From positions 1-64,000 of the forward strand of contig CALJAK010000007.1 of the NCBI GenBank assembly GCA_938027595.1: DNA of 64,000 bases, written 5' to 3'. Shown here piece after piece: positions 1 through 64,000 of this stretch. The notes beneath the pieces were generated by a model, which made no database searches, had not been told where the DNA came from, and saw only the letters and a list, made by a program, of their open reading frames with translations. Positions within the stretch are counted from its first letter, which is position 1; every line of letters begins with the position of its first letter. The translations under genes and the position numbers were made by a program. Source of the stretch: an uncultured Thermoproteales archaeon. Its GTDB lineage: Archaea > Thermoproteota > Thermoprotei > Thermoproteales > Thermoproteaceae.

Positions 1-162
1 CTCCACCAAATCGGAGAGCTCCCACCACCACACGTCTCTATTAATCGACAGAGTGAAGCCGTTTACGCTAACGCCCACGTCTGCTGCAGCTCTCTCCACA
101 GACCGCCTCAGCTTCTCCTCCGAAAACGCTTCGACTCTGCCGTCTAGCTTATAGACATTCAC
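1..162 (-). CDS. ATP-cone domain protein, 5' part only
   Basis: This gene runs off the left edge; only 54 codons are present. The translation from the GTG at 162 begins VNVYKLDGRVEAF and continues with SEEKLRRSVERAAADVGV, the pattern of the ATP-cone (an N-terminal nucleotide-sensing domain of class I/III ribonucleotide reductases, NrdR and some archaeal regulators). A TATA-like stretch (186-ish, minus strand) lies about 24 bases before the GTG, and GGAAAGGA just before it could act as a ribosome site. The frame stays open further upstream, but no better start codon is seen. Whether the full protein is a reductase, a regulator or a stand-alone cone cannot be told from this fragment. Confidence 0.55.
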   Translation of the reverse strand, partial: MNVYKLDGRVEAFSEEKLRRSVERAAADVGVSVNGFTLSINRDVWWWELSDLVE

Positions 163-232
163 GATTTCCTTTCCATTTTTAGCTAAATATGCGGCAGATA
201 AAATATTGGGAGTAGAGTGTACTCTAGAAGTT

Positions 233-961
233 TTATTCCTGTAATAGAGATAGGAATTCGCTGTCGTTTAACATCATTTGTTCTTCTCTGATTTTGTCTA
301 GATATCTCTGTCCAGACTCTCTTAACGTGTTGTACACAGCCTCCACTACGTCTTGTGGCACCGTGGGTTTTGGATGCGGTAGCCCCAATCTACCCACTGT
401 CGCTTTGGCTAAAATCCACATTTTTATGTGTGTTTTCTCAACCTCCTCTATGTCTATACCTAACCAAAACAACTCTCTTACAATGCCGTATGTGAGTAGT
501 TTTATCAAATGTTGCCAGTGTTGTGTCAAGATTTCTCTCTCGTTTTTCTCTATAGCTTTCATTATCTGAGGGGTTTTCTCGTCTCTGTGGTATTTAGCTC
601 TTGACAAAATCGCTACTAAATGTGGATCTAGCGTAGGTTTCAGAGACTTGTACAACATCACTGTGGATAGTATCGCTTGACTAGCCATGACGCCTCTGAT
701 GAAGTTGTCCACTGCCTCTTCCACCGTCAGCTCTCCCGGCTCCCTCCCCTCTTTCAGATTTATTACGTCTTCTGGCTCAATCGGGTCTAGTAACATCAAT
801 TCGCCTTTGTGAAATACCGCCGGCACGCTCAACACGTAATTTCTCAAGTACTGGAAGTACGGCGTTTTGGCCATTTCGAACTCTACGCCGTCGATGTCTC
901 TCAACGCTTTGTATAATGTGTAAGACGATTTGCAAGTGTGATGCATCAATATCTTGACCAC
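233..961 (-). CDS. Thioredoxin/glutaredoxin-fold protein with a long helical C-terminal part
   Basis: About 242 residues. The first 75 residues look like a glutaredoxin or thioredoxin fold: strand VKILMHH, then a single cysteine at position 10 (C-K-S-S, so no second active-site Cys), and a VP dipeptide near 46 that fits the cis-proline site. The rest (about 80-242) is charged and helical with no recognised domain. GTG at 961 is chosen because a TATA-like AATTTAAAAAC (979-989) lies about 23 bases before it; an upstream TTG at 973 would be too close. The divergent neighbour at 1030 is a CxxC thioredoxin-family protein, suggesting a shared redox role. The single-Cys site may mean a monothiol enzyme or a binding-only domain. 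Specific function unknown. Confidence 0.7.
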   Translation of the reverse strand: MVKILMHHTCKSSYTLYKALRDIDGVEFEMAKTPYFQYLRNYVLSVPAVFHKGELMLLDPIEPEDVINLKEGREPGELTVEEAVDNFIRGVMASQAILSTVMLYKSLKPTLDPHLVAILSRAKYHRDEKTPQIMKAIEKNEREILTQHWQHLIKLLTYGIVRELFWLGIDIEEVEKTHIKMWILAKATVGRLGLPHPKPTVPQDVVEAVYNTLRESGQRYLDKIREEQMMLNDSEFLSLLQE

Positions 962-978
962 TGGAGTTTGCAATCAAC

Positions 979-1009
979 AATTTAAAAACATGCGTCACAT
1001 GTTTTTTAA
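979..1009. promoter_or_regulatory. Divergent promoter pair between two thioredoxin-fold genes
   Basis: A TATA-like AATTTAAAAAC at 979-989 serves the minus-strand gene starting at 961, and GTTTTTTAAC at about 1000-1009 serves the plus-strand gene at 1030. Both are about 21-26 bases from the chosen starts, as expected for leaderless crenarchaeal mRNAs. Start sites are inferred from spacing only. Confidence 0.5.
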
Positions 1010-1029
1010 CATCTCACATCTCCACGGTT

Positions 1030-1527
1030 ATGCTCTTCCGGAAGAAGCCTAAGCTAACGCCAGTTACAAAGACTGACGTTGTGGAGAGGTTGTTAGAGAA
1101 AGCAGTGGTTAGAGTGGGCAACTCCAACAAGGTGTTAGTGGTGTTTTTTGACTTGCGGTGTCCCTTCTGTGCGAAACAATTCCAAGAGTCAGAAGAAGTG
1201 TTACTAGACATAGCAGGTAAAAACATTGTTACCTACGCCATGTGTGACTACGTAGTGCACAAAGACGCGGTGTCTCTCCACAAGTCTCTCCGCTGTGTGC
1301 CGGCGGAGGAGAGACTTAAGTTCATTAGAGAGGTATTCAACAATAGGATAGTTAGAGAGGTGACGTGCCCCACAAACGACCTAGAGGAGTGCAGCAAACT
1401 AGCTGAAGAAGTGGGCATTTATGGAACGCCTAGTTTGTTGTTTTACAACTTTTCCAAAGGCCGTGGATACATACACTTTGGATATATGGAGATAGATCGC
1501 ATTTTAGAAGTTATATCTTCTCTATGA
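1030..1527 (+). CDS. DsbA/thioredoxin-family disulfide protein (CPFC), cytoplasmic
   Basis: 165 residues. The active-site motif C-P-F-C is at residues 44-47 after a hydrophobic strand (VLVVFFDLR), and G-T-P-S at about 132-135 supplies the cis-proline. A helical insert between them (about 75-125), with three further cysteines, resembles the DsbA/DsbG-like branch of the thioredoxin superfamily. There is no signal peptide or membrane segment, so it should act inside the cell, where Pyrobaculum-type organisms are known to have many disulfide-bonded proteins. It overlaps the next gene by ATGA, so the two are probably co-translated. Oxidase, isomerase or peroxiredoxin-reductase activity cannot be separated by sequence alone. 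Confidence 0.8.
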   Translation: MLFRKKPKLTPVTKTDVVERLLEKAVVRVGNSNKVLVVFFDLRCPFCAKQFQESEEVLLDIAGKNIVTYAMCDYVVHKDAVSLHKSLRCVPAEERLKFIREVFNNRIVREVTCPTNDLEECSKLAEEVGIYGTPSLLFYNFSKGRGYIHFGYMEIDRILEVISSL

Positions 1528-2006
1528 TTCTGGGAGAGGTGTCCAATAGGTATGTGTTAAGAGATTTTTATAAATATCTCCAATTCGAAGTTGATGACGC
1601 TTTAGGCGATGTAACTGTAATCCCACCTCCCCCTGGCTCTTCTTATCAATTCGCCGCCATTGGGGCTCTGGTGGCTAAACTGGGCTACAAGACGAGAGTT
1701 TTGAATATGTCCACCTGTAGAAAAGTGACGATTGGCAAGATTCTAGAAGAGGTCACGGGAGAGCCCATATATGTAAGCTATGCCCATAGATTGGCGTATG
1801 TGGGTCCCGGAGCTGTGATTAACCCAGAAGAAGTGACCCAAAGCTCCGTGAGCCGCGTGGCGAGACGTAACGTAAAATTCCAAGTGCCTTGGGAGAAGTG
1901 CCTAGGTGGGGATCTATATCACAGAGAAGTGGTTCAACTGGGCTGGTTGCCTGCGGCGTTGGAGCGGTTAGAGATTTGGCTCGCAGAGCGGTTTGGCAGA
2001 AGGTAA
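1524..2006 (+). CDS. Unknown protein downstream of the DsbA-like gene
   Basis: 160 residues, no family recognised. The start ATG overlaps the stop of the upstream DsbA-like gene (ATGA), which argues for translation coupling and a real gene. A proline-rich stretch IPPPPGSS (about 33-40) is followed by AAIGALVAKLGYKTRVLN, then a Cys-containing segment MSTCRKV. No transmembrane segments. Its 3' end overlaps the convergent phosphoesterase gene by 39 bases, tight but common in this compact genome. The coupling suggests a partner or substrate of the thioredoxin-family protein, but this is inference. Confidence 0.6.
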   Translation: MILGEVSNRYVLRDFYKYLQFEVDDALGDVTVIPPPPGSSYQFAAIGALVAKLGYKTRVLNMSTCRKVTIGKILEEVTGEPIYVSYAHRLAYVGPGAVINPEEVTQSSVSRVARRNVKFQVPWEKCLGGDLYHREVVQLGWLPAALERLEIWLAERFGRR

Positions 2007-2558
2007 CTCATACACATTACCCCTAACTCTCCTAAAGCCGTATATCTTCCAACCGCCGGGGTTGAGAATTTTCTCTTCCATATCCACATAGGGCAAGTGG
2101 GTATGTCCATAAGCTAACCACACTTCTCTGTCGACAGACAGCTTCTTCTTTAGAACTCTCCCCAATTTGCCTCTCTTAAATAGTTCTATGAAGCCAGCCA
2201 ACACGCCGTTCTTTACTACAACATCGCCGTGTGTAATCACTAACCCGTCTAGATGTATAGAGCTATTGTTGGCGGACACTTCTACCCCGTCTATTTTCCC
2301 CACAAGCGGCGTGGAGAGTTGGGGGTCATGCGAAGAGGAACTGAAAGAGATGTAGAGCCGCCTCGGGCGTATCTGGAGTACATCCATAGCTTTCTTCACT
2401 AGCCGCGCGGCCTCCTCGCTGTTCACTGTCTTGTACTGGTTGTCGAAAACGTCGCCCACTATAGCCACTTCGTCGGCGCTTATTGACTTCAGACATTTCC
2501 TCAACTCCCCCACTCTGCTGTATCTAGACCCAATGTGCACGTCGCCAAAAATAATCAT
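1968..2558 (-). CDS. Calcineurin-like metallophosphoesterase
   Basis: About 196 residues. Metal-binding motifs of the calcineurin-like fold follow in order: F-G-D-V-H-I-G at the N terminus (DxH), then VAIVGDVFDN (GDxxD), a histidine in SSSSHD (GNH-like position), ITHGDV, and YGHTHLPY near the C terminus (GHTH). This is the YfcE/MJ0936-like or DNA-repair-associated phosphoesterase type found upstream of helicase-like genes in other archaea, but no helicase is adjacent here. ATG at 2558 is chosen because the motif starts at once; the frame is open further upstream into the divergent gene's leader. Substrate unknown. The divergent neighbour makes or binds cyclic diphosphoglycerate. Confidence 0.8.
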   Translation of the reverse strand: MIIFGDVHIGSRYSRVGELRKCLKSISADEVAIVGDVFDNQYKTVNSEEAARLVKKAMDVLQIRPRRLYISFSSSSHDPQLSTPLVGKIDGVEVSANNSSIHLDGLVITHGDVVVKNGVLAGFIELFKRGKLGRVLKKKLSVDREVWLAYGHTHLPYVDMEEKILNPGGWKIYGFRRVRGNVYELPSAKPLCEPNL

Positions 2559-2604
2559 GCCAATGAGTAGTTCTGTGTTTAAAAATCCATATAGATATTG
2601 CAAT

Positions 2605-3909
2605 ATGGTCAGAGTCGCCATCATTGGAGCCGCCGGTAGAGATTTCCATGTGTACAACACGGTGTATAGAAACGGGAGGGGGAAAGTTGTGGCTTTTTTA
2701 ATGACTCAGATACCTATCCCCAACCGGAGGTACCCGCCGACGTTGTCTGGCGTAGTTGAGGGAATTCCCATATACACATGGAGGTCTTACGAAGAACTCA
2801 CGCAATATTTGAGAGAACTCCGGATTGACGAAGCTGTGTTGGCGTACAGCGATTTGTTGTACGTCGACGTGGGTCACTTGATATCGGCAGTTTTAGCAAG
2901 CGGAGCGTCGTTTAAAATTCACGGCCCTAACGACACATATCTAAACTCCATAAGGCCAGTCTTCGCAATAACTGCGACGAGGACTGGCGCCGGCAAGTCT
3001 ACAGTTTCGAGAGAGGTAGTGAGAGAGTTGACTTCACGTGGTGTAAGAGTGGCAGTGGTGAGACACCCCATGCCGTATAGAAAACTTGAGGAGAGCGTGG
3101 TGGAGATATTCAGACGCGTCGAGGAGTTGGAGAGAGTAACTCTCGAAGAGAGAGAAGAGTATGAACAATATGTAGAGATGGGGATCCCCGTACTGGCTGG
3201 CGTTGACTACGGGATAGTGTTGAGAGAAGCCGAGTCGTTGGGTGACGTCATTATCTGGGACGGGGGAAATAACGACTTTCCCTTCTTCAGACCGAACTTC
3301 TTAATCACCGTGACGGACGCGCGCAGGCCGGGGCACGAAATTTCGTCATTCCCCGGCGAGGTGAATTTGAGGTTGGCAGACGTCGTGATTGTGACTAAAG
3401 TCAGCGACGCTCCGAGAGAGGCAGTGGGGGAGGTGGTGAAGAACGTAGAGAGAGCAAACCCCAGAGCTTTAATAACAAAAGCCGACTTGGAGGTGTACGT
3501 GGAGAGAGAGATAACTGGAAAGAGAGTGTTGATCATAGAAGACGCGCCCACGGTAACTCACGGCGGGTTACCCCACGGGGCTGGATACATTGCAGCAGTT
3601 AAACACGGCGCGGTGGTGGTGGACCCAAGGCCGCACGCCGTAGGTATCGTGAAGAGAGTGTACGAGGAGTATAACGTCGGGCCCGTCTTGCCGAGTTTGG
3701 GTTACACACCAGACCAGAGGAGAGACTTGGAAGAAACCATCAAGAGAGTGGAGGCGGACTTGGTGTTGTTGGCGACGCCGGCTAGGATAGAGAGAGTGGT
3801 GAAGATAGACAAACCCACAGTTAGAGTGTTTTGGAGACTCAAAGTGTTAGAGGGGCCAACGGTGAGAGACATCGTAAATTTGTTTCTAGAGAGAATCAAG
3901 CAGTTTTAA
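2605..3909 (+). CDS. Cyclic 2,3-diphosphoglycerate synthetase-family protein
   Basis: 434 residues. The N-terminal domain (1-115) begins VRVAIIGAAGRDFHVYN, the opening of the archaeal cyclic 2,3-diphosphoglycerate synthetase (cDPGS) family, which cyclises 2,3-bisphosphoglycerate with ATP to a thermoprotectant solute. A P-loop-like T-R-T-G-A-G-K-S-T is at about 125-133, and W-D-G-G-N-N-D-F-P-F is a further family signature near the middle. The ATG at 2605 is used; an upstream in-frame extension to 2431 would run through the divergent phosphoesterase and is a shadow. Some members are annotated only as GTPases, so the solute-making role is family-based rather than proven here. Confidence 0.75.
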   Translation: MVRVAIIGAAGRDFHVYNTVYRNGRGKVVAFLMTQIPIPNRRYPPTLSGVVEGIPIYTWRSYEELTQYLRELRIDEAVLAYSDLLYVDVGHLISAVLASGASFKIHGPNDTYLNSIRPVFAITATRTGAGKSTVSREVVRELTSRGVRVAVVRHPMPYRKLEESVVEIFRRVEELERVTLEEREEYEQYVEMGIPVLAGVDYGIVLREAESLGDVIIWDGGNNDFPFFRPNFLITVTDARRPGHEISSFPGEVNLRLADVVIVTKVSDAPREAVGEVVKNVERANPRALITKADLEVYVEREITGKRVLIIEDAPTVTHGGLPHGAGYIAAVKHGAVVVDPRPHAVGIVKRVYEEYNVGPVLPSLGYTPDQRRDLEETIKRVEADLVLLATPARIERVVKIDKPTVRVFWRLKVLEGPTVRDIVNLFLERIKQF

Positions 3910-4555
3910 CCCCCTCCAGAGTTCCCCCCAGGAGGGAGAGGAGTTTTCCAAGGTGGTTAGCCGCGTCTATCAGCGTCTCTGGCTTGACTCCACTAACTCC
4001 AGCCACCACCATGAGTACGTCTCTAGTGGTTTCGTCTACTTTAGTCTCCACGCTGTCTCTATATGGATATACGTGGAGTATCTGACTCTCAGACGCTAAC
4101 ACGATCTGCTCGTCTAACTCCATTACGTTTCCGCCTATGGGTTTAAACACTTCGCCTCTTCTAGACTTCCTGAGATATAGCGTGTCGCCTCTGATTTTAG
4201 CCACGTCGTATAACCCAATTGGGACTAGGTACTTTATCGAAATGGCGTTCCCAGCGTCGACCACTGGGTTTATCTTTGGGAGTGGCTCTCCCCTCAACAC
4301 ACGTCTCAAGAGAGCTTCTTGTGACGGCCTCTGTTTCGTGGGGTCTATGTCGAGGACTCTCCAGTAGAAATCTCTATATGCCCTAATCACTGGATGGTTT
4401 TTTAAGTCTATAGACAGCGATTTCTTGACCTCCTCCACAATTTCGCCTATGGCCTCCGCCAGTTGTTGTGGATAAGTTCTGTTGTCTACGCTGCGTACTA
4501 CTCCGTAAGTTATGAACACACCCAGTTCTCTGACGTAGTTAACTACGGTAACCAC
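3896..4555 (-). CDS. Stand-alone B3/B4 tRNA-binding-domain protein
   Basis: 219 residues. The sequence matches the B3/B4 fold of the phenylalanyl-tRNA synthetase beta chain: [22 protein letters not shown] is followed by [18 protein letters not shown], then [19 protein letters not shown]. In PheRS and related free-standing proteins this domain takes part in editing or amino-acid binding. No catalytic synthetase core is attached. The GTG at 4555 is chosen because GAGGAG lies just before it and the region further upstream overlaps the divergent S-adenosylhomocysteinase gene. A trans-editing function is possible but unproven. It overlaps the 3' end of the convergent cDPGS-like gene by 14 bases. 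Confidence 0.7.
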
Positions 4556-4572
4556 GTCTCCTCTATTTCTTG

Positions 4573-4580
4573 TATTTAAA
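4573..4580 (+). promoter_or_regulatory. TATA box of the S-adenosylhomocysteinase gene
   Basis: TATTTAAA lies 22 bases before the ATG at 4602. This spacing means transcription would begin at or next to the ATG, giving a leaderless mRNA, and it decides against the in-frame TTG at 4596. Confidence 0.6.
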
Positions 4581-4601
4581 AGGCGTATTTTCGATTTGAG
4601 T

Positions 4602-5912
4602 ATGGAGAGTCGCGTGAAAGATCTCTCTCTAGCAGACAAGGGGAGAGAACAACTATACTGGGCGGAGAGGAATATGAATGTGCTCCTAGAAATAAGGCGG
4701 AGGTTTGAGAAAGAGAAACCTCTCGCCGGCCACACTATAGCTGCGTGTCTCCACGTGACTAAAGAAACTGGCGTGTTAATCCGCACGTTGGTGTCCGGCG
4801 GTGCGCGAGTAGTCTTAATACCGTCAAACCCCCTCTCTACTCAAGACGACGTCGCCGCTGCGTTAGTTGGAGAGGGGGTATATGTCTACGCTTGGAGAGG
4901 TATGGGAGAGAGAGATTACTACAACGCCATTGGGTTCGCTCTGTCGTTCTACCCAACTGTGACACTAGACGATGGGGCAGACCTCACAGTCACAATACAT
5001 AAACTCAGGTACGACATAAGAGATGATTCTGTAAGATACGTCTTGGAAACCGCCGGCGGTCTAGATGTGGAGAAGTTAGTGACTAACTTAGCTGGGGGCA
5101 CTGAGGAGACTACCACCGGCGTCGTTAGACTCAGAGCGTTGAAACAAGCGGGCAAGTTGTTGTATCCAATCATAGCCGTGAATGAGTCTTACACAAAATA
5201 CCTATTTGACAATAGATATGGCACTGGACAATCCACATGGGACGGCGTAGTGAGAGCCACGAACATGCTTGTGGCAGGCAAAAGCGTGGTGGTAGTTGGA
5301 TATGGTTGGGTCGGCAGGGGTATTGCAATCAGAGCGAGGGGGTTAGGCGCGCGTAGGGTGATAGTAGTGGAGCAAGACCCAGTGAGGGCCTTGGAGGCCG
5401 TCTTTGACGGTTTTGAAGTCATGCCGATGGATAAAGCAGCCACCGAGGGCGATATATTCATCACAGCCACGGGTAACATAAGAGTCATAAACCTAAACCA
5501 CATTTACAAAATGAAAGATGGCGCTGTTCTGGCTAACGCTGGACACTTCAACGTGGAGATTGACGTAGTTGGGTTGGAACGTGTGGCAATCGCCAAGAGA
5601 GCCATAAGGCCTTATCTAGATGAGTATATATTGCCCAGCGGCAGGCGGATATACTTAATCGGCGAGGGGCGTTTAGTGAATTTAGTGGCGGCAGAGGGAC
5701 ATCCCTCAGAAGTTATGGATCTCTCGTTTGCGAATCAAGCTCTAGCTGCAGAGTATATAACTAAACGCAAACTCGCTGTGGACATATACAAACTCCCCGA
5801 CGAGTTAGACAGAGAAGTAGCTCTGTTAAAGTTGAGGACCATGGGCATAGAGATTGAGCAATTGACAGAAGAACAGATGAGATATATAACTTCGTGGGAG
5901 TTAGGTACGTAA
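4602..5912 (+). CDS. ahcY: S-adenosylhomocysteinase
   Basis: 436 residues. It hydrolyses S-adenosylhomocysteine to adenosine and homocysteine, removing the product inhibitor of methyltransferases. Family signatures seen: [19 protein letters not shown] near 44-62, [10 protein letters not shown] at about 165-174, a Rossmann NAD loop G-Y-G-W-V-G near 233-238, and [10 protein letters not shown] at about 320. The length fits archaeal members. Its stop codon TAA overlaps the first base of a possible C/D box sRNA. Cytoplasmic tetramer in known relatives. Confidence 0.95.
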
Positions 5913-5960
5913 TGATTACAAAAGAAATTCCCGACTAGTGACGACACTGACCTGCGATGA
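5912..5960 (+). ncRNA. Weak C/D box sRNA candidate at the ahcY stop codon
   Basis: Reading downstream from the ahcY stop: ATGATTA (C-like, 6 of 7 to RTGATGA), 12 bases, CCGA (D'-like), 3 bases, GTGACGA (C'-like, 6 of 7), 12 bases, ATGA (D-like). The spacing 7-12-4-3-7-12-4 is identical to three better candidates in this window. The D box should be CTGA, and ATGA there is a real weakness; the region also encodes the end of the antisense coiled-coil gene. Treat as a possibility only. Confidence 0.3.
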
Positions 5961-6239
5961 ACATTTTTTATACATATCTCTATACAGTTTAACTCTTCTC
6001 TTCACCACTCTCACTTGTCTCCTAACTTTAGCCAAATCACTCGGGGCAATTTCATAACTCTTGAGTTCTCTGTAGAGAGACTCAAGTCTCTCCCTTTCTT
6101 CTTCCCACTTCTCTAGGAGAGACTTAATCCTCCTACACTCCAACTCCACTTCTTCGTCTCTAATCAATTGTCTCACTTTCTCCACGTCTATGCCCCCCAA
6201 GTATTTGCCCAATTTCTCTATCAAGTAATCCACCTCCAT
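5916..6239 (-). CDS. Small coiled-coil protein of unknown function
   Basis: 107 residues from the ATG at 6239. The middle (about 30-85) is a strong heptad-like charged helix: ECRRIKSLLEKWEEERERL then ESLYRELKSYEIAP, followed by a basic tail (RRQVRVVKRRVKLYRDMYKKC). No enzyme motif is seen. Its start lies within the 3' end of the upstream gene (6221-6514), an 18-base overlap, so the two form an operon. The longer open frame up to 6368 is Arg/Ser-rich, antisense-like sequence and is not counted. A nucleic-acid or scaffold role is possible from charge, but no function is claimed. Confidence 0.6.
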   Translation of the reverse strand: MEVDYLIEKLGKYLGGIDVEKVRQLIRDEEVELECRRIKSLLEKWEEERERLESLYRELKSYEIAPSDLAKVRRQVRVVKRRVKLYRDMYKKCSSQVSVVTSREFLL

Positions 6240-6514
6240 ATCCTCTCCACTATCCGACGTCCCACATACTCGTCGTCTTCTACCACGTCTAGAGTTTCCA
6301 AATTCTCTAGACGCTCGACTGCTTCTTCGAAAGCTTCCTCTGCCACTTCTTCCTCTACCGCAATCCACCTCCTAGGGTTCTCTTCCTTACTCAAGTCTAT
6401 AGACAGGAGGGCCGCGACTTGTCTAAAAGAGTCCTCGTCTAATATCTGTCTCAGTCTATAGAGCTCGATGGATTTCCTCAAGCGGGGTAACTTGGCTAAT
6501 TGCGTAATTTCCAC
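6221..6514 (-). CDS. Small acidic helical protein of unknown function
   Basis: 97 residues starting at GTG 6514, with a TATA-like TTTTATAG about 23 bases upstream (6533-6541 on the minus strand). The N terminus (EITQLAKLPRLRKSIELYRL) is basic and helical; the C-terminal half is very acidic (VEEEVAEEAFEEAVERLENL). It partially overlaps the next coiled-coil gene, and the pair reads as a two-gene unit between ahcY and the ribosomal L14 gene. No family recognised. Confidence 0.55.
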   Translation of the reverse strand: MEITQLAKLPRLRKSIELYRLRQILDEDSFRQVAALLSIDLSKEENPRRWIAVEEEVAEEAFEEAVERLENLETLDVVEDDEYVGRRIVERIWRWIT

Positions 6515-6571
6515 AAGTATCTCTCTACCTATCTATAAAACTACAATAGTTAATTGGGGATCGACCGAAAG

Positions 6572-7006
6572 TTATACTACTATAGACGCCAAGTTGGCTA
6601 TAGTAGGCCAGCGGAGTGCAGCCTCCATTGCTACCGGGCCATGTATTTCAGAGCCTTTGGGATCTCCCTCCGGCGTTGTTAAGACTACTGCGTTGTCTTC
6701 AAACATTACCCAAGTGCCGTCGGCTCTCCTAAACGGTTTTTTCTGCCTAATTACAATAGCTCTAAATATCTGCCTACGTAACTCCGGCTTGCCCTCTCTC
6801 ACCACAACCACAGCCATGTCGCCCACCGCGGCGCCCGGCACTCTCCTGTGTACTGTCTTGGAGGCGTGACCAACTACGCCTATAACTCGCACTACTTTCG
6901 CACCTGAGTTGTCAGCCACCGGCACGAGGCTATTCATGAAGATGCCCGGCGGTATGTGAAATCTGTACGGCACTCCCACAGTTCTCGCACCGCCGCGTTT
7001 AGCCAT
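6572..7006 (-). CDS. rpl14p: 50S ribosomal protein L14 (uL14)
   Basis: 144 residues. The uL14 signature is clear: [18 protein letters not shown] near 28-45, then [21 protein letters not shown], and a C-terminal [19 protein letters not shown]. It sits near the L3/EF-Tu interface of the large subunit in known ribosomes. Here it is a single gene away from other ribosomal genes, unlike the long S10/spc clusters of many archaea. A TATA-like TTTTTATAG lies just upstream of the ATG (about 7026-7034). Confidence 0.95.
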
Positions 7007-7042
7007 ACGTCAACGACGGTCTCTCTATAAAAACTTTATGGC

Positions 7043-7098
7043 GGGTCAGTCCGTCCGTCGTAATTCACAAGTCATAAACCAACGCGTTCATCAAACCC
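7043..7098 (-). ncRNA. C/D box sRNA candidate overlapping the DUF362 gene stop
   Basis: On the minus strand: TTGATGA (C, using the TGA stop of the upstream gene), 12 bases, ATGA (D'), 3 bases, GTGAATT (C'), 12 bases, CTGA (D). The flanks GGG before the C box and CCC after the D box can pair to form the terminal stem next to the kink-turn. This is the compact dual-guide layout known for Pyrobaculum 2'-O-methylation guide RNAs, which often overlap ORF 3' ends. The guides are the 12 bases before D' (complement of 7076-7087) and before D (complement of 7050-7061). Targets were not identified. Confidence 0.6.
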
Positions 7099-7891
7099 CC
7101 TTCTTCCAAGACAACAATATCCCCACGTTACTAGTGAGTTTTATAGATATTTTGTTTTCCTCCACTAACCGAGGTATTCTTATGTCGGGCCACACGCCGT
7201 TGTAGTAAAAATAGAGATAACCCAAATCAGAGGAATCTACCCCAAGCCCCCGGCTCACCACGTAGTCTACCTCTGCGCAATTCTCGCCGAAGATCTCCAG
7301 TCCCCAATACCTCTGGAACCCCTTTATGGGTCCATCGCCCTCGATGACGAATTTACCGTCTGCGATACAGAAGGTGTTTTTCTCCATTCTGTATATGTCC
7401 GCAATGTATTTATACAAAGCTCTGAAGCCCTCGTAGAGATTCTGGGCGTCTTTAGGCTCCAACACTTGCAGCGCGGCGGTGGGCATAGTCAAATATAGAA
7501 TAGTCTGTGGGTGACTCACTGGGATAGACATTACGACCTTAAGTAGAGATTCGTCGAAAGCTTCTTCTAGAGCTCTCACGACGATTTTTCTACCTCTTGG
7601 AGACTGTACTTCAATTTTGTGACTTGCTGAGTAGTGTGGTTGTACGATCTTGACGCCGTATTTCGCCGCAGTTTTTTCAAGACCCATGATTTTAACTGCT
7701 TTCTCAAAGTAAGACTTAGGCATTGAGAACGTTATGGAGACATCTCTGCCCTGCAGCTTCTGCAACAGTGTCTCTATCAATTCCACTCTGGGATTTGCTT
7801 GAGATGGAATGTAACTATGTACACCCAATACGATTAACGCGTCTCTATGTGGCACTTCGACAACTTCATCCGCCAACACAGCCTTCACCAC
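7091..7891 (-). CDS. DUF362-family protein
   Basis: 266 residues. The C-terminal third carries the DUF362 signature: EGDGPIKGFQRYWGLEIFG, then CAEVDYVVSRGLGVDSSDLGYL, which corresponds to the family pattern E-G-[DN]-G-P ... D-x-V-A-x-D-x-V ... G-[FV]-D ... I-G-Y-L. The N terminus has LIVLGVHSYIPSQANPRVELIE. Many DUF362 proteins carry ferredoxin-like clusters; this one has only two cysteines, so it would be a cluster-free version. GTG at 7891 (or the adjacent GTG at 7888) has AATATTTATT about 24 bases upstream. It lies just downstream of truD on the same strand. Biochemical function is not known. Confidence 0.7.
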   Translation of the reverse strand: MVKAVLADEVVEVPHRDALIVLGVHSYIPSQANPRVELIETLLQKLQGRDVSITFSMPKSYFEKAVKIMGLEKTAAKYGVKIVQPHYSASHKIEVQSPRGRKIVVRALEEAFDESLLKVVMSIPVSHPQTILYLTMPTAALQVLEPKDAQNLYEGFRALYKYIADIYRMEKNTFCIADGKFVIEGDGPIKGFQRYWGLEIFGENCAEVDYVVSRGLGVDSSDLGYLYFYYNGVWPDIRIPRLVEENKISIKLTSNVGILLSWKKGV

Positions 7892-7919
7892 GGCAAAAAC
7901 TGCAAAACAAAATAAATAT

Positions 7920-9155
7920 TTAAAATCCGTGGAGGTGCGGCTCCTCCGGCTTCACCACTTCCCTAAGAACAACGGTGGCGTAGCTACCCCGCGGTAGTGT
8001 GAACTGGAGCGTTACGTTTCTCCCGTCGATGGAGTATACAAAGTTAGACATTTCCACTTTCGCCTTTCTGTAGGAGCCGTACGCTCTGAGACCCCTCGGC
8101 ATTTTTAAAAAGTTGAACTCGACCCCCTCCTCCTTCAAGACGTGTGCGAGAGCCTCGCCCACTTTGCCTCTGGGCATTCTCACACCGATGCCCACAATTG
8201 GCAAAACTACTGAATTCCCCAAGCCCACGTAGTGCGACACTTGTCTGTTGACTTCTACCAAATCGCCTTCGATGGGTGTGTCTAGAGGTCCCAACTCCAT
8301 GCGTTTGGATAGAAATAAGTTAAAGATGTGCGATTGTACAGCCTCAATGTACATTTTGAGGATGTTTGTCGGTATCGCCATAATGGCATTCCACAAGTCG
8401 GATCCCCTCGTCAATTTCCTCAGCAAAAGGCGCTCTTCGACGAACTTCTTTGGAAAAGTCTCGAGAGCTCTGGCGTGTTCACCTCTGCAAGCCAACTCTC
8501 TAGCTCTCTTGGCGGCTTCAGACTCGTGGGGAAATATCCTACAGAACATAACCTCATAGAAACTCTCGGGGTCTTTTTTGAGCAGAGCTCTGCCCAGTAG
8601 ATGACTCACTGGCCTCACAGTGCCGAACCTCTGGTAGCCGTAGTAATTTGGGATTGCTACGTCGTTCAACGCGGCGAGAGATTCCAAGACACAGTCTACC
8701 CGATCCACATCTCTGAGTACAATTGTGAATTTGTTGCCGTATATTTCCGACGGCGTTATTGGTCTATCCATAGACCACATTCCCAGAAACTTCACGTTTG
8801 GCACTGTGGGCGGTGCGTCGATGTGTTTTCTCACCGATATGATTTGAGAAGTTATTGCTCTGGCGTCTTTTATCCCACCGACACTAATCTCGCTGAGTCT
8901 CACGTTGAGAGACTTAGCTAAGCTAAGCATCAATTTGAGCGTGTCTACGTTGTGTTTAACCACATGTATCCACGTCCAGTTGCCTATGCGGGGCGCTAGC
9001 GAGACTCCGCTTGTCGACACTAAAACTCCATCTCTCAAAATCTCCTCCACTACGAAGTCCTCAACCCTCTTCTTTATGACTCCTCCAGAGGGGCAAGTCT
9101 CCGTGGCGTAGTACCACATGCCCAACTCTCTGTCGAAAGACGGCGCTGTCTTCAC
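7920..9155 (-). CDS. truD: tRNA pseudouridine synthase TruD-family
   Basis: About 411 residues. TruD makes pseudouridine 13 in tRNA (Pus7 in eukaryotes). The family motifs are present: G-G-I-K-D-A-R-A-I-T-S-Q at about 94-105 with the catalytic Asp, and PNYYGYQRFGTVRPVSHLLGRAL at about 170. An insert of the TRUD type lies in the middle (GLGNSVVLPIVGIGVRMPRG). GTG at 9155 is preferred to TTG at 9158; a TATA-like AAATATAAC lies about 21 bases upstream. It is transcribed divergently from the endonuclease IV gene. The possible substrates include the tRNA genes of this window, though D-arm introns would have to be removed first. Confidence 0.93.
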   Translation of the reverse strand: MKTAPSFDRELGMWYYATETCPSGGVIKKRVEDFVVEEILRDGVLVSTSGVSLAPRIGNWTWIHVVKHNVDTLKLMLSLAKSLNVRLSEISVGGIKDARAITSQIISVRKHIDAPPTVPNVKFLGMWSMDRPITPSEIYGNKFTIVLRDVDRVDCVLESLAALNDVAIPNYYGYQRFGTVRPVSHLLGRALLKKDPESFYEVMFCRIFPHESEAAKRARELACRGEHARALETFPKKFVEERLLLRKLTRGSDLWNAIMAIPTNILKMYIEAVQSHIFNLFLSKRMELGPLDTPIEGDLVEVNRQVSHYVGLGNSVVLPIVGIGVRMPRGKVGEALAHVLKEEGVEFNFLKMPRGLRAYGSYRKAKVEMSNFVYSIDGRNVTLQFTLPRGSYATVVLREVVKPEEPHLHGF

Positions 9156-9159
9156 CAAG

Positions 9160-9181
9160 TTATATATTGAGAGTTATATTT
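9160..9181. promoter_or_regulatory. Nested divergent TATA boxes for truD and nfo
   Basis: TTATATATT (9160-9168) lies about 22 bases before the nfo ATG at 9186, and AAATATAAC on the other strand (9173-9181) lies about 21 bases before the truD start. The two boxes overlap in footprint, so the polymerases probably compete for the site. Confidence 0.45.
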
Positions 9182-9185
9182 AGTT

Positions 9186-10010
9186 ATGGCTAGAGTGTAT
9201 CTGGGGCCGGCTGGCGTTCCTCAGTACGTAGTCAAAGCGAAATCCACTCTAGAGGCTGTCAGAGTAGTCAGAGAGTTGGGTCTCAACGCGATGGAGGTGG
9301 AGTTCGTCCAGGGAGTGCGCATGTCGAGAGAACTCGCCAAGCAAGTGGGCAAGGCTGCGTTGGATCATGGAGTGAAGTTGTCCGTACACGCACCGTACTT
9401 CATAAACCTGTGTTCAGAAGAAGTGGAGAAGGTGGAGAAGTCTAGAGTTAGACTCGTGGAGTCGCTAGACAGAGCGCGACACATGGGAGCTTGGGTAGTG
9501 GTAGTCCACGCAGCGTACTACGGCAAGTTAGGGCCGTCGAATTGTTACAAGAGAGTGGTTGAGGAGTTGGAGAAAGCCCACAGAGAAGCCGGCGCTACTG
9601 ATGTTTACGTGGGGGTGGAGATAACTGCCAGAGAGAGTCAGTTCGGCACCATGGAGGAGGTTTTCAGACTGGCGAGAGAACTCCATTTCGTAACTCCAGT
9701 TGTAGACTGGGGGCATCTATACGCCAGAGGTGGGGGGTCAATTGACTACAAGTCTGTACTAGATAGATGGGCTGCGGAGTTCGGCAGTGCGCACATGCAT
9801 ACACACTTCACGTCGGTTAGGTATAGAAACGGCAAATTCGTCGATGAACATGAGCCCGTGGAGTACGACAGACCTCCCTTTCAACCGCTGGCGCGGGAGT
9901 TGAGAGATAGAGACATCGCCATAACGCTCATATGTGAATCTCCACTGTTGGAAAAAGACGCTCTGTACATGAAACAAATTCTAGAGAGGGAGGGAGTCCG
10001 CTTGGCTTGA
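9186..10010 (+). CDS. nfo: Endonuclease IV-family AP endonuclease / TIM-barrel
   Basis: 274 residues of the AP_endonuc_2 (xylose-isomerase-like) TIM barrel. Likely metal ligands are seen in order: LSVHAPYFINL (His near 79), VVVVHAAYYG (His), VGVEITAR (Glu), TPVVDWGHLYA (Asp, His), AHMHTHFTS (His) and LICESPLLEKDA (Glu). Endonuclease IV cleaves DNA 5' to abasic sites in base excision repair. The sequence is shorter than some archaeal Nfo proteins and could also be another member of the barrel family, but the ligand order fits a DNA endonuclease. Leaderless start at ATG 9186. Confidence 0.8.
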   Translation: MARVYLGPAGVPQYVVKAKSTLEAVRVVRELGLNAMEVEFVQGVRMSRELAKQVGKAALDHGVKLSVHAPYFINLCSEEVEKVEKSRVRLVESLDRARHMGAWVVVVHAAYYGKLGPSNCYKRVVEELEKAHREAGATDVYVGVEITARESQFGTMEEVFRLARELHFVTPVVDWGHLYARGGGSIDYKSVLDRWAAEFGSAHMHTHFTSVRYRNGKFVDEHEPVEYDRPPFQPLARELRDRDIAITLICESPLLEKDALYMKQILEREGVRLA

Positions 10011-10038
10011 GGTTAAATATCTCCACACACAGCTGCAT

Positions 10039-11865
10039 GTGAAGAAAGTACTCACCCCGCTGGATCTACTGGCGTCAGTAGTAGAAATGAAGCCGCTTGT
10101 GGGGAGTAGAGTAGACAATGTCTACAAGACGGCGGCTGGATTTCTGTTTAAACTCGGCCAGGGACTCGTCGCTGTGACTAAATTCAGAGTCTCTCTCACG
10201 AGCGTCATGCCAGACAAGACACATTTAGGCGCCGAGACTTTGAGAGGTCTCTTTAGAGATGAAAAACTACTAGAGATCTCCATGCCTAGGTTTGATCGAA
10301 TTGTTGAATTTAAATTTCAATCTGGGGAGTTAGTCACAGAGTTGGTAGAGCCTTTCAACGTTGTGGCTTTGAGAAACAACAAAGTAGTGTGGCTCCTACA
10401 TAGCTATAGGGGGAGAGATAGAGAGTTGAGAGCTGGGGGTGTGTACAAATACCCACCGGCAGCTTTCATAGACGTATTGAGCGCGGGGGTTGAAGAAATT
10501 GCAAAAATCATAGATGTAAATAACGTCAAGAAGAGTTTAGTTAGACATTTGGGCGTCGGTTCCGAAATGGCGGATGAGTTAATTGCGGCAGCTGGCAGCG
10601 AGCCGGAGGCGTTGGCAAGAGAACTCAAGCGAGTGGTGGAGAGAATTCTACACGGCCACCTAGAGCCCTCTGTGTGTGTGAAAAGTGGAAAACTTATCTC
10701 TGTACTCCCCCTCAAGCCTAGATTTCTCCAATGCGACGAAGTTAGACAATTCGGCAAATTCTGGGAGGCTTTAGACTTCTACTTCACACCTATGGAGGTG
10801 GAGTCTGCAGTACTGCAAGCGTCACATCGACTGGAGGTGGAGAGGAAAAAACTTGAGAAGACAATTCTAGAGTTGGAGAGCAAAATTCCTGAATATAGAC
10901 AGGAAGCTGAGCGCCTCAGAGCGCTCGCGCGAGAGTTGCTGACTTACAAATATGAAATTGAGGAGGCGCTCAGAGGAGAGACGTCCCGTGTACGTATTCA
11001 ACACGTATACGGAAAGATTAAAATCATTCTGCCAGGCGGCACTTCTATCGAGATGCCTAAAGATATACAATTGAGGCAGTACATCTCTGAGATGTTTGAA
11101 GAAGCCAAGAAATACGAGGAGAAAGCATCTAAAGCTCTACAAGTCATCGAGAGACTCAGGAGGGAAATTTCCAAAATCGCTGAAGAAGAGAGAGAAATCG
11201 AGGAGAAAGTCAAAGCTCGAGTAGTGAGAAAGAGTTGGTTTGAGAAATTCCATTGGACTGTAACTACAAATCTAAAACCTGTGATTGGGGGTAGAGACGC
11301 GTCACAAAACGAGATAATCGTCAGGAAGTACCTGAAAGAAAATTATTTCTTCATACACGCCGACGTTCCTGGAGCTTCTGTAGTTGTAATGCCACCGTCG
11401 GAAGACCCGCTGGAGGTGCTTCAAGCTGCACAATTCGCCGCTGTGTATAGTAAAGCTTGGAAAATAGGTATCCACAGCGTCGACGTGTTTTACGTGCGGG
11501 GAGATCAAGTCTCTAAACACCCACCGTCTGGACAATATCTAGCCAAGGGGTCGTTCATGATATATGGAAAGAGAGAATATGTAAAAAACGTGCGTCTCGA
11601 ACTGGCAGTGGGCGTCAGGAGAGATGGAGATCAAATTCGCGTAGTTACCGCGCCGCCGAAATCTGCGCCACTGTTGGCGGAGAGGTATGTAGTAATAACG
11701 CCAGGCAACGTCGAGAAGAGCAAGCTGGCTAAAGAACTCGCAGAGAAGTGGAACTGCAGCGTAGATAACGTGTTGGCTGCACTCCCAGGAGCCTCCAGAG
11801 TTTCCGACTACGGGAAAAGCACGCCGTTGAGTTGGTCCGAAATAGAGAAGGCGTTCGAGTGGTGA
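10039..11865 (+). CDS. rqcH: RqcH / Rqc2 (NEMF) family ribosome quality-control protein
   Basis: 608 residues, full length. The NFACT-N domain includes the P-R-F-D-R-I-V-E-F segment near 82-90 with the conserved D-R pair. A helix-hairpin region (about 165-200) is followed by long coiled coils (about 270-400), then NFACT-R with NYFFIHADVPGASVVVMPP near 436-455 and the classic R-K-S-W-F-E-K-F-H-W segment just before it. RqcH binds split 60S/50S subunits carrying stalled peptidyl-tRNA and recruits tRNA for C-terminal tailing. GTG start at 10039. It overlaps the next gene by GTGA. Confidence 0.92.
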   Translation: MKKVLTPLDLLASVVEMKPLVGSRVDNVYKTAAGFLFKLGQGLVAVTKFRVSLTSVMPDKTHLGAETLRGLFRDEKLLEISMPRFDRIVEFKFQSGELVTELVEPFNVVALRNNKVVWLLHSYRGRDRELRAGGVYKYPPAAFIDVLSAGVEEIAKIIDVNNVKKSLVRHLGVGSEMADELIAAAGSEPEALARELKRVVERILHGHLEPSVCVKSGKLISVLPLKPRFLQCDEVRQFGKFWEALDFYFTPMEVESAVLQASHRLEVERKKLEKTILELESKIPEYRQEAERLRALARELLTYKYEIEEALRGETSRVRIQHVYGKIKIILPGGTSIEMPKDIQLRQYISEMFEEAKKYEEKASKALQVIERLRREISKIAEEEREIEEKVKARVVRKSWFEKFHWTVTTNLKPVIGGRDASQNEIIVRKYLKENYFFIHADVPGASVVVMPPSEDPLEVLQAAQFAAVYSKAWKIGIHSVDVFYVRGDQVSKHPPSGQYLAKGSFMIYGKREYVKNVRLELAVGVRRDGDQIRVVTAPPKSAPLLAERYVVITPGNVEKSKLAKELAEKWNCSVDNVLAALPGASRVSDYGKSTPLSWSEIEKAFEW

Positions 11866-12356
11866 CTTCGGTAGATTGTGTAGTAAGGGGGTCGCCGGAT
11901 CTGAGTTGTATATACGTAGACTCCATGTTGGGTTGGCTCGCCAAGTTTCTACGGATAGTTTTTGGACTTAGAGTAATCTACAGACCTGATTTAGAAGACA
12001 GAGAGTTGTCCACCACGCCATGTCTCGTGGTTACTATGGACGGCGAGCTTTTCAAAATTAGGAAAGCCCCCACAGTCCTCTTCAAAACTGGAGACCACGT
12101 CAAGTGGATCGCGGCGTTTATTCACATGGGGGCAGTGCCCTTCGCGAGATCTCTCTGTCCCACATGTGGCGGAGAGTTGGCGAGAGTTGACTGTAGAGAG
12201 GCTGAGCAGTCAGTTGGTCACGAGATACGTAGCTCGCAGTGTTGGCGATGTATGTCATGCAGTCAAGTCTACTGGCGTGGGAGCCACTGGCGTAGAATAA
12301 CTAAGCTAGTGGAAGAAGCCTCCACCGCCGAGATCATTTGTCTACACATTGATTAA
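11862..12356 (+). CDS. Mut7-C RNase-domain protein (DUF82)
   Basis: 164 residues from GTG 11862, which overlaps the stop of rqcH. The Mut7-C signature starts with YVDSMLGWLAKFLRIVFG (catalytic Asp of a PIN-like fold), followed by LVVTMDGELFK, and a C-terminal zinc ribbon: C-P-T-C-G-G-E-L, then CWRCMSCSQVYWRGSHWRRI. The family is predicted to be ribonuclease-like. In-frame TTG 11832 and GTG 11859 are alternative starts. Co-translation with rqcH, whose product acts on stalled translation, suggests an RNA-decay role linked to ribosome rescue; this link is inference from overlap. Confidence 0.8.
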   Translation: MTSVDCVVRGSPDLSCIYVDSMLGWLAKFLRIVFGLRVIYRPDLEDRELSTTPCLVVTMDGELFKIRKAPTVLFKTGDHVKWIAAFIHMGAVPFARSLCPTCGGELARVDCREAEQSVGHEIRSSQCWRCMSCSQVYWRGSHWRRITKLVEEASTAEIICLHID

Positions 12357-13212
12357 GCATTTTCAAAATAGCTGGGGTGAAGTACAACACCGCCGTCAAC
12401 ACCTCCACGCCGTTGGCTAGACGCAACACTTGCCGCACTTGGCTGCAAGTGAAGACACCGCCACTGTAGATTATCGGCACGTCTCTAGAAAGCGTGCGAG
12501 TCTTCTCCAACATGCGCAATCCATATTTGTACAACAACAAGCCACTAACTCCCCCAACGCCTTTGGACAACCTGCGGTCCTCCACGGGAATTGTGTTTGT
12601 GACTACCAGACCCCACCCCAACTTCTCCACTTGTCTCACCACGGTGGGTAGATCCACCGAGGGCCCTATCTTCACAAAGATGGGCATGTCTACAGAGAAC
12701 TCCGGCACGTGGCGCCAGAGGCCTTGGTACGTGGGGCTGGAGACATTGAGCTCCACGGCGGTTGGTCTGAATTTCTCTAAGTACTTCAACTGCGTCAAGA
12801 AATCTCCAACAGTAAATCCAGCTATGCTGACAAATATGGGGTACTTCAAATTCGCAATTCTCGACATCACTTGGGGAATGCCGGGGGAGTTGAGCCCCAT
12901 GGCGTTCACTAACGAATATGGCTTCAGTCTAGCGACTCTCGGCGGTTTGTTGCCAACTCTACGACGTGGCGTAGTGGAACCCACTACCACGAAGCCGGGG
13001 CAGAAGAAAGAAAGGAATCTAACATATCTGCCAGTCTTGTCCAAGCCGGCCGCCACACCCACGGGGCCACACGTCCTCGCCCCACCTATGTCCCACCACG
13101 TTTCACATTTACAAGTCGGCAGCGGTATGGAGAATACGAGAGAGCCAAGTCTGTAAGTGATTTCTGGGTGGACGAAGTGGAGGAGTTTACCAACCCACGT
13201 CAACAACCCCAT
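12334..13212 (-). CDS. pyrD: Dihydroorotate dehydrogenase
   Basis: 292 residues. PyrD oxidises dihydroorotate to orotate in pyrimidine synthesis and binds FMN. Motifs: [16 protein letters not shown] near 52-67, [29 protein letters not shown] with the Asn/Ser of the active site, and [17 protein letters not shown] for phosphate/FMN binding. The start resembles class 2 enzymes ([14 protein letters not shown]) without an obvious membrane anchor. Its start overlaps the end of pyrE by 13 bases, and its end overlaps the convergent Mut7-C gene by 23. It is the last gene of the pyrI-pyrE-pyrD unit. Confidence 0.93.
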
Positions 13213-13778
13213 TTCTGGAGGTAGGAAACGACGAGTTCGTACTGTAATTCGTCTATGTGGGGCTTTAGTTGACTCAACAACTCTCGCATTTTGAAGACGC
13301 TATACACCTCGACGCCCATGCTACTGACAGTACGCGCGCCGCATTGCTCCCTGTCAAGAAACGCCACCACGCCAACCACGACGCCTCCCTCTGACTTCAC
13401 TACGTTTAACGCAGCCGCTACGCTACCTCCAGTGGTGATCACGTCGTCGAGTATCACAACTCGCTTGCCAGCGACGTCGACACCCTCCACTCGCTTCCTC
13501 AAGCCGTGCTCCTTGGCCTCAATTCTCACATATCCAAAAGGCTTCTTCATGAGGTACCCCAGAGTGGAGGCGTATGGGATCCCCCCGGTAGCGATTCCCA
13601 CAATTACGTCAAAACTTAACTTTGACAAAGTGGACGCGTAACGCTCCACTACCCACTGAAACAATTCAGGATCTCCCATCACCCTCCGCAGATCTACATA
13701 GAACGGACTCTCTAAACCGCTAGAAAGCTTAAACGAACCAAATTTGACAACTCCACTGGAGATCAGCCTATGGATCAT
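13200..13778 (-). CDS. pyrE: Orotate phosphoribosyltransferase
   Basis: 192 residues. PyrE joins orotate to PRPP to give OMP. The PRPP-binding loop [13 protein letters not shown] is at about 107-119, with [16 protein letters not shown] at 16-30 as the N-terminal family motif and [12 protein letters not shown] as the flexible catalytic loop region. The start overlaps the pyrI stop by ATGA. The arrangement pyrI-pyrE-pyrD links ATCase regulation, ring oxidation and phosphoribosylation; pyrB is not in the window. Confidence 0.95.
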
Positions 13779-14230
13779 ACCAAATCGCTCAACTCGTGGT
13801 AGCGGCCGCAGTATGCGCAGACAAACAAAGGCGGCTCTTTCCTAACCATGTGGAAGACTGTGACCGCCGGCTCTCTAGGCGCGTTTGTGATACATGTGGG
13901 GTTTTTACACTTAAACCGACCCCTCACCACCTCGGGCGGGGACACTCTGAACTTCTTAACCACCTCGAAGTTGCGGACGATGTTTATAGTTGCCGTGGGA
14001 GCCACTGCAGAAATTATGTTCACCTCCTCGGGGGTGAGTTCTCGACCTCCAATCTTCACAATGTCTTTACGCCCCAACTTGCGAGACTCTACGTTCATAA
14101 CCAACGCCACGGTGATCCCCTCCCTCCCCGTTATTCCCAAAATACGCAACACGGCAAGCGCTCTGCCGGCGGGTATGTGATCTATCACAGTACCGCTCTC
14201 GATCTTACTCACAACTAACTCTTTAGACAT
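13775..14230 (-). CDS. pyrI: Aspartate carbamoyltransferase regulatory chain
   Basis: 151 residues from ATG 14230. PyrI is the non-catalytic chain of ATCase that binds nucleotide effectors. [20 protein letters not shown] (about 13-32) is the family nucleotide-binding segment, and a zinc domain follows with C-K-N-P-T-C near 108 and C-A-Y-C near 140. The frame is open into tRNA-Leu, but that stretch is not coding. First gene of the pyr operon. Confidence 0.95.
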
Positions 14231-14259
14231 CACACCTATCGATATACACAATTTAAATA

Positions 14260-14344
14260 TGCGGGGGGTGGGATTTGAACCCACGCAGGCCTACGCCACA
14301 GGGTCTTAAGCCCTGCCCCTTTGACCTAGCTCGGGCACCCCCGC
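14260..14344 (-). tRNA. tRNA-Leu(UAA)
   Basis: Acceptor GCGGGGG pairs with CCCCCGC; the anticodon stem CAGGG/CCCTG encloses CTTAAGA, anticodon TAA. A long variable arm (class II) and an intact T arm GTGGG-TTCAAAT-CCCAC follow. No intron and no encoded CCA (discriminator A at 14260). TATA-like TTTTTAAACTT lies about 24 bases upstream. It is nearly identical outside the anticodon arm to the tRNA-Leu(GAG) at 46144. Confidence 0.95.
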
Positions 14345-14396
14345 CGTATTTACCACAATCCAAGTTTAAAAAGCTTTATACCGTGATACCGGCGAG

Positions 14397-14506
14397 TGGT
14401 GCGGCGGCCGGGATTCGAATTCCCGGGGTCAACCCACCCGGGATCAACGGCTCTCTTCGCGTGGCGTGGGAGGCCGCCATCCTAAACCAGGCTAGACTAC
14501 CGCCGC
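14397..14506 (-). tRNA. tRNA-Gly(CCC) with two introns, one in the T arm
   Basis: Acceptor GCGGCGG/CCGCCGC, discriminator A and CCA are encoded. The anticodon loop reads CTCCCA after stem GCGGC, giving anticodon CCC. A 15-base stretch (14452-14466) separates it from the 3' stem GCCGT, so one canonical-position intron of about 14 bases is inferred. Removal of a second 17-base insertion (14420-14436) joins CCGGG to TTCGAAT-CCCGG and restores a perfect T arm. That intron, between positions 53 and 54, can form a 4-bp helix CCCG/CGGG with 3-base bulges, as cut by the splicing endonuclease. The exact boundaries of the anticodon-loop intron are less certain. Confidence 0.88.
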
Positions 14507-14537
14507 CATAGATATGAAAAGTGAAAAATTTTAAACT

Positions 14538-15755
14538 TTACCCGAAGTACCGGCGCCCCTCTTGTGTGAATTCAATCGCGTCCTTGTCGTAGTCGTAATA
14601 TCCAACCTCTATATAGACGGCGTTTCCATCTCTCAACTCAACTCCCCAAAGTATGAAGTTGGGGTTTGCCCTATCGCCGTTTTCGTCTAACAACACGACG
14701 CCAGTGGCGCCCTTATACGCCCCCTCTCTCCCCCACTTCTCTAGAGTAGCACGCACTCTTTCCGGGTCGTCTGTACCGATTGAAGCCATTATCTCCCCCA
14801 ACATTCTAATCACGTCGTAAGACTGGGGGGCTGGAGTTATGGGCTCGGCGCCGCATTTAGTCTTGAATTTTTTATAGAAATCTTGATACTCTTGCGTAGT
14901 TGGCAGAGCCCAATTCGCAGTGCCTATGATCTTGCCGTTCGCCATGACTGTACCACCTTCCTTCAACAATATCGGCGAGAAAGCCATGCCCTCCGTTCCA
15001 ATGAGGCGAGCTTTTGACAAGACGGGGTCCCGCTCAATGGCGCTCAACACCACAGCCCCATCGTCTTCAAAAGATACAATCACTAGCGCAAACGTGGGGC
15101 CTACTAAATCTTTGACTTCAGTGGAGATTTTCCTAACGGCCTCTGGCGCTGCTTGTGGAAAGATTTTTGGGTCTGGGTCATAAGACGCCACGGAGACTAA
15201 CTTAAAGCCGCGGACGGCGGCTTCTTTCTGTAACTCTACATACAACCCCTCGCCGTATGGGTCTTTTCTATATATAAGAGCCACATTTCTCACTCCGAGT
15301 TCTTTCAAAACGGCGCCTATTGCCTTGATTTGTTTTGCGTCTGTACCCACAATTCTGTACAGCCAGTCGTCTGGCAGCGCCAGAAGCGACGAGGTAGACC
15401 AAGCGCTGAAGAGAATTATTTTGTTCTGGTCTGCGAATGGTTTTTCGCCAGAAGCCTCTCTACTCGTCAAACCGGCGTGTGTTGCCCTAACGCCTCTGGC
15501 ATATAAAGCCTGCAGCTTCTGTAACGCCACGGTGGGATCTAACTGAGTGTCTTCTACGTACAGTTCGAACTTTATGCCATCCTTAGAGTATTTGGCGTTT
15601 AAGTCGTCTATCGCTAGCTCCGAGGCGCACTGAGCCAACTTGGCGTAGCTACTAAATCCTCCAGTGAGTGGGAGAAGTGCCCCTAGCCTGAACGTCTTTG
15701 TAGTTGTAGTAGTTTGTTGAGTGGTATACAGCAGAAGAACACCAACAATTATCAA
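14538..15755 (-). CDS. Branched-chain amino-acid ABC substrate-binding protein (LivK-like), start disrupted
   Basis: At least 405 residues of the type I periplasmic-binding fold: RLGALLPLTGGFSSYAK near 23-39, then ARGVRATHAGLTSREASG and NKIILFSAWSTSSLLALP. It binds an amino acid or similar ligand outside the membrane. The frame begins with TTG at 15755, giving only half a signal segment. Upstream, a TATA box (about 15806) is correctly spaced for ATG 15785, but this ATG is out of frame by one base: it reads MKNVYL then stop. A one-base change in the A-run just after the ATG would give MKKRISLVIAVLIIVGVLLL, a perfect signal anchor. Either a real one-base deletion, a sequence error, or -1 slippage. 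The livF gene is divergent. Confidence 0.85.
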   Translation of the reverse strand: MIIVGVLLLYTTQQTTTTTKTFRLGALLPLTGGFSSYAKLAQCASELAIDDLNAKYSKDGIKFELYVEDTQLDPTVALQKLQALYARGVRATHAGLTSREASGEKPFADQNKIILFSAWSTSSLLALPDDWLYRIVGTDAKQIKAIGAVLKELGVRNVALIYRKDPYGEGLYVELQKEAAVRGFKLVSVASYDPDPKIFPQAAPEAVRKISTEVKDLVGPTFALVIVSFEDDGAVVLSAIERDPVLSKARLIGTEGMAFSPILLKEGGTVMANGKIIGTANWALPTTQEYQDFYKKFKTKCGAEPITPAPQSYDVIRMLGEIMASIGTDDPERVRATLEKWGREGAYKGATGVVLLDENGDRANPNFILWGVELRDGNAVYIEVGYYDYDKDAIEFTQEGRRYFG

Positions 15756-15865
15756 TACAGCAATGACTAGAGATATACGTTTTTCATTAGAACAAAGCTT
15801 TTAGATATTTATAACATTTTCCACAAACACCTCAAGACTTATTAACTATAAGAAATTCCAAGCAT

Positions 15866-16594
15866 ATGACTGAACTTTTGTCTATTGAGCGGTTGGAAGC
15901 CGGCTATGGTAAATTTCACGTTCTCTTCAATGTAGACCTCGTGGTGAATAGTGGAGAAATTGTAGTTGTGCTAGGTCCCAACGGCGCTGGGAAATCCACT
16001 TTGCTGAACAGCATTGTGGGCATCGCCGACGTGTATAGTGGGAGCATAAAGTTAAACGGTAGAGAAATCGCCGGCAGAGCCCCTCACGAAGTGACGAAGC
16101 TGGGCGTCGCCTACGTGATGCAATCCCCAAACAACTTCGGCACGCCAAACATATTCAGCGAACTCACTGTCTACGAAAACTTAATCGCGGCGTCTGCCAC
16201 GTTGCAGAAGAGAGAAATCACAGAGAGAATAGAGAAAGTCTATGAAATATTTCCAAAATTGACAGAACTCAAAAACCGCAAGGCTAAGTTTCTGTCTGGA
16301 GGCGAGAGGCAGATGTTGGCAATAAGCATGGGTCTCGTAAAAGAGCCGAAATTGCTTATGCTAGACGAGCCTACTGCGGGCTTAGCGCCGAAACTCGTCA
16401 CGGAATTTTTCAAATCTATAAGAGCAATTAGAGACAATTTGGGCATCTCCATATTGCTAGTAGAGCAGAACGTTAGAAAAGCTCTAGAAATCGGAGACAG
16501 GGCATATGTGTTAGTGACGGGGCGTATTAAATACAGCGGAGGTGTTAGAGAGTTAGATGAAGAAAAACTGGCAAATCTATTCCTAGGGCAGTGA
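15866..16594 (+). CDS. livF: Branched-chain amino-acid ABC transporter ATPase (LivF-type)
   Basis: 242 residues. Walker A G-P-N-G-A-G-K-S-T is at about 37-45, the signature LSGGERQMLAI near 141-151, Walker B LLMLDEPTAGLAP and the switch His region ILLVEQNVRKAL follow. The LivF subfamily is indicated by the short length and by TAGLAP after Walker B. No permease lies beside it: LivG, LivH and LivM are at 55186-59359, so the two loci may complement each other. Its GTGA end overlaps the start of a 56-residue ORF. Confidence 0.92.
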   Translation: MTELLSIERLEAGYGKFHVLFNVDLVVNSGEIVVVLGPNGAGKSTLLNSIVGIADVYSGSIKLNGREIAGRAPHEVTKLGVAYVMQSPNNFGTPNIFSELTVYENLIAASATLQKREITERIEKVYEIFPKLTELKNRKAKFLSGGERQMLAISMGLVKEPKLLMLDEPTAGLAPKLVTEFFKSIRAIRDNLGISILLVEQNVRKALEIGDRAYVLVTGRIKYSGGVRELDEEKLANLFLGQ

Positions 16595-16761
16595 AGGGTA
16601 GACACAAAGTTTTCAAAACGGGGAGGTATACCATATATTATTTATTCGACGACGTGGAGTTAGAAAATGCAGAGAAAAAAATAGTCAAGGGAAACCACGA
16701 ATTTCTATATTTTGGAGATGTGATAGTGATAAAACCTAGACAGATTTCTCGAGCTCAATAA
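16591..16761 (+). CDS. Small ORF of 56 residues overlapping livF
   Basis: GTG at 16591 overlaps the livF stop as GTGA. The product begins (M)KGRHKVFKTGRYTIYYLF and ends FGDVIVIKPRQISRAQ; it is basic and looks beta-rich, with no recognised family. It fills an otherwise empty gap of 141 bases and overlaps the convergent rpoK gene by 26 bases. The translational coupling and coding-like composition argue for a real gene, but there is no homology evidence here. Confidence 0.45.
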   Translation: MKGRHKVFKTGRYTIYYLFDDVELENAEKKIVKGNHEFLYFGDVIVIKPRQISRAQ

Positions 16762-17062
16762 GTTCTTTTAAATTCACACGTATTACTCTCCCATCTGGGA
16801 GTTCTCTCACGATTATGAAATCTAACAAGCCCTGTCTCAACTCCTCGATGGCGATTAAAACGGGGTCAGTCGACCCCAATTGTTGTATGTCTACCAAAGG
16901 TTGAGCCCCCATCGCCAACTGTGTAGCTCGAGCCCCCACGATGCGGGCAATCTCGTACTTGGTGAGTCTGGGTGGATACAACTCTCGCCGTTTTAACGCC
17001 TTTTCCAACAACTCTATAAGTCTAGAAATGCGGTTTGTCAATTCTGTAGATTGAGTTGACAC
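16736..17062 (-). CDS. rpoK: DNA-directed RNA polymerase subunit K (Rpb6/omega)
   Basis: 108 residues. The C-terminal 75 carry the RpoK/Rpb6 signature: PPRLTKYEIARIVGARATQL (about 30-49), AMGAQPLV, and DPVLIAIEELRQGLLDFIIV followed by RELPDG. This small subunit clamps the RpoA1/A2 parts during assembly. An N-terminal extension of about 28 residues is helical (RLIELLEKALKRR). GTG start. It lies downstream of the thermosome gene promoter region but has its own AT-rich upstream sequence (TTTATATATTTTTT, 17083-17096). Confidence 0.93.
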   Translation of the reverse strand: MSTQSTELTNRISRLIELLEKALKRRELYPPRLTKYEIARIVGARATQLAMGAQPLVDIQQLGSTDPVLIAIEELRQGLLDFIIVRELPDGRVIRVNLKELIELEKSV

Positions 17063-17104
17063 AGCGAAAAGGAAAGAGGGGTGTTTATATATTTTTTAAA
17101 AAAT

Positions 17105-18766
17105 TTAGTCTAACTTAGGTCCGCTTTCTTCTTCTTTTTCTTCTTCTTTTTTGCCTTTCTTCTCTTCCTTCTTGGGAGCGCCGGCTGCAATAATGTCGTC
17201 GATGCGTAACAACATTATGGCCGCTTCTATTGCCGACTTGATGACTTGCTTCTTGACTATCAACGGGTCCCACACATTTAACGCAGACATGTCGGCTATT
17301 TTTCCTCCCAACACGTCTATGCCAGCGCTTAATTCACCGTTGTCGTGTCTTCTCCTCAACTCGGCGATGGTATCTACTGGATCCAAGCCGGCCGTCAGCG
17401 CGAGTATTGTAGGTATGTGTTCAAAAGCATCTGCGAACTTCAACGCTGCGAGTTGCTCCTTGCCTGGCAACTTTCTGGCGAATTCTCTAACTCTCCTTGC
17501 CACTTCGATCTCGAACGCACCACCTCCGGCCACTATCTTCGGCTCGCGGAATAAATCTCTCGCCACATGTAACGCGTCTTGTAGCGACCTCTCCACCTCG
17601 TCAAGTATCCGGTCGCTGCCACCTCTGACTAATATAGTCACAGCTCTGGGGTTCGGGATGTCTTCCACAAACACCATCTTCTCCTCACCCACTTTCCTCT
17701 CCTCCACAAGTCCAGCTTGACCCAAGTCCTCTGGCTTCGCATCTTTCACGCTACTGATGATCTTGGCGCCGGTGGCTCTCGCCAGTTTCTCAATATCGCT
17801 ACGTTTCACTCTCCTAATGGCCATTATCCCTTTCTTCGCTAGGAAGTGTTGAGCCACCTCGTCGATACCCTTCTGAGTTATTACAACGTTTGCGCCGATG
17901 GAGGCTAAGTGGTCTACGTAAGATTTCAAAATTTGCGCTTCCTCGTCGAGAAATGCCTTTATCTGGTCGGGCGAAGTTACTGAAATCTTTGTAGTCCACT
18001 CCGGCTTCTCTATCTCCAGTGGAGCGTCCAAAATGGCAATTTTTGCATTTGTAACTCGCTTCGGCATGCCTGGGTGCACCACTTCTTTGTCTAACACAAC
18101 GCCTCTCACTAATTGCGTCTCGTATATAGACTTGCCTTTCTTTTTCTCTATCTTAACCCAATCGAGGTCTAGATATGGCTTGCCGTTTCTCATCTCCACA
18201 GCTTGCAACGCAGCCTCAACTACTAACTTCGCCAGATAGTCGCGAGTTTCAGCCACCACTTTGCTAGACAACGCGTTGGATACTACTTTCAACAATTGTT
18301 CTTTAGATAAATCAATCTGAGTCGCAATCTCCTCGGAGACCTTAAGTGCGTATTCAGAAGCTTTTTTATAACCGTCTATCACTACGGTGGGGTGTATGCC
18401 CTCCTCCAACAACTCTTCGCCGAGCTCAAGCAATTTGCCGGCCAGCACTACTACGGTAGTAGTGCCGTCGCCTACTTCGGCATCTTGCGCCTTAGCCACC
18501 TCAATGAGGAGTTTAGCCGCTGGGTGTTGAACCTCCATTTCTTTCAATATAGTGGCGCCGTCTCCAGTTATCGTTACATCGCCAAAAGCATCAATCAACA
18601 TCTTGTCCATGCCCCTAGGCCCGAGGGAGGTGGCTAATATCTCAGCAATTACTTTAGCCGCTTGTATGTTAGACCTCCTGGCGTCTACTCCAGTAGTTCT
18701 CTGAGACCCCTCTTTCAATATCATTACTGGCACACCCGTCTTTGGAGCTGGTGATGTTTGAGCCAT
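17105..18766 (-). CDS. thsA: Thermosome subunit (group II chaperonin)
   Basis: 553 residues, full length. Chaperonin signatures: [19 protein letters not shown] (46-64), [20 protein letters not shown] (68-87) and [11 protein letters not shown] at about 97-107 with the catalytic Asp. A Lys/Glu-rich tail ([15 protein letters not shown]) ends the protein, not the GGM tail of group I chaperonins. It forms a stacked-ring ATP-driven folding machine. Only one subunit gene is in the window; hetero-oligomers with a second subunit elsewhere are usual in this order. ATG start with TATA-like TTTATATAC upstream. Confidence 0.97.
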
Positions 18767-18799
18767 GGCTTTACAAAATTCGTGTATATAAAAACATTT

Positions 18800-19690
18800 C
18801 TATTCTAAGAATTTCGCAATCCTCTGCCACTTAGCCTCCACCTCTTCCTCAATAAATCTCACCTCCTCGTCACTGAGGTGGGCGAACCTCCCCTGGATTT
18901 TTATATAATCCGCCAATGGCCTCCTCTTCGCTCTATCGCGGTATATAGTGCTGGGGGGATTCAACCTAAACGCCCCCCGATCGTACTCCCAAAGTATCCA
19001 CACGCCAGTTTCCACTGCCAACCTAGCCACCTCCACAGTCTTCGCTGGGTCAAAACGCCAACCGGGAGGACACGGCGCGTATAAGTGGATAAACTTAAAG
19101 CCAGGTATCTCCGCCGCCCTCTTGAGTTTTCTATAGAAATCCTGCGGATATGCAATGTTGGCGGTGGCTACATAAGGCGCCCCCTGCACTGCCAACATGA
19201 GCGCCACGTCTTTCTTCTGCTCGCGTTTGCCCACTGGCGTTGTGGATGTCCACGCGTATTTAGGCGTGGAGCCGCTGCGTTGTATGCCGGTGTTCATGTA
19301 AGCCTCGTTGTCGTACATTACGTATATAACATCGCTATTCCTCTCGGCGGCACCGCTCACAGCAGCAAAACCAATGTCGACAGTACTGCCGTCGCCCGCC
19401 CACACTACGGCGTGTCCCCTCACGCCCAGCGCTTTAAACGCCTCAGATATGCCAGTGGCCACAGCCGCCGCAGATGCAAACGGCACGTTCAACACCGGCA
19501 TGGCTATGCTGGATTTGGGAGCTAACCCCTGCACTACCGAAGAGCAGCTAGCCGGCACTATCAACACCACCTCCTCGCCGAGAGCCATGCCTAACACTCG
19601 TAAGCCGATCATCATGCCACAGCCTGCGCACGCGGCGTTACCCGGCAATACGTACTTCTTTTTAGGTAGTTGATCAAGGCGGAAAGTCAT
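18800..19690 (-). CDS. porB: 2-oxoacid:ferredoxin oxidoreductase, beta subunit (PorB-like)
   Basis: 296 residues. The beta chain binds thiamine diphosphate and one iron-sulfur cluster: CAGCGMMIGLR near 21-31, VVWAGDGSTVDIGFAAVSGA (GDG motif) near 95-115, and a YDNEAYMNTGIQRSGSTP segment of pyruvate-type enzymes. The enzyme oxidatively decarboxylates a 2-oxoacid (likely pyruvate) to an acyl-CoA and reduces ferredoxin. It overlaps porA by ATGA, in the order porD-porA-porB. Substrate (pyruvate versus 2-oxoisovalerate) is not fixed by sequence, though YMNTGIQRS is typical of pyruvate enzymes. Confidence 0.9.
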   Translation of the reverse strand: MTFRLDQLPKKKYVLPGNAACAGCGMMIGLRVLGMALGEEVVLIVPASCSSVVQGLAPKSSIAMPVLNVPFASAAAVATGISEAFKALGVRGHAVVWAGDGSTVDIGFAAVSGAAERNSDVIYVMYDNEAYMNTGIQRSGSTPKYAWTSTTPVGKREQKKDVALMLAVQGAPYVATANIAYPQDFYRKLKRAAEIPGFKFIHLYAPCPPGWRFDPAKTVEVARLAVETGVWILWEYDRGAFRLNPPSTIYRDRAKRRPLADYIKIQGRFAHLSDEEVRFIEEEVEAKWQRIAKFLE

Positions 19691-20838
19691 ATCACGAACT
19701 CCACTTCGCCGTATTTCCCCCCAATTGCGTTTTGTACAGTCTCATAGAAACCACTAACGTCGAAATCTACGCCAGCTATGCCGGCAATTATGTTGATCAC
19801 CTTAGCTCTAGACAACACAGACTTGACCTCTAGCCCAAGAACACCGCCGGCTGGAGTTATGTCTCTATCGTACACAATCACAACGTCGTACAAATCGAGA
19901 CGTCTCAACCATTCAGCCGGAAACGGCCTTAGAAATCTCAATCTCGCCAAACCTACCGGCATCCCCCTGGCTCTCAGCCTATCTACCGCCGCCTTGCCGT
20001 CGCTACACCACGCGCCGGTGCAGACCACCACGTACTTGGCGTCTTCGCACTTATACCACTCCACTAAACCTCCATAACTACGCCCAGTTAGTTTTCCATA
20101 CTCCTCATCTACTCGCCTAATTAACTCTTTAGCGTCTTGATGTGCGTTATACAACGCCGCTTTGTGTCTCGCATGTATTCTATTGTCAGAGGGGAGATTG
20201 CCGAAAGTGACCGGCACACCGGGGCGAAACGCCACAGGTACATCAAACCGGCGGGGCGGCAAGAACTCGTCCACCACCTCCTGTGGTGTGAGTTCTATCG
20301 GCTCTGTCGAGTGACTCAAGATAAATCCGTCGAGACCAACTGCCATGGGCAATACGGCAAACTCGGCGATTTTGAAAGCTTGGAGAGTTAAGTCAAACGC
20401 CTCTTGTACGTCGCCCGCCATAGCCACTAACCACCCAGTGTCTCTCAATGTCAAAATGTCGTTGTGTTCGACGTGTATATTCCACGGGGGGCCAATTGTC
20501 CTAGTCACTACAGCCATGACCACAGGCGCTCTGCTCAACGCAGTCCACCAAACCACTTCGTACATGTACAGAAGACCGTGGGAAGAAGTGGCGGTGAACG
20601 CTCTGGCCCCAGCCATCGCGGCGCCGTAGACAACAGACATGGCGGAGAATTCAGACTCCACGTTGACGAAGCTCGACTTGAGTTCCCCCCTCTCTACGAA
20701 TTCCGAAAGTTTCTCCACGATGGAGGTCTGGGGAGTTATGGGGTATGCAGCTATTACGTGGGGTTTCGCCATCTTCACCGCGTGAGCCACGGCGTAGTTT
20801 CCAGTCAGCGCAATCTTCCGCGTTGCCAAAGTTTTCAT
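19687..20838 (-). CDS. porA: 2-oxoacid:ferredoxin oxidoreductase, alpha subunit (PorA-like)
   Basis: 383 residues from ATG 20838. ALTGNYAVAHAVKMAKPHVI then AAYPITPQTSIVEKLSEFVE (10-50) is the pyrimidine-binding start of the alpha chain; VNVESEFSAMSVVYGAAMAG and SSHGLLYMYEVVWW follow. The upstream frame extension to 20901 lies inside porD and is rejected because the ATG overlaps the porD stop as ATGA. The C-terminal region (RLRFLRPFPAEWL) is the transketolase-like domain II. Confidence 0.92.
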   Translation of the reverse strand: MKTLATRKIALTGNYAVAHAVKMAKPHVIAAYPITPQTSIVEKLSEFVERGELKSSFVNVESEFSAMSVVYGAAMAGARAFTATSSHGLLYMYEVVWWTALSRAPVVMAVVTRTIGPPWNIHVEHNDILTLRDTGWLVAMAGDVQEAFDLTLQAFKIAEFAVLPMAVGLDGFILSHSTEPIELTPQEVVDEFLPPRRFDVPVAFRPGVPVTFGNLPSDNRIHARHKAALYNAHQDAKELIRRVDEEYGKLTGRSYGGLVEWYKCEDAKYVVVCTGAWCSDGKAAVDRLRARGMPVGLARLRFLRPFPAEWLRRLDLYDVVIVYDRDITPAGGVLGLEVKSVLSRAKVINIIAGIAGVDFDVSGFYETVQNAIGGKYGEVEFVI

Positions 20839-21086
20839 GTGTTGTTCTCGGGTACCATTTTGATGACCTTCACGGGGCACACTTCTGCACAAATTCCACA
20901 ACCCTTGCAGTAAGTGTAGTCAATCTGTATCTTGCGACCTCTCTCCCACTCTATCACAGAATCGGGACAGAACTGCCAACAAACTCCACAATCTACACAC
21001 TTCTCCAACTCTACCACCGGTTTGTATATACGCCAAGTGCCCGTAACTCCGGCAGAAGCCAGAGCGGGACTCGCGAGAGGTAACAT
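20835..21086 (-). CDS. porD: 2-oxoacid:ferredoxin oxidoreductase, delta (ferredoxin-like) subunit
   Basis: 83 residues with two 4Fe-4S motifs: C30-x2-C33-x2-C36-x3-C40-P and C60-x2-C63-x2-C66-x3-C70-P. It passes electrons from the beta chain to free ferredoxin. It is the promoter-proximal gene of the porD-porA-porB unit, and its stop overlaps the porA start. A TATA-like stretch is about 25 bases upstream. Confidence 0.94.
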   Translation of the reverse strand: MLPLASPALASAGVTGTWRIYKPVVELEKCVDCGVCWQFCPDSVIEWERGRKIQIDYTYCKGCGICAEVCPVKVIKMVPENNT

Positions 21087-21195
21087 AGAAAACTATCGTT
21101 AGCTACTTATATATTTTATATTGGTATATAGATATCAAAAAGCCGAAGTGAAGAAGATAAGAGATAAAGAAAAAATAACTCAAGAATTATGACTT
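21087..21195. promoter_or_regulatory. Divergent intergenic region between porD and porG
   Basis: AT-rich, 109 bases. ATATAAAATATATAAG on the minus strand (about 21100-21115) fits a TATA box for porD. A TATA-like GGTATATAG at about 21124-21132 points toward porG but is about 65 bases from its GTG, so porG may have a rare leader. No clear operator palindrome is seen. Confidence 0.45.
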
Positions 21196-21741
21196 GTGTA
21201 CGAAGTAATTTTCCTAGGTAGAGGCGGCCAGGGGGTAGTCACAGCAGCTCAGTTAATGGCTTACGCCGCCACGCTGGAGGGGAAAAACGCACAAGCAATG
21301 CCGGAGTTCGGCGCCGAGAGGAGAGGCGCAATTGTGAAAGCTTACTTGAGGATAGGCGAAGCTCTACTCCACTCCTCCATAAAGAGAGCAGATTACGTAG
21401 TAATACTAGACGGTAGGATAATTGAACAAATAGATATAACTCAATTCGGCAAACCAAACGCAGTGTACATAGTAAACACCACACACGCCTCGGGACAATA
21501 CATAACAATAGACGCCACAGCGATTGCGCTGAAGCACGGCCTAGTGGTGGCTGGATGGCCAGTGGTAAACATACTAATGGCGACAGCGCTGGCGGCAGTG
21601 AGCGGTTTAGTGACGCTAGACAGCATAATAAAAGCCATACCAGAATACGTACCAAAGAGATTTACAGAAGCCAATATAAAAGCCGCAATTGAAACATACG
21701 AAATATTAAAACAAAAGACAAACACAACACAAAAATTTTAA
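21196..21741 (+). CDS. porG: 2-oxoacid:ferredoxin oxidoreductase, gamma subunit (PorG-like)
   Basis: 181 residues. It starts with the gamma-chain signature YEVIFLGRGGQGVVTAAQLM, followed by GKNAQAMPEFGAERRGAIVKAYLRIG. It completes the four-subunit complex with porA, porB and porD but is transcribed in the opposite direction, unlike the common gamma-delta-alpha-beta order. GTG start at 21196. An ORF for a membrane protein begins 12 bases after its end. Confidence 0.92.
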   Translation: MYEVIFLGRGGQGVVTAAQLMAYAATLEGKNAQAMPEFGAERRGAIVKAYLRIGEALLHSSIKRADYVVILDGRIIEQIDITQFGKPNAVYIVNTTHASGQYITIDATAIALKHGLVVAGWPVVNILMATALAAVSGLVTLDSIIKAIPEYVPKRFTEANIKAAIETYEILKQKTNTTQKF

Positions 21742-21753
21742 TCATTTTAAGTT

Positions 21754-22209
21754 ATGCGAATAAAAACTGGCGCCATATGGGGCCTCATCACTGGAGTTAT
21801 AATCGGTCTGCCAATGGCGGCAATAGCGTATCTAACCATGGCCGCGCTATTAGACTGGCTTAAAGTAGTCGTGTACCAACAAGCGATAGCCGCTGGCTTA
21901 GATCCAAATCAAGCGAAACAATTTGCAGAAATTGCAGCATCTACATCAGTAGTTGCAGCTCCCCTAATCGCGCTCCTCATCTCGATAGTCGTTTTCTTCA
22001 TCGTAGGCATAATTATGGCGTTATTGTGGAATCGCGTCAAGCCCTGGTACGCGTTGGGACTTCTCTTTGGAATTATCTTAGTGTTAATTAACGTAGTGCC
22101 CCAAATGCCGAACGACGCCTCACAAGTCGAACTCCAAGAACTCCCCGAACTTCAAGAGCTCCTCAAAGAGCTCCCCCTCCCCCCGAGCTGCCTGCAGTCT
22201 ACACGATGA
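21754..22209 (+). CDS. Small membrane protein, unknown function
   Basis: 151 residues, about three hydrophobic segments: roughly 5-30 (AIWGLITGVIIGLPMAAIAYL), 68-92 (VVAAPLIALLISIVVFFIVG) and 95-118. The first loop is mildly charged with a conserved-looking QAIAAGLDPNQAKQFAE. The C-terminal tail is an acidic Leu/Glu/Pro repeat (VELQELPELQELLKELPLP). The stop overlaps the ATG of a 23-residue hydrophobic ORF. It follows porG by 12 bases. No family recognised. Confidence 0.6.
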   Translation: MRIKTGAIWGLITGVIIGLPMAAIAYLTMAALLDWLKVVVYQQAIAAGLDPNQAKQFAEIAASTSVVAAPLIALLISIVVFFIVGIIMALLWNRVKPWYALGLLFGIILVLINVVPQMPNDASQVELQELPELQELLKELPLPPSCLQSTR

Positions 22210-22277
22210 TTCCGCTTTTGTTATGGTTCACAGGGCCCGTTTTACTCGCGTGGTTTTTGAGTAGGAAAATTAGATAA
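22206..22277 (+). CDS. Possible 23-residue single-span membrane peptide
   Basis: ATG at 22206 overlaps the stop of the upstream membrane-protein gene (ATGA). The product is one hydrophobic segment (IPLLLWFTGPVLLAWFL) followed by a positively charged end (SRKIR), which would place the C terminus inside. The coupling and amphipathic order are suggestive; the very small size makes chance possible. Confidence 0.3.
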   Translation: MIPLLLWFTGPVLLAWFLSRKIR

Positions 22278-22283
22278 TAGTTT

Positions 22284-23615
22284 TTACGGCCAACGTCCCG
22301 AATCTATTGCGTAAATTATGCCGTTTACATCCTCCGGTATGATCCCCCTAGCGTCTATTACTATTTTTGTACTTAACCCGTTGGCTTGAGTCTTATAGAG
22401 AGTGTGATCTGTGGCTACTACCACCACGTCTGCCTCTCTCAGAACGCGATCTAAATCTCTTGTAAGGACTATTTTTAGGTTTTCTAGCGTTTGGTCTGTC
22501 TCTATATAGGGATCGTGCACTACGATCTGTCTAGGTTTTATGCCGAGTTTCAGCAGGGTATTTATTAAATCGTACGTGGGGCTGTTCCTCGGGTCGTCTA
22601 CATCGCCTCTGAAAGCTAGTCCCAATATAGCTATTTTGGCAATAGTGGGGTTTATTTCATGTTTTAACATCGCTCTAAATACTGCGTACGCCACCTCTTG
22701 TGGCTGTTTCTCGTTTATTTTCCTAGCTGTGTACGTCAACGGGAGCTCCACGCCGTATTTAGCCGCTGTCCACATGAGGAAGTAGGGATATACCGGAATG
22801 CAGTTTCCCCCCACGCCGGCGCCGGGTTTGTGCACGTGACTGTGTGGTTGACTGTTGGCGGCTCCTCTGGCGTTTCTAAAAGATATCCCCATGGCGTTGG
22901 CTAACTTCGCCATTTCGTTAGCTAGCGCTATGTTTACGTCTCTGTAGACGCCCTCTAACAATTTTTCGAACTCCGCCTCTCTGGGCGTCGCCAGCGTGAT
23001 AACCCCCTTTTTGGCCAGCGCGCTGTACAGCTCGGCCGCCGCCTCCGTGCTGCGGGGCCCCACGCCAGCTACGATCTTTGGGTAGTTCTCCACGAGGTCT
23101 CTGAGGGCGTGTCCAACCATAATGCGCTCGGGGCTGTAGGCTAGGTAGAAGTCTTCCTCGGCCGTGAGGCTTGAGACGCTTTCAAGAATTGGCTTCACTA
23201 CTTCCTCCGTGGTGCCCGGGGGCACGCTTGACTCCACTATAACCAAGTCACCTTTCTTGAGACCTGTGGCTATGTCTCTGACTGCCGACTGTAACTTCGA
23301 GAAATCCACCTCTAGGTTCGTCTTTAGCGAGACTGGCACTGTAACTATCTTGACGTGACTCTTGAGAGACGCCATGACGCCGTCTGTAGTTGGCGTGAAT
23401 TTCCTGCCGGCGGCGGCTTTGAGGATATCCGCTACGTCTCTCTCTACATACTCAACAACGCCGCTGGCTAACTTCTCTACCTTCACCACGTCGATGTCTA
23501 CGCCTATAACTCTAGCACCCACTTGTACCCACGCCGCCGAGAGCGCCAGCCCCACGTAGCCCAGTCCATATATGGCCACGGTCAACTCGCCCCTCTTCAA
23601 CAATTGTGTAAACAT
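22284..23615 (-). CDS. Nucleotide-sugar (UDP-type) dehydrogenase
   Basis: 443 residues of the UDP-glucose/UDP-ManNAc dehydrogenase family. The Rossmann loop G-L-G-Y-V-G is at about 17-22, the catalytic Cys lies in GVGGNCIPVYP near 267-277, and GLAFRGDVDDPRNSPTYDL near 323 is the UDP-binding domain motif. VESSVPPGTTEEVV is the family middle signature. WecC-like enzymes make UDP-ManNAcA for surface glycans. Its promoter region faces the MBL-fold gene at 23648. Confidence 0.9.
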   Translation of the reverse strand: MFTQLLKRGELTVAIYGLGYVGLALSAAWVQVGARVIGVDIDVVKVEKLASGVVEYVERDVADILKAAAGRKFTPTTDGVMASLKSHVKIVTVPVSLKTNLEVDFSKLQSAVRDIATGLKKGDLVIVESSVPPGTTEEVVKPILESVSSLTAEEDFYLAYSPERIMVGHALRDLVENYPKIVAGVGPRSTEAAAELYSALAKKGVITLATPREAEFEKLLEGVYRDVNIALANEMAKLANAMGISFRNARGAANSQPHSHVHKPGAGVGGNCIPVYPYFLMWTAAKYGVELPLTYTARKINEKQPQEVAYAVFRAMLKHEINPTIAKIAILGLAFRGDVDDPRNSPTYDLINTLLKLGIKPRQIVVHDPYIETDQTLENLKIVLTRDLDRVLREADVVVVATDHTLYKTQANGLSTKIVIDARGIIPEDVNGIIYAIDSGRWP

Positions 23616-23647
23616 GTCTGGCTTTATTTAGGTCTTTAAATATAGAC

Positions 23648-24355
23648 ATGGAGGTGTACATATTGGGGTATGGCGGTTGGATATCTCAAGCCACTCTAGG
23701 TTACACATCTATATATGTAAAGACGGATATAAATCTACTTATAGATGTGGGGGAGTGTACATACTTAAAGATAACTCAGTGCGGCTTGCCTTGGCCAGAC
23801 GCCGTTTTCATAAGTCATAGACACGGCGACCACATCTTGGGTGTAGCCACTCTCCTCCTACACGCCAGAAAGCTAAACCGCCGTCTGAAGATTGTAGCCA
23901 GCGCGGAGGTCATAGAAGCTGTGAAAACGCTTGCGACAGTGACGGCTATTGATAAATCTCTGAGTTTTGTAGATTTTTTGGAAAGCGCGGGAGATGTGCA
24001 GATTGGCATGACGCGCCTCAAGTTCGTCACTACTTCTCACCCGGTATTTACGCAAGCGGTGAGAGTAGAACATATGGGCAAGTGCTTCGCCTACAGTTCT
24101 GACACGGCACCCTCTAGAGAAGTAGAGGAATTGGCGCGTGGATGCGACTTGCTTGCTCACGAGGTGTCCGGCAACCCTGGGCAAGAGGAGGAGACACACA
24201 AGTTGGGTCATAGTACTACTCTAGACGCCGTGGAGATAGCTAGGAGAGCTGGAGTGAAAATGTTAATGCCCATACATTTCTATGTGGAGCAACCAGTCAT
24301 ATCTTCACCCATCCCACTGGTGTTACCCACGCCCTGCGGTCGTGTAGTTATATGA
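23648..24355 (+). CDS. MBL-fold metallo-hydrolase (RNase Z-like)
   Basis: 235 residues. The metal motif S-H-R-H-G-D-H is at about 56-62, ITQCGLPWPDAVF precedes it, and FVTTSHP, YSSDTAPSREV, LAHEVSGN and LGHSTTLDAVEIARRAG follow with the later His/Asp ligands. The pattern is close to tRNase Z-like or aryl-sulfatase-like MBL proteins. The Arg in HRHGDH in place of the usual xHxDH residue is within family variation. It overlaps the dephospho-CoA kinase gene by ATGA, so co-translation is likely. Substrate unknown. Confidence 0.8.
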   Translation: MEVYILGYGGWISQATLGYTSIYVKTDINLLIDVGECTYLKITQCGLPWPDAVFISHRHGDHILGVATLLLHARKLNRRLKIVASAEVIEAVKTLATVTAIDKSLSFVDFLESAGDVQIGMTRLKFVTTSHPVFTQAVRVEHMGKCFAYSSDTAPSREVEELARGCDLLAHEVSGNPGQEEETHKLGHSTTLDAVEIARRAGVKMLMPIHFYVEQPVISSPIPLVLPTPCGRVVI

Positions 24356-24858
24356 CGTGTTATAGACTGGGCAGCCGTAGAGATCTCTTCGCATTTCTAT
24401 ACCCCATATCCATATGGAGAGATCCCCCAAACTCAGTGAATTATGTAAAAGACATGGCGGAGAGCTATGGATTTGTGAACATATATACAGTGGGGGACGT
24501 GGTGACGGCTAACTTCATAAGGCACGGACTCACCCCCACGGCGGCAGTTGTAGATGAGAAGACTAGACGAAACATGCCAGCTAGACACGAACTCTTCCAG
24601 AGAGTTATAAGAGTTAGAAACCCCCCCGGCTATATAACGGAGGAGGCGTGGTCCGCCGTCGAAATTGCCGTGAGGAATAGAGATGTAATGATAAAAGTAG
24701 AGGGCGAGGAAGACATGTTATCTCTGGCTTTCATAAAGATGGCTCCCCCAAAATCCATAGTGACTTATGGACATTACCTCGGCGCTTTGATAGCCATACC
24801 TATAGATTGGTACAGGAGTTATTTACTAAAGCTCTTTGATTACCTAGAGGAGTGTTAA
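24352..24858 (+). CDS. GTP-dependent dephospho-CoA kinase (archaeal, DUF359)
   Basis: 168 residues. The family signature IYTVGDVVTANFIRHGLTPT then AAVVDEKTRR (about 45-73) is clear, followed by VRNPPGYITEEAW and VKVEGEEDMLSLAFI-like KVEGEEDMLSLAF. Characterised archaeal homologues phosphorylate dephospho-CoA with GTP, finishing coenzyme A synthesis. ATG overlaps the stop of the MBL gene. Confidence 0.9.
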   Translation: MTCYRLGSRRDLFAFLYPISIWRDPPNSVNYVKDMAESYGFVNIYTVGDVVTANFIRHGLTPTAAVVDEKTRRNMPARHELFQRVIRVRNPPGYITEEAWSAVEIAVRNRDVMIKVEGEEDMLSLAFIKMAPPKSIVTYGHYLGALIAIPIDWYRSYLLKLFDYLEEC

Positions 24859-24907
24859 CTCAAACCGCCGCTGCGAAGTTAATATATTTTTGAATTTATT
24901 AGAGTTT

Positions 24908-25501
24908 ATGAAATCTTCAACCATAATAATAATGGGGGTCGTAATTTTCGCAGTACTAACGGCGGTAATTCTCTACACGAAAATCCAACAACAGCAGACA
25001 ACTACGCTCGACGTGCCAATTCCCACATGGGCAATTTCCTTCGGTTCGCCAAAAGCGCCGGTTGTTTTGATAGAGTTGTACAATCTTCACTGTCCCTATT
25101 GTGCAATAGCTCATGAGAAGTTGGAGCCTTTGTATAAACAATTAATTGAAAATGGCACATTGAGGCTGGTCTTTTTAGATTTAGTGCACGACGAGGCTCT
25201 GTATGCACATCAGTTACTCCACTGTGCCTATAAACAAAATCAAGCAACTTTAGACTTGATATCTAGATTATACGAGGCGTATTTAAACGGCGGTCCGAAA
25301 AAACAACTAGAGTTATTGCAACAGTACAAATGCGTCGATGCGCCTACCAAGACAGATTTCGACAACGCAATTAACGAGTTGTTGAAGAGAAATATAATCA
25401 ACAGGCGGGTCACCCCCATTTTTATAGTTATAAGAGATGGGAAAATCTCAGTGGTGTACGGAGCAGACGTGGAGAAAGTAAAGTCGCTGCTTAGTCAGTA
25501 G
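24908..25501 (+). CDS. Membrane-anchored DsbA-like thiol-disulfide protein
   Basis: 197 residues from ATG 24908, with TATA-like AATATATTTT at 24881-24890. An N-terminal span (about 5-24, IIIMGVVIFAVLTAVILY) should hold it in the membrane with the domain outside. C-P-Y-C is at 62-65 after a strand (VVLIELYNLH), and RRVTPIFIVI near the C terminus gives the cis-proline. It probably introduces or exchanges disulfides outside the cell, in contrast to the anchor-free DsbA-like protein at 1030. Upstream TTG at 24890 is rejected by the promoter spacing. Confidence 0.85.
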   Translation: MKSSTIIIMGVVIFAVLTAVILYTKIQQQQTTTLDVPIPTWAISFGSPKAPVVLIELYNLHCPYCAIAHEKLEPLYKQLIENGTLRLVFLDLVHDEALYAHQLLHCAYKQNQATLDLISRLYEAYLNGGPKKQLELLQQYKCVDAPTKTDFDNAINELLKRNIINRRVTPIFIVIRDGKISVVYGADVEKVKSLLSQ

Positions 25502-25542
25502 CCAATCAACTAATCGTTTATATACGGTATAGACGTCAGTTT

Positions 25543-26523
25543 GTGATTTATAAAATAGACACTAGGCGTAGAGTTATCCAAATAACGCCAGTGCGAGAGG
25601 AGGACCTTTACTTCATCTATCTATTGGTAGATCGAGGCGACGTGGTGCGTGGGTGGACTGTGAGAGAGTACAAGCCAGAGGGCGCCGACGAAAGTGAACG
25701 CGTTAAGATGTACCTAGCGGTGAGAGTTGAGGCTTTGGAGTATCACAAATTTAGGGGGAGTCTGCGGATTAGGGGCGTCGTGGTGGATGTCCAGAGAGAT
25801 ATAGAGGGCGTAATGGGTAGGCGACACACTTTTGAAGTGGTGCCCGGTAGAGAGATAGAGATAGTGAAGAGAGAAGAGACTCCGCTGGAGGTAGTCGTGG
25901 AAGTTTTAAACATGGCGAAAGCGATGCTGCCCAGGTTATTGTTGGTTTCTGTAGATGACGAAGAAACCGCCATAGCGTACATCACGGCGGTGGGTGTGGA
26001 AATCTTACAAGTAATTACAAATAGAGATAGGGGAGAGAGTATTTTTGAAGAGTACGTCAAAGAGATCCACAAGTCTGTGAGCGAATACGTACGGCGCTAT
26101 AATCCAGACAAGATAGTAGCTGCGGGACCTGGCGTAGTGTTAGATGCAATTAACATAGAAGAGAAAATTCCACAAGGCTCCGGCGGAGTGGCTGGAGTAT
26201 ACGAATATTTAAGGAGGGGCCTTTACGAAAAGCTCAAGATTGAGATGGGTGTAGATGCATATGAGAAAATGCTTCAGAAGCTAGCCACGGATAGAGAGTC
26301 CGTGGCTATTGGGGTGGGAGAAGTAGAAGAAGCCGCGGTTGCTGGGAGAGTAGCCGCCCTGTTGATACTAGATAGGTACATAAAGGAAAATCCCAACCAA
26401 GCGTGGAGTTTAATGAATAAAGTTTACAAGACCAAAGGCAAGATCTACATCATAAGAGAGGAGTTAGAGATAGGCAGGTGGTTGGATAAAATGGGGTACG
26501 CCGCCGCCTTGTTGAGGTGGTAG
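25543..26523 (+). CDS. pelA: Pelota (Dom34) ribosome rescue factor
   Basis: 326 residues in three domains: an SH3-like N-terminal part (YKIDTRRRVIQITP), a central eRF1-like domain around LLVSVDDEETAIAYI, and a C-terminal domain with AVAGRVAALLILDRY. It lacks the GGQ motif of release factors, as expected. With aIF1/EF1A-like GTPase (aEF1A) and ABCE1 it splits stalled ribosomes. GTG at 25543; TTTATATAC about 24 bases upstream. It lies in the same genome region as other ribosome-rescue genes (rqcH). Confidence 0.94.
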   Translation: MIYKIDTRRRVIQITPVREEDLYFIYLLVDRGDVVRGWTVREYKPEGADESERVKMYLAVRVEALEYHKFRGSLRIRGVVVDVQRDIEGVMGRRHTFEVVPGREIEIVKREETPLEVVVEVLNMAKAMLPRLLLVSVDDEETAIAYITAVGVEILQVITNRDRGESIFEEYVKEIHKSVSEYVRRYNPDKIVAAGPGVVLDAINIEEKIPQGSGGVAGVYEYLRRGLYEKLKIEMGVDAYEKMLQKLATDRESVAIGVGEVEEAAVAGRVAALLILDRYIKENPNQAWSLMNKVYKTKGKIYIIREELEIGRWLDKMGYAAALLRW

Positions 26524-26543
26524 AAAAAAATGGGGGTTGGGGG

Positions 26544-26717
26544 TTATTTCTTCTTCCCTAGCAATCTGTATACCTTTATGCCCGTGTAGGGAGATTTAGC
26601 CACCGCAAACATCATTGGACCGCGGGCGGTCTGTTTCTCAGCCACTTCGTATTGGTCTGTTTCGAACGCTTGCTTCGCTTTTATGTCGTAGAACTTTAGT
26701 TTTTGTTTTTTGCTCAT
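26544..26717 (-). CDS. CC1-like crenarchaeal chromatin protein
   Basis: 57 residues, very basic (SKKQKLKFYDIKAKQAF ... TGIKVYRLLGKKK), with ARGPMMFAVAKSPY in the middle. I recognise this as the CC1 type of small DNA-binding protein described from Thermoproteus and Pyrobaculum, which lack Alba-only packing. The ATG at 26717 has TTTATAAA (about 26738-26746, minus) 24 bases upstream, a clean leaderless promoter, and an AT-rich region follows. It is likely highly expressed. The name is from memory of the family, so a search should confirm it. Confidence 0.75.
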   Translation of the reverse strand: MSKKQKLKFYDIKAKQAFETDQYEVAEKQTARGPMMFAVAKSPYTGIKVYRLLGKKK

Positions 26718-26925
26718 GCAGTTGAATTTTTTATTGGTTTATAAAACTTTTGTTTAATTTAGACACTGTATATTCTAAATAAAATATTTTATAAATTTTT
26801 TATTGGAGACTCGCTTTTTTCTCTTTTCAATATTTATATTGTTTAACTCTTTCTATATACTCAATTGAGTTCTTTATTTATTTTGAATATAGCCCTTAAA
26901 ATATGAAAAGAATACTCCAACCTCG
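26718..26925. other. AT-rich intergenic region
   Basis: 208 bases, very AT-rich (many runs of A and T). It holds the TATA box of the CC1-like gene (26738-26746). No ORF of note on either strand. At its right edge ACTCCA (26914-26919) and TGGAGT (26929-26934) form a 6-bp inverted repeat with a 9-base loop that overlaps the stop of the THEP1-like gene; this could be a weak terminator hairpin, but it is not a strong call. Nothing here proves an origin. Confidence 0.5.
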
Positions 26926-27432
26926 TTATGGAGTGATTTGCAATTGGCGCAAGACTTCTCGAAATATGTAGTTCCAGTTGTCTCTCGTGAGCCATAGAAT
27001 TTCAAAACCCAGCGATTTGGCGAATTGTACGTAGTTTCTATGCACAGTAGCCAACACTCTAGGTGTGTTCACAACGGCGTTCTGCAAACTCTGCATGAAG
27101 TTTGCGCATCTGAACTCCATGGCGCCAATCTCGTCAATAACCAACATGTCACATTTCCTACTTAGAGCCACTTCTATCGCTTTGCATGTGTCTAAAAACA
27201 CTACGTATCTACCCACAGAGGGTTGTCCAACCCCCACTCGCGCCAATGGAGACCTCTCGCGAGTGTATATGTCGACAACGTCAAACCCAACTCTAGAGCC
27301 CCCCTCTCTCACCTCTAAGGTCAAAAATCCACATGGCCGGTCTACCAGCTCTACAACTCTAGACGCCAGAGTAGTCTTCCCCACGCCGGGCATTCCAGAA
27401 ACACCAACTCTGCAATGCGTCAGCCCTTTCAC
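26926..27432 (-). CDS. THEP1-family nucleoside triphosphatase
   Basis: 168 residues. Walker A G-M-P-G-V-G-K-T is at about 13-20 and [14 protein letters not shown] (Walker B with I-D-E-I-G) near 95-108, the pattern of thermophilic NTPase THEP1 (formerly DUF265). Members hydrolyse NTPs and may phosphorylate or clean nucleotides; the cellular role is open. GTG 27432 is the only sensible start before the P-loop, and its first codons are covered by the end of a C/D box sRNA candidate. The promoter must therefore lie in or upstream of that RNA. Confidence 0.85.
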
Positions 27433-27468
27433 GCTACGTCACACGTCGGCTTAGTCTAGCCTCATCAC
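27420..27468 (-). ncRNA. C/D box sRNA candidate between the prenyl synthase and THEP1 genes
   Basis: Minus strand: GTGATGA (C, perfect to RTGATGA), 12 bases, CCGA (D'), CGT, GTGACGT (C'), 12 bases, CTGA (D). It starts right after the TAA stop of the prenyl synthase gene and ends inside the first four codons of the THEP1-like gene. The D' guide (complement of 27450-27461) matches ten bases of the D arm of the tRNA-Gly in this window (TAGTCTAGCC). By the N+5 rule this would direct 2'-O-methylation at G10; that target is inferred. The geometry equals the other two good candidates. Confidence 0.7.
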
Positions 27469-28251
27469 TTACAACTTTTGTGAAATTGTGAGTGCACCCT
27501 CCAGCGCTTTGTTAATTAAATATTTTACTAACTTCTCAAACGGTGACAAATCTCCAACCGCTCTTCTGATTTTGGTTAGTAAGTTCTTTACTTCAGAAGC
27601 TACGGCGGACATCTGACTTCTCTCTACTTTCTCGTCGGCATAGTCGTCTGAATATTGGTAAAGAACTCCCAGCGACCTACCCAGCGACTTCACCGACTCT
27701 ATTAAGTCCCGCCTGCCAAGTATCACAGTCGGCATGACTAACGACGCCTCGATCAAGGGGGCAGTTTTGTACTCGGCTGCCTTTTCAAACTCTCTATCTA
27801 AGTCGAGGGCTTGACCTATAGACAATCTCTGAGCCACCTCTGCCAAATAGTTAACTATCTCGGGGCCCAGCCTCATGGCTCTCTTTATGGACTCGGCGAT
27901 TAACCAATCGCTGGCTACTATAGACCTTTCGTCTCCATATAGAACGCGCGGCGTCTTTACACCTCGCCTCTCTTCATGTCTATCCATCACGTCGTCTTGG
28001 AGAAGGGAAACTATATGTAACAACTCCACTATCACAGCCGCCTCTAGCACTCTAGGGTCTATCACAGACCTCCTGTCTAGACTATAGGAAAAAGTCAAGA
28101 GGAGTGTGGGGCGTAGTAGTTTGCCGGGGGTCTCCACGTAATACCGCACTGTATTTCTCAAACTCTGGGGCTCCAACCCCTCTCCTACTTTGTACAACTG
28201 CAGCTTTACTTGTTCTAAAGCCGTGGAGACTTCTTGTGGCAGTATAGACAC
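27469..28251 (-). CDS. Short-chain polyprenyl (geranylgeranyl) diphosphate synthase
   Basis: 260 residues. The first Asp-rich motif L-L-Q-D-D-V-M-D-R-H-E-E-R-R-G spans 84-98 and the second Q-Y-S-D-D-Y-A-D is near 203-210. LRPTLLLTFSYSL and the GQALDLDREF segment also fit. It condenses isopentenyl diphosphate units to make C15/C20 prenyl chains, needed for archaeal ether lipids. GTG start at 28251. Family members of this short length (under 300 residues) are common in Thermoproteales. Confidence 0.9.
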   Translation of the reverse strand: MSILPQEVSTALEQVKLQLYKVGEGLEPQSLRNTVRYYVETPGKLLRPTLLLTFSYSLDRRSVIDPRVLEAAVIVELLHIVSLLQDDVMDRHEERRGVKTPRVLYGDERSIVASDWLIAESIKRAMRLGPEIVNYLAEVAQRLSIGQALDLDREFEKAAEYKTAPLIEASLVMPTVILGRRDLIESVKSLGRSLGVLYQYSDDYADEKVERSQMSAVASEVKNLLTKIRRAVGDLSPFEKLVKYLINKALEGALTISQKL

Positions 28252-28279
28252 AATTATAAAAAATCTAGAGTATATATGG

Positions 28280-28468
28280 TTATTTCACTCTGTAGAGCCC
28301 CTCTGGCGTTTTCTCAACTTTTCCCTCTTTCATCAACCTAGTCAATTGCGCTTTGATGATGGCTACTTTTTCAACTGCAAGAGCTCTCGCGATGTCTTCA
28401 GCTGAGAATTCTCTATCTCTGTTTTTAGATAAGAAGTCATACACCTTATTCTTAACTCCCAGAGGCAT
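28280..28468 (-). CDS. Small winged-helix DNA-binding protein
   Basis: 62 residues from ATG 28468. The fold fits a single winged helix: helix KNKVYDFLSK, helix EFSAEDIARAL (turn), recognition helix EKVAIIKAQLTRLMKEGK and wing VEKTPEGLYRVK. TATA-like TTTAAATAT at 28487-28495 is about 25 bases before the ATG, and the alternative GTG at 28477 fits less well. It lies between the prenyl synthase gene and the divergent lumazine synthase gene; a regulator of either is conceivable but unproven. Confidence 0.7.
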   Translation of the reverse strand: MPLGVKNKVYDFLSKNRDREFSAEDIARALAVEKVAIIKAQLTRLMKEGKVEKTPEGLYRVK

Positions 28469-28533
28469 GAGATACACTGCGAGATATTTAAAATTTGCGA
28501 GAGAGACATTAATATGGGGGATAGTTTCTGTAC

Positions 28534-28986
28534 ATGGTAAAGCTAGCCATTGTCGTGGCGGAGTTCAACTACGACATCACCCAATTGATGTTAGAAAAAG
28601 CTCTAAACCACGCCAAATTCCTAGGGGCTGAAGTCACATACGTCGTCAAAACCCCCGGCGTGTATGACATACCCACAGTCTTGAAAGATTTAGTCCAGAA
28701 AGAAGAAGTGGAGGCTGTGGCTACGCTGGGCGCAGTTATACAGGGGGCAACTAGACATGACGAGATTGTGGCGCAGCAAGCGGCGAGGAAAATACTAGAT
28801 TTGTCTGTTGAGTACGGCAAGCCAATTACTCTAGGCATAATTGGCCACGGAGCTAGTAGAATACATGCACTAGAGAGGATAGAGGAATACGCAAGACGTG
28901 CGGTAGAAAGCGCGGTGAAGCTTGCGAGGAGGAAAAAAGCGCTGAGAGAAAGTAAGTACGTGAATTCTACAATCTATATCGACTAA
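28534..28986 (+). CDS. ribH: 6,7-dimethyl-8-ribityllumazine synthase
   Basis: 150 residues. Family segments: [21 protein letters not shown] (about 6-26), [12 protein letters not shown] (40-53), [21 protein letters not shown] with catalytic His in R-H-D-E (about 68-88). RibH condenses a ribityl-uracil with a four-carbon unit in riboflavin synthesis, in an icosahedral or pentameric shell. Its 3' end overlaps the convergent ilvE gene by 4 bases. Confidence 0.95.
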
Positions 28987-29891
28987 TAGACAGGGGTAAT
29001 CCAGTGGAGGTATTTCTCCACGGCGCCTCTGACTATTTTTCCATATGTCTCTGACAAGCTAGTGGTAATGGGGCCTGGCTTCCCATCGCCGATAGGTCTG
29101 TAATCTACCTCAACCACTGGCGTAATTTCGGCGGCTGTGCCCACTAGAAACACCTCGTCTGCGGTGTATACATCTTCTCGAGTTAAAGGTCTCTCCACCA
29201 CCTCTATCTTCAGATCACTCGCCAGTTTTAACACAGTGTCTCTAGTTATGCCTTCGAGAATTGAGGCGTATGTAGGTGGCGTATAGAGCCTACCGCGTTT
29301 TACTATAAAGATATTCTCCCCAGACCCCTCCACTACATGTCCCGAGGAGTCCATGAGTAAAGCTTCGTCGAATCCTCTACTTCTAGCCTCCACGAGAGCC
29401 AAGACAGAATTTACATAGATGCCACCTATCTTCGCCATGACGGGTAACATAGTGTTGTGTACCCTACGCCAACTGACAATAGTAGCTCTTATGCCGTCTG
29501 GCTTTAGATATTTACCAAACGGCATGACGATAATCGCTAGTGAAGTGTCTAACTTTCTAATGTCTAGCACTATGGTGGGGGTAGACACAAATGCCACCGG
29601 TCTTATGTAGACATCTTCTCTAATTTCATTCACTCTGAGAGTTTCTACAACGGCTTTATGAAGCTCTTGTGGAGTATATGGAATATTCATTCCCAGAATT
29701 TTGGCCGAGTCAAACATGCGCCTTATGTGATCCTCCAGTCTAAACACTAAGAGGTTTTTCCCATTCCAATATCCCCTAACGCCTTCAAATATCGAAGTGC
29801 CGTAGTGAATGGCGTGCGTCATTACATGTACTTTCGCATCTTCCCACTTCACAATCTCGCCGTTGAACCAGACGTATTTCACTAGTGTCAT
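28983..29891 (-). CDS. ilvE: Branched-chain amino-acid aminotransferase
   Basis: 302 residues, class IV PLP enzyme. [21 protein letters not shown] (about 35-55), [22 protein letters not shown] and [10 protein letters not shown] are the family marks; the Lys in [14 protein letters not shown] is the PLP-linked one. It makes valine, leucine and isoleucine from their 2-oxoacids. It is the last gene of ilvB-ilvN-ilvC-ilvE, with an ATGA overlap with ilvC. Confidence 0.95.
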
Positions 29892-30874
29892 GTTCTAAAT
29901 ACCAATTTCCGCATTTCCGCTCCAACAATCTCTATCTGGTGAGACTTGACATCTTCAAGTAGTTTTCTCAACTTCTCCGCCCCGGCTGAGTACTCCGCGA
30001 CCCACTCTCTAGCGAAGTCTCCACGTCTAACACGCTCAGCTGCTTTCATCATTTTCTGCTTTACGTCTTGGTCTATTATCTGGGGTCCCACAGTGAGGCC
30101 GCCGTATTTGGCAGTGTCTGAAACGCCGTACAACATCCCAACGATACCCCTCTGCCAAATTAGATCCATGATTAACTTCGCCTCGTTCAATACCTCGAAG
30201 TAAGCCACTTCTGGTTGATAGCCAAGTTCTACCAATGTTTCAAAACCTCGCTTTATCAACTCCATCAACCCACCGACTAATACAATTTGTTCTCCAATTA
30301 AGTCAGTTTCCGTCTCTTCTGCAAAGGTAGTTTCAATCACACCAGCGCGCGTGGCACCAATTCCCTTCGCTATTGCTAGAGCGTACTCCATAGCTCTACC
30401 ACTGTAATTCTGATGCACAGCTACGAGCGCCGGCACGCCTCTGCCGGCTAGATACTCCTCCCGCACGGCTCTGCCAGGCGCTTTGGGCGCCACCATGACA
30501 ACGTCAACATTGGGGGGTGGTTGTATGAGTTTGTAATGTATGTTAAACCCGTGTGCGAAGTCAACCACAGCCCCCTCTCTCAAGTGAGGCGCAATTTGGC
30601 TCTTCCAAACTTTCGGCTGCTCCATGTCTGGTATTAACATCATAATTACGTCGGCTCTCGACACAGCATCGGATATTTCAAAAACTTCAAAACCATCGCT
30701 CTCCGCTTGTCCCCAAGAGGAGCCCCCCCTCCTGAGGCCTATCAACACCTTAAGCCCACTGTCTCTGAGGTTCTGCGCCTGTGCCCTCCCCTGTATTCCA
30801 TATCCAACCACCGCGATAGTTTTGCCACGCAATACCTCGATAGATGCCTCGGCGTCTGTATAGATCCTCGCCAT
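29888..30874 (-). CDS. ilvC: Ketol-acid reductoisomerase
   Basis: 328 residues, class I length. The NADPH loop [12 protein letters not shown] is at about 15-26; [19 protein letters not shown] and the Mg-binding Asp/Glu region ([18 protein letters not shown]) follow. It isomerises and reduces acetolactate or acetohydroxybutyrate in branched-chain synthesis. It starts 12 bases after ilvN and overlaps ilvE by ATGA. A conserved promoter is not needed here, since the unit reads from ilvB. Confidence 0.96.
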
Positions 30875-30886
30875 ATATATAGAATT

Positions 30887-31117
30887 CTAGTGGTTTATAT
30901 CTATCTCCTCTATTTTTAAAACTTCTGGTAATTTATCTAATTTTGAAACAAGCCACCTCACCTCGTCTGGCTCCCCGTCGATATTGCACGTAACTTGGTA
31001 GACGTACGTGTCGGCGGTTATAGTCAGATTTTTTACGTCTACTTTTGCCCTTCTGATAATTGCCAAAACACGACCTAACGAATCTAGAGACTTATTAATA
31101 GTGAAGTTAATCTTCAT
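30887..31117 (-). CDS. ilvN: Acetolactate synthase small (ACT) subunit
   Basis: 76 residues, one ACT domain: MKINFTINKSLDSLGRVLAII then RRAKVDVKNLTITADTYVYQV. It is much shorter than bacterial IlvH/IlvN (about 160 residues), so it lacks the second regulatory domain. It would bind valine and control the large subunit. Its start overlaps the end of ilvB by 11 bases. Confidence 0.85.
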   Translation of the reverse strand: MKINFTINKSLDSLGRVLAIIRRAKVDVKNLTITADTYVYQVTCNIDGEPDEVRWLVSKLDKLPEVLKIEEIDINH

Positions 31118-32873
31118 ACACCAACTTTGTACTCATCCCTTCTGGCAGCATTGCCGACGTTAACCACTCGCCCGGCTTCACCCACGGCAACACAATGTCA
31201 ATTTCTGGATCAATCGTCAAATCCACAATAAGTGGCTCGTTGTTTCTAAAAGCTCTCGCGATAACTCTCTCCAATTCATCATACGTCTCCGGCTTCGCTA
31301 CGTCTATGTCGTAAGCTTCGCCTATTTTTGAGAAATCTGGCCTCCTGCCGAATTCAGTAGCTATTATCCTCCTCCTGTATAGATATATCTGCCACTGTTT
31401 CACTAACTGAAGAGATCTGTTGTCGAAAATCACAATCACAATGGGCAAATCGTAATCTCTAACTAGAGTCAAATTGTTCATAGTCATTTGGAATGACCCA
31501 TCTCCATCTATACACAAGACTGGCTTGTCTCTCGCCGCTAGTTTGGCTCCTAGAGAAGCCGGTATGCAGAACCCCATGGTGCCCAAGCCAGCAGACGTGA
31601 TGTAAGTACCCGGTGTATACACTTCCCAAGCGATTTCAGTCCACATTTGGTGCGATCCAACGCCAGTTACAGTGATGGCATTTCTTGGCGTGGCTCGTCT
31701 TATTGTTTTGAGAGCTCTCCACGGGTGGAATCCCGGCACTGAATCCGAAATTTTTGACATAACCATCTCGTATTCGGTACGTATATCATGTAGCCACTTT
31801 ATAAACCTAGAATCATACCTTGGGATTGTATTAATCATATCTATTATCTTTCTCAAAGCTTCTCTCGCGTCACTCACTACACTCACGGTCGGTTTCACGT
31901 TTTTACCAATTTCACTTTTGTCTATGTCTATATGTATAAACTTTATCTTACCGCTGTGTATGCCCTGTCTCAACTCGTGAAAACGACCCCAAGTCCTGTC
32001 GCTAATTCTAGTCCCCACAGCTATAATCACATCTGCGTTAGCCAACGCGGCGTCGGCTTCGGCTCTCCCATGCATACCTGCGGCCCCCATGTAGAGCGGA
32101 TAGTCGTGAGGAACGGCCGCTTTGCCGGGGAGAGTGGAGACTATGGGAGCTGTCAAAATTTTAGACAACTCCAACACCTCGCCAGTGGCTCCAGACCAGA
32201 CCACTCCGCCGCCTACTAGAATTACCGGCCGCACTCCCTCGACTATGTATTTAACAACTTCTCTAATCTTATCCTCATCTGGAGGTGGCGGTATGTACTT
32301 CTCTTTATTTACCAAAATCCTATCTTCAAAATCTGGAGCTTTCTCCAATTGTATGTCGCGAGGTAAATCTATCAAGGTGGGCCCGGGCCTCCCTATGATA
32401 GAGATTTCATATGCGGTCTTCAACGCCGCAGTTGCTTCAGACGGCTTCTTCACTTGATAGACAAATTTAGTTATGGGAGTGACTATCCCCAATATGTCAA
32501 TTTCTTGAAATCCATCTCTCCCGAAAATAGTGGTGGCTACTTGTCCAGTAATTGCAACCACTGGATTTGAATCCATGTAGGCGTCAGCTAAGCCCGTGAC
32601 TATGTTAGTAGCGCCAGGTCCGCTTGTAACTGCAACAACAGCCGGCCTACCCGAGACTCTGGCATATCCCTCAGCTGCATGTATTGCGCCTTGCTCATGG
32701 CGGAATAACATTGTGTCTATATCTTGTCCATATAGTGCGTCGTATAGAGTCATGATAGAACCGCCCGGTATTCCAAAGACGTGTTTAATTTTTAGATGTT
32801 TTAATGTATCGACTAATTTGTCAACAACTCGCTTATCGTGAGCCCCGAAGTTACCCCCGACATTGTACCTCAC
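31107..32873 (-). CDS. ilvB: Acetolactate synthase large subunit
   Basis: 588 residues, ThDP-dependent. HVFGIPGGSIMTLYDALYG, HEQGAIHAAEGYARVSGRP with the activating Glu and SGPGATNIVTGLADAYMDS lie in the first 120 residues; the ThDP motif IDGDGSFQMTMNNL is near 455. The start GTG at 32873 has a short N-terminal extension over other family members and no clean promoter spacing, so the true start could be slightly downstream. First gene of the operon; a histidine-rich protein gene is divergent. Confidence 0.95.
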   Translation of the reverse strand: MRYNVGGNFGAHDKRVVDKLVDTLKHLKIKHVFGIPGGSIMTLYDALYGQDIDTMLFRHEQGAIHAAEGYARVSGRPAVVAVTSGPGATNIVTGLADAYMDSNPVVAITGQVATTIFGRDGFQEIDILGIVTPITKFVYQVKKPSEATAALKTAYEISIIGRPGPTLIDLPRDIQLEKAPDFEDRILVNKEKYIPPPPDEDKIREVVKYIVEGVRPVILVGGGVVWSGATGEVLELSKILTAPIVSTLPGKAAVPHDYPLYMGAAGMHGRAEADAALANADVIIAVGTRISDRTWGRFHELRQGIHSGKIKFIHIDIDKSEIGKNVKPTVSVVSDAREALRKIIDMINTIPRYDSRFIKWLHDIRTEYEMVMSKISDSVPGFHPWRALKTIRRATPRNAITVTGVGSHQMWTEIAWEVYTPGTYITSAGLGTMGFCIPASLGAKLAARDKPVLCIDGDGSFQMTMNNLTLVRDYDLPIVIVIFDNRSLQLVKQWQIYLYRRRIIATEFGRRPDFSKIGEAYDIDVAKPETYDELERVIARAFRNNEPLIVDLTIDPEIDIVLPWVKPGEWLTSAMLPEGMSTKLVYED

Positions 32874-32956
32874 TAATAACTACTATTTAAATCTTTCTCC
32901 ATGTATATAGACTATAAATAACTCTAAATTTTTAAACACTAACAAGTAGGGGGTCA

Positions 32957-33421
32957 GTGTTTAACAAGATAAAGTTGGGAATTGAAGATTGGAAAAAACT
33001 CGTAGATGACTTAGAGAGGATTGCAGAGGGCGCCCCCCTCGAAATGGTGACAAATTTAACACTTGTGCACAGCCACGACGAACATCATCACGAACACCAC
33101 GGCATAGACGCCAGCTCTATAGCTGAATTAGTAGACTATATATCACGTACACACGGTGCAGAAGTTTATCAACACTTACATGGCCACCATGGAAGTGTTG
33201 TTTTTTCCAAATCTGGAAATCCTAAAGAACTTATAAAGGTCTTGAGAGATGTGTTAGACTACATAAAGTTAAATTGTGATTGTGTACTACACACGATGGA
33301 TGGAGAATTTCACCTAGGTCGAGATCTCTCTGGGATATATTTTGGAGATGGCTATAAAATTACAGTGATTTTGCCAAACAGCGACGGCAAGAGGCTTAGA
33401 GTACACGAGCTCCACTTCTGA
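32957..33421 (+). CDS. Histidine-rich protein of unknown function
   Basis: 154 residues from GTG 32957. A notable cluster HSHDEHHHEHHGID lies at about 38-51, with HLHGHHG near 78, giving a likely Zn/Ni/Cu-binding region. The C-terminal half has CDCVLHTMDGEFHLGRDL and a TILP-type strand, with no known family. TATA-like AAATTTTTAAA is about 24 bases upstream. It is divergent from ilvB and overlaps the convergent 107-residue gene by 26 bases. A metal store, chaperone or sensor is possible; none is proven. Confidence 0.6.
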   Translation: MFNKIKLGIEDWKKLVDDLERIAEGAPLEMVTNLTLVHSHDEHHHEHHGIDASSIAELVDYISRTHGAEVYQHLHGHHGSVVFSKSGNPKELIKVLRDVLDYIKLNCDCVLHTMDGEFHLGRDLSGIYFGDGYKITVILPNSDGKRLRVHELHF

Positions 33422-33719
33422 GCCTCTCCAGTATGCAGTTGATCACTTCCGAAATTTCTCTATTTTGTATCTTCTCTAAATCTTCAATAGAGACGTGGGG
33501 AAGTCCGCCTATCCAGATATGTCTATGCATGAGACTGAAATCGTGAGTTGTCCACACACACCGCCGCTTGTCCACTCTTTCTAAGTCACTGACGTGTATC
33601 ACCACGTCACAACTACAGTCCGTGGGGCAGCCCAAGATCTGCGCTAGTAATGAAGGTCCAACCACCACCGGTATCCCCAACTCATATATTTCCCAAAATA
33701 GTTGACACTTGCTGAGCAT
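33396..33719 (-). CDS. Unknown 107-residue protein downstream of the beta-CASP gene
   Basis: Starts MLSKCQLFWEIYELGIPVVV, with GCPTDCSCDVV as a cysteine-rich patch (about 31-41) and a TTHDFSLMHRHIWIGGLP segment. No family recognised. Its ATG sits inside the upstream 55-residue gene (38-base overlap), so the two are probably translationally coupled and form a three-gene unit with the beta-CASP nuclease. Its end overlaps the convergent His-rich gene. Confidence 0.5.
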   Translation of the reverse strand: MLSKCQLFWEIYELGIPVVVGPSLLAQILGCPTDCSCDVVIHVSDLERVDKRRCVWTTHDFSLMHRHIWIGGLPHVSIEDLEKIQNREISEVINCILERLRSGARVL

Positions 33720-33849
33720 TTACATCATCCAACACTATGTATATATCCTCTAGTGGAGTTTTTCTCAATATTTTGTCCAACTTACTTACGGGTATTTCCA
33801 CAAATTCTACAACGCCCACTTCGTCAATTTTCTTGAGGTACACCTTCAC
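33682..33849 (-). CDS. Small 55-residue protein coupled to the beta-CASP nuclease
   Basis: GTG at 33849 lies 35 bases after the beta-CASP stop. The product reads (M)KVYLKKIDEVGVVEFVEIP then VSKLDKILRKTPLEDIYIVL, a compact alpha/beta pattern with balanced charge. It is too short for routine annotation but has coding-like composition through its whole length. The open frame extends upstream to just after the nuclease stop. No family recognised; a partner of the nuclease is a reasonable guess only. Confidence 0.5.
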   Translation of the reverse strand: MKVYLKKIDEVGVVEFVEIPVSKLDKILRKTPLEDIYIVLDDVNAQQVSTILGNI

Positions 33850-33884
33850 GCCATTTATTTTCTTAATATCTAACTATAGGTGCA

Positions 33885-35159
33885 CTATAGGTGCAACTCT
33901 TCTCCGGGTTGTGTCGGTAGGTAGACATTACGGTAGCCTTGGTCAAAGAGACGTTCGACTAACGGCGCCGTGGATTGCGGCTCTGTGTGAATCAACACAA
34001 TTTTCGTCTCTGGAGAAAATCGCTTTACAAATTTTTCGAGTTCATCGCCGCCGGCGTGTGCGCTGAAGTCAAACCACTCCAACCGCGCTTCTACTTTCAC
34101 TACTGTGCCGTCTACAACTGCATATCCCTTACTCAAAATCTCAAACCCAGGCGTGTTTGGAGCTTGAAACGACGGCAGTAGAATTCCGTTCTTTTTGTTA
34201 GACGCCAATTTTTTGAAGTAATACAACGCCGCCCCTCCCTTTAACATACCCGCTGGGGTTATTATAATTGAAGATTCCTCTATAGCTCCCCTCCTCACGT
34301 AAGTGTTGGGTACTTCTATAGCCATATCTAACGCTTTTCTGTATAAAGCTGGATCTCTCAACAAATGTGGATATCTAGCGATGATTTGGTTTATTTGTCT
34401 CGCGAGACCGTCTATGTATATTGGAAAGTTAACGTTGTGTTTCACAAGTGTAACTAACACCTCCTGCGCCCTACCTAGTGCGAAAGTAGGTATTAACACA
34501 ACGCCGCCCCCCTCTACAACTTCAACCACCGCATTTACAAATTCTCTGTCTAACACTTCTCGTGGCGGGTGGGTAGTAGCTGCGTACGTAGCTTCCATTA
34601 GCACTAGGTCTGCGTCTTTAGGTAAATTATACAAATCTGCCCCCCTCAATAGGTTAGTATCTCTAATGTTCAAATCGCCTGTGTACACCACTGTACTCCC
34701 CTCTACTTCCAACACGCATATGGCGCTGCCGGGGATGTGTCCAGCGTTATAGACAGTCATCTCTGCATCTTTCCCAATTTCAATAGGCTCGCCATATGTC
34801 AAAGGGTATGCGCTTGACATAGTTTCCCGCACCTCTTCTTGCGTATATGGCAAGTAGTAGCCAGATATCTTTATGGCGTCTGTGTACATTAAGTCACTCA
34901 ACTCCATGGTTAGCGGAGTGGAGTAAATTGGCGTTTTTGTAGACACATACAACGCAGGTAACCCGCCGCTGTGGTCTAAATGTGCGTGACTGAGAAATAT
35001 GGCCGTCAAATCACGTGGACGTACATGTAGTGGAAACACTGGCTTTCCACTCTCGTCAAAATTAACTCCGTAGTCCAGCAAAACTCCGTTGTTTGGAGTT
35101 TTAACTAAGATTGCCGCCCTCCCCACTTCTCCAGCGCCGCCGAAGAATTTGATTCTCAC
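33885..35159 (-). CDS. Beta-CASP metallo-beta-lactamase ribonuclease (aCPSF2-like)
   Basis: 424 residues. The MBL motif S-H-A-H-L-D-H-S-G is at about 57-65, GHIPGSAICVLE, YTGDLNI follow, and the beta-CASP motifs FALGRAQEVL, PAGMLKGGAALYY and FDFSAHAG come later. The protein has no N-terminal KH domains, so it fits the aCPSF2-like group rather than aCPSF1 (the termination nuclease). It could process or degrade RNA 5'-3' or endonucleolytically. ATG 35159. Two small genes follow in the same direction. Confidence 0.88.
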   Translation of the reverse strand: MRIKFFGGAGEVGRAAILVKTPNNGVLLDYGVNFDESGKPVFPLHVRPRDLTAIFLSHAHLDHSGGLPALYVSTKTPIYSTPLTMELSDLMYTDAIKISGYYLPYTQEEVRETMSSAYPLTYGEPIEIGKDAEMTVYNAGHIPGSAICVLEVEGSTVVYTGDLNIRDTNLLRGADLYNLPKDADLVLMEATYAATTHPPREVLDREFVNAVVEVVEGGGVVLIPTFALGRAQEVLVTLVKHNVNFPIYIDGLARQINQIIARYPHLLRDPALYRKALDMAIEVPNTYVRRGAIEESSIIITPAGMLKGGAALYYFKKLASNKKNGILLPSFQAPNTPGFEILSKGYAVVDGTVVKVEARLEWFDFSAHAGGDELEKFVKRFSPETKIVLIHTEPQSTAPLVERLFDQGYRNVYLPTQPGEELHL

Positions 35160-35206
35160 AGATGTCTCAACGGAGATGTATAAATTTTTCCCACCTAACT
35201 ATCACA

Positions 35207-35302
35207 ATGGAACTCGAGAAGCAGTTAGATAGGTTGATAGAAACACATAGGAGAATATTGAGAGAGTTGGAGGAGTTAGTTAAAGCATTGAAGCGCCCCT
35301 AG
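35207..35302 (+). CDS. Possible 31-residue coiled-coil mini-protein before rpl24
   Basis: ATG 35207 has TATA-like GTATAAATTT (35178-35187) about 25 bases before it, the same spacing as real genes here. The product starts [20 protein letters not shown] and ends [11 protein letters not shown], a clean amphipathic helix with heptad Leu spacing. It ends 32 bases before rpl24, which has its own TATA. Either a real micro-gene or a chance frame; the promoter is the main support. Confidence 0.4.
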
Positions 35303-35334
35303 AAAAATTTATATACGTCTGGCTGAAAGCGTCT

Positions 35335-35703
35335 ATGCCTTTAGCTACGTCGAAACAACCCAGAAAACAGAGATTGAGTTTATTCACAGCGCCGTTACAT
35401 CTCAAGCACAAATTCTTAAACGCCCCTCTATCTCCAGAGTTGCGGAAAAAGCTAGGAGTAAAGAGATTGCCATTGAGGCGGGGTGACACCGTTATGGTTT
35501 TAAGAGGCGATTTCAAAGGAGTTACGGGGAAGGTAGTTAGAGTCGACTTAAAGAAAACTAAGATTTACATAGAGGGCGCCACTAGGACAAACAGTCGGGG
35601 GCAGACTTCTTACTATCCAATACACCCCTCCAAAGTTATGATTACCGAGTTAGACACGTCAGACAAGAGAAGACAGAAGTTGATAGATAGGAGGAAGAAG
35701 TAG
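35335..35703 (+). CDS. rpl24p: 50S ribosomal protein L24 (uL24)
   Basis: 122 residues. KOW-type segment [16 protein letters not shown] at about 47-62 followed by [19 protein letters not shown]; the basic N terminus is the archaeal-type extension. It binds near the exit tunnel of 23S rRNA. TTTATATACG is about 24 bases upstream. rps4e follows after one base. Confidence 0.95.
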
Positions 35704-35704
35704 T

Positions 35705-36415
35705 ATGGTACATCTGAGAAAATCTCAAACGCCATATTGGTGGCCTATCCCGAGAAAAGTAGGCGGAGTGTGGAGCATACGTACGTCGCCTGGACCCCAC
35801 AGTCTTGCCTATTCTCTACCTCTAGCCATGGTTATGAGAGATGTGTTGAAATACGCCAAGACTCTGCGTGAGGCTAGATACATAATTTCAAAGGGGTATG
35901 TGAAAGTAGACGGTAGAGTGAGGAGAAATTATAGATTTCCAGTGGGGCTTATGGACGTGATAGAGATTGTGCCCACGGGCGAGATATATAGAGTTGTGCC
36001 GAATGGAGATAGTTACTACACACTAGTCCCAATACCCAGCGAGGAGGCTAACTTAAAGCTCTTGAGAGTAGAGGGGAAGACCTCGGTGAGGGGTGGAAAG
36101 ATACAACTGCATTTCCACGACGGGAGGAATCTCATTGTACAACCAGAAGTAGGCCGCCAGATAGAGACTCTCGGCACGGTGCTCTACGACTTGTCTAACA
36201 ATTCGATAAAATCCTACACGCCGCTAAAGTTAGACACGCTTGCGGTGATTATCCACGGCAGTAACGTAGGTTTCATGGGCAAAGTGGAGGAAATCGTGCG
36301 CACGTTGAAGAGAAGAGAGTCGACAATTGCCCTTAGGCAAAACGACGTGGTTAGGAGGACAATCCTAAACTACACCATGGCGGTTGGTGTAGATTCTCCA
36401 CTAGTCAAAATTTAG
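35705..36415 (+). CDS. rps4e: 30S ribosomal protein S4e
   Basis: 236 residues. MVHLRKSQTPYWWPIPRKVG is the N-terminal RS4NT-like part, AKTLREARYIISKGYVKVDG the S4-like fold, and a KOW-like end (VIIHGSNVGFMGKVEEIVRT). It is the usual partner of L24 in archaeal ribosomal operons, though the rest of that operon is not here. It overlaps the convergent unknown gene by 4 bases. Confidence 0.95.
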   Translation: MVHLRKSQTPYWWPIPRKVGGVWSIRTSPGPHSLAYSLPLAMVMRDVLKYAKTLREARYIISKGYVKVDGRVRRNYRFPVGLMDVIEIVPTGEIYRVVPNGDSYYTLVPIPSEEANLKLLRVEGKTSVRGGKIQLHFHDGRNLIVQPEVGRQIETLGTVLYDLSNNSIKSYTPLKLDTLAVIIHGSNVGFMGKVEEIVRTLKRRESTIALRQNDVVRRTILNYTMAVGVDSPLVKI

Positions 36416-36825
36416 TCTTCAGTGTACGCCCTGACCATCTTTTGTCCCAAGAGTTTCTCCTCTGCCTTCCAAAAAGTCTCGCCGAAATAATCCAAAGTCT
36501 TTCCAATATCTTCTAGACTCATAGCTACTGGCTCGTAGATTCGCACAACGTCGCCTTCCACAATCCACCCCTCCACAATTCCCCCCACTGTCCAATCGTA
36601 CTTAGCCGTGATTACATAGCGCCGCTCGAAATTGTGGCTTTTGATTCTTATGTACACCGTGGCGATCCCAAACTCTGTGAAGTATCTAAATACCACCTCT
36701 CTATATCTCTCTCCAGGTCTCGGCGTGGGTACTCTCTCTATGTGAGTAATGTCCTCCCGCCTCAAGTCTTCCTCTAGCGAAGTCAACAATTTAGACATGG
36801 ACTGCCCCGTTCTCTCTATCCTCAT
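36412..36825 (-). CDS. Unknown protein, 137 residues
   Basis: From ATG 36825: MRIERTGQSMSKLLTSLEED then IERVPTPRPGERYREVVFRY. Mixed alpha/beta, ends in EEKLLGQKMVRAYTED. No family recognised and no membrane segment. The longer frame to 36897 overlaps the end of the ABC ATPase gene and is not used. It lies between an ABC ATPase and rps4e; co-transcription with the ABC genes is possible because of the same direction. Confidence 0.55.
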   Translation of the reverse strand: MRIERTGQSMSKLLTSLEEDLRREDITHIERVPTPRPGERYREVVFRYFTEFGIATVYIRIKSHNFERRYVITAKYDWTVGGIVEGWIVEGDVVRIYEPVAMSLEDIGKTLDYFGETFWKAEEKLLGQKMVRAYTED

Positions 36826-36853
36826 ACATGTGGTGAAGTTGTGTATTTTTAAA

Positions 36854-37810
36854 TCAATAGAGCCAACAAGCCACCTTGCGCTCTTTGACTTCGACAAGTG
36901 GCGGCTCTTCCACGTCGCATTTGCCTCTAATGGCGTATGGACAGCGCGGGTGGAATCTACAGCCAGGAGGCGGATTAATCAAACTAGGCGGCTCGCCTGG
37001 GGGCACTTTTCTCTTGGTAAATCTATTGGAGGGGTCTGGATCTGGCAACGCCTCTATCAACGCTTGTGTGTATGGATGCAGCGGCTCTCTAATCACATCT
37101 CTAAACGTACCATACTCCACCATCTTGCCCGCGTACATGACTAGTATTTTGTCAGATAGATACTTCGCCGTGGCTATGTCATGAGTTATGTACACCATAG
37201 CTATGTCGAACTTAGCCTGGAGTGATCTCATTAGCGAAAGTATCTCAGCCCGGATAGAGACATCTAACATGCTAACCGGCTCGTCTGCCACCACTAGAGA
37301 GGGGCGTGTAATTAACGCTCTTGCGATCCCCACTCTCTGTCTCTGCCCACCACTCAACATGTGTGGATATTTCTTCAAGAAATCCTCCGGCGGCGTCAAT
37401 CGTACGTCGTCCAGAGCTCTGACGACTTTCTCTCTCCTCTCAGAGGGGGGGACGCCCCTCAGAATCAACGGTTCTTCGAGGATGTATTGAACTGTGTGGT
37501 ATGGATTCAGAGAACCGAAGGGGTCTTGGAAAATCATCGCGGTGGCGAACCGATACCACTTCAACCTAGACTCTGGCATGTATGTGACGTCTTTTTTGTC
37601 AAACAATATCCTACCGCCGGTGGGTTTTATGAGTCTCAACACTGTCCGCCCCAGTGTGGTTTTCCCAGAGCCGGACTCGCCAATTACTGCAAGAACCTCC
37701 CTCCGACTCAATGTGAAGCTCACGTCATCCACGGCTTTCACGTAGCGTGTCTTGCCGAAAAATCCCTTCTTTACGGGGAACCAAGTTTTGAGTTGTGTAA
37801 CCTCGAGCAT
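36854..37810 (-). CDS. Oligopeptide ABC transporter ATPase (DppF/OppF-like)
   Basis: 318 residues from ATG 37810, which shares bases with the stop of the upstream ATPase gene. Walker A G-E-S-G-S-G-K-T-T at about 42-50, signature LSGGQRQRVGIARAL, Walker B LVVADEPVSMLDVS, then the C-terminal oligo/dipeptide domain NPPPGCRFHPRCPYAIRGKC with Cys residues of a zinc or Fe-S type. It powers peptide or sugar import with the paired ATPase. No permease or binding-protein gene is next to it, so those parts must lie elsewhere. Confidence 0.9.
   Translation of the reverse strand: MLEVTQLKTWFPVKKGFFGKTRYVKAVDDVSFTLSRREVLAVIGESGSGKTTLGRTVLRLIKPTGGRILFDKKDVTYMPESRLKWYRFATAMIFQDPFGSLNPYHTVQYILEEPLILRGVPPSERREKVVRALDDVRLTPPEDFLKKYPHMLSGGQRQRVGIARALITRPSLVVADEPVSMLDVSIRAEILSLMRSLQAKFDIAMVYITHDIATAKYLSDKILVMYAGKMVEYGTFRDVIREPLHPYTQALIEALPDPDPSNRFTKRKVPPGEPPSLINPPPGCRFHPRCPYAIRGKCDVEEPPLVEVKERKVACWLY
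36902..36985 (+). repeat. 84-base near-identical tract, copy A (in the DppF-like gene)
   Basis: This stretch matches 37858-37941 with one mismatch (C here, T there, in GCG[C/T]GGG). It encodes the cysteine-rich oligopeptide domain end of both ATPases, and identity at DNA level, including synonymous positions, points to recent gene conversion. Confidence 0.85.
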
Positions 37811-38775
37811 TAGTACAACCAACAAGCCACGTTGCTTCCATCTACACGTTTGACCACCGGCTCTTCCACGTCGCATTTGCCTCTAATGGCGTATGGACAG
37901 CGTGGGTGGAATCTACAGCCAGGAGGCGGATTAATCAAACTGGGCACGTCGCCGGGGATGTGCTCGATAACTTTCTCCTCGCGTAAAGTTGGTATTGCCG
38001 CCAAGAGCTTCTGCGAATATGGATGCCTCGGCTCTCTGAAAAAGACGTCAGCCATCGCTATCTCCGCCAGTTTGCCGGCGTACATCACCCCAATTTTGTC
38101 TGCAATTTCTGAAGCTAGAGCAATGTCGTGCGTTATCAAAATGTAAGAGAGATTAAACTTCTGCTTCAAATCCTTTAATAAATTCATTATGTTGGCTTGT
38201 GTTATTACGTCAAGTGCAGAAGTGGGCTCGTCTAATATCACTAACTTTGGCTTCATCATGATGGCCATTGCGAGGACAACTCTCTGCCTCATGCCGCCTG
38301 ACAGCTCGAAGGGGTATCTAGCTAGCAAGTCTTTGGCAAGTCCCACTGAGTACAGAGCTTCCTCGGCAATTTTCACAGCCTCCTCTCTGGAAAGCTTCTG
38401 ATGATGTATGAGAGGTTCTATAAGTTGGTCTTCCACTCTCAAAACTGGGTTGAGGGAATTCATCGACGCTTGGAACACCATAGAGATTTTTTTCCACCGC
38501 ACTCTCCTGCGGATTTCGTCGTCTGACATCTTTGTTATTTCTAACACTTCCCCGTCATCGTGAAACAGAATTTCGCCGCTAAATTCGGCGACGTTTTTCG
38601 GCAGTAGCTTTATAATTGTAAATGCTAGAGAACTTTTGCCACACCCACTCTCTCCAACTATAGCCATAGCTTCGCCCTTCTCTAGAGTGAACGAAACGCC
38701 GTCTACCGCTTTCACGACCCCCCTAGAGGTGTTGTAGTACATCTTCACATTACGCAACTCCAGCAGAGGTGGCAT
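37810..38775 (-). CDS. Oligopeptide ABC transporter ATPase (DppD/OppD-like)
   Basis: 321 residues. Walker A G-E-S-G-C-G-K-S-S at about 39-47, signature LSGGMRQRVVLAMAI, Walker B LVILDEPTSALDVI and the same C-terminal NPPPGCRFHPRCPYAIRGKC domain. It pairs with the DppF-like gene, sharing bases at the stop/start (TAATG). As in Dpp/Opp systems the two ATPases form a heterodimer. Divergent from the sugar kinase gene at 38821. Confidence 0.9.
   Translation of the reverse strand: MPPLLELRNVKMYYNTSRGVVKAVDGVSFTLEKGEAMAIVGESGCGKSSLAFTIIKLLPKNVAEFSGEILFHDDGEVLEITKMSDDEIRRRVRWKKISMVFQASMNSLNPVLRVEDQLIEPLIHHQKLSREEAVKIAEEALYSVGLAKDLLARYPFELSGGMRQRVVLAMAIMMKPKLVILDEPTSALDVITQANIMNLLKDLKQKFNLSYILITHDIALASEIADKIGVMYAGKLAEIAMADVFFREPRHPYSQKLLAAIPTLREEKVIEHIPGDVPSLINPPPGCRFHPRCPYAIRGKCDVEEPVVKRVDGSNVACWLY
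37858..37941 (+). repeat. 84-base near-identical tract, copy B (in the DppD-like gene)
   Basis: Second copy of the tract at 36902-36985, one mismatch in 84 bases. Outside this tract the two ATPase genes clearly differ in sequence. Confidence 0.85.
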
Positions 38776-38820
38776 GGAATAATCTAGATAACGCTATATA
38801 TATCTTGTTTACCTCAAGTC

Positions 38821-39591
38821 GTGATCGTAGTCGCCGGGAACCCAACCATAGACGTCGTGTATACACACGACGGTGTACGCGAAAAGTTCGGCGGGTCTGT
38901 ATACTACGCCTCACTGGCACTCAGCGCGTTTGGAGCTAAGGCAAAAGTAATCGGCGTGGCTTCGGCTGACGTCGCAGCGGAGTTACGGCAGCTCTTTAGA
39001 AAGCTCGGCGTGGATGTTCACCTAATCGAAGCCGACGTCACCACTACATTTGAGTTAGACTATAGAAAAAAGCCTAGAGTGGCGAAGCTGCTGAAGAGGC
39101 CTTCTGTGACGATTGGAGAAGTGACTGGCGACGTCGTAATTCTCTCGCCGGTGTACGACGAGTTGAGAAATGCTTCAGTCACGGCTAGAGTGACGGTGGC
39201 GGATTTGCAGGGTTATCTCCGCGCTGGATTACCCACGCCGATTGTGGACTTGGTGCACTTCTCTCAAGACGACATATCTCTAACGCTTAGAGAGCTAGTG
39301 GATTTCGCCTCTAGATGGCCGGTGGCTGTTTACACTCTGGGCGAGGGGGGCGCTTATGTGGTTAGGGGGAGGAGAGTTTTTCACATCAACAGCGCTAGGG
39401 TGGACGTAGAAGACGTCACTGGCAGTGGCGATGTGTTTATAGCGTCTCTCACATATCTACACTATATAGAAGGTAGAGAACTTCTCGAGGCAGTTTGCGA
39501 AGCCAGTAGATACGTAGCTGGGTTTTTAGCTAGCGGAAGAGTATCGAAATATCACTTTGAGTGCACTACACGAGTTGTTCTAGAGAAGTAA
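38821..39591 (+). CDS. PfkB-family sugar/nucleoside kinase
   Basis: 256 residues. FGGSVYYASLALSAFGAKAKV near the start (sugar-binding Gly-Gly) and the ATP/anion-hole motif D-V-T-G-S-G-D-V-F at about 197-205 with catalytic Asp. VAVYTLGEGGAYVVRGRR is the family's preceding segment. It is shorter than ribokinase, and the substrate (sugar, nucleoside or cofactor) is not clear. GTG start with a TATA-like GCTATATATATC upstream (about 38792-38803). Its end overlaps the convergent CBS gene by 26 bases. Confidence 0.85.
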   Translation: MIVVAGNPTIDVVYTHDGVREKFGGSVYYASLALSAFGAKAKVIGVASADVAAELRQLFRKLGVDVHLIEADVTTTFELDYRKKPRVAKLLKRPSVTIGEVTGDVVILSPVYDELRNASVTARVTVADLQGYLRAGLPTPIVDLVHFSQDDISLTLRELVDFASRWPVAVYTLGEGGAYVVRGRRVFHINSARVDVEDVTGSGDVFIASLTYLHYIEGRELLEAVCEASRYVAGFLASGRVSKYHFECTTRVVLEK

Positions 39592-40426
39592 TTTTGGTGA
39601 GTACATCTGTCCTAGTGACTATGCCAACTAACCGATTTTCCGAATCCACCACGAGTACTCTGCCTATCCCACTCGACACCATGATGTTGACTACTTCGTG
39701 AATGTCCTCGTCTTCGTGTACTGTCGGCGGATTTGGAAACATTATGTCTCTCACTTTTACAGAAGTGTTACATGTAGAAATCGCTTCTATCAGCTTAGAT
39801 GCCATGAGGATGCCTATTGGCCTATCTGTTTCGTTCACCACAGGCAGCCCCCTGTATCTCTTTTCAATAAAGAACTTTATGTACGTCTCTATGGAGTGGT
39901 CCGGCTTAGCCACGACGGGGTTTGGCGTCATTATGTTCTTTACATAGACTCTGGGGATGGAGATTAGAGAGTTTATCTCTACAAGTGACTCCGTATCTGC
40001 CCTAATGATTTTCCCGATGAGCACTACGCCGCTGGGGAGTGGACCGATTTTTACCTCTTTTTCTAGGTATGGCGTCAAGTCGCCAATTACTCTTATGGAG
40101 GCGTAGGGCTTTTTCGAGAGGAGGCCGATGAGGGTGATGTCCAGTGCGTAACCCACCACATTGCCCATGGCCACTATGGGCACTGAAAACATTTGCCGCG
40201 TTAACACATCGTTGGCTTTAGAAGTGGGTATGTAACCCCCGTGGGGACCCGCTTTGCTAATCACAAACCCCATAGATTTCAATATTGACAACATGTTCCG
40301 CACGTATCCCTCGTGTATTCCCAACGTGTTGGCGATATCTCGAGATTTAACGGGGGCACCCTCTCTGTTGTATAACTTCACTAAAGCCTCTAGTACGTTA
40401 TAGACAGAATCAGATATGTTTGCCAT
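39566..40426 (-). CDS. HTH-plus-CBS-pair regulator
   Basis: 286 residues from ATG 40426 (an extension to 40483 is rejected since the AT-rich promoter lies between). An N-terminal winged helix (VYNVLEALVKLYN, then RDIANTLGIHEGYVRNMLSI) is followed by an Rrf2-like wing and a middle domain (100-170), then two CBS repeats (IMTPNPVVAKPDHSIETYI, RDIMFPNPPTVHEDEDI). CBS pairs sense adenosine nucleotides. It is divergent from serA, and an inverted repeat and an sRNA candidate lie in the gap; it is a candidate local regulator of serine genes. Confidence 0.8.
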   Translation of the reverse strand: MANISDSVYNVLEALVKLYNREGAPVKSRDIANTLGIHEGYVRNMLSILKSMGFVISKAGPHGGYIPTSKANDVLTRQMFSVPIVAMGNVVGYALDITLIGLLSKKPYASIRVIGDLTPYLEKEVKIGPLPSGVVLIGKIIRADTESLVEINSLISIPRVYVKNIMTPNPVVAKPDHSIETYIKFFIEKRYRGLPVVNETDRPIGILMASKLIEAISTCNTSVKVRDIMFPNPPTVHEDEDIHEVVNIMVSSGIGRVLVVDSENRLVGIVTRTDVLTKITSLEQLV

Positions 40427-40460
40427 TGTGTGTGCATATTTCTTGAATAAAAATTTTCTC

Positions 40461-40509
40461 TCAGAGATCGGTCTCTTGCTCACCTATCGCTAGACCGTTT
40501 TATCATCAC
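40461..40509 (-). ncRNA. C/D box sRNA candidate between the HTH-CBS and serA genes
   Basis: Minus strand: GTGATGA (C, perfect), 12 bases, GCGA (D'-like), TAG, GTGAGCA (C'-like), 12 bases, CTGA (D). Both guides can pair with one part of 23S rRNA (from memory of the conserved sequence): the D guide (complement of 40465-40476) with AGGUCGGUCUCU including one G-U pair, and the D' guide (complement of 40491-40502) with UAGACCGU just upstream of it. It lies upstream of the HTH-CBS start (40426) in the same direction. Neither target is proven. Confidence 0.65.
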
Positions 40510-40517
40510 ATGATAAA
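40499..40517. promoter_or_regulatory. 8-bp inverted repeat upstream of serA
   Basis: TTTATCAT-CAC-ATGATAAA is a perfect inverted repeat with a 3-base centre. It sits just before the serA TATA-like ACATTTTTAAAG (about 40518-40529) in the gap shared with the HTH-CBS gene. This is operator-like; it also overlaps the C box of the sRNA candidate, so the two explanations compete. Confidence 0.5.
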
Positions 40518-40547
40518 CATTTTTAAAGCAATTTAATCCTATCGCTA

Positions 40548-41471
40548 ATGTTTGCGCTTATAATTGATCCAGTGGATTCGACGTTTGTCGACAAGTTGAA
40601 AAGTCTGGGTGTGACTGTAGAGACTGCAGTTGGCATCTCGAGAGAAGAGTTGATCAAGATAATAGGTAGGTATGACATCTTAGTTTTTAGAGGTAGATTA
40701 AAAATCGACAAGGAGGTCATCGACGCCGGCGTAGGTCTGAAGATCTTGGCTAGGTATGGAGTTGGGTTAGATAACGTAAATGTAGAATATGCAGTGAAGC
40801 GGGGGATAACTGTAGTGAGTGCCCCCCGCGCTCCCACACAGAGTGTCGCAGAGTTAGCCATAGGGCTGATGTTATCTGTGGCGCGTCGCATACCTCAACT
40901 AACGGTCGGCGTTAAGTCGGGAGGATGGCCCAAGGGGAAGTATCTCGGGATGGAGCTCTTTGGAAAGACTCTGGGGATAGTTGGGTTTGGGAGAATTGGA
41001 AAGTCTGTGGCTCACATTGCCAAATGTATGGGTATGAACGTCGTGGCTGCAGACGTCATAGACGTAAGTAGCGAAGTGGAGAGACTTGGCGGTGCACAAG
41101 TCAGCCTTGGCGAGTTGTTGAAAAACAGCGACGTGATTTCTATACACGTTTCGCTAACTCCAGAGACGTACAAACTTCTAAACGGAGACAACTTGCGGTT
41201 GGTGAAAGACGGCGCGATTATCGTGAATACTAGCAGAGGCGAAGTCATAGACCACGACGCGCTCTTGGAGCACATTGACAGATTGTGGGGAGTCGGCTTA
41301 GACGTGTTGCCAGAAGAGCCGCCCAAAAATCCAAAACTAATGCAGTTGATATCACATGAAAAAGTAGTAGTGACTCCACACATAGGTTCTGAAACTGGCG
41401 AAGCCATGAGGAGGTTGGCGGAGGAGTTGGCTCTCAACATTGAAGAAGTCATTTCGAGAACTAAGTCATGA
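40548..41471 (+). CDS. serA: D-3-phosphoglycerate dehydrogenase (ACT-less)
   Basis: 307 residues, so no ACT regulatory domain. NAD loop G-F-G-R-I-G at about 146-151, SRGEVIDHDAL near 230, and EEPPKNPKLMQLISHEKVVVTPHIGSE with the catalytic His. LARYGVGLDNVNVEYAVKRGI is the family substrate-side motif. It makes 3-phosphohydroxypyruvate, the first step of phosphorylated serine synthesis; other 2-hydroxyacid substrates remain possible. It overlaps the aminotransferase gene by ATGA. Confidence 0.88.
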   Translation: MFALIIDPVDSTFVDKLKSLGVTVETAVGISREELIKIIGRYDILVFRGRLKIDKEVIDAGVGLKILARYGVGLDNVNVEYAVKRGITVVSAPRAPTQSVAELAIGLMLSVARRIPQLTVGVKSGGWPKGKYLGMELFGKTLGIVGFGRIGKSVAHIAKCMGMNVVAADVIDVSSEVERLGGAQVSLGELLKNSDVISIHVSLTPETYKLLNGDNLRLVKDGAIIVNTSRGEVIDHDALLEHIDRLWGVGLDVLPEEPPKNPKLMQLISHEKVVVTPHIGSETGEAMRRLAEELALNIEEVISRTKS

Positions 41472-42481
41472 AGTACCTCACGCCCGGCCCAGTGCAGTTG
41501 CCGCCTTTTGTGTTGGAAGCTATGGCGAGACAACCGCCATTTCACCGAAGTGAGGCGTTTAGGCAGTTATTCAAATCTGTGTTAGATAAACTTACAAAGG
41601 TTTACCCAACGCGGGCTATAATTATGCCAGGCACTGGGACGTTGGCAGTGGACACAATGATATACAATTACGTCGATCCGGGAGAGAAGGTGTTGGCGTT
41701 GGTATACGGCGAGTTTGGAAAGAGAGCTGTCGAAAGCGCAAAAACGAGGGGGGCAGTTGTGGTGGAGATAGAGAGAGACATTCCCCCAGCTCCAGATGAA
41801 GTAGACGACATGTTGAGGAAAGACGGCGAGATAAAAACCGTGTTGTTAATACACAACGAAACTAGCACCGGCATTGCATATAAAGACGTGAAGAAATTAA
41901 TTGACGTCGTCAAGTCGCACGGGGCTCAATTACTCGTGGACAGCGTCTCTGGCTTCCCAGCAGAGCCGCTGCCCCCCGGCGTAGATGTGGTGGCTACCGC
42001 TTCTCACAAAGCGTTTTTAGCCCCACCGGGCGCTTCGCTTCTTTTTATTTCGTCTACACCGAAGACGTCTGCGCCTGTGCCGCCAGTCATGGACTTGAGG
42101 AAGTACATCAAGACATTGGAGCATTTAGAAACTCCATACACCCCACCGATTTCTGTAATATTTGCGCTCGACGTCTCGCTCAATTACATAATAGAGATGG
42201 CCGAGCAATATGTGGAGATGCACAGAGAGAGAGTTGAATATCTATATCGACATGTAAAACTCCAACCAATTCCACCCCCGCAGATACGTAGCTCCACAGT
42301 CACTGCGTTTATTTGCGAAAAACCCAGAGAAGTCATCAAAAGACTTAAGGAAGTTGGATACGTGATTGCTGGTGGGATGTATAAGTACAGAGAGAGATCT
42401 ATAAGAATTGGCGTAATGGGCGACGTAACTTTTGATGACTTGAAGAGAGTATCTGAAGTGATAAATGACGTGGTTGAATAG
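41468..42481 (+). CDS. Class V aminotransferase (serine/phosphoserine or alanine-glyoxylate type)
   Basis: 337 residues. MKYLTPGPVQLPPFVLEAM is the start of the AGAT/SPT family; IIMPGTGTLAVDTMIYN, IHNETSTGI and the PLP-lysine segment T-A-S-H-K-A-F (Lys 181) follow. By operon context it could be the phosphoserine aminotransferase step. It overlaps serA by ATGA, and the DUF89 gene starts 17 bases before its end, an unusually tight three-gene unit. Confidence 0.88.
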   Translation: MKYLTPGPVQLPPFVLEAMARQPPFHRSEAFRQLFKSVLDKLTKVYPTRAIIMPGTGTLAVDTMIYNYVDPGEKVLALVYGEFGKRAVESAKTRGAVVVEIERDIPPAPDEVDDMLRKDGEIKTVLLIHNETSTGIAYKDVKKLIDVVKSHGAQLLVDSVSGFPAEPLPPGVDVVATASHKAFLAPPGASLLFISSTPKTSAPVPPVMDLRKYIKTLEHLETPYTPPISVIFALDVSLNYIIEMAEQYVEMHRERVEYLYRHVKLQPIPPPQIRSSTVTAFICEKPREVIKRLKEVGYVIAGGMYKYRERSIRIGVMGDVTFDDLKRVSEVINDVVE

Positions 42482-43268
42482 ATTTGATTGTAAACTTTGT
42501 ATAATCTTTTCAAGAACTGGCGATTTAAACAGACTTAACAAACCCGAGAAGATATCTGACATTTTGAGAGAATTATCCATCTTAGTGGAGGAGTCGAGTA
42601 GAAGCGTGGCTTTTTCTCGGAGTTTTTCTATTGTAGCTAAACTCGTGGGTTCAACCGATCCATATAGAGAATACAAGAAAAAACTGACGGAAATCGGGAA
42701 AAAAGTGGCAGAAACAGTCAAACGGAGGTTAGAGAATTCGTCATGGGATTTGGGGAGTGCGTTGAGAATAGCGGCAGCTGCCAACATTGTAGACACAAGC
42801 GTGTTGGGCTACAGACCGAAGAAACTTGAAGAAGCTGTTTGGGATTTGCCTGCCATAGAGGAGCATGTGGATTTACCTAGCAATGTGTACTATGTGTTAG
42901 ACAACGCTGGCGAGGCTCAGATCGATTTAGTAGTTGCCGAGAGCTTAGAGAGAAACGGCATAAAGCCAACGTTTGTAGTTAGGTCAGAGCCGTATGAAAT
43001 AGACGTGTTAGAAGAGGATTTATCCAGCTACAGAGTTGTGTCCACGCCGGGAAATGTGTCTCCAGTAAGGTGGATAAGCGATGGATTTATAATTGCCAAG
43101 GGGATCGCCAACTTTGAGGCTTATATCGAGTGGGGGCGAGTTCCATCGTTGCATTTGTTTAGAGCTAAATGCGACGTTTTGGCTAGAGCGTTTTCAACAC
43201 CGCGTAATGCGCCTATAGTAATCAGTGGCGAGAAAGCTAAACGTATCGTTATGTCACAATCAACTTAA
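42465..43268 (+). CDS. DUF89/ARMT1-like damage-control metal phosphatase
   Basis: 267 residues. DUF89 signatures: C-K-L-C at about 9-12, G-S-T-D-P-Y-R-E-Y-K near 62-71, and V-L-D-N-A-G-E at about 144-150 with the metal-binding Asp/Asn, plus LVVAESLERNGIKPTFVVRSEP. Known members are metal-dependent phosphatases acting on sugar phosphates and related damaged metabolites. Being the third gene with serA and an aminotransferase, it could be a phosphoserine phosphatase replacement (inference). Its start lies inside the aminotransferase gene, and its end overlaps the convergent coiled-coil gene. Confidence 0.82.
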   Translation: MTWLNRFDCKLCIIFSRTGDLNRLNKPEKISDILRELSILVEESSRSVAFSRSFSIVAKLVGSTDPYREYKKKLTEIGKKVAETVKRRLENSSWDLGSALRIAAAANIVDTSVLGYRPKKLEEAVWDLPAIEEHVDLPSNVYYVLDNAGEAQIDLVVAESLERNGIKPTFVVRSEPYEIDVLEEDLSSYRVVSTPGNVSPVRWISDGFIIAKGIANFEAYIEWGRVPSLHLFRAKCDVLARAFSTPRNAPIVISGEKAKRIVMSQST

Positions 43269-43668
43269 CTGGAATACCGTTTTTATACTGTACAGTGATT
43301 TTAAGCGACTCCAATCCCCCCTCCTCAATTACAGCTTTCGCCACTTCTCTTACTTTCTTCAATACAGCTAAGGTGTCCACCATGTCTCTATGTGACTCCT
43401 CTAGGATTTTAGCTCTCTCCACTGGGTTTGGGTCTATGTATATCTGTAAACCAGTAATTTCTATAGAGTGTGAAAATTTCTCTGGCGAACTACCGCCAAA
43501 TTTCTTCAATAACTCTTGTAACTTTTTGTATTTGTCTGTGGCGGCTTTCACACTCTCTACCTCACTCTCTACAACTTTTACCACCTCCTCAAGTCTATTT
43601 ATCTCTCTATCTAACTCTGTGAGAAATTGTCTAGCATCAACATACATCCTAATGCTGTACACATCCAT
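43249..43668 (-). CDS. Coiled-coil protein, unknown function
   Basis: 139 residues: heptad-like helix ARQFLTELDREINRLEEVVK then VVESEVESVKAATDKYKKLQ (about 12-55), then beta-like ISLQ and ITGLQIYIDPNPVER, and a final KITVQYKNGIPVKLIV. No family recognised. AAATTTTTAAATATATTG lies just upstream (43685-43702), so it is probably a monocistronic leaderless gene. It is convergent with the DUF89 gene by 20 bases. Confidence 0.55.
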   Translation of the reverse strand: MDVYSIRMYVDARQFLTELDREINRLEEVVKVVESEVESVKAATDKYKKLQELLKKFGGSSPEKFSHSIEITGLQIYIDPNPVERAKILEESHRDMVDTLAVLKKVREVAKAVIEEGGLESLKITVQYKNGIPVKLIVT

Positions 43669-43709
43669 ATCCGCTTTCCCCCTCCAAATTTTTAAATATA
43701 TTGTCTATT

Positions 43710-44957
43710 TTACGTTATCCAAGGATTTCTAGACACCAATCTCCCCCTGTATTTGTTTATGTGAATTGTGTAATTACCCCCACCCAAGCGTGATGTTATA
43801 CATTGAGATATTTCCGTAAACCGCCTCTTTTTAATCACGTAAACTCTAGAGCCGTGCACGAAGGGTCCCACCACCTCAGACTCGAGGTACTTCTCCACAA
43901 AGGCGTGGACTGAATCGTCATATACGGGAGGCCCCTTGTGAAGTTGGTAATGCCCCAGCGACAGTTGGTCAAGTACATATATCAACTTCACGTAACTCTT
44001 CTCATCGCTTTCCACACCCCAGCGGAATACTCTAAAGCCACATTCTGTAATCCAATTGTACAGAGTCTTTCCCAATCTTTTGTACTTTCCCCACACAACT
44101 TCAGGCGGCTGCTGGGGGTGGGGGAAAACAATCTCCACTACGTTAGTTAAAACAACGTTTACCTCACCTGGAGTGAAATACGTCAGCGACGGCTTTTTCA
44201 AAAATCGCTTAGCCGCCAATATGAACGTAGACATAGACGTCAACGACACCGCCGCAGCCGCGTTTCTATGGGGGTCCACTGGATCTATCACCACAAGCGG
44301 CGCTTTGAATTTTTTCTGTGTATCGAAAAAGGTGATGTACGTCTTGTAAGGACGCCACTTCTCTACGGCTTTCAACACTTCAACAAACGAGCCGTAGTAA
44401 AGTACCAACAACTCGGTTAAATATCCAGAGAATCCCTCTACTTCAATCTCAGCGCCGTACACGCCTATGGTTTTCAAAAATTGTTTCAACAACCGAACGT
44501 CGCCCCTCTGTGTTTGTGTTAATCTCTCAGAGAGAAATCTGTGATGTAGTGGCGATCTGTCTGCTGCAGTTATAGGCTTCTCTCCGGGGTTTATTCTGTA
44601 ACAAGGCACTACGTCTACCTCGTAATTATCTATAGATAGAGTTACGTAGGGGTGTTGAGCATATCTCACAAACCACGAGATCCCCACCTCCGTCAAGAAA
44701 TTTGAGAGACTCTCCACTACTTTTCTAATATCCTCCCCCCTCTCCATAATTACGAATACATCAATGTCGCGTTGCCCGGGCAACCACGTCGACCTGGCGC
44801 TGGAGCCCAACACTTCTACTGTGGCGTTTACTCCGGCGGACTTAACCCATTTGTCGAGGACCTCCACCACTCTGTTAGTTATGAGGTTAACACTTCTCTC
44901 CTCTTCTGAAGTGGGAGTCACCAACTCGCTGGCGCGTCTAATTATCTCTTCAATCAC
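43710..44957 (-). CDS. cca: CCA-adding enzyme (archaeal class I tRNA nucleotidyltransferase)
   Basis: 415 residues. Nucleotidyltransferase signature G-S-S-A-R-S-T-W-L-P-G at about 51-61 and D-I-D at 64-66 with two catalytic Asp. LTQTQRGDVRLLKQFLKTIGVYG and VDPHRNAAAAVSL fit the archaeal-type. It adds or repairs the 3' CCA of tRNA; two of the tRNA genes here (both Leu) lack an encoded CCA and need it. GTG start overlaps the thpR stop (GTGA), in the unit TFE-beta, thpR, cca. Confidence 0.95.
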   Translation of the reverse strand: MIEEIIRRASELVTPTSEEERSVNLITNRVVEVLDKWVKSAGVNATVEVLGSSARSTWLPGQRDIDVFVIMERGEDIRKVVESLSNFLTEVGISWFVRYAQHPYVTLSIDNYEVDVVPCYRINPGEKPITAADRSPLHHRFLSERLTQTQRGDVRLLKQFLKTIGVYGAEIEVEGFSGYLTELLVLYYGSFVEVLKAVEKWRPYKTYITFFDTQKKFKAPLVVIDPVDPHRNAAAAVSLTSMSTFILAAKRFLKKPSLTYFTPGEVNVVLTNVVEIVFPHPQQPPEVVWGKYKRLGKTLYNWITECGFRVFRWGVESDEKSYVKLIYVLDQLSLGHYQLHKGPPVYDDSVHAFVEKYLESEVVGPFVHGSRVYVIKKRRFTEISQCITSRLGGGNYTIHINKYRGRLVSRNPWIT

Positions 44958-45511
44958 GTAAGAGGAAGTACAAAGAGATCACTATATATAGGTCTCTGCG
45001 GAGTCAACACAGATTTTTTCAACTTCACTTTATCAACCTCCATTGACCCCACTTTAACCGTTTTATTTTGTTGAATAAATTCTCTAAGTCTATCCATATT
45101 ACGACTGGATTTAATTCTACCTATGGTCAAATGTGGCACGAATTCTTCTCTCTCAACTTGAGCTGCGTATTTATCCACCGCTTCTCTAACTACTTTAGCT
45201 AACTTCTCTAACTCTTCAACTCCCTGCGACACGCCAATCCACAAAACGCGAGGTCTCGACAAGTCTGGGAAAACATCCAAACCTTGTAGAAATATTGTAA
45301 ATTTGTTAAATTTCAAATTAGCTAAAGCTCTCATCACGTTGTCTACTCTACTCTCTGGTATTTCTCCAAGAAAGCGGAGAGTAAAGTGTAGATTTTCTTT
45401 CTCTACAAATTTTATGTCTAGACCTAACTTGAGTACTTCTTTCTGGAGTTCTACAACTCTATTCACTACATCCACGCTTTCTACATCTATCGCCACAAAC
45501 GCTCTAATCAT
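44954..45511 (-). CDS. thpR: RNA 2',3'-cyclic phosphodiesterase (LigT/ThpR)
   Basis: 185 residues from ATG 45511. The two catalytic H-x-T-x motifs are HFTL (42-45) and HLTI (127-130), the 2H-phosphoesterase pattern. It opens 2',3'-cyclic phosphates to 2'-phosphate, the end left by the tRNA splicing endonuclease. Given the intron-rich tRNAs of this genome, a role in splicing-end metabolism fits, but archaeal ligation itself uses RtcB. It overlaps its neighbours on both sides. Confidence 0.93.
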   Translation of the reverse strand: MIRAFVAIDVESVDVVNRVVELQKEVLKLGLDIKFVEKENLHFTLRFLGEIPESRVDNVMRALANLKFNKFTIFLQGLDVFPDLSRPRVLWIGVSQGVEELEKLAKVVREAVDKYAAQVEREEFVPHLTIGRIKSSRNMDRLREFIQQNKTVKVGSMEVDKVKLKKSVLTPQRPIYSDLFVLPLT

Positions 45512-45932
45512 ACTTATACAACCACCTAGCAATCAAGTCGCAACTCGACGGTGTAATGAATCCCACACCACATCGGTCGGAGTACGGGCAGTAAGTGCAC
45601 GGTATAGAGATGAGTATTTGTAACTCGTGAGGTAAGTTTTCCATTTCTATAGTAAACGTCTCCACAGAGACTTCTCTAATTTTACTGAGAAGTCTATATC
45701 CCTTCTCGGTAAGCCTAACTGTGTAAACACCTCTCCTGTTACCCCCCACTCTCTCTCTAACTATCACCCCCCTCTTTTCTAACCTCGCCAAGATGGGTAA
45801 GCCAGTCTTGCTATCTATCCCAATGTACTTCCACAAATTCCGTTGTTGATAACTCCCCCCCAATCTCTCTAAGCCCTGCAAAATCTGCATTTCCACTTCA
45901 GTAAGTACATCGGAGCCTTCAGAAAAATCCAC
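45504..45932 (-). CDS. TFE-beta / RPC34-like transcription factor with Fe-S motif
   Basis: 142 residues from GTG 45932, TATA-like TTTATAAATT about 24 bases upstream. An extended winged helix (about 12-60) with QQRNLWKYIGIDSKTGLPIL then ARLEKRGVI matches RPC39/RPC34. A C-terminal Fe-S type ligand set C112, C115, C121, C131 lies in CTYCPYSDRCGVGFITPSSC, followed by DLIARWL. This is the known layout of archaeal TFE-beta, which opens promoters with TFE-alpha. The frame runs on through the tRNA-Ile gene, but that is not used. Co-transcribed with thpR and cca. Confidence 0.85.
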   Translation of the reverse strand: MDFSEGSDVLTEVEMQILQGLERLGGSYQQRNLWKYIGIDSKTGLPILARLEKRGVIVRERVGGNRRGVYTVRLTEKGYRLLSKIREVSVETFTIEMENLPHELQILISIPCTYCPYSDRCGVGFITPSSCDLIARWLYKYD

Positions 45933-45964
45933 ATGTGGCTTTGTTTTACAATTTATAAACTTAA

Positions 45965-46077
45965 TGGTGGGCCCGCCGGGATTCGAACTCCCGGGGTCAG
46001 CCCCACCCGGGACCTCCCGGTTATCAGCCGGGCGCTGCGGTCTGGAGAACCATCTAACCGGGCTAAGCCACGGGCCC
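45965..46077 (-). tRNA. tRNA-Ile(GAU) with a D-arm intron and a T-arm intron
   Basis: Acceptor GGGCCCG/CGGGCCC, encoded A-CCA, anticodon stem CCCGG/CCGGG around CTGATAA (anticodon GAT). A 17-base insertion (46037-46053) splits the D stem between 22 and 23: central helix GGTT/GACC, bulges AG^A and GC^A, hairpin TGG-TTCT-CCA. An 18-base insertion (45988-46005) lies between 53 and 54; removal restores CCGGG-TTCGAAT-CCCGG. Both have the bulge-helix-bulge layout cut by the archaeal splicing endonuclease. TATA-like ATTTATATAAC about 25 bases upstream. Confidence 0.9.
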
Positions 46078-46143
46078 CTCCAACCATCACGTTTAGTTAT
46101 ATAAATTTTGCCCCCACCAGTGTTTGACGACACAAAACCCAAA

Positions 46144-46228
46144 TGCGGGGGGTGGGATTTGAACCCACGCAGGCCTACGCCACAGGGACCTCAACCCTGC
46201 CCCTTTGACCTAGCTCGGGCACCCCCGC
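46144..46228 (-). tRNA. tRNA-Leu(GAG)
   Basis: Acceptor GCGGGGG/CCCCCGC; anticodon stem CAGGG/CCCTG around TTGAGGT (anticodon GAG); class II variable arm and T arm GTGGG-TTCAAAT-CCCAC. No intron, discriminator A, no encoded CCA. Sequence outside the anticodon loop is the same as the tRNA-Leu(UAA) at 14260 apart from a few bases. Confidence 0.95.
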
Positions 46229-46258
46229 CCGTTTTCTCATATCTTTGGATTTATAAAC

Positions 46259-47791
46259 TTACAACAAAATCGACACCGTAACGAAATATGTAGTTATGCC
46301 CACAATATCGCCGATTGTTGTTATCAAAGGACCAGAAATAACAGCGGGATCTATCCCTATCTTATACATTACGATTGGGAGGAGAGAACCCACGAAATTT
46401 ATCCATATGATTACCAACAACAGAGCGATTGCCACCGCTGTAGCTACTTTGAGAGAGTTAGATATGATCATGGCGAATCCCACGCCAATCAACGCCATTG
46501 AGACGCCTAGAAGTACGCCTATGGTGAACTCTCTTACCAAGACGCGGAGGGCACTTTTGGAAGTAGTGGCGACTTCTCCAAGCGCTATGGCACGAGTTAT
46601 GATGGTAGACGCTTGGCTACCCACAGAGCCGGTCATGTGAGCTATGAGCGGCATGAAAGCCACCGCTATTGCCACAGCTTCTATGACGTCTTCAAACGCT
46701 TTTATTATTGAGGCAGTGATGCTCTCTACTAAGAAGATAAATATGAGAGCGAAAGCTCTCTTTTTGTAAATCTCAATCGGTTTTGTGCTTTGGTAATTGC
46801 CGAAGGGGATGATTGCCTCTAGTTTCAACATGTCTTCAGTGGCTTCTTTCAGAATTACGTCAATTATGTCGTCTACTCTCAAATATCCAATTAACTTCCC
46901 ATCTTCAGTCACCACAGGCGCGGCTCTAATGCCGTGTCTAATGAACAACCGCGCTGCTGCTTCTCTATCCATTTTTGGAGTTAGTACAACCTTGGGTGTC
47001 TGTAGAAACTTTTCCATTTCTCCCCTTTCCAATATGTCGTATATCTCCACCATCCCCAACAACTGCCCCCCCTCGTTTACCACGTAGACTATGTCCGAGT
47101 CGTACGCTCGAGCTACCTCCAGCGCTTTCTCTACCGGATCCCCAATTTTGACTTGCGGAATTGCAAGTCTCATTATACCTCCAACGCTTTCCGGTTCGTA
47201 TTTCAAATACGACTTAATCTGTTGTCGAATTGTTGGGTTTATACGCTGCAGAATGGTATGTCTAAGAGACGGAGTGGAGTTTTGGAGAATATCTACAACT
47301 TTCTCTAAAGCCATATTTTCCACAATCCGCACCGCCGTCTTTACCTCTAGCTTCTCCAAAAACTCCGCCGCATGTCTAGGCTCTACATGTTCCAAAATTG
47401 CCACCACTTGATGCGTGGGCAGTAGCTTCAACAACTCATCGCCGTTGTTTACGAGCGTGACTAACATAGCCAAATCTTTAAAATCCAACCGCTTGGCTAG
47501 CGATATGATCATATCTGGATAGCTCTGCAAGAGATCTGCCAACTTCTGCAAAACGTCATGCCACTCTATCTCTACAGTCACCATATCTACTCCATCTAAC
47601 TCTTCCAAACTACCCGCCAAGCTCTCCACATCACCATCGCCACTTACTAGAAACACAATTGTGGCTTGTCCACTATCTATAGCTGTGTAGATGTACTCAA
47701 TGTTAAACCCGTAGTTTGCAAAAACAGTGGACAAGTCTTTCAACAACCCAACTCTGTCGGTTGCTTTTACTACAAAGAGAGCATTAACCAC
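46259..47791 (-). CDS. MgtE-type magnesium transporter with N-terminal ACT domain
   Basis: 510 residues. Residues 1-75 form an ACT-like domain (MVNALFVVKATDRVGLLKDL then STVFANYGFNIEYIY), unusual for this family. MgtE_N (about 80-200, armadillo-like), two CBS repeats (about 200-325, AIPQVKIGDPVEKALEV, VVLTPKMDREAAARLFIRHG) and five membrane helices (about 345-510, with PLIAHMTGSVGSQASTI near the pore) follow in the normal order. MgtE imports Mg and gates by cytosolic Mg; an ACT domain suggests an added small-molecule input. GTG start overlaps the zinc-ribbon gene. Confidence 0.9.
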   Translation of the reverse strand: MVNALFVVKATDRVGLLKDLSTVFANYGFNIEYIYTAIDSGQATIVFLVSGDGDVESLAGSLEELDGVDMVTVEIEWHDVLQKLADLLQSYPDMIISLAKRLDFKDLAMLVTLVNNGDELLKLLPTHQVVAILEHVEPRHAAEFLEKLEVKTAVRIVENMALEKVVDILQNSTPSLRHTILQRINPTIRQQIKSYLKYEPESVGGIMRLAIPQVKIGDPVEKALEVARAYDSDIVYVVNEGGQLLGMVEIYDILERGEMEKFLQTPKVVLTPKMDREAAARLFIRHGIRAAPVVTEDGKLIGYLRVDDIIDVILKEATEDMLKLEAIIPFGNYQSTKPIEIYKKRAFALIFIFLVESITASIIKAFEDVIEAVAIAVAFMPLIAHMTGSVGSQASTIITRAIALGEVATTSKSALRVLVREFTIGVLLGVSMALIGVGFAMIISNSLKVATAVAIALLLVIIWINFVGSLLPIVMYKIGIDPAVISGPLITTIGDIVGITTYFVTVSILL

Positions 47792-47948
47792 AGGCGCAGC
47801 CGCCCGCCGAGCTACCTGCCAAAATCTTGTTTTCAGACATTAACCTCTGCCAACAGTCTGGACATATCAACACAGCCCCAACTCCCTTCACAGTGGCCTC
47901 TAACAACGGCGTGTCTTCACGGCCACACATGGCACATTTATACGCCAT
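47784..47948 (-). CDS. Small zinc-ribbon protein upstream of mgtE
   Basis: 54 residues: CAMCGRED (C5, C8) and ICPDCWQR (C29, C32) give two C-x2-C pairs, a likely one-zinc ribbon, and the end SSAGGCACG adds two cysteines. ATG 47948 has TATA-like ATATTTATC about 24 bases upstream. Its stop lies within the mgtE start, so the two are co-transcribed. It could bind zinc or nucleic acid; no family recognised. Confidence 0.65.
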   Translation of the reverse strand: MAYKCAMCGREDTPLLEATVKGVGAVLICPDCWQRLMSENKILAGSSAGGCACG

Positions 47949-47982
47949 ACCCCACTTCACTCACTTAGATAAATATCTTTCT

Positions 47983-49476
47983 CTAGCATGGCTCTATGGT
48001 GGCTGGCGGTTTAGACGATATGGCGTATGTCACCATAGTCACTTGGGGAATTTCTGAAGTTATCCTAGTGGAGATTCTCTCCAACACTTCGTGGGGTACT
48101 CTAACCCAGTCGGCAGTCATGGCGTCTTCGCTTTCCACTATCCTCACCACCACTATGTACCCCAAAGAACGTCTATCTCCCTTGACGCCGACCCACACGT
48201 CGTCTCCAACCACCGCGAAGGCTTGCCACACTTTTTGGTAAACGCCAGCTCTCTCCAACTCTTCCTCCACGATTTTAGTAGCTTTCCTCACAATTTCCAA
48301 CTTCTCTCGGGTGAACTTCCCAATTATTCTCACAGACAAACCCGGCCCGGGGAATGGGTGACGTGTTACCACTTCGTCTGGCAGACCCAACGCTCTGGCT
48401 ATGGCTCTAACTTCGTCTTTGTAAAACTCCCGCAGGGGTTCTATGAGTTTTAACTGAAACCAGGGCGGCAGCCCACCTACGTTGTGGTGACTCTTTATCT
48501 TGTCCGACCCCCTTACCCCACCGCTTTCTATCACATCTGGGTAAAGCGTGCCTTGAGCTAGATATTCTGCATTCAACTCCTTTACCACTTGAGAGAAAAC
48601 TTCAGCGAATACTTCGCCCACAATTCTTCGCTTTTCTTCACAATCTACAACGTTTTCTAACTGTGACAAGAATTTCTCGCTAGCGTCAATGTAAATCACG
48701 TCGATTCCAAGCGATTTAAACAACGACAACACTCTCTCTGGCTCACCCTCTCTGAAAAGTCCGTGATTTATGAAAACTGCCTTTGCTCTGTCTTTAATTG
48801 CTCTATGGAGCAACACAGCGGTTACAGTGCTGTCTATCCCCCCACTCACTCCAATCACAACGTTTCCAGTTATGTTCTCCAAATTTTTCACAATTTTTCC
48901 AATTCGATCCTCTGGAGTCCAACTGGGGGAGATTTTAGCTATTTTGACAAAGTTTTGGAGAAGTAATTTTCCCTTTGGGGTATGTGAAACCTCTGGGTGG
49001 AACTGTACGCCATAGATATTGCCACTGCGCATTGCAGCAATGTACCCGTTTTCACTTACTGCGAGTGTGACAAATCCGGGGGGCGGCTCCGCTACGTAGT
49101 CTTGGTGACTCATCCACACAACTTCTTCCCTGTCCCAACCCTGGAAAAGATCGTCTACTTGCGTTAGTTGTATCTTTGTCTTTCCAAACTCTCCCTTTCC
49201 ACGTTTTACCACACCGCCGAATTTCTTGGCTATGAGTTGGTGACCGTAGCAAATGCCCAGCGTTGGTTTGTTAGAAAAAACGTCGTATGTGACGTCGTGT
49301 AGATAAACAGAGCTGGGTCCTCCAGAGAGAACTACTGCTTTAACTTCTTCCCGTCTCACTGCAGTAGATGCGTCTTCGGGATTCACTACTTCTGTATAGA
49401 CACCTAACTCACGTATGCGTCTAGCTACTAAATGTGCATATTGACCACCGAAGTTTATCACAAGTACTGTATCCAC
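47983..49476 (-). CDS. guaA: GMP synthase (glutamine-hydrolysing)
   Basis: 497 residues with both halves: amidotransferase with nucleophile Cys in G-I-C-Y-G-H-Q-L (Cys 76) and the later His/Glu (FHPEVSHT), then the ATP pyrophosphatase S-G-G-I-D-S-T near 211 and the C-terminal dimer domain (PFPGPGLSVRIIGK). In many archaea these are separate genes, so the fused form is notable. It amines XMP to GMP. GTG start. Confidence 0.95.
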   Translation of the reverse strand: MDTVLVINFGGQYAHLVARRIRELGVYTEVVNPEDASTAVRREEVKAVVLSGGPSSVYLHDVTYDVFSNKPTLGICYGHQLIAKKFGGVVKRGKGEFGKTKIQLTQVDDLFQGWDREEVVWMSHQDYVAEPPPGFVTLAVSENGYIAAMRSGNIYGVQFHPEVSHTPKGKLLLQNFVKIAKISPSWTPEDRIGKIVKNLENITGNVVIGVSGGIDSTVTAVLLHRAIKDRAKAVFINHGLFREGEPERVLSLFKSLGIDVIYIDASEKFLSQLENVVDCEEKRRIVGEVFAEVFSQVVKELNAEYLAQGTLYPDVIESGGVRGSDKIKSHHNVGGLPPWFQLKLIEPLREFYKDEVRAIARALGLPDEVVTRHPFPGPGLSVRIIGKFTREKLEIVRKATKIVEEELERAGVYQKVWQAFAVVGDDVWVGVKGDRRSLGYIVVVRIVESEDAMTADWVRVPHEVLERISTRITSEIPQVTMVTYAISSKPPATIEPC

Positions 49477-49502
49477 GGCATGTAGTTAGACTGTTTAAAA
49501 AA

Positions 49503-50726
49503 CTATTCAATAGCCAATACGTCGAGCTCTATCACTTCTAAATTTGTGTTTAAAATTTCCGCCACGCTTGGTTTAGTTCTCCCCCCATCGCCGTGGATAA
49601 ATTCCTTTACATAAAGCCCGCCTTGACATCTAACGTACAGCTCAAAGACGTGCGGCGTGAGTTGGCGCCAAGAGATTTCATACACCATTCTCACCCTCTT
49701 ACCTCTTGGGTTTAGTCTCTTTATTCTCCTTGGCGTGAGTTGTGTCACAGTCTTACCCCTCAACATGGAGAGAGTAGACAAATCATCCAGAGGTTTTTCA
49801 CACGCGACGAGAACTCTATAAGTCTTTATGTTTACCTTGGATTTCTCTTTGAGTCTACGTATTTCAGTTCTGCCCGCCACGCCGCTGGGTATGAACACCA
49901 CTTCTCTATCCACTAGAGGGGGAGGCGAGAAGTTGTACCTAGACGGTTGCTTTACTTCAACCACCACTGGCCTGCCGTTGCCGAGAGTTCGCACGTCGAC
50001 GTCCTCCCGCCCAGCGGCGTGGATTAAGTGCTCTACGCCACCAAAAAGCTCGCGGAGGTATTGAAGTTTTTCAAATAGAGTAACTCTAACATTACCGAAT
50101 TTCTTTACTTGTGACATTTGTCTACTCAACTTTAAGTATGTACCCCCTATTAATACTGGATTTCTCAATACAGATACGTCTCCACTTGGCAGATTTATCC
50201 GCGCCACCACTTGCGGCTTTAGTTTGTCTACTCTCTTACCCAACAACTTCATTACCTCGCGCCCAATCCGCCTATTTATTTCATGTTTTATAGACTCGCC
50301 AGTCGTCACCATAAAAGACTTCACTACCTCGGCTTCCCGTTCTAAAATTTCACGAGGTATAGTGGTCCCAATGGAAAAAGTCTCAAAATCAATGTCTTTC
50401 AACACATCAACGACATTCTTGGCGTATTTCTCTACGTCATTTAACAGAGATCCACATATGTAACAATCTTCGGGCGCTACCTCCACGCCGATCTTGTCCA
50501 AAAACCTCCTGGTTGGCTCGTGAACTCTAGCTAGAGATTTCAAGTCTTCCAACACAGCGGCGCCACTTCTGTAATCCCCCACTAATTTCATATGTAGAAG
50601 AATTTTGATGGCGCTACCTCTATCTCTATTCTCAATACCGTGTCCCATTTGCGCAAAGAGGCGGCCTAGACAATAATCGCAAAGTGGATACCTCCGTAGA
50701 ATTTGGAGAGGTTTCTCTAAATCCAC
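49503..50726 (-). CDS. pus10: tRNA pseudouridine synthase Pus10
   Basis: 407 residues. N-terminal THUMP-like part has C-D-Y-C-L-G-R-L at 16-23 and C-Y-I-C-G near 88-92 (zinc), and the catalytic domain has GREDVDVRTLGNGRPVVVEV with the active-site Asp. Pus10 makes pseudouridine 54 and 55 in archaeal tRNA. Position 54 is right next to the T-arm introns seen in four tRNA genes here. GTG start; the TrmY-like gene is 27 bases upstream in the same direction. Confidence 0.93.
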   Translation of the reverse strand: MDLEKPLQILRRYPLCDYCLGRLFAQMGHGIENRDRGSAIKILLHMKLVGDYRSGAAVLEDLKSLARVHEPTRRFLDKIGVEVAPEDCYICGSLLNDVEKYAKNVVDVLKDIDFETFSIGTTIPREILEREAEVVKSFMVTTGESIKHEINRRIGREVMKLLGKRVDKLKPQVVARINLPSGDVSVLRNPVLIGGTYLKLSRQMSQVKKFGNVRVTLFEKLQYLRELFGGVEHLIHAAGREDVDVRTLGNGRPVVVEVKQPSRYNFSPPPLVDREVVFIPSGVAGRTEIRRLKEKSKVNIKTYRVLVACEKPLDDLSTLSMLRGKTVTQLTPRRIKRLNPRGKRVRMVYEISWRQLTPHVFELYVRCQGGLYVKEFIHGDGGRTKPSVAEILNTNLEVIELDVLAIE

Positions 50727-50753
50727 TACGTTGGCTTATCTAAGTGTTAATAA

Positions 50754-51206
50754 CTATAACCCCATGCGGTCTGTCATTACGTTCACTACCACTACTTGAT
50801 GATGTGGAGGTAAACTCCCCACGTCCACTCCACACTCAATATCTACGTCTATACGTTCCAATTGCACTACGTAAGTGAATGGCGTGCGGATTTCACAACG
50901 TCGACTCCCAGCCCCCATCACAGTGCCAATTGTTAAATTTTCACTATCCACAACGGCGCCACTTTGCGCTTTACCAGTAAAGACTTTCTTTAGAAAACCC
51001 ACTGCCGAATCTTCGTCAGGGAAGAGTCTCTTTACTCTAGCACCCACTATCTTTACCGACTTCTCCACGTCAGTTAGGTGGAACAACACTTCTACATCTC
51101 TACGAATGCCGTTGGAAATCAACAACGCCCCCACGAGAATTTTCGCATGTATATGTGGAATGTGTCTAAACTTGGCTAGGGAAGTAGCGACTAGAAATCG
51201 CCTCAC
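50754..51206 (-). CDS. TrmY-like tRNA pseudouridine(54) N1-methyltransferase
   Basis: 150 residues. SNGIRRDVEVLFHLTDVEKS then VKIVGARVKRLFPDEDSAVG (about 32-72) matches TrmY (DUF358, SPOUT fold) in which the S-x-x-I-R-x-D-V and the N/F-P-D-E-x-S-x-x-x segments are kept. TrmY converts pseudouridine 54 to m1-pseudouridine 54. This copy is shorter (TrmY is about 190-200 residues), and the C-terminal SAM-binding knot is not obvious. It stands next to pus10, which makes its substrate, supporting the call. It overlaps srp54 by 4 bases. Confidence 0.65.
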   Translation of the reverse strand: MRRFLVATSLAKFRHIPHIHAKILVGALLISNGIRRDVEVLFHLTDVEKSVKIVGARVKRLFPDEDSAVGFLKKVFTGKAQSGAVVDSENLTIGTVMGAGSRRCEIRTPFTYVVQLERIDVDIECGVDVGSLPPHHQVVVVNVMTDRMGL

Positions 51207-52489
51207 TTGAAGAATTTCATTCTCCTCTTCAAAGTTTTAGACATGCGTTTAATGTTCTCATATGCAGTCAACATTTCTTTGACATCTCTCGGAGTAACGC
51301 CGGCCCCCATGGCAATTCTCCTTATCCTAGAGGCGTTCAAGACTTCCGGATGTCTCAACTCCTCTCGCGTCATAGAATTCAAAATGGCGCGCCACTTCTT
51401 TATATTTTTCTGAGACAACTCCACTTGCTCGTCGGTTAGTTTCACGTTGGGGATCAGGGGAAACACTTTACTAAGAGGCCCCAGCTTGGCTATGGCGTCA
51501 ATCTGCTTCTTGAAGAGAAGTAAGTCAAACTTTCCAGTCTCAATCTCCTCTAACACTTTCTCCTCTTCCAACACGGCCTTTACGCGCTCTGCCAAGGCGT
51601 CTAAATCGCCCATTCCCAACACTCTCGCTGCGAACTTCCGGGGGTTGAACACTTCAAGTTCGTCTATGTCTTCTCCGAGACCTATGAACTTGACTATTGC
51701 CTTCGTCTTGGCGATCGCCGCCAGCGCGCCCCCGCCGCGTGCTGTGCTGTCCATCTTGGTAATTATCACAGTGTGGATTGGTAAATACCTCATGAAAGCT
51801 TCGGCTTGGGCAGCTGCCAACTTGCCCACAGTGGCGTCGATCACTAGAATCACTTCGTCTGGCTTTATGGAGTTGTATATTGTCCCAACCTCCTGTAGCA
51901 GAGTCTCCTCGTTCTTATGCCTACCGGCGGTGTCTACAATTACAACGTCCATGTTTCTAAAGTTTTCCACACCCCTCACGGCTATTTGCACAGCGTCTCT
52001 GGAGTCTCTCTCCCCGTAGAAAGGCACGCCTATCTTCTCGGCCAATTGTTTAAGTTGGTCAAACGCAGCTGGACGTATTGTGTCTGTCTCAACTAACCCA
52101 ACTCTATACCTCCGCCTCGCTAGATACTTAGCCAACTTAGCAGCAGTGGTGGTCTTCCCACTGCCCTCAACACCAACGAGCATCGCCACGTGTGGTTTCT
52201 TCGCTGGTTTGAAGTCACGTTGTCCATCGCCACCCAACAATTTGATCAACTCTTCATATATTACATAAATCAAGAAATCTCGTGGATGTATCCCAATCGG
52301 TGGTTTCTCCTCTCTCACTCTCCTTAAGGCGTTTTCAGTGAAAGACTTCACTAAATCAAGCGGCACGTCGGCTTTCAAAAGAGTCCTCTGGAGCTCTCGA
52401 GACAATTCTTGGAGAGTCGCTTCGTCTACATATTCAGTCCCCCTGATTTTCTCTATCAACTTACTAAACGCCTCAGAAAGCGCTTTCAT
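51203..52489 (-). CDS. srp54: Signal recognition particle 54 kDa protein
   Basis: 428 residues from ATG 52489. N domain helix bundle, then G-V-E-G-S-G-K-T-T at 106-114, LVETDTIRPAAFDQLKQLA, VIVDTAGRH, TKMDSTARGGGAL and a C-terminal methionine-rich M domain (SMTREELRHPEVLNASRIRR, then LTAYENIKRMSKTLKRRM). It binds 7S RNA and signal sequences. The upstream extension to 52549 belongs to the KaiC-like gene. Start overlaps that gene's stop by TAATG. Confidence 0.96.
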   Translation of the reverse strand: MKALSEAFSKLIEKIRGTEYVDEATLQELSRELQRTLLKADVPLDLVKSFTENALRRVREEKPPIGIHPRDFLIYVIYEELIKLLGGDGQRDFKPAKKPHVAMLVGVEGSGKTTTAAKLAKYLARRRYRVGLVETDTIRPAAFDQLKQLAEKIGVPFYGERDSRDAVQIAVRGVENFRNMDVVIVDTAGRHKNEETLLQEVGTIYNSIKPDEVILVIDATVGKLAAAQAEAFMRYLPIHTVIITKMDSTARGGGALAAIAKTKAIVKFIGLGEDIDELEVFNPRKFAARVLGMGDLDALAERVKAVLEEEKVLEEIETGKFDLLLFKKQIDAIAKLGPLSKVFPLIPNVKLTDEQVELSQKNIKKWRAILNSMTREELRHPEVLNASRIRRIAMGAGVTPRDVKEMLTAYENIKRMSKTLKRRMKFFK

Positions 52490-53334
52490 TAGGTCTGTGG
52501 AGTTTGCTGTGAGTACTGCGTGTAGTAAGACTTCTGGACATGCCACCACTGGTCAACTGATCTAACAAAGTCGGTGAGAGGTCCATATACATACATACCG
52601 TGATATCTATATATGTCAAAGTATAATTTCTGAGGTCTCACTTCAATCCACCGCATTTTCCGTATGAACATAACTCTCGTCACGAATCCCTTATATTCAA
52701 AGAGTTCTAGTTTTATGACTCCGCTGGCTAGGTACTCCTCTACGCCGAAACGACTGATTTTGTTCTCTCCGGTTGGTATTTCGGAGGTCATCACTGTGGT
52801 AACATCTTTAAGTTTCCTCAACTGAAAGACTAATTCGCGCATGTATTCTCTAACCCACAGAATGTCAGTATGTGACGTAATTATCAACGGGGCAATGGGG
52901 TCTATAACCAACCTCCTTATCCCAAACTTCTTCACGTACTCTATTATTATCTTTGAGATGTCTTTAGGATCTGCAGAAATTTTTTCCTCCTTTGCATAAG
53001 TCTTGAAGTGTGTCCTCAAGTCTAGGAAGATTAACTTTTGGTTGTTTTCTAAAGTGTCTAAATCCCACCCTAGAGACTCCCGCACGCCACGTTTTACATC
53101 TTCTGAGGGTTCGTCAATAGTTATATAGAGACCTGGCTCGTCATAATACTCAGCGCCAGTTTTCAGAAACTGTATACTGAATATAGTTTTCCCCTGTCCA
53201 GCCTCCCCCGCGATTAGGTAAATTTCGCCTTTGCGAAAACCCCCAAAGAGTCTATCTAAATACTCTACGCCTGTGGGAGTTCTATTATCATACGCAGGAT
53301 AATAATCTTCATAATACTGCTCTTGATAAGTCAT
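52489..53334 (-). CDS. KaiC/RadA-like RecA-superfamily ATPase
   Basis: 281 residues from ATG 53334. TGVEYLDRLFGGFRKGEIYL (21-40), Walker A G-E-A-G-Q-G-K-T (43-50), Walker B-like RRLVIDPIAPLII and a tyrosine-rich C-terminal tail. A single RecA/KaiC domain of the type annotated as KaiC-like in archaea; roles in signalling or membrane-linked processes are suggested for some homologues. TATA-like ATATTTATAC about 24 bases upstream (53353-53362). Followed by srp54. Confidence 0.8.
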   Translation of the reverse strand: MTYQEQYYEDYYPAYDNRTPTGVEYLDRLFGGFRKGEIYLIAGEAGQGKTIFSIQFLKTGAEYYDEPGLYITIDEPSEDVKRGVRESLGWDLDTLENNQKLIFLDLRTHFKTYAKEEKISADPKDISKIIIEYVKKFGIRRLVIDPIAPLIITSHTDILWVREYMRELVFQLRKLKDVTTVMTSEIPTGENKISRFGVEEYLASGVIKLELFEYKGFVTRVMFIRKMRWIEVRPQKLYFDIYRYHGMYVYGPLTDFVRSVDQWWHVQKSYYTQYSQQTPQT

Positions 53335-53403
53335 CAACTCTCCGCATGTGGTATAAATATATTTGTTTTGTTCAAAACACTATACAACTCTACACAACTG
53401 TAT

Positions 53404-53817
53404 TTAACTCATTTGCGTTATACGCCATTCATTTCTAAACTCGAAAATGAACTTACTAGATATACCTCTCCAAAGTCCCAACACTTTTTCAAATTGGTGT
53501 TTTTCTATTACAGATATGAAGAGCGCCGTGTGGAACGCTCTCTCGCGGAATGGGGGTAGCCAAAAGCTGGCTGCCAAGAGCTCCCCCATTTCGCTCTTCT
53601 TACGCTTTGCCACGTGTAACATGTGGATAGATATGTCTAGACACACTACATAGTTGGACACAACGTCAAACACAATGCCGACGCCGCAGCCGGCGTCTAC
53701 GATTTTCTCGCCGATTTGAGAAGAAACAAGCCAGTACTTTCTCCGTTGTTCTTCTCCGTATATCTCTTCATACGTCTGTGCAAGGTGTCGATAGAGCTCT
53801 AATATGTAACTCTCCAT
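53404..53817 (-). CDS. Small SAM-dependent methyltransferase-like protein
   Basis: 137 residues from ATG 53817. Motif I V-D-A-G-C-G-V-G is near 43-50, with KKYW-like RRKYWLVSSQIGEKIVDAGC before it; CLDISIHMLHVA (motif II) and LGELLAASFWLPPF (motif IV-like) follow. It is short for a class I methyltransferase and may lack the last strands, so a true activity is uncertain. Its start lies 19 bases inside the MFS gene end. Substrate unknown. Confidence 0.7.
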   Translation of the reverse strand: MESYILELYRHLAQTYEEIYGEEQRRKYWLVSSQIGEKIVDAGCGVGIVFDVVSNYVVCLDISIHMLHVAKRKKSEMGELLAASFWLPPFRERAFHTALFISVIEKHQFEKVLGLWRGISSKFIFEFRNEWRITQMS

Positions 53818-54869
53818 ATCAACGCCAACGATAGCGCGGAAGACGCCGCGGAGATCGCCAGTATTAAATTCTCCACACCCACGTCGACGAGGTAACCGTA
53901 CAAAACGCCGCCGACGAGCAACCCAACTCCCCACATGGCGTTGACGAATCCCAGCGAAGTAGCGCCGCCGAACCTCGCGGCTTGCGCCTTGGCGACGACG
54001 TCTGCATATGCAGTCAGAGTTGCATATATAAAACCAGCTACGAAAAACGCTCCGCTTATGAACGACAGTGCCAGAGCCAGCGCAAGCGGGGGCCCTATCA
54101 ACACAACTCTACGTTCTCTATCGAAAAAGTGTCCCAAGACAAACGACATGGGTATCTCCGTCACCATAGCTACGAGATACAACAGGGAGGCGACCCAGGG
54201 GATTTCGGCTAGTTTAAACATAAATAGCGAGATGTGTACTAGAGAAACGCCTAGGAAAAACTGAGATACGCCAAAGGGTATCACCAGCCTCATTCTACTG
54301 ACGCTCTTCACTGGAGACACGCCACCCGTCGAATACGCAATGTACAACACAACTAGCGAAAAAACGCCCGGCACCAACGCCGCTGTAAACACATCCAACG
54401 GCGTGTAGTTAAAGTAAAGCATGAGAGTAGCCATGGAGACGCCAGCCACAGCGCCGATTTGATCCAAAGCGGCATGCACCCCGTACGCCTTGCCAGCTGA
54501 CTTGCCGCCGGCAGAGGCTATGAGCACGTCTCTGGCGGGCGTCCTCAACGCTTTGCTAAACCTCTCTAGAAAGATCAAAATAGCCACGTGCCACAAGTCT
54601 CTAGCGAACAACAACCCCATCACTGCCCCCACTTGTAGAGAATACCCCAAGAAAGTCTCGAGCCAATAGCCACCTCTCTTGTCCGCCAGAGGCCCAGTCG
54701 CCAGGCGGGCTAAGTAGGCCAGTGCGTCGCCAAGTCCAAAGACAAAGCCCACAAAGAGAGCAGACGCGCCAAGATGCGCCAAGTACTGAGGCACCACCGC
54801 CCTCACGCTCTCGTACAGCCAATCTGCAAAGAGAGACGTAATGCCTAGAAGTACAATGAATCTATACAC
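53799..54869 (-). CDS. MFS transporter
   Basis: 356 residues with about 10-12 hydrophobic helices, shorter than most 12-helix MFS proteins. The early loop LARLATGPLADKRGGYWLET resembles the G-x-L-a-D-r-x-G-R-R motif of the family, and PVKSVSRMRLVIPFGVS begins the second half. It probably exchanges a solute with the medium; the substrate is not predictable. GTG start. The promoter overlaps the 3' CCA end of tRNA-Ser(GCU). Confidence 0.85.
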   Translation of the reverse strand: MYRFIVLLGITSLFADWLYESVRAVVPQYLAHLGASALFVGFVFGLGDALAYLARLATGPLADKRGGYWLETFLGYSLQVGAVMGLLFARDLWHVAILIFLERFSKALRTPARDVLIASAGGKSAGKAYGVHAALDQIGAVAGVSMATLMLYFNYTPLDVFTAALVPGVFSLVVLYIAYSTGGVSPVKSVSRMRLVIPFGVSQFFLGVSLVHISLFMFKLAEIPWVASLLYLVAMVTEIPMSFVLGHFFDRERRVVLIGPPLALALALSFISGAFFVAGFIYATLTAYADVVAKAQAARFGGATSLGFVNAMWGVGLLVGGVLYGYLVDVGVENLILAISAASSALSLALIWRVTY

Positions 54870-54896
54870 AGAGCTGCAACTTTCTCACTTTAAATA

Positions 54897-55014
54897 TGGC
54901 GCCGGGGCCGGGATTTGAATTCCCGGGGTTTCCCCTCCCGGGCCCCCTCACGGGGACGGGCTAACTGCCTTGAAGTTAGCAGGCCCGCGCCTTGGGCCGC
55001 TCGGCCACCCCGGC
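54897..55014 (-). tRNA. tRNA-Ser(GCU) with anticodon-loop and T-arm introns
   Basis: Acceptor GCCGGGG/CCCCGGC, discriminator G, CCA encoded. Anticodon stem CGGGC/GCCCG; loop CTGCTA then A after removing a 14-base intron (54963-54976) at 37/38, with CTGC/GCAG as the central helix. A 17-base intron (54920-54936) between 53 and 54 interrupts the T arm: GG^A bulge, GGG-GAAA-CCC hairpin, CCCG/CGGG helix, AA^T bulge. Long variable arm (class II). It has its own TATA (TTTATAAAA, about 55036-55044). Confidence 0.92.
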
Positions 55015-55050
55015 TCGCTATAGCCAATGTCGAATTTTATAAATTTTTCT

Positions 55051-55154
55051 TGGCGCCGGGGCCGGGATTTGAATTCCCGGGGTTTCCCCTCCCGGGCCCC
55101 CTCACGGGGACGGGATCTCCAGTCCCGCGCCTTGGGCCGCTCGGCCACCCCGGC
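55051..55154 (-). tRNA. tRNA-Ser(GGA) with a T-arm intron
   Basis: Acceptor and discriminator as in the neighbouring tRNA-Ser; anticodon stem CGGGA/TCCCG around CTGGAGA (anticodon GGA), no anticodon intron. A 17-base intron (55074-55090) between 53 and 54 is identical in sequence to that of tRNA-Ser(GCU). CCA is encoded. The pair is separated by 36 bases and probably arose by duplication, with a change of the anticodon arm. Confidence 0.92.
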
Positions 55155-55185
55155 TTGTCTCAGCCAGTCTCCAACTTTTTAAGTT

Positions 55186-55950
55186 TTATGACCCTATGTA
55201 CACCTCTCTCACTTTGGGGTCAGACGCCACTTGTTCCGGAGTGCCGCGAGCAATGACCCTACCGCTAGCCATGGCGTACACCACGTCGACGTAATTAAAC
55301 GCGATGTCTATCCGGTGTTCAATTACGAGAAACGTAACTCCATGTCGCTTATTTATATCTACCACGGTCTTCAAAACGCCATGTGCTTGATCTATGGGGA
55401 CGCCGGCGATGGGCTCGTCAAGTATGACGAGGTCTGCGCCGGCCATCAAAGCTCTACTTAACTCAAGTATTTTTATCTCCCCCGCCGAGAGTAAATACGC
55501 CGGTACGTCCCACTTGCCGGCGAGGCCGACGGTTTTCAAAATTTGGAAAGCGCGCTCCGCCAGTTCCTCCTCTTGTCTAGTCCAAGTTTTCAACACCGCC
55601 GAAATTATGCCCTCTCCCCTCTGCCCCCTAGCCACAGCCATCAAATTCTCTAACACAGTTAACTTTTGGAATATCTGCGGTATTTGAAAAGTCCTCACAA
55701 TGCCGATTTCAAAGATCTTATGAGGTGGCCACCCAGTTATGTCGAATTCCCTCCCATCTCGTCTGTACACCACTCTCCCAGCTTCTGGCTTATAAACGCC
55801 GGTAATTACGTTGACTAAAGTGGTTTTGCCAGAGCCGTTCGGCCCAATTATCAGAGTGATCTTACCCCTTTCTATACTTACATCAACGCCGTCTAGAGCT
55901 CTGAATGCGCCAAATTGCTTTACTACACTGTAGACAGTCAATATGTCCAT
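55186..55950 (-). CDS. livG: Branched-chain amino-acid ABC transporter ATPase (LivG-type)
   Basis: 254 residues. Walker A G-P-N-G-S-G-K-T-T at 37-45, EIGIVRTFQIPQIF (the LivG F-Q region) near 91, LLSAGEIKILELSRALM in the signature place (LSAGE rather than LSGGE), Walker B LVILDEPIAGVPID. Its partner LivF is at 15866, and the permeases are next door, divergent. Read with the LivK at 55994 as one unit. Confidence 0.9.
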   Translation of the reverse strand: MDILTVYSVVKQFGAFRALDGVDVSIERGKITLIIGPNGSGKTTLVNVITGVYKPEAGRVVYRRDGREFDITGWPPHKIFEIGIVRTFQIPQIFQKLTVLENLMAVARGQRGEGIISAVLKTWTRQEEELAERAFQILKTVGLAGKWDVPAYLLSAGEIKILELSRALMAGADLVILDEPIAGVPIDQAHGVLKTVVDINKRHGVTFLVIEHRIDIAFNYVDVVYAMASGRVIARGTPEQVASDPKVREVYIGS

Positions 55951-55976
55951 AGGAAAGGGAGAAAAATATACTTATT

Positions 55977-56002
55977 AACGTTATTTAAAAACGTTATTTA
56001 AA
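55977..56002 (+). repeat. Two adjacent copies of AACGTTATTTAAA
   Basis: A perfect 13-base direct repeat, immediately tandem, spans the end of livK and the start of the gap before livG. It includes the livK stop codon in the minus strand. It is AT-rich with AACGTT palindromes; promoter elements may be part of it, but no function is shown. Confidence 0.6.
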
Positions 56003-57229
56003 CAACGCCTCTCCTTCTGGGTACTTAATCAACTTCCTCTCAGCGCCGTAGTAATAACCAGCGTTTATGTACTTAACGCGCTCCCCCTCGACAACCACGC
56101 CCCATATTCGATAATTCGGGAACGCGCGGTCGCCGTTTTCGTTCAGATACACCGTGCCAGTCACTCCAGTGTACTTGCCCTCTCTGCCCCACTGCTCAAG
56201 CGCAGTCCGGACTTTCTCGGGGTCTGTGGTGTCCAGCTGGCAGACTATCGTCGCAAGTAACATAGCCGCGTCGTATGCATACGAATCATACGCCACCGGC
56301 TCTCTGTTGTACTTCGCCACATATTCTTGTCTAAACTTCTGGAAACTGGGGTCGTTGGGGTCGGGACTTGCTACAGTGCCCAACAACTTCGCTGCAGCCA
56401 TCTCTTTGCCAACTTCTGAAGCCAGAGCTTTGCTCTCTGCTATTCCATCTGTCCCAATCCACCGCGTTTTGCTCAACACCGGATCTGCAGCTGCGGCTTT
56501 AATGGCGACTATGCCGTCGTCTTCAAACGTAACTAATACTAAAGCTGCATCGGGAGTTTTCAAGGCACCGGACAACTTCTTCACCGCGGCGGGTATGGCG
56601 GTTGGGAAGACTTTGGGGTCTGGGTCGTAGCCCTCGGAGGCTACCACTTGTACGCCAGCCGCCGACGCCTCCCTCTCTATGGCGTCTTTAAGGCCCAAGC
56701 CCCAAGCGTCGTTTCTATACAGTATCACAATTTTTGTTAATCCCAATGTTTTTACTAAGTCTACTAAAGCCCGCGCCTGGGCGTCGTCCGTTGGAACCAT
56801 TCTATATATCCAATCGCCCGGTAGCGCGAGAAGCGGCGACGTCGAAGAGGGACTAAAGATAATGATCTTGTTGCCATCTGCAAAAGACTTGACCGCGCTG
56901 ACTTCCCTGCTAGACATCGGACCAACCACAAGCCTCACGCCCCGTGCGTACATAGCCTGCAACTTCTCCTGAGCCTTAACTGGATCTGTTCCGCTGTCTT
57001 CTAAAATCATTTCAAACTTGTATTTTGGACACGTCTTGCTGGCGTCCTCCAGAGCCAAAGCCACCGCATCCCGAGCGCCAATACCGTAAGTCTGAAGTCC
57101 GCCAGTGAGCGGCAGCAACGCGCCGATGTATACAGTTTGTTCTGGAGCTTTCATTTGTGTTGTCAACAACGCGGCTAGTGCAACTACGACTATCGCAGCT
57201 ATCGCTATGTAAATTATTTTCGATGCCAT
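55994..57229 (-). CDS. livK: Branched-chain amino-acid ABC substrate-binding protein (LivK-like)
   Basis: 411 residues with an intact signal or anchor (MASKIIYIAIAAIVVVALAA, then LLTTQM). The binding fold has YIGALLPLTGGLQTYGIGAR, ARGVRLVVGPMSSREVSAVK, NKIIIFSPSSTSPLLALPGD and GREGKYTGVTGTVYLNENGD; these match the LivK-like protein at 14538 closely, so they are paralogues. TATA GAATTTATACC (57252-57262) is about 25 bases before the ATG. The ligand could be an amino acid, urea or an amide. Confidence 0.92.
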   Translation of the reverse strand: MASKIIYIAIAAIVVVALAALLTTQMKAPEQTVYIGALLPLTGGLQTYGIGARDAVALALEDASKTCPKYKFEMILEDSGTDPVKAQEKLQAMYARGVRLVVGPMSSREVSAVKSFADGNKIIIFSPSSTSPLLALPGDWIYRMVPTDDAQARALVDLVKTLGLTKIVILYRNDAWGLGLKDAIEREASAAGVQVVASEGYDPDPKVFPTAIPAAVKKLSGALKTPDAALVLVTFEDDGIVAIKAAAADPVLSKTRWIGTDGIAESKALASEVGKEMAAAKLLGTVASPDPNDPSFQKFRQEYVAKYNREPVAYDSYAYDAAMLLATIVCQLDTTDPEKVRTALEQWGREGKYTGVTGTVYLNENGDRAFPNYRIWGVVVEGERVKYINAGYYYGAERKLIKYPEGEALFK

Positions 57230-57251
57230 GAAATTAGAACTAAAACGGTAT

Positions 57252-57318
57252 AAATTCTTTTGTGTATATACAACTATATATCGTATGGTGGACTAGATAA
57301 CAAAATTAAAAAATAGTG
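57252..57318. promoter_or_regulatory. Divergent promoters of livK and livH
   Basis: GAATTTATACC on the plus strand (57252-57262; read GGTATAAATTC on the minus) serves livK at 57229, and AATTAAAAAATAGTG (57304-57318) serves livH at 57333. Spacing fits leaderless starts in both directions. Confidence 0.5.
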
Positions 57319-57332
57319 CATTTTCACAACTT

Positions 57333-58286
57333 ATGGAATTGGCGACTAGCTTGGCGTTCCAACTCGATTATGGCACAATTTTCAGAGCCATAATCTTCTC
57401 CAACATTTACGCACTTCTCGCGCTTGGCCTCAACTTGACTTACATCACTACGAAAATTCCCTCTTTTGCGCATGGCGACTTGGCCACAGTGGGCGCATAC
57501 GTTGGGTATTTCACTATGGTCATGTTGTTGGGGTCAACTGGCCTAATTTACTTTTCACTCCCCCTGGTGTTTTTAATAACCGGCGCGGTGGCTGTTTTAG
57601 TGTACATCGCAGTATTTAAGCCGTTGATTCGCCGAGGTGCAAACGTAGTCACGCTCATGATTGCGTCTTTCGGAGTCCATTTCGTGTTGTTCGCGTCAAT
57701 CGCCATAGTGGCGGACTACGTGCAAAACGTCTACAACATACTCACTAGGAATATTTTACTAACTAAGTGGGAGTTCATATGGCCGGGCACGGACTTCCTC
57801 ACTTCATCTCTTGTGAATACCACTCTCGCTCTCGTAGTCGTCACGTCTTCTCTATACATCCTGTTGTACAGAACTAAATTCGGCATCGTCATGCGCGCTA
57901 GCATCGACAATCTCTACTTGGCTAAAGCCGTCGGCATAAACGTGGAGAACGTCTTCACAGTGGCGTGGTTTTTAATCGGCGGAGTCACGGGCGTCGCTGG
58001 CATATACATGGCCATGTTCTTCCCACTCACGGAGGAGTTGGGTTGGCTGAGGTTGGCTTTGATATTTGTGACGTCTATAGTTGGGGGTCTTTCTAACATC
58101 TATGGAGCAGTGCTCGGGGGTTACGTGGTTGGGCTTAGCAGTGTCCTCGGCGCGTCGTACGTCCTAGCTCCGTTGGGCATCCCCATAGAGTATCAATTCA
58201 TAATACCGCTTGCCATGGTGATCATCATTTTGCTATTCGCCCCCGAGGGCCTCGCTGGGATAGTAGCTAAGATACTCAGAAAATGA
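57333..58286 (+). CDS. livH: Branched-chain amino-acid ABC permease (LivH-type)
   Basis: 317 residues, about eight hydrophobic segments. GLNLTYITTKIPSFAHGDLA (31-50) is the LivH opening; FGIVMRASIDNLYLAKAVGIN (the EAA-like cytosolic loop, about 188-208) contacts the ATPases. It forms the channel with LivM. Overlaps livM by ATGA (58283). Confidence 0.93.
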   Translation: MELATSLAFQLDYGTIFRAIIFSNIYALLALGLNLTYITTKIPSFAHGDLATVGAYVGYFTMVMLLGSTGLIYFSLPLVFLITGAVAVLVYIAVFKPLIRRGANVVTLMIASFGVHFVLFASIAIVADYVQNVYNILTRNILLTKWEFIWPGTDFLTSSLVNTTLALVVVTSSLYILLYRTKFGIVMRASIDNLYLAKAVGINVENVFTVAWFLIGGVTGVAGIYMAMFFPLTEELGWLRLALIFVTSIVGGLSNIYGAVLGGYVVGLSSVLGASYVLAPLGIPIEYQFIIPLAMVIIILLFAPEGLAGIVAKILRK

Positions 58287-59359
58287 CGTTGGAATCCCTA
58301 ATTCTGTTTAGAGAGACTGCGATAATATTCGCCATATACGGCATTTACGTCCTAAGCCTAAACTTAGAGGTGGGTTACATGGGGCTGCCGCAGTTTGGAA
58401 AAGTCATGTTCTTAGCGCTGGGCGGTCTGGCTGCCGGCGGCATTGCCGCCAAGCTTGTGTTCGCCATATACCTATCAGCCATAGAGAGCAAAGTGGGCAT
58501 AAATCCGTTTGCCGACTTGGGGACTTACTGCACTGCGTATCAATACCAAGTGGTGGGCGTAGTTAATGGGTTGTTTCTCAACTCGCCAATAGAAGCTTTG
58601 GCGTTTTTCTTCATGACTCTAACAATAGCGGCTTTGGTGGGGGCTGCCTTTGGAATTCTCATGGCTGGCCCAGCCATAAAGCTGAGGGCTGATTACCTCG
58701 GCATATTTCTCCTAGTGAGCGCCGAGGCTATTAGAGTAATCACTACATACACGCCGCAAATAGCGTGCGGAGTCTTCGGCGCAGTGATACCAGATCCGTT
58801 CGTCTGGATGAGAGAATGGCGAAGTTGGGGATATCTAGCGGTAGTGCTTCTATTTCTCCTACTCACATACATAATTATAGACCGCTTGGGCAACTCGCCG
58901 TTTGGTAGAACGTTGAGAGCAATCCGCGACGCCGAAGTGGCTGCAGTGGTTTTTGGAAAAGACATCGTGAAGTTTAGAGTTAAAGTGCTCGCCACTGCGT
59001 CAGCTCTCGGCGGTGTGGCCGGCGCACTGTTGGCGTTCTATAACAACTTCGTCAACATGGGGCAGTTTGTCCCACTGTACACTTTCTATGGGTGGGCTAT
59101 GCTCATCATAGGTGGCGTTGGCAACAACGCCGGAGCGTTACTGGGCGTGGGGGTTTACTACGCCGTAGATCGACTATTGAGTCTCAACAAGGAGGCCATT
59201 AGGGCAGTGGTGGCTGTTGACCCCATATTCTTCCAGTACATAACTTTCGGCGTGATTCTGATTCTAGTGCTCATGTTTAGGCCGGAGGGTTTACTCGCAG
59301 AGAGACCCACAAAGACGCTGGACAAACACACCTTGCGGCGGCTAGAGGAAAAGACGTAA
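58283..59359 (+). CDS. livM: Branched-chain amino-acid ABC permease (LivM-type)
   Basis: 358 residues. [20 protein letters not shown] near 25-44 and [20 protein letters not shown] around 134-153 are the LivM marks; [20 protein letters not shown] is the ATPase-contact loop. A loop of about 35 residues with a Cys (TYCTAYQYQ) after helix 2 is longer than usual. No ATPase follows in this direction; LivG is divergent and LivF 42 kb away. Confidence 0.93.
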
Positions 59360-59390
59360 AAACTTATATAGTTTCCCAATTCTCCCCTCT

Positions 59391-59840
59391 ATGGCGATTA
59401 CTATAGACCCAAAGACGTTTTACGCAAATCCACCCCCTGGGAAGCCATTTTACGTCAGGTTTGAAGTGCCGAGCGAAGTGGCGGAGAAAGCCATCGATGT
59501 GTTGTCCATAGCTAGACAGACTGGGAAAGTGAAAAAGGGCACTAACGAAGTTACCAAAGCAGTGGAGAGGGGGCTTGCGAAGCTTGTGTTGATAGCTGAA
59601 GACGTCGACCCGCCGGAGGTGGTGGCACATCTGCCACTCCTCTGCGAAGAGAAGAAAGTGCCTTACGTATACGTCTCGTCTAAAGAAAAATTGGGGAAAG
59701 CCGCTGGGATTAACGTCTCGGCAGCCGCCGCAGTGGTAATTGAAGCGGGCCAAGCGGCGGGGGAGCTAGAGGCGTTAGTGAGTAAGATAAATGAAATTAG
59801 AGCGAAACACGGGCTTGGCGCGATACCTGTCAAACGTTAG
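59391..59840 (+). CDS. rpl7ae: 50S ribosomal protein L7Ae (eL8)
   Basis: 149 residues. [20 protein letters not shown] then [20 protein letters not shown] (30-50) and [20 protein letters not shown] are the L7Ae signature. It binds kink-turns in rRNA, RNase P, and in both C/D and H/ACA guide RNAs. It is thus a core partner of the C/D sRNA candidates in this window. TATA-like CTTATATAG about 20 bases before the ATG (59363-59371). Its end overlaps L24e by 11 bases. Confidence 0.97.
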
Positions 59841-60015
59841 ACTTCTTTCTCTTCCTAACCCAAGCTACTTTCCTTGGGTTTCTCATGAATTTCACAGCGC
59901 TGATGCGGCACTTGCGGCTGCAGTAGCGTTGTATAGTCCCATCACTCTTTACATACATAACGCCGTACCCTGGCATTATTGGAGACCCACAGAAGGAACA
60001 CTTGTAGATCTTCAT
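59830..60015 (-). CDS. rpl24e: 50S ribosomal protein L24e
   Basis: 61 residues with a zinc ribbon: C-S-F-C-G at 6-10 and Y-C-S-R-K-C at 31-36, then [21 protein letters not shown]. Start overlaps the S28e stop (ATGA). Convergent to L7Ae, although the three often run in the same direction in other archaea. Confidence 0.96.
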
Positions 60016-60245
60016 CGCGCCGATATCTTTCTAGCTTCTCTCTCAGTCTCTCTTAACATCACTATGTCTCCCAACCTAACCGGTCCCTTGACGTTTCTAG
60101 TCAACACTCTCCCTCTGTCTCTACCTTCTAACACTTTGATTTTTACTTGTGTCACTTCCCCCGCTATGCCAGTGCGCCCCAGAATTTGGATTATCAACCC
60201 AGCTACTGCGTCTTCATAAGGCGAAAGCTTCACTTCCTCACTCAT
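60012..60245 (-). CDS. rps28e: 30S ribosomal protein S28e
   Basis: 77 residues with the S28e signature [20 protein letters not shown] (18-37) then [20 protein letters not shown] (42-61). It is a near-universal archaeal/eukaryotic small-subunit protein. TATA-like ACTTTAAATAG about 24 bases before the ATG. Confidence 0.97.
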
Positions 60246-60304
60246 GACGCTTGGTGTCTCTCTCTATTTAAAGTTTTCTTTTTAAATGGCACTAATTACA
60301 TAAC

Positions 60305-62173
60305 GTGGATCCTTTGGAACATCCAAGAGAGGAGTTTAGGAAAATAGTGGAGCAAGTAGCCCACGGCTTGGGTCTTGGAGAGACGCCGGAGGTGGAGAAA
60401 ACCGCGCGGTTTGGATACTTCTCTGCGAAGTTCCACAAGTACAGAGTCCACCCGGCTAAGTTGAGAGAGGTAGTTGAGGCCGTGGGAGACTTGCGCTACC
60501 TCGACAAACTTTCTGTAGATGGTCTATACCTAAACGCCGATTTGAACGCAGAGAGGCTAGCGGAGGCTGTGTTCAAAGCCGTGTCTCAAATGAGTACGAG
60601 GTACGGATATACAGACCAGTGTAGAGTTGGGTCGTTCCTAGTGGAGCACACCTCCGCCAATCCGGTACATCCACTACACATTGGCCACGGGAGGAACGCA
60701 ATTCTTGGAGATTCGCTAGTTAGACTTTTGAAATTCTGTAATAACAAAGTAGAGGTTCATTTCTACATAGACGACTGTGGTGTACAAGTGATGTACGCCG
60801 CGATTGGACTTGACGCAGTTAGAGAAGAAGCCGCAATGTGGAGGTCTAAGCCAGACTTGGTCATTGGGGACATATATACAGCGGTTAACGCAATTGCAGA
60901 GATAAACAAACTAAAGAGTGAGTTGTCTAAGACTGTAGATGAGGCTAGGCAGAGGGAAATCATTGCCGAGATGGACGAGTGGGTTTCGGTCTTGAACAGA
61001 ATAGAGAGGGATTTTGTGAATAAATTAGTCGAGACGTTGGGGCGGGAGAACTTGGTTGAAAAAGCTGCGGAACTCAACAAGAGATACGAAATGGGGGATG
61101 TGGAAGTTAGAGAGTCAGTGAGGCGGGTGGTGGAGTTAGTCTTGAGAGGCCAGAGAGAAACACTCGCCAGACTGGGGGTAGAGATCGATTTTTGGGATTA
61201 TGAAAGTGAAATTACCGTGTGGTCTAGCGAGGCGTCTAGATACGTGAGAAAACTCGTTGACAAATGGCCGCAGTATGTGGAGCACAAGGGCGGCGCTGTG
61301 GTGTTTAGAGCTGACAAATTCGCTGAGGATTTCAAACTTACCGACGTTTTGAACTTGCCGAAGTTCATACCTCCAGTGACGTTAATGAGGTCCGACGGGA
61401 CTACTCTATACGTCACTAGAGACGTGGCGTACGCCCTCTGGCAGTGGCGGCGTGGTTTCGACAGAGTAGTGAGAGTCATCTCCACAGAGCAGACTCACGA
61501 ACAAGCGCATGTGCGTATTATTCTATACGCCCTTGGATACGAGGAAGCTGCCAGGAAGATCGTGCACTATGCCTACGAAATGGTGAAGCTGCCCGGCGCA
61601 AAAATGTCGGCGAGGAGGGGGCAGTACATATCGCTAGACGAAATTCTAGACGAAGCCTCAGAACGCTCAGCTAGTTTGATAAAAGAGAAAAACCCAGAAG
61701 TGGCTGGCGTAATTGCAGAGAAAGTAGCGGTGGGCGCCGTGCGGTATGCATACCTATCTACAAGCCCCAAGAAGCCGATCGAGTTCAAGTGGGACACGGT
61801 TTTGAACATGCGCCAAAACTCGGGACCGTTTCTCCAATATACATACGTCCGCGCCTACTCTATCCTGGAGAAGTCCCCCAAGTATGATTTCGTAGTCCCC
61901 AACCAGATGCTGCCCGAGGAGAGGGAGCTATTGGTGAAGGTGGCTGAGTGGCCCAGCACAGTTAGAGAAGCAGTCTTGTCTCTAAGACCTGACTACGTCG
62001 CGGAGTATCTAGATGGCTTGGCTCTGTTGTTCAATAGTTATTACGAGAAAGCTCCCGTACTCAAGGCAGACGAACCCACGAGAAGCTTTAGACTTGCGCT
62101 AGTGAACTCAGTGAAGACTGTGTTGGAGTCTGGGTTCTACATATTGGGAATCCCCATCTTGACGAAAATGTGA
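60305..62173 (+). CDS. argS: Arginyl-tRNA synthetase
   Basis: 622 residues, class I. HIGH motif in NPVHPLHIGHGRNAILGDSL (about 117-136), KMSK-like M-S-A-R-R-G in LPGAKMSARRGQYIS (about 430) and LRYLDKLSVDGLYL at the N-terminal Add1-like domain. The last 110 residues form the anticodon-binding DALR domain (FLQYTYVRAYSILEKSP). GTG start; TATA-like CTTTTTAAATGG at 60275-60286. Its stop overlaps the next gene's GTG. Confidence 0.96.
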   Translation: MDPLEHPREEFRKIVEQVAHGLGLGETPEVEKTARFGYFSAKFHKYRVHPAKLREVVEAVGDLRYLDKLSVDGLYLNADLNAERLAEAVFKAVSQMSTRYGYTDQCRVGSFLVEHTSANPVHPLHIGHGRNAILGDSLVRLLKFCNNKVEVHFYIDDCGVQVMYAAIGLDAVREEAAMWRSKPDLVIGDIYTAVNAIAEINKLKSELSKTVDEARQREIIAEMDEWVSVLNRIERDFVNKLVETLGRENLVEKAAELNKRYEMGDVEVRESVRRVVELVLRGQRETLARLGVEIDFWDYESEITVWSSEASRYVRKLVDKWPQYVEHKGGAVVFRADKFAEDFKLTDVLNLPKFIPPVTLMRSDGTTLYVTRDVAYALWQWRRGFDRVVRVISTEQTHEQAHVRIILYALGYEEAARKIVHYAYEMVKLPGAKMSARRGQYISLDEILDEASERSASLIKEKNPEVAGVIAEKVAVGAVRYAYLSTSPKKPIEFKWDTVLNMRQNSGPFLQYTYVRAYSILEKSPKYDFVVPNQMLPEERELLVKVAEWPSTVREAVLSLRPDYVAEYLDGLALLFNSYYEKAPVLKADEPTRSFRLALVNSVKTVLESGFYILGIPILTKM

Positions 62174-62706
62174 TAGGCAAAATCGGCGAGTATATAGCTG
62201 CAGAATATCTAAAAGAGAGGGGATATTTAGTGTGGAGAGCTGGAGAATTCACAAAAATCCTCCAGTTGGCCGCCATATATCACTCTGCCGTGGGCTCGTG
62301 CTCCACCGAGCCGAGAGAACCTCTGACGTTTTCAATACCCACGCCGGTGGGGCACCTCCCACTCACTCTATGGAGAGACAAGTGTCTAGACATAGAGGGC
62401 AAGAAAGCGACGCCACTCGAGTATGCATATCTACCATGCGTGAAGAAATGTATAGAGAGAGAATTGGGGCGGCTGTTGGAAATTGAAAAGACAATTATAT
62501 ACAAATTACTGTCTTACAAATCTCTTCTAGAAACCATAGACCTCTTCGCCTATAGAGATGGAGTTTTGTACGCCGTGGAGGTCAAGACTAACAGTGGAAA
62601 TTTGTCTAGGACGCAGGTGGAAAAAACGCTAGTTTTAGAGGGAGTTAGACACCTCTTGCTGCGGGTATACCTAAGTCAACCCCGCGTTGAGATAAGACAT
62701 CTATGA
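62170..62706 (+). CDS. PD-(D/E)XK-like nuclease, unknown role
   Basis: 178 residues from GTG 62170 (GTGA overlap with argS). The start GKIGEYIAAEYLKERGYLVW resembles the RNase-H-like or UPF0102-type endonuclease opening, and IDLFAYRDGVLYAVEVKTNSGNLSRTQ provides a D-x(n)-E-V-K triad near 131-147. Between them is an insert with cysteines (CVKKCIEREL) absent in UPF0102. A nuclease of DNA or RNA is likely, but the partner and target are unknown. Co-translation with argS is unusual. Confidence 0.65.
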   Translation: MIGKIGEYIAAEYLKERGYLVWRAGEFTKILQLAAIYHSAVGSCSTEPREPLTFSIPTPVGHLPLTLWRDKCLDIEGKKATPLEYAYLPCVKKCIERELGRLLEIEKTIIYKLLSYKSLLETIDLFAYRDGVLYAVEVKTNSGNLSRTQVEKTLVLEGVRHLLLRVYLSQPRVEIRHL

Positions 62707-62986
62707 CTTGCGCCATCTTCTCGAGACACACAACCACATCCCGCGCTAGGAATTGTCTAGTGTCTCTGCTTAGAGTTTTGTATATTTCTTCACTTGCCAA
62801 GACGTGCGCGGACGCCATGAATTTCGCCAATACATATTCACCACTGGCTTGTATCAAAACCTCCAGCCTCTCCCAACCCTCTGGCCAACTATCGGCGTTC
62901 AACAACTCAAGACACAGTCGGCTCAGTGTTGCGTAGTCGCCTCTCTCGATTATTTCTTCAATCCTACGCCTCGGTAATCCCCTCAT
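62645..62986 (-). CDS. Unknown helical protein downstream of aIF1
   Basis: 113 residues, all helical in look: [20 protein letters not shown] then [20 protein letters not shown], no recognised family. It starts inside the 3' end of the aIF1 gene (23-base overlap) and is convergent with the nuclease gene by 62 bases, which is a large overlap, so the real end or start might differ. Co-transcribed with aIF1. Confidence 0.5.
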
Positions 62987-63326
62987 CGATAAGTATGTTC
63001 TCCTCCCTAAACCCCATATCCACTAACAGTCTTTTCACTTTTTGACGTTGGTCACCCTGTATTTCGATCCAACTGTCTCTAATAGTGCCGCCAGCCGCCA
63101 GTCTCTTCTTTAACTCTCTCGCCATGTCTTTAATGCCGAGACGCCTCGCGTCGTCTGTATTTCCAAAATCCACAATTGTGACGTAGTGCCCCCTCCTGTT
63201 TTCTAGTCTAATTCTAATCATAGCTTTTTCTTTAGTGATAGTTTGCATCAACGACTTGTCTCCGCCGCTGTCTAGCAATTGTTCAATTATGTCTTCCGTA
63301 TCTTGACCCGGAATTCTTATCTCCAT
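62964..63326 (-). CDS. Translation initiation factor aIF1 (SUI1/eIF1)
   Basis: 120 residues. Core SUI1 segment [19 protein letters not shown] then [20 protein letters not shown] and [20 protein letters not shown] (Q-G-D-Q family mark) at 85-105. It binds the 30S P-site region and checks start codon pairing. The N-terminal extension of about 30 residues is acidic. TATA-like ACATTTAAATAG about 24 bases upstream (63346-63357). Confidence 0.94.
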
Positions 63327-63348
63327 TCTAGTCTCCCATTACTCCTGA

Positions 63349-63834
63349 CTATTTAAATGTTATTTGGTTTATGGATACTTGAACATGGGGTATATACGCA
63401 TGTGGCATGTTGAAAAATATGGCGAGATGTCTAGCCCGGAACGCCCTATCTACACAACTAACTTCACCCTCTCTATCAGTCAACAGAAGCTCTACCGGCT
63501 TCACAATTATGTAACGCGCCAATTGTAAACCCATGGGTTTTGTGTAGGGTTTTGAAATACAGCTAAACATCCTCTCTCTCTTGGCCACTACATAACCAAC
63601 GCCGAATTCTCCCTCTTCATTAACAAACGCTACGTACACTTCCCAAGGCGGTTTGAGACCATCTACAGACACGCCGCTCAGTCTGTACGCACGACCCGGC
63701 ACCACCTCTACGTCAATCTCACGCTTCACAACCCACGGCAGTTCTATGGAGTTTACTACATATCTATCGTCTTGTATCTTCTTAGCTCTGTATTTCTTCA
63801 TTAACTCCACCGGCGTTGGGGCGAAAGTCTCCAC
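63349..63834 (-). CDS. Unknown protein, 161 residues
   Basis: Starts at GTG 63834: (M)ETFAPTPVELMKKYRAKKI, then VVNSIELPWVVKREIDVEVV. Beta-rich in look, with C-x(n) residues FSCISKPYTK and VSCVDRAF. No family recognised. Its upstream gap is shared with the divergent MTA phosphorylase gene. Ends 22 bases before the aIF1 start and is probably a separate transcript. Confidence 0.55.
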   Translation of the reverse strand: METFAPTPVELMKKYRAKKIQDDRYVVNSIELPWVVKREIDVEVVPGRAYRLSGVSVDGLKPPWEVYVAFVNEEGEFGVGYVVAKRERMFSCISKPYTKPMGLQLARYIIVKPVELLLTDREGEVSCVDRAFRARHLAIFFNMPHAYIPHVQVSINQITFK

Positions 63835-63865
63835 AATTGTTAAAACACTACAAATTTTTTACTCC

Positions 63866-64000
63866 ATGATCAAATTGACACAACCGCCAAAATCCGCCAG
63901 AGAGCTGGGGTTTGACCAACTCCCAACCATTGGAATAATTGGCGGCAGTGGACTTTACGACCCTGGAATTTTTGAAAATGCAGTAGAGGTACAGATACAT
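63866..64000 (+). CDS. mtnP: S-methyl-5'-thioadenosine phosphorylase, 5' part
   Basis: 45 codons present before the right edge. IKLTQPPKSARELGFDQLP then TIGIIGGSGLYDPGIFENA is the phosphate-binding start (I-I-G-G-S-G-L-Y) of the MTAP/PNP family. MTAP splits methylthioadenosine to adenine and methylthioribose-1-phosphate. The N-terminal extension of about 20 residues before the IIGGSG is slightly longer than in most members. Substrate cannot be fixed from this fragment. Confidence 0.85.
   Translation, partial: MIKLTQPPKSARELGFDQLPTIGIIGGSGLYDPGIFENAVEVQIH

Follow-up and report, generated by a model that had tools for sequence, protein, structure and literature searches.

The minus strand of the 64 kb window analyzed here, from a heat-loving archaeon (the window being the whole stretch of DNA) carries a polyprenyl synthetase gene (27469..28251) followed by a gene for a THEP1-like NTPase (Pfam NTPase_1; 26926..27432), and the bases at their junction (27468-27420) read as a box C/D sRNA that holds the start codon of the second gene. 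A stretch that could be a gene junction, a guide RNA, and a translation start at once raises the question of which of these roles selection maintains, and of what the two guides would act upon.

Box Layout and Genomic Setting

On the minus strand, the element consists of a C box (GTGATGA, 27468-27462), a 12-nt D' guide (GGCTAGACTAAG, 27461-27450), a D' box (CCGA, 27449-27446), a 3-nt spacer (CGT, 27445-27443), a C' box (GTGACGT, 27442-27436), a 12-nt D guide (AGCGTGAAAGGG, 27435-27424), and a D box (CTGA, 27423-27420). The preliminary description of this DNA had proposed the compact layout GTGATGA-12-CCGA-3-GTGACGT-12-CTGA, beginning right after the prenyl synthase stop codon, and the boxes lie exactly there: the TAA occupies 27471-27469 and the C box abuts it from 27468. 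The element is real, was correctly placed, and is of a known kind. It has the C (RUGAUGA) and D (CUGA) boxes of archaeal C/D sRNAs together with slightly degenerate internal D' (CCGA) and C' (GUGACGU) boxes, and its guide regions, from C to D' and from C' to D, are both within the 10-12 nt typical of such RNAs.

Strict and loose C/D search patterns each returned one match in the 64 kb, which is this element, and none in 100 first-order Markov simulations of the window's composition. An Rfam search over the sRNA stretch gave no family above the cut-off, and the sub-threshold matches that span the whole element, to the archaeal CD-box sRNAs sR12 (E 0.13) and sR2 (E 0.11), are weak. The window genome (assembly G000; 1.24 Mb, 24 contigs, 96.5% complete) encodes a THEP1 protein whose closest named relatives belong to Pyrobaculum.

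Conservation Across Two Genera

A 91-base DNA query against 61 genomes recovered the element in all 11 same-genus (Pyrobaculum) genomes and in five of six genomes of a sister genus, so the search for the same box layout in relatives that the preliminary description had offered as a check turned out in its favor. The query matched 20 genomes; the four others (G031, G032, G048, and G050) contain only a short, unrelated-looking match. Within the element, D guide bases 2-12 and the D box are invariant in 16/16 genomes, and the 15-mer that they form (GCGTGAAAGGGCTGA) has a single exact copy per genome in this set and no copy at all in the 65 further genomes searched within the class. The D' guide is constant at bases 2-4 and 6-8 in all 16 genomes, has A (11 genomes) or G (five) at base 5, and is unlike between the two genera in its 3' part. 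The C box reads RTGATGA in every same-genus genome and is degenerate across the five sister-genus genomes (TGACGA, TGAGGA, TGAAGA, TGGAGA). Position 1 of both guides is free, the flanks vary, and the D'-C' spacer varies freely in sequence and is 3 or 4 bases long in Pyrobaculum, while boxes and guide cores stay constant, a pattern of conservation expected of an RNA. Selection acts on the RNA itself, because species differ in how THEP1 relates to the D guide stretch: the gene reads it in one of two frames, or begins only after it.

Two of the short matches were inspected more closely. The one in G032, a genome from a different family of the same order (L018, minus strand near 1509), reads GTGACGA-GGCTAGACTACG-CTGA where there is no long ORF, and is possibly the same guide with C and D' boxes in an independent sRNA; it was left uncounted because no good D box was found. 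The match in G048 sits inside a long ORF and looks like chance.

The D' Guide and tRNA G10

Guides of this class pair with rRNA or tRNA such that the target base lies five bases upstream of the D or D' box. The D' guide has such a match at tRNA position G10, and the D guide has none that convinces. The preliminary description had assigned the D' guide to tRNA-Gly on the basis of ten consecutive complementary bases. The tRNA-Gly(CCC) gene in the window (14506-14401, minus strand, limits read by eye) carries TAGTCTAGCC at 14499-14490, where tRNA bases 8-17 are complementary to guide nucleotides 1-10 and the target base is G10 (U8-A9-G10). This gene, which apparently has two introns, in the anticodon region and in the T arm, is absent from the listings of ARAGORN and of Rfam at its cut-off.

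The ten-base match and the G10 register therefore held up, but the specificity for glycine did not. Of 14 TAGTCTAGCC sites in the window genome, six belong to tRNA D arms: three in Gly genes, two in Pro-like genes, and one in Glu(CTC), where all three Gly genes and part of the anticodons were identified by eye. A seventh is the complement of the sRNA itself, and the remaining seven do not resemble tRNA. More broadly, 13 of the 41 tRNA loci, a denominator that includes three loci whose D arm was not located (L034 lies near a contig end), carry UAGUCUAGC and form 9 or 10 consecutive Watson-Crick pairs with the D' guide, placing G10 five positions upstream of D'. Pairing extends over 10 bp for the Gly, Pro-like, and Glu tRNAs and over 9 bp for Ala, Val-like, and His-like tRNAs, and three more loci reach 9/10 pairs with an internal mismatch. 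The best score of the guide against the 41 loci (20) exceeds that of all 60 shuffled guides (maximum 18).

A simple search pattern finds AGGAT or TGAT downstream in 9 of the 13 UAGUCUAGC loci, which is consistent with a G10-U25 pair in our own numbering; m2,2G10 has been seen in a tRNA class with that pair (PMC7668247). Since G10 is known in archaea as a base-methylated position (m2G/m2,2G by Trm11; PMC6313347), ribose methylation there is not a given; a ribose-methylated G10 has been tentatively assigned in Pyrococcus furiosus tRNA-Glu(CUC) (PMC7668247). The tRNA target leaves one feature of the guide unexplained, because most of these tRNAs leave its last two bases (AG) unpaired, although 10 of the 11 same-genus genomes conserve them.

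The sister genus narrows the set of candidates. D' guides there read GGCUGGACGNNG or similar, and the Gly and Pro tRNAs, which keep A9, pair with them at only 7-9 of 10 positions. The sister-genus tRNA-Glu has C9, and four of the five guides place a G opposite it, whereas the corresponding pair in Pyrobaculum is A9 with U; the guide of the fifth genome (G018) has A opposite base 9, without the compensating G. The A to G change at guide base 5 still permits a G-U pair with U13. In G016, a Glu tRNA is the sole locus with 9/10 pairs (1/40, six loci lacking a located D arm); another Glu locus (L207), for which no D arm was located in that count, pairs equally well in a separate comparison. In G015, a Glu tRNA pairs at 10/10 positions, with two G-U pairs among them, and nine or more pairs form at five of the 35 loci (six with no D arm located). 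Since base 9 of tRNA-Glu and the guide base facing it changed in concert in the sister genus, tRNA-Glu makes the best target common to both genera, and we read this as one compensating change, not a series, that would keep it as a target.

The tRNA loci had further features of their own. Glu and Asp loci of several genomes (L100-L103, L106, L109, L112-L115, L117, L118, L123-L125, and L128) share similar, hairpin-like inserts in the acceptor stem, laid out as a GCCCCGG exon piece, a GGGG-GCCGTAGCC...GGCTAC-CCCA-like stretch, and then CCGGTAG; they give the impression of a single intron that has spread between tRNA genes and between species. In the window, an intron-containing tRNA listed by Rfam only (46077-45968, minus strand) resembles a tRNA-Ile(GAT) whose D and T arms contain inserts.

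The Invariant D Guide

The element had been called a dual guide, a label that is not borne out: the D guide found no convincing target in rRNAs, SRP RNA, or the tRNAs examined. A scan of the rRNAs that allowed G-U pairs reached a best score of 12, under typical shuffled maxima; the best score against SRP RNA was 10, and no tRNA examined rose above chance. Comparison with spliced-tRNA junctions yielded scattered candidates only, which differ by genome. Two specific candidates, the 3' region of 16S rRNA (SSU 1353-1364) and U34 of tRNA-Gly(UCC), were rejected because each has a mismatch beside the target base and a chance-level score.

Searches for the guide's complement were equally sparse. The sRNA is the sole site of the 11-mer CCCTTTCACGC in 7 of the 11 same-genus genomes, with one further site in each of the other four. 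For 5S rRNA and RNase P RNA, coverage came from the 9-mer CTTTCACGC alone. Counting the sRNA, this 9-mer occurs at 12 places in the window genome and at nine in G016; Rfam, which the RNase P RNA of this group may escape, recognized five tRNAs among 20 of these 21 loci (the window's own sRNA, L142, being omitted), none of them at the 9-mer itself. Apart from the sRNA, no pair of CTTTCACGC sites falls at matching places of homologous genes in both genera. To judge from its invariance, the D guide is under strong constraint, for a merely tolerated sequence would not be invariant.

A Start Codon Inside the sRNA

The preliminary description had the sRNA ending within the first THEP1-like codons. 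The overlap is indeed real: the GTG start of the THEP1 ORF occupies 27432-27430 on the minus strand, inside the D guide. When THEP1 starts were located by walking back in frame from the P-loop, eight relatives proved to use a different arrangement. The ATG of the C' box (ATGACGT) is the upstream-most in-frame start in 8 of the 11 same-genus genomes and the sole start in six of those eight, G003 and G007 having TTG alternatives. In the window genome, the in-frame TGA of the C' box closes the frame upstream and leaves the D guide GTG as the sole start, so that the same nucleotides are read as ATG-ACG-... in eight relatives and in another frame, with GTG-AAA-GGG, in the window genome. A start codon thus lies inside the sRNA in 9 of 16 genomes (eight ATG in C', one GTG in the D guide).

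In the remaining seven (G005, G008, and all five sister-genus genomes) a THEP1 start lies downstream, so the sRNA stretch need not be coding there. G008 (L012) and G005 (L010) keep the sRNA with THEP1 starts about 70 and about 245-255 bases past the D box, respectively, so either they have lost the overlap or it never arose in them. The THEP1 frame is also open back into the sRNA in G014, G015, and G018 of the sister genus. Whichever arrangement a genome has, the nucleotide sequence of the D guide is identical. Because the sRNA is equally conserved where no overlap is needed, the overlap is better seen as a later accident tolerated by the cell.

Where the overlap exists, one RNA molecule could plausibly yield either the sRNA or THEP1 but not both, as the preliminary description had suggested, because a transcript processed to the sRNA could not make THEP1 when the THEP1 start lies within the sRNA; separate transcripts could supply both. 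Our literature search found no publication that links THEP1 with an archaeal box sRNA.

Proposed Assembly and Processing

Our best explanation, to which we give a probability of roughly 80%, is that the element yields the RNA of a standard C/D sRNP whose D' guide directs a predicted ribose methylation of G10, with tRNA-Glu as the target common to both genera. In archaeal C/D sRNPs, L7Ae binds the C/D k-turn and the C'/D' k-loop, and Nop5 and fibrillarin join (PMC7994747). L7Ae would recognize these two motifs here, Nop5 and fibrillarin would then assemble with the sRNA, the D' guide would pair with the tRNA D arm, and fibrillarin would methylate the G10 ribose facing the fifth guide base upstream of D'. 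The D arm of tRNA-Glu would be targeted in both genera, and in Pyrobaculum the same guide may also serve Gly, Pro, Val, Ala, and His type tRNAs with a UAGUCUAGC D arm.

How the sRNA would be produced seems to vary. Ten of the 16 genomes have a TATA-like element (TTTATA, TTATA, or TTTTTA) that starts 59-64 bases ahead of the D guide GCG and about 25 before the C box; the simple search pattern found none in the window genome, G010, G009, G015, G014, or G012. In both the window genome and G010, the prenyl synthase ORF reaches as far as the C box, and for that reason the sRNA is there most simply cut from the prenyl synthase transcript. In the window genome, which shows no promoter of the sRNA's own, it would be trimmed out of a prenyl synthase(-THEP1) transcript. 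According to a review of these RNAs, most archaeal C/D sRNAs lack their own promoter (PMC7994747).

Alternative Readings

Stop codons UGA and start codons AUG and GUG resemble C and D boxes and abound at gene junctions, so the stretch might be nothing but coding DNA and an intergenic junction with coincidental boxes. To this we give hardly any credence, since 16 genomes of two genera keep the element although the downstream frame differs and seven of them start THEP1 further downstream, since the spacer varies while the boxes do not, and since the simulated windows gave no match at all. A subtler view is that the element mainly regulates THEP1, with L7Ae on a k-loop that includes the start codon blocking translation and the guide role being secondary. 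Such an effect is possible because k-turns in the leaders or coding sequence of Sulfolobus mRNAs are described as sites through which L7Ae represses translation (PMC5539422), and the ATG start is the first three bases of C' in 8 of 11 same-genus genomes. Regulation cannot, however, be what maintains the sRNA, because the sRNA is equally conserved in the sister genus and in the two of 11 same-genus genomes with a downstream start, where the overlap looks secondary; we regard regulation as the main role as quite unlikely.

Other readings keep the guide RNA but change its targets. The D' guide might act on 23S rRNA at LSU 423-434 (CUUAGUUUUGCC, G427), instead of or besides tRNA, an assignment we find rather unlikely. 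At this site the guide pairs at 11 of its 12 positions, with one G-U pair among them and one mismatch, and the pairing takes in the 3' AG that the tRNAs leave unpaired. A G again stands at the +5 target position, the Rfam LSU model places the site in a hairpin loop, and the score of 19 exceeds the maxima of 60 shuffled rRNAs (at most 18). The mismatch, however, falls within the duplex, and the guides of the sister genus (GGCUGGACGUCG, GGCUGGACGAGG, and others) lose the rRNA-specific 3' bases but preserve the core that pairs with tRNA. For the D guide, the best structured candidate, a weak one, is U34 of tRNA-Glu(UUC), which would make the element a dual guide on one tRNA that is also the common G10 target. 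The guide pairs with the anticodon arm GCCUUUCGAGCC, which reads GGGCCUUUCGAGCC in several relatives of both genera, over seven consecutive positions (one G-U) plus three more (10/12), U34 lies exactly at +5, and PMC7668247 reports archaeal tRNAs with ribose-methylated uridines at position 34 as well as the tentative G10 modification of a tRNA-Glu noted above. We consider this improbable, however, as there are mismatches beside box D and within the duplex, the score of 15 is beaten by 13 of 40 shuffled guides against the window-genome tRNAs, an invariant guide ought to fit its target better, and tRNA-Glu(UUC) was not seen in the window genome's assembly. A long shot of similar standing is that the D guide, 11 bases of which are invariant over both genera while the D' guide drifts, acts on a strongly selected substrate other than rRNA or a simply paired tRNA, such as a spliced, edited, or messenger RNA, and that the capture of the THEP1 start by C' couples guide RNP assembly to translation of the NTPase.

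Comparison With Known Systems

The element is ordinary as a class, and the constancy of its D guide is the part worth following. It offers a clean natural case for the role of archaeal C/D guides without known targets, since here one such guide is more conserved than its targeted partner, and for possible competition between sRNA processing and translation where an sRNA contains a start codon. The species series, from no overlap through ATG in C' to GTG in the D guide, would allow a comparative test of such competition.

The sRNA, ordinary in kind, probably belongs to one of the 110 C/D families that Lui et al. (2018, cited in PMC7994747) published for six species of Pyrobaculum. As these families are described in that review, the element shares their box consensus, 12-nt guides, 3-4 nt D'-C' spacer, length of about 50 nt, pairing of a tRNA guide with a guide lacking an evident target, and position at a gene junction; it shows no structural difference from them, although here the targetless guide is the more conserved one. 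Against Rfam sR12 (RF01147) and sR2 (RF01139), the box spacing is alike and the guides differ, and the scores of 16.4 and 16.0 bits fall below the gathering scores of 38 and 42; the element belongs to neither family. A Pyrobaculum aerophilum C/D guide for tRNA Cm56 (PMC6313347) likewise acts on a tRNA, at a T loop position and with another guide.

Overlap with a downstream start also has precedent, for C/D sRNAs overlapped the 5' end of an ORF in 7% of the genes investigated in six archaea, and such overlaps lowered reporter transcription (Tripp et al., 2017, as summarized in PMC7994747). Compared with the overlaps summarized there, the present element differs in that both neighbors touch the sRNA in one genome, with one stop codon abutting it and one start codon inside it, and in that the start codon occupies two different parts of the same sRNA family depending on the species.

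Follow-up and report, generated by a model that had tools for sequence, protein, structure and literature searches.

The DUF89 enzymes known to date prefer sugar phosphates or damaged cofactors, such as fructose-1-phosphate and oxidised 4'-phosphopantetheine (PMC8669784). A first-pass annotation of the locus described here had taken the family to be known only for damage-control phosphatases, which agrees with the literature surveyed (PMC8669784); no DUF89 protein acting in serine synthesis was found in that literature. In T. kodakarensis, phosphoserine is made by SerA together with the aminotransferase TK1548, and in some Desulfurococcales the gene for SerK, a kinase of free serine, clusters with serA and an aminotransferase gene (PMC5120207). 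The first two steps of a phosphorylated route to serine thus have archaeal precedent, and an enzyme working at the phosphoserine/serine node is already known from the slot beside serA and its aminotransferase. In an uncultured, heat-loving Thermoproteales archaeon, a DUF89 gene lies in this slot. Judged from its sequence and its neighbors, the protein is a candidate phosphoserine phosphatase that would close the phosphorylated serine route, an explanation to which we give even chances.

The genome surveyed comprises 1.24 Mb in 24 contigs and is 96.5% complete, and the window, the whole stretch of 64,000 nucleotides that was analysed, corresponds to C7:1-64000. Its nearest relatives carry the name Pyrobaculum, and the window most likely stems from a Pyrobaculum-type MAG. 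Three genes follow one another on the forward strand: a serA-like 3-phosphoglycerate dehydrogenase gene (40548-41471, 307 aa), a class V aminotransferase (AT) gene (41468-42481, 337 aa) and a gene for a DUF89/ARMT1-like metal phosphatase (42465-43268, 267 aa). The open reading frames lie exactly at these positions and bear out the earlier description of a single unit, with a serA/AT overlap of 4 bases and an AT/DUF89 overlap of 17. As the gene downstream of DUF89 is convergent and the gene upstream of serA divergent, the unit consists of just these three genes. A putative TATA-like box, TTTTTAAA (40520-40527, forward strand), lies 21-28 bases upstream of the serA start, a spacing that would fit a leaderless transcript. 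The divergent gene (39566-40483, reverse strand) encodes a helix-turn-helix domain of the HrcA type (Pfam HrcA_DNA-bdg) and two CBS domains, and its true start is probably further inside, at about 40429. In each of the five Thermoproteaceae loci with sufficient flanking sequence (L098-L102) it stands divergent to serA, and its product may regulate the serine unit. Beyond it, a pfkB kinase gene is present in all five loci.

A perfect 8-3-8 palindrome, TTTATCAT-CAC-ATGATAAA (40499-40517), was considered as the operator of this regulator and rejected, being not conserved in L098-L102; the part that is conserved there resembles a C/D box sRNA. Such an sRNA candidate (40458-40512, reverse strand) lies between the divergent regulator and serA, with a C box GTGATGA, inner boxes, a D box CTGA and the guide parts ACGGTC and GAGACCG. 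It is conserved in 6/6 Thermoproteaceae loci and has a weak, sub-threshold C/D match in Rfam. Elsewhere in the window, a tRNA (45968-46077, reverse strand; Rfam 39.5 bits) that is missed by ARAGORN overlaps the open reading frame at 45504-46142, and long inserts in two of its loops suggest introns at unusual places.

The serA product matches 2-Hacid_dh and 2-Hacid_dh_C in a Pfam profile search (2.3e-52) and has the catalytic domain and motifs of a phosphoglycerate dehydrogenase, with R-x-R, GFGRIG, RGEVI, EEPP and TPHIG all present. Its closest solved relatives are the archaeal D-3-phosphoglycerate dehydrogenases 2ekl (4e-77) and 1wwk (2e-66). The best phosphoglycerate dehydrogenase model, TIGR01327, scores 292 bits over the catalytic part against a cut-off of 454; this model describes a longer two-part enzyme whereas the protein here is a short form lacking the regulatory domain, and the shortfall is probably due to the absent C-terminal part. 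The AT product belongs to Aminotran_5 (1.2e-14) and, by its profiles, to the alanine-glyoxylate/2-aminoethylphosphonate kind of class V, with TIGR03301 the best NCBIfam model (143 bits). Its best solved relative is 2dr1, a Pyrococcus 'hypothetical serine aminotransferase' (3.5e-43), and it carries the PLP motifs VDSVS (157) and SHK (179) as well as RIGVMG (313). SerC-type profiles give only 26-29 bits against cut-offs of 253 or more. Phosphoserine aminotransferases belonging to a different class V type exist in archaea, and a role as phosphoserine aminotransferase would be compatible with this low score; we propose that AT is a putative phosphoserine (or serine:pyruvate-type) aminotransferase.

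The DUF89 product is a member of the ARMT1-like domain family PF01937 (2.4e-25, 89.8 bits, cut-off 25) and the only one in its genome by profile search. No HAD family among the Pfam and NCBIfam profiles matches it, and its best NCBIfam model, the damage-control phosphatase equivalog NF040824, reaches 79 bits against a cut-off of 440. The start of the protein is robust, since relatives begin at the same W-L/C-x-x-C point. Its metal ligands are D146, N147 and D180, and these residues, together with K212, G213, N216 and E218 of the KGxxNxE motif, are invariant in 72 DUF89 sequences. The AlphaFold2 model has a mean pLDDT of 95.4, and its 19 best Foldseek matches are all DUF89-family structures, led by 2g8l (PH1575; 1.6e-13) and followed by AF1104, At2g17340 and yeast Duf89. 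A yeast Duf89 structure with covalently bound BeF3 (per PDB titles) is among these nearest folds, which suggests an aspartyl-phosphate route. The whole metal site and the fold are retained in sequence and model, and metal-dependent phosphatase activity is predicted. Residues Y177-E178 are invariant in the operon-linked set, as are C9, C12 and K235-C236. The Tyr-Glu pair before the metal aspartate occurs in 38/38 linked and in 31/34 unlinked DUF89s, the other 3 differing, in a set that includes three bacterial outgroup proteins. Because unlinked Thermoproteota DUF89s have it too, this signature is not operon-specific. Speculatively, E178, two residues ahead of D180, could contact the serine amino group.

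From these features we infer the in vivo direction of the unit, the substrate of AT and, above all, that of the DUF89 protein. The three genes would be co-expressed for the phosphorylated route: SerA would oxidise 3-phosphoglycerate to 3-phosphohydroxypyruvate, AT would convert the latter to O-phospho-L-serine and the DUF89 protein, using a metal held by D146, N147 and D180, would remove the phosphate to yield serine. That the pathway runs through phosphoserine is likely, and the DUF89 protein probably, if somewhat less surely, acts on an intermediate of the serA-AT pathway; whether that intermediate is O-phosphoserine is an evenly balanced question.

The first-pass annotation had asked whether the triplet is conserved in Thermoproteales, and its conservation in fact reaches well beyond them. 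Every one of the 15 Pyrobaculum/Thermoproteus relatives that gave a match has the order serA-AT-DUF89, and the only Thermoproteus that gave none is a genome 76% complete. A scan of GTDB contigs shows the trio in Pyrobaculum and Thermoproteus and also in Ignisphaera, Acidilobaceae, Caldisphaera, Desulfurococcales and Sulfolobales/Sulfolobaceae MAGs; across these loci it is complete at L097-L103, L106-L110, L113 and L114, and seen as AT-DUF89 with serA undetected at L105, L111, L112 and L115. Flanking genes vary by family; the three genes themselves remain together, and their stop and start codons often overlap. By eye, AbrB-PhoU-like genes lie near the trio at L103:7027, L106:2682, L107:5571 and L111:3611, all outside Thermoproteaceae. 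Among 397 Thermoproteota genomes at least 90% complete, surveyed with thresholds of at least 368 bits for a close DUF89 and at least 395 bits for a close AT, AT lies directly upstream in 24 of the 25 genomes with a close DUF89. Conversely, all 31 genomes with a close AT have a DUF89 somewhere, directly behind AT in 24 and elsewhere in 7 (five of the Caldivirga type, two of f11); these counts come from related genomes and are non-independent. Caldivirga (g5) and g7 have DUF89 elsewhere and retain serA-AT. In favor of the proposed role, g3 (G043 and G044, the latter of the same family and 91% complete) has neither AT nor DUF89, and G417, 94% complete and from a genus with the trio, is without close AT and close DUF89. 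At L161, L162 and L164 the DUF89 slot is taken by divergent members of the family (34-37% identity), and at L132 the order is DUF89-serA-AT. Against the proposed role, one Desulfurococcaceae genome (G323, L104/L155), which holds a strong PSP-like HAD, has a close DUF89 from the operon clade with no serA-AT beside it. When 61 DUF89s are placed in a tree, 27/28 members of one clade (support 99/94) are linked, with the remaining linked DUF89s outside it; parsimony gives five changes of linkage, at least two of them forced by well-supported branches and their exact number left unsure by long branches, and 0/500 shuffles are as low.

It follows from this conservation over several families with different flanks that the trio is beyond chance, and from its recurrence in distant archaea that it probably serves one pathway. 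We regard serA-AT-DUF89 as almost certainly a selected functional unit. A small compact genome might be taken to favor a neutral neighborhood of functionally unlinked genes, which in view of the changing flanks and of more than one origin of the trio is scarcely credible.

The reading that most directly competes for the last step assigns it to a HAD protein. The genome has six PF00702 matches, of which three are small proteins matched by PF12710 as well. All are found either on contigs other than that of the window or farther along C7, at 135 kb and 245 kb, so that the window holds no HAD phosphatase, as the first-pass annotation had observed. A dedicated SerB in the genome, which that annotation had named as a refutation, is neither found nor clearly absent: the SerB model (TIGR00338, cut-off 144) is unreached by the three small HADs tested and PF00300, the histidine phosphatase family, has no match in the genome at 0.001, but a HAD-IB 'phosphoserine phosphatase-like' (PSP-like) protein is encoded at C7:245324-245863. 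This gene adjoins one resembling an AbrB-PhoU regulator, an arrangement also seen, by eye, for the PSP-like HAD in Pyrobaculum. Were the HAD-IB protein the phosphoserine phosphatase, DUF89 might be a house-cleaner within the operon that clears an incorrect or damaged phosphate ester arising from SerA or AT. A TIGR01491-like HAD is present in all 14 surveyed Thermoproteaceae genomes with the trio, the best PDB match of the protein is the M. jannaschii phosphoserine phosphatase, and characterised DUF89s do dispose of fructose-1-phosphate or of oxidised phosphopantetheine (PMC8669784). Against this, the protein scores 74 bits of the required 152 with TIGR01491 and, as the best of the HADs, 47 of 144 with the SerB model, and the M. 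jannaschii alignment covers the core only (69-199). The SerB signature has a glutamate nine residues after the nucleophile, an acid that is missing from the first motif of the HAD, DVDGVITPFRSAW. Nor is there an obvious need for a cleaning enzyme to remain joined to serA-AT across families. The HAD is moreover absent from five genomes with the trio and from Caldivirga and g7, where serA-AT is retained. Taken together, we consider this reading unlikely, and in its own genome DUF89 is one of two phosphoserine phosphatase candidates.

A general replacement of SerB by DUF89 was rejected, as there is no overall pattern of replacement: PSP-like HADs (1e-12) coexist with the close trio in 21/24 surveyed genomes, being absent in G225, G285 and G299, and those of Acidilobaceae exceed the family cut-off. 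Among genomes with a divergent trio, the PSP-like HAD is absent in G168 and G181 and present in G234. In the five genomes G168, G181, G225, G285 and G299, all with the trio and 93-99% complete, neither a PSP-like HAD (1e-12) nor a PF00300 protein is found, which makes DUF89 the best candidate there; the HADs inspected in these five are of sugar-phosphatase or phosphoglycolate types, except for a weak HAD-IB in G168 (serB 23 bits, cut-off 144). Histidine phosphatases of Acidilobaceae were also considered as phosphoserine phosphatases and set aside, resembling phosphoglycerate mutase by eye; those of Caldivirga are of a different type. Three Caldivirga-type genomes (G002, G004 and G013; L200-L202) keep serA-AT without a PSP-like HAD; their strong PF00300 protein could be another phosphoserine phosphatase candidate.

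Two further readings keep the unit together and alter its chemistry. DUF89 might act one step earlier, dephosphorylating 3-phosphohydroxypyruvate so that a serine:pyruvate-type AT converts hydroxypyruvate to serine; AT is indeed nearer to alanine/serine-glyoxylate and serine-pyruvate enzymes (3kgw, 6pk1, 3zrp) than to SerC. This is improbable given that a phosphoglycerate dehydrogenase usually goes with a phosphorylated route and that T. kodakarensis, the kinship of TK1548 to the present AT left aside, forms phosphoserine by way of SerA and that enzyme (PMC5120207). A little more doubtful still is a unit that mainly supplies O-phosphoserine for cysteine synthesis, with DUF89 trimming its level or acting on an unrelated metabolite: an archaeal route from 3-phosphoglycerate through phosphoserine to cysteine exists (PMC5120207), yet by eye no cysteine gene is seen within the unit and its neighbors vary.

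If DUF89 does act as phosphoserine phosphatase, hyperthermophilic archaea without a recognisable SerB would have an enzyme for the final reaction that yields serine, the family would gain a biosynthetic job and many genomes would become annotatable. More broadly, and with chances we put slightly short of even, the Thermoproteota DUF89 clade with the Tyr-Glu-x-Asp metal motif may represent a further class of phosphoserine phosphatase that evolved independently, and the first DUF89 enzymes to serve biosynthesis instead of damage control.

Within PF01937, the protein shares its fold, the D-N...D site and the KGxxNxE-type motif with PH1575, AF1104, yeast Ymr027w, human ARMT1 and the PANK4 phosphatase domain. 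It differs from these relatives in a shorter middle region, in its operon with serA and an aminotransferase, and at the metal aspartate, where it has PYE(I/V)D rather than PII(N/S)D (PIIND in PH1575 and PIISD in AF1104). Compared with SerB and the archaeal TIGR01491 PSP-like HADs, the proposed reaction would be the same while fold and active site are unrelated. A precedent for a non-SerB enzyme comes from the histidine phosphatase family, whose phosphoserine phosphatase of the Hydrogenobacter type is metal-independent; the DUF89 family is likewise unrelated to it. A parallel in gene arrangement is that of the SerK-serA-aminotransferase clusters of Desulfurococcales, which are alike in placing a third gene at phosphoserine/serine; there it encodes a kinase that turns serine into phosphoserine (PMC5120207), whereas in the trio it encodes a member of a phosphatase family.

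Follow-up and report, generated by a model that had tools for sequence, protein, structure and literature searches.

Two tRNA-Ser genes follow each other on the minus strand of the window, i.e., the whole 64,000-nucleotide stretch of DNA of a hot-spring archaeon that was analysed, with tRNA-Ser(GGA) upstream, tRNA-Ser(GCT) downstream and 36 bases between them. Both match Rfam RF00005 with a large insertion, tRNA-Ser(GGA) at 33.3 bits and tRNA-Ser(GCT) at 28.1 bits, the latter just under the cut-off of 29. In the genome, which is 96.5% complete, no further gene for either isoacceptor turned up. The features of the locus are the following.

55189..55971, minus strand: branched-chain amino-acid-type ABC ATPase gene (Pfam PF00005, PF12399), directly upstream of tRNA-Ser(GGA)
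55051..55154, minus strand: tRNA-Ser(GGA) gene, 104 nt, CCA encoded, one predicted intron
55093..55096, minus strand: exon strand CCCG of the proposed 4-bp bulge-helix-bulge (BHB) helix of tRNA-Ser(GGA), pairs with 55076-55079
55076..55079, minus strand: intron strand CGGG of the same helix, pairs with exon CCCG
55074..55090, minus strand: predicted 17-nt intron of tRNA-Ser(GGA) at 53/54, AGGGGAAACCCCGGGAA, absent from 9 of the 9 orthologs read
54897..55014, minus strand: tRNA-Ser(GCT) gene, 118 nt, CCA encoded, two predicted introns
54963..54976, minus strand: predicted canonical 14-nt intron of tRNA-Ser(GCT) at 37/38, helix CTGC/GCAG, bulges TA^A and TT^A
54920..54936, minus strand: predicted 17-nt intron of tRNA-Ser(GCT) at 53/54, AGGGGAAACCCCGGGAA, identical to that of tRNA-Ser(GGA)

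Each gene carries one copy of the 17-mer at exactly the coordinates given in the original prediction. What it called duplicate genes are different isoacceptors, with the anticodons GCT and GGA, and the canonical 14-nt intron (54963-54976) had been missed. With up to three mismatches allowed, a 26-mer that covers the insert has two occurrences in the window, where 0.00 are expected. As had been proposed, removal of the 17 bases joins CCGGG-TTCAAAT-CCCGG, a perfect T arm.

The 17-nt inserts are almost certainly introns, removed from the RNA before use; we infer the excision because the orthologs have an empty site, the genes are recognised as tRNAs only when spliced, and both subunits of a splicing endonuclease are encoded. 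Site 53/54 is empty in 9/9 Ser(GGA) and 9/9 Ser(GCT) orthologs, taken from 10 genomes of the same GTDB genus, of which G009 (74% complete) yielded neither gene. Here the parser misparsed the GGA genes of loci L040, L041 and L045; the ortholog genes of L040 and L045, whose 37/38 introns it misplaced, were read by eye. The same ABC ATPase lies upstream of Ser(GGA) in seven congener loci (tblastn, 74-79% identity) and marks the orthologous locus. By eye, Ser genes of congeners G009 (L041) and G007 (L048) carry inserts inside the T loop and not at 53/54.

Run over the window, ARAGORN calls neither tRNA-Ser gene. On the isolated genes it finds no tRNA in either precursor, and none when only the 37/38 intron is removed, while tRNA-Ser(gga) and the doubly spliced tRNA-Ser(gct) are called after the 17 bases are deleted. 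In both genes, 53/54 with these 17 bases is the top-ranked solution of an intron-tolerant parser that tests every cut offering a BHB helix; of 52 genes given to this parser, four were unparsed and several had low scores or doubtful anticodons. The genome encodes both subunits of a splicing endonuclease: alpha, 182 aa long, aligns with PDB 2zyz_B from end to end (2.2e-91), and beta, 103 aa long, matches 2zyz_A (3.9e-37). The PDB listing names 2zyz as PAE0789, and we take it to be the splicing endonuclease of Pyrobaculum aerophilum.

At the insert, exon CCCG pairs with intron CGGG at all four positions, next to a GGG-GAAA-CCC hairpin and two 3-nt bulges, GG^A and AA^T, just as originally described. 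With the cut fixed at 53/54 and the 17 bases shuffled 200,000 times, the 4-bp helix arises in 1.4% of the cases and the helix together with a 3-bp hairpin in a fraction of 1.5e-5; for random 17-mers the corresponding values are 0.4% and 1.5e-4. No outer helix was identified beyond the two bulges, so the motif may be of the relaxed hBH/HBh' type. Folding energy was dropped as proof of the motif, as the BHB form of the local RNA is not favoured at 37 C (-10.6 versus a minimum of -17.4 kcal/mol, in a model that ignores tertiary contacts, proteins and growth temperature), and the local fold of the insert region is no better than that of shuffles (z 0.10). A preference for the BHB fold in isolation would add support, but the intron family does not formally demand it. 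In the proposed pathway, the intron CGGG of the pre-tRNA would pair with the 5' exon CCCG to form the bulge-helix-bulge, a heterotetrameric (alpha-beta)2 splicing endonuclease would cut at GG^A and AA^T, and a ligase would join the exons, after which the T arm CCGGG-UUCAAAU-CCCGG can form.

That both genes share one intron is best explained, from the comparison of the sequences, by gene conversion of Ser(GCT) by Ser(GGA). Outside the anticodon arm the two genes differ at 0 of 64 positions here, versus 6-11 in eight congeners and 2 in G008, and the Ser(GCT) anticodon arm is an ordinary GCT arm. The GGA and GCT genes already lie side by side, and in the same order, in at least six congeners, 173-321 bases from start to start (140 here), and in those congeners the GCT body differs from GGA in the D arm, the variable arm and the T stem. 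What favours gene conversion is this identity of the two bodies here, anticodon arm aside, set against their differences in the congeners. The conversion would have copied the gene body with its intron into the neighbouring Ser(GCT) and spared the anticodon arm and promoter of the latter, and a single gain of the intron would then suffice. In G008, Ser(GCT) has a GGA-like body but no insert, so conversion may have occurred more than once, or before the intron arrived.

The shared intron could also stem from a tandem duplication of the whole gene followed by a change of anticodon, with no gene conversion. The two genes are adjacent, on the same strand and identical outside the anticodon arm, and their upstream 36-nt flanks share 22/36 bases, which places them in the top 7 of 435 flank pairs in the genome; because of this similarity, a longer copied tract or a duplication is possible. 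However, the downstream flanks share just 14/36 bases, the GGA-GCT pair with its distinct GCT body was in place in at least six congeners, the anticodon arm is the ancestral GCT arm, and the AT-rich GCT promoter resembles, by eye, the GCT promoters of the congeners. We therefore regard a duplication as rather improbable. Two separate entries of the 17-mer, one into each Ser gene, would fit with the copies of the intron in many isotypes of this genome, but the flanking 40 nt of the 3' body and 24 nt of the 5' body are identical too, unlike in 8/9 congeners. A single copied tract is simpler for this reason, and independent entry has little to recommend it.

The introns of the Ser genes belong to a larger set. 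A profile model was built from nine such T arms, mostly with CCGGG stems, and the best 150 candidates per genome were scored. This genome holds at least 10 strong matches (53.7-65.7 bits, the next at 24.9). Among the congeners there are at least 14 in G002, at least 8 in G007, at least 4 in G008 and at least 1 in G009, while the remaining six have no strong match among the matches listed from their best 150 candidates. Introns of the same architecture at 53/54 are thus predicted in at least 10 of the approximately 45 tRNA genes of the genome (40 plus Ser(GGA), Gly(TCC), Gly(CCC), Cys and Lys). The host genes are Ser(GGA), Ser(GCT), Gly(GCC), Gly(TCC), Gly(CCC), Pro(CGG), His(GTG), Cys(GCA), Ile(GAT) and Lys(CTT), where the isotypes of Gly(GCC) and Pro(CGG) were assigned by reading, as second introns confused the parser. 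Three of these genes are located as follows.

45965..46077, minus strand: tRNA-Ile(GAT), predicted 18-nt intron at 53/54 (45988-46005) and D-arm intron (46037-46053)
14397..14506, minus strand: tRNA-Gly(CCC), predicted 17-nt intron at 53/54 (14420-14436) and a further anticodon-loop insert
G000:C2:141777-141810 (L074, L181): tRNA-Lys(CTT), predicted intron with the core of the Ser intron and a second predicted intron near 30/31

ARAGORN misses the tRNA-Ile(GAT) gene at 45965-46077. In 398 genomes, with the best 16 candidates scored in each, further matches were obtained in other Thermoproteaceae and in a small number of additional genomes within the order and phylum. Weak matches at about 30-33 bits (G235, G360, G139 and the second site of G392) were left out of the insert set, and those at about 21-29 bits were mostly classed by length as T arms lacking an intron, some without reading. 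A pattern scan of the named genomes for the CCGGG stem returned 13 stretches, each from a record of Thermoproteaceae, Pyrobaculum or Thermoproteus. The collected set contains 62 inserts, 51 of them distinct, from 15 genomes. A CCGGG/CCCGG stem lies under 61/62 of the inserts and the four helix pairs are kept in 62/62, features that the search model itself favours. In another genome of the Thermoproteaceae (G219), an identical 17-nt insert at 53/54, AGGCAGAGGCCCGGGAA, is present in four tRNA genes (L156-L159; Pro and Cys by reading).

The collected set also bears on whether the T arm can pair with the insert in place, which the original prediction had named as an observation against it. On paper such pairing exists: a register-shifted arm, CGGGA-(ATTCAAA)-TCCCG, can be drawn in the unspliced RNA because the CCCGGG stem is palindromic; it can be drawn in 61/62 inserts and fails in tRNA-Lys. 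However, this arm lacks the T54-T55-C56 loop, and with the stem in register the unspliced form fails in 62/62 and the spliced form is perfect in 62/62. One could read this arm as the mature one, CGGGA-AUUCAAA-UCCCG, with the insert staying in the tRNA as an extended variable region. At 37 C the minimum-energy fold of the precursor does contain the shifted arm, and the arm recurs in nearly the whole set, but its loop is off by one, tRNA-Lys is unable to form it, congeners have no insert, and ARAGORN rejects the unspliced genes; we consider retention very improbable. As a decoy in the unspliced RNA, the shifted arm might slow or regulate splicing. That both Ser genes are disrupted pseudogenes is hardly credible: the insertion does lie in a conserved arm and ARAGORN calls no tRNA here in the window, but no second gene for either isoacceptor was found in the genome, the exons of both genes are intact up to the encoded CCA, and eight other tRNA genes of the genome bear the same kind of insert.

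The copy in tRNA-Lys(CTT), AGGGGAAACCCCACGAA, is placed on a different T stem, GTGGG/CCCAC, and equals the Ser intron at 15/17 bases. The two differences are exactly those bases that pair with exon CGTG, i.e., two compensatory pairs in one gene, and the core common to the introns on the CCGGG stem of Ser and the GTGGG stem of Lys is AGGGGAAACCCC. A pattern search of 45 genomes of the order found the GTGGG stem type in this one tRNA-Lys(CTT) gene only. With the Ser/Lys pair, BHB pairing can be told apart from a simple direct repeat of the palindromic CCCGGG stem. A direct repeat or target-site duplication, CCCGGGA...CCCGGGA, was rejected, as the 3' end of the Lys intron, CACG, complements exon CGTG and gives no repeat. 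The attachment site of an integrated element found no support as an origin either, as the Ser 3' end, searched for in the genome at up to one mismatch, matched only the two genes and gave no third copy. The claim of a non-canonical archaeal intron at 53/54 is supported by the empty-site orthologs, the restored detection, the endonuclease genes, the compensation in Lys and the site list in PMC4090602.

The inserts of different isotypes within a genome also resemble each other. The mean normalised distance between inserts is 0.237 within a genome across amino acids (173 pairs), 0.277 between genomes for the same amino acid (217 pairs) and 0.313 where neither is shared (1472 pairs). None of 2000 label shuffles reached 0.237, in a statistic that ignores tree structure and with isotypes partly assigned by reading. 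This pattern is in line with the intron transposition published for Thermoproteales. From their distribution, the intron would have reached Ser(GGA) in this lineage as one of many spreading 53/54 copies. The original prediction had left the choice between duplication and intron spread, and each contributes something; spread across isotypes holds genome-wide, and for the Ser pair itself gene conversion fits better than duplication. Further, it can be speculated that the 53/54 introns are a mobile family that copies itself between tRNA genes with its 3' strand re-matched to the T stem of the recipient, through templating at insertion or through rapid selection, and that conversion then carries the intron-bearing bodies between neighbouring isoacceptors. 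This is a tentative idea, which we consider rather unlikely.

We give the whole account, i.e., BHB introns at 53/54 that spread into Ser(GGA) and were then carried into Ser(GCT) by conversion, a probability of roughly 0.93. Judged from the gene sequences, two single-copy tRNA-Ser genes would join the set that depends on relaxed-specificity splicing, and the Ser genes provide a clean empty-site comparison. The pair also points to gene conversion as a route by which an intron can pass from one isoacceptor to another, and counts of intron 'transposition' have to reckon with this.

Introns at 53/54 and the spread of introns between tRNA genes in Thermoproteales are already published, and the claim that non-canonical introns are known in this order is borne out. 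Site 53/54 is among the known tRNA intron sites in PMC4090602; transposition of introns between Thermoproteales tRNA genes is credited to Fujishima et al. 2010 in PMC4090602 and PMC4033280; and PMC8450103 counts 71 introns, distributed over 46 tRNA genes, in P. calidifontis. At the level of titles and abstracts, no published report of 53/54 introns in tRNA-Ser was found. Within the genomes compared, it is mildly new that Ser genes are hosts and that the copy in Lys has matched changes, as is the proposed conversion history.

The P. aerophilum endonuclease (PDB 2zyz) has close homologs of both subunits in this genome, where the enzyme is predicted from its genes. The 53/54 BHB introns of Sugahara et al. 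2008, as cited in PMC4090602, share the position, the length class, the 4-bp helix and the two 3-nt bulges. The difference lies in the host genes: Ser(GGA) and Ser(GCT) each carry a 53/54 intron here, while none was found at that site in Ser or Lys in the 10 congeners searched. The likeness to the transposed introns of the Fujishima type, as far as they are outlined in the same secondary sources, is that similar introns occur in different isotypes of one genome, such as Ser and Lys at 15/17 bases. What may set the present case apart is that the Lys copy has retained the core with a 3' strand that fits another T stem, and that the Ser pair would add gene conversion as a carrier of the intron.
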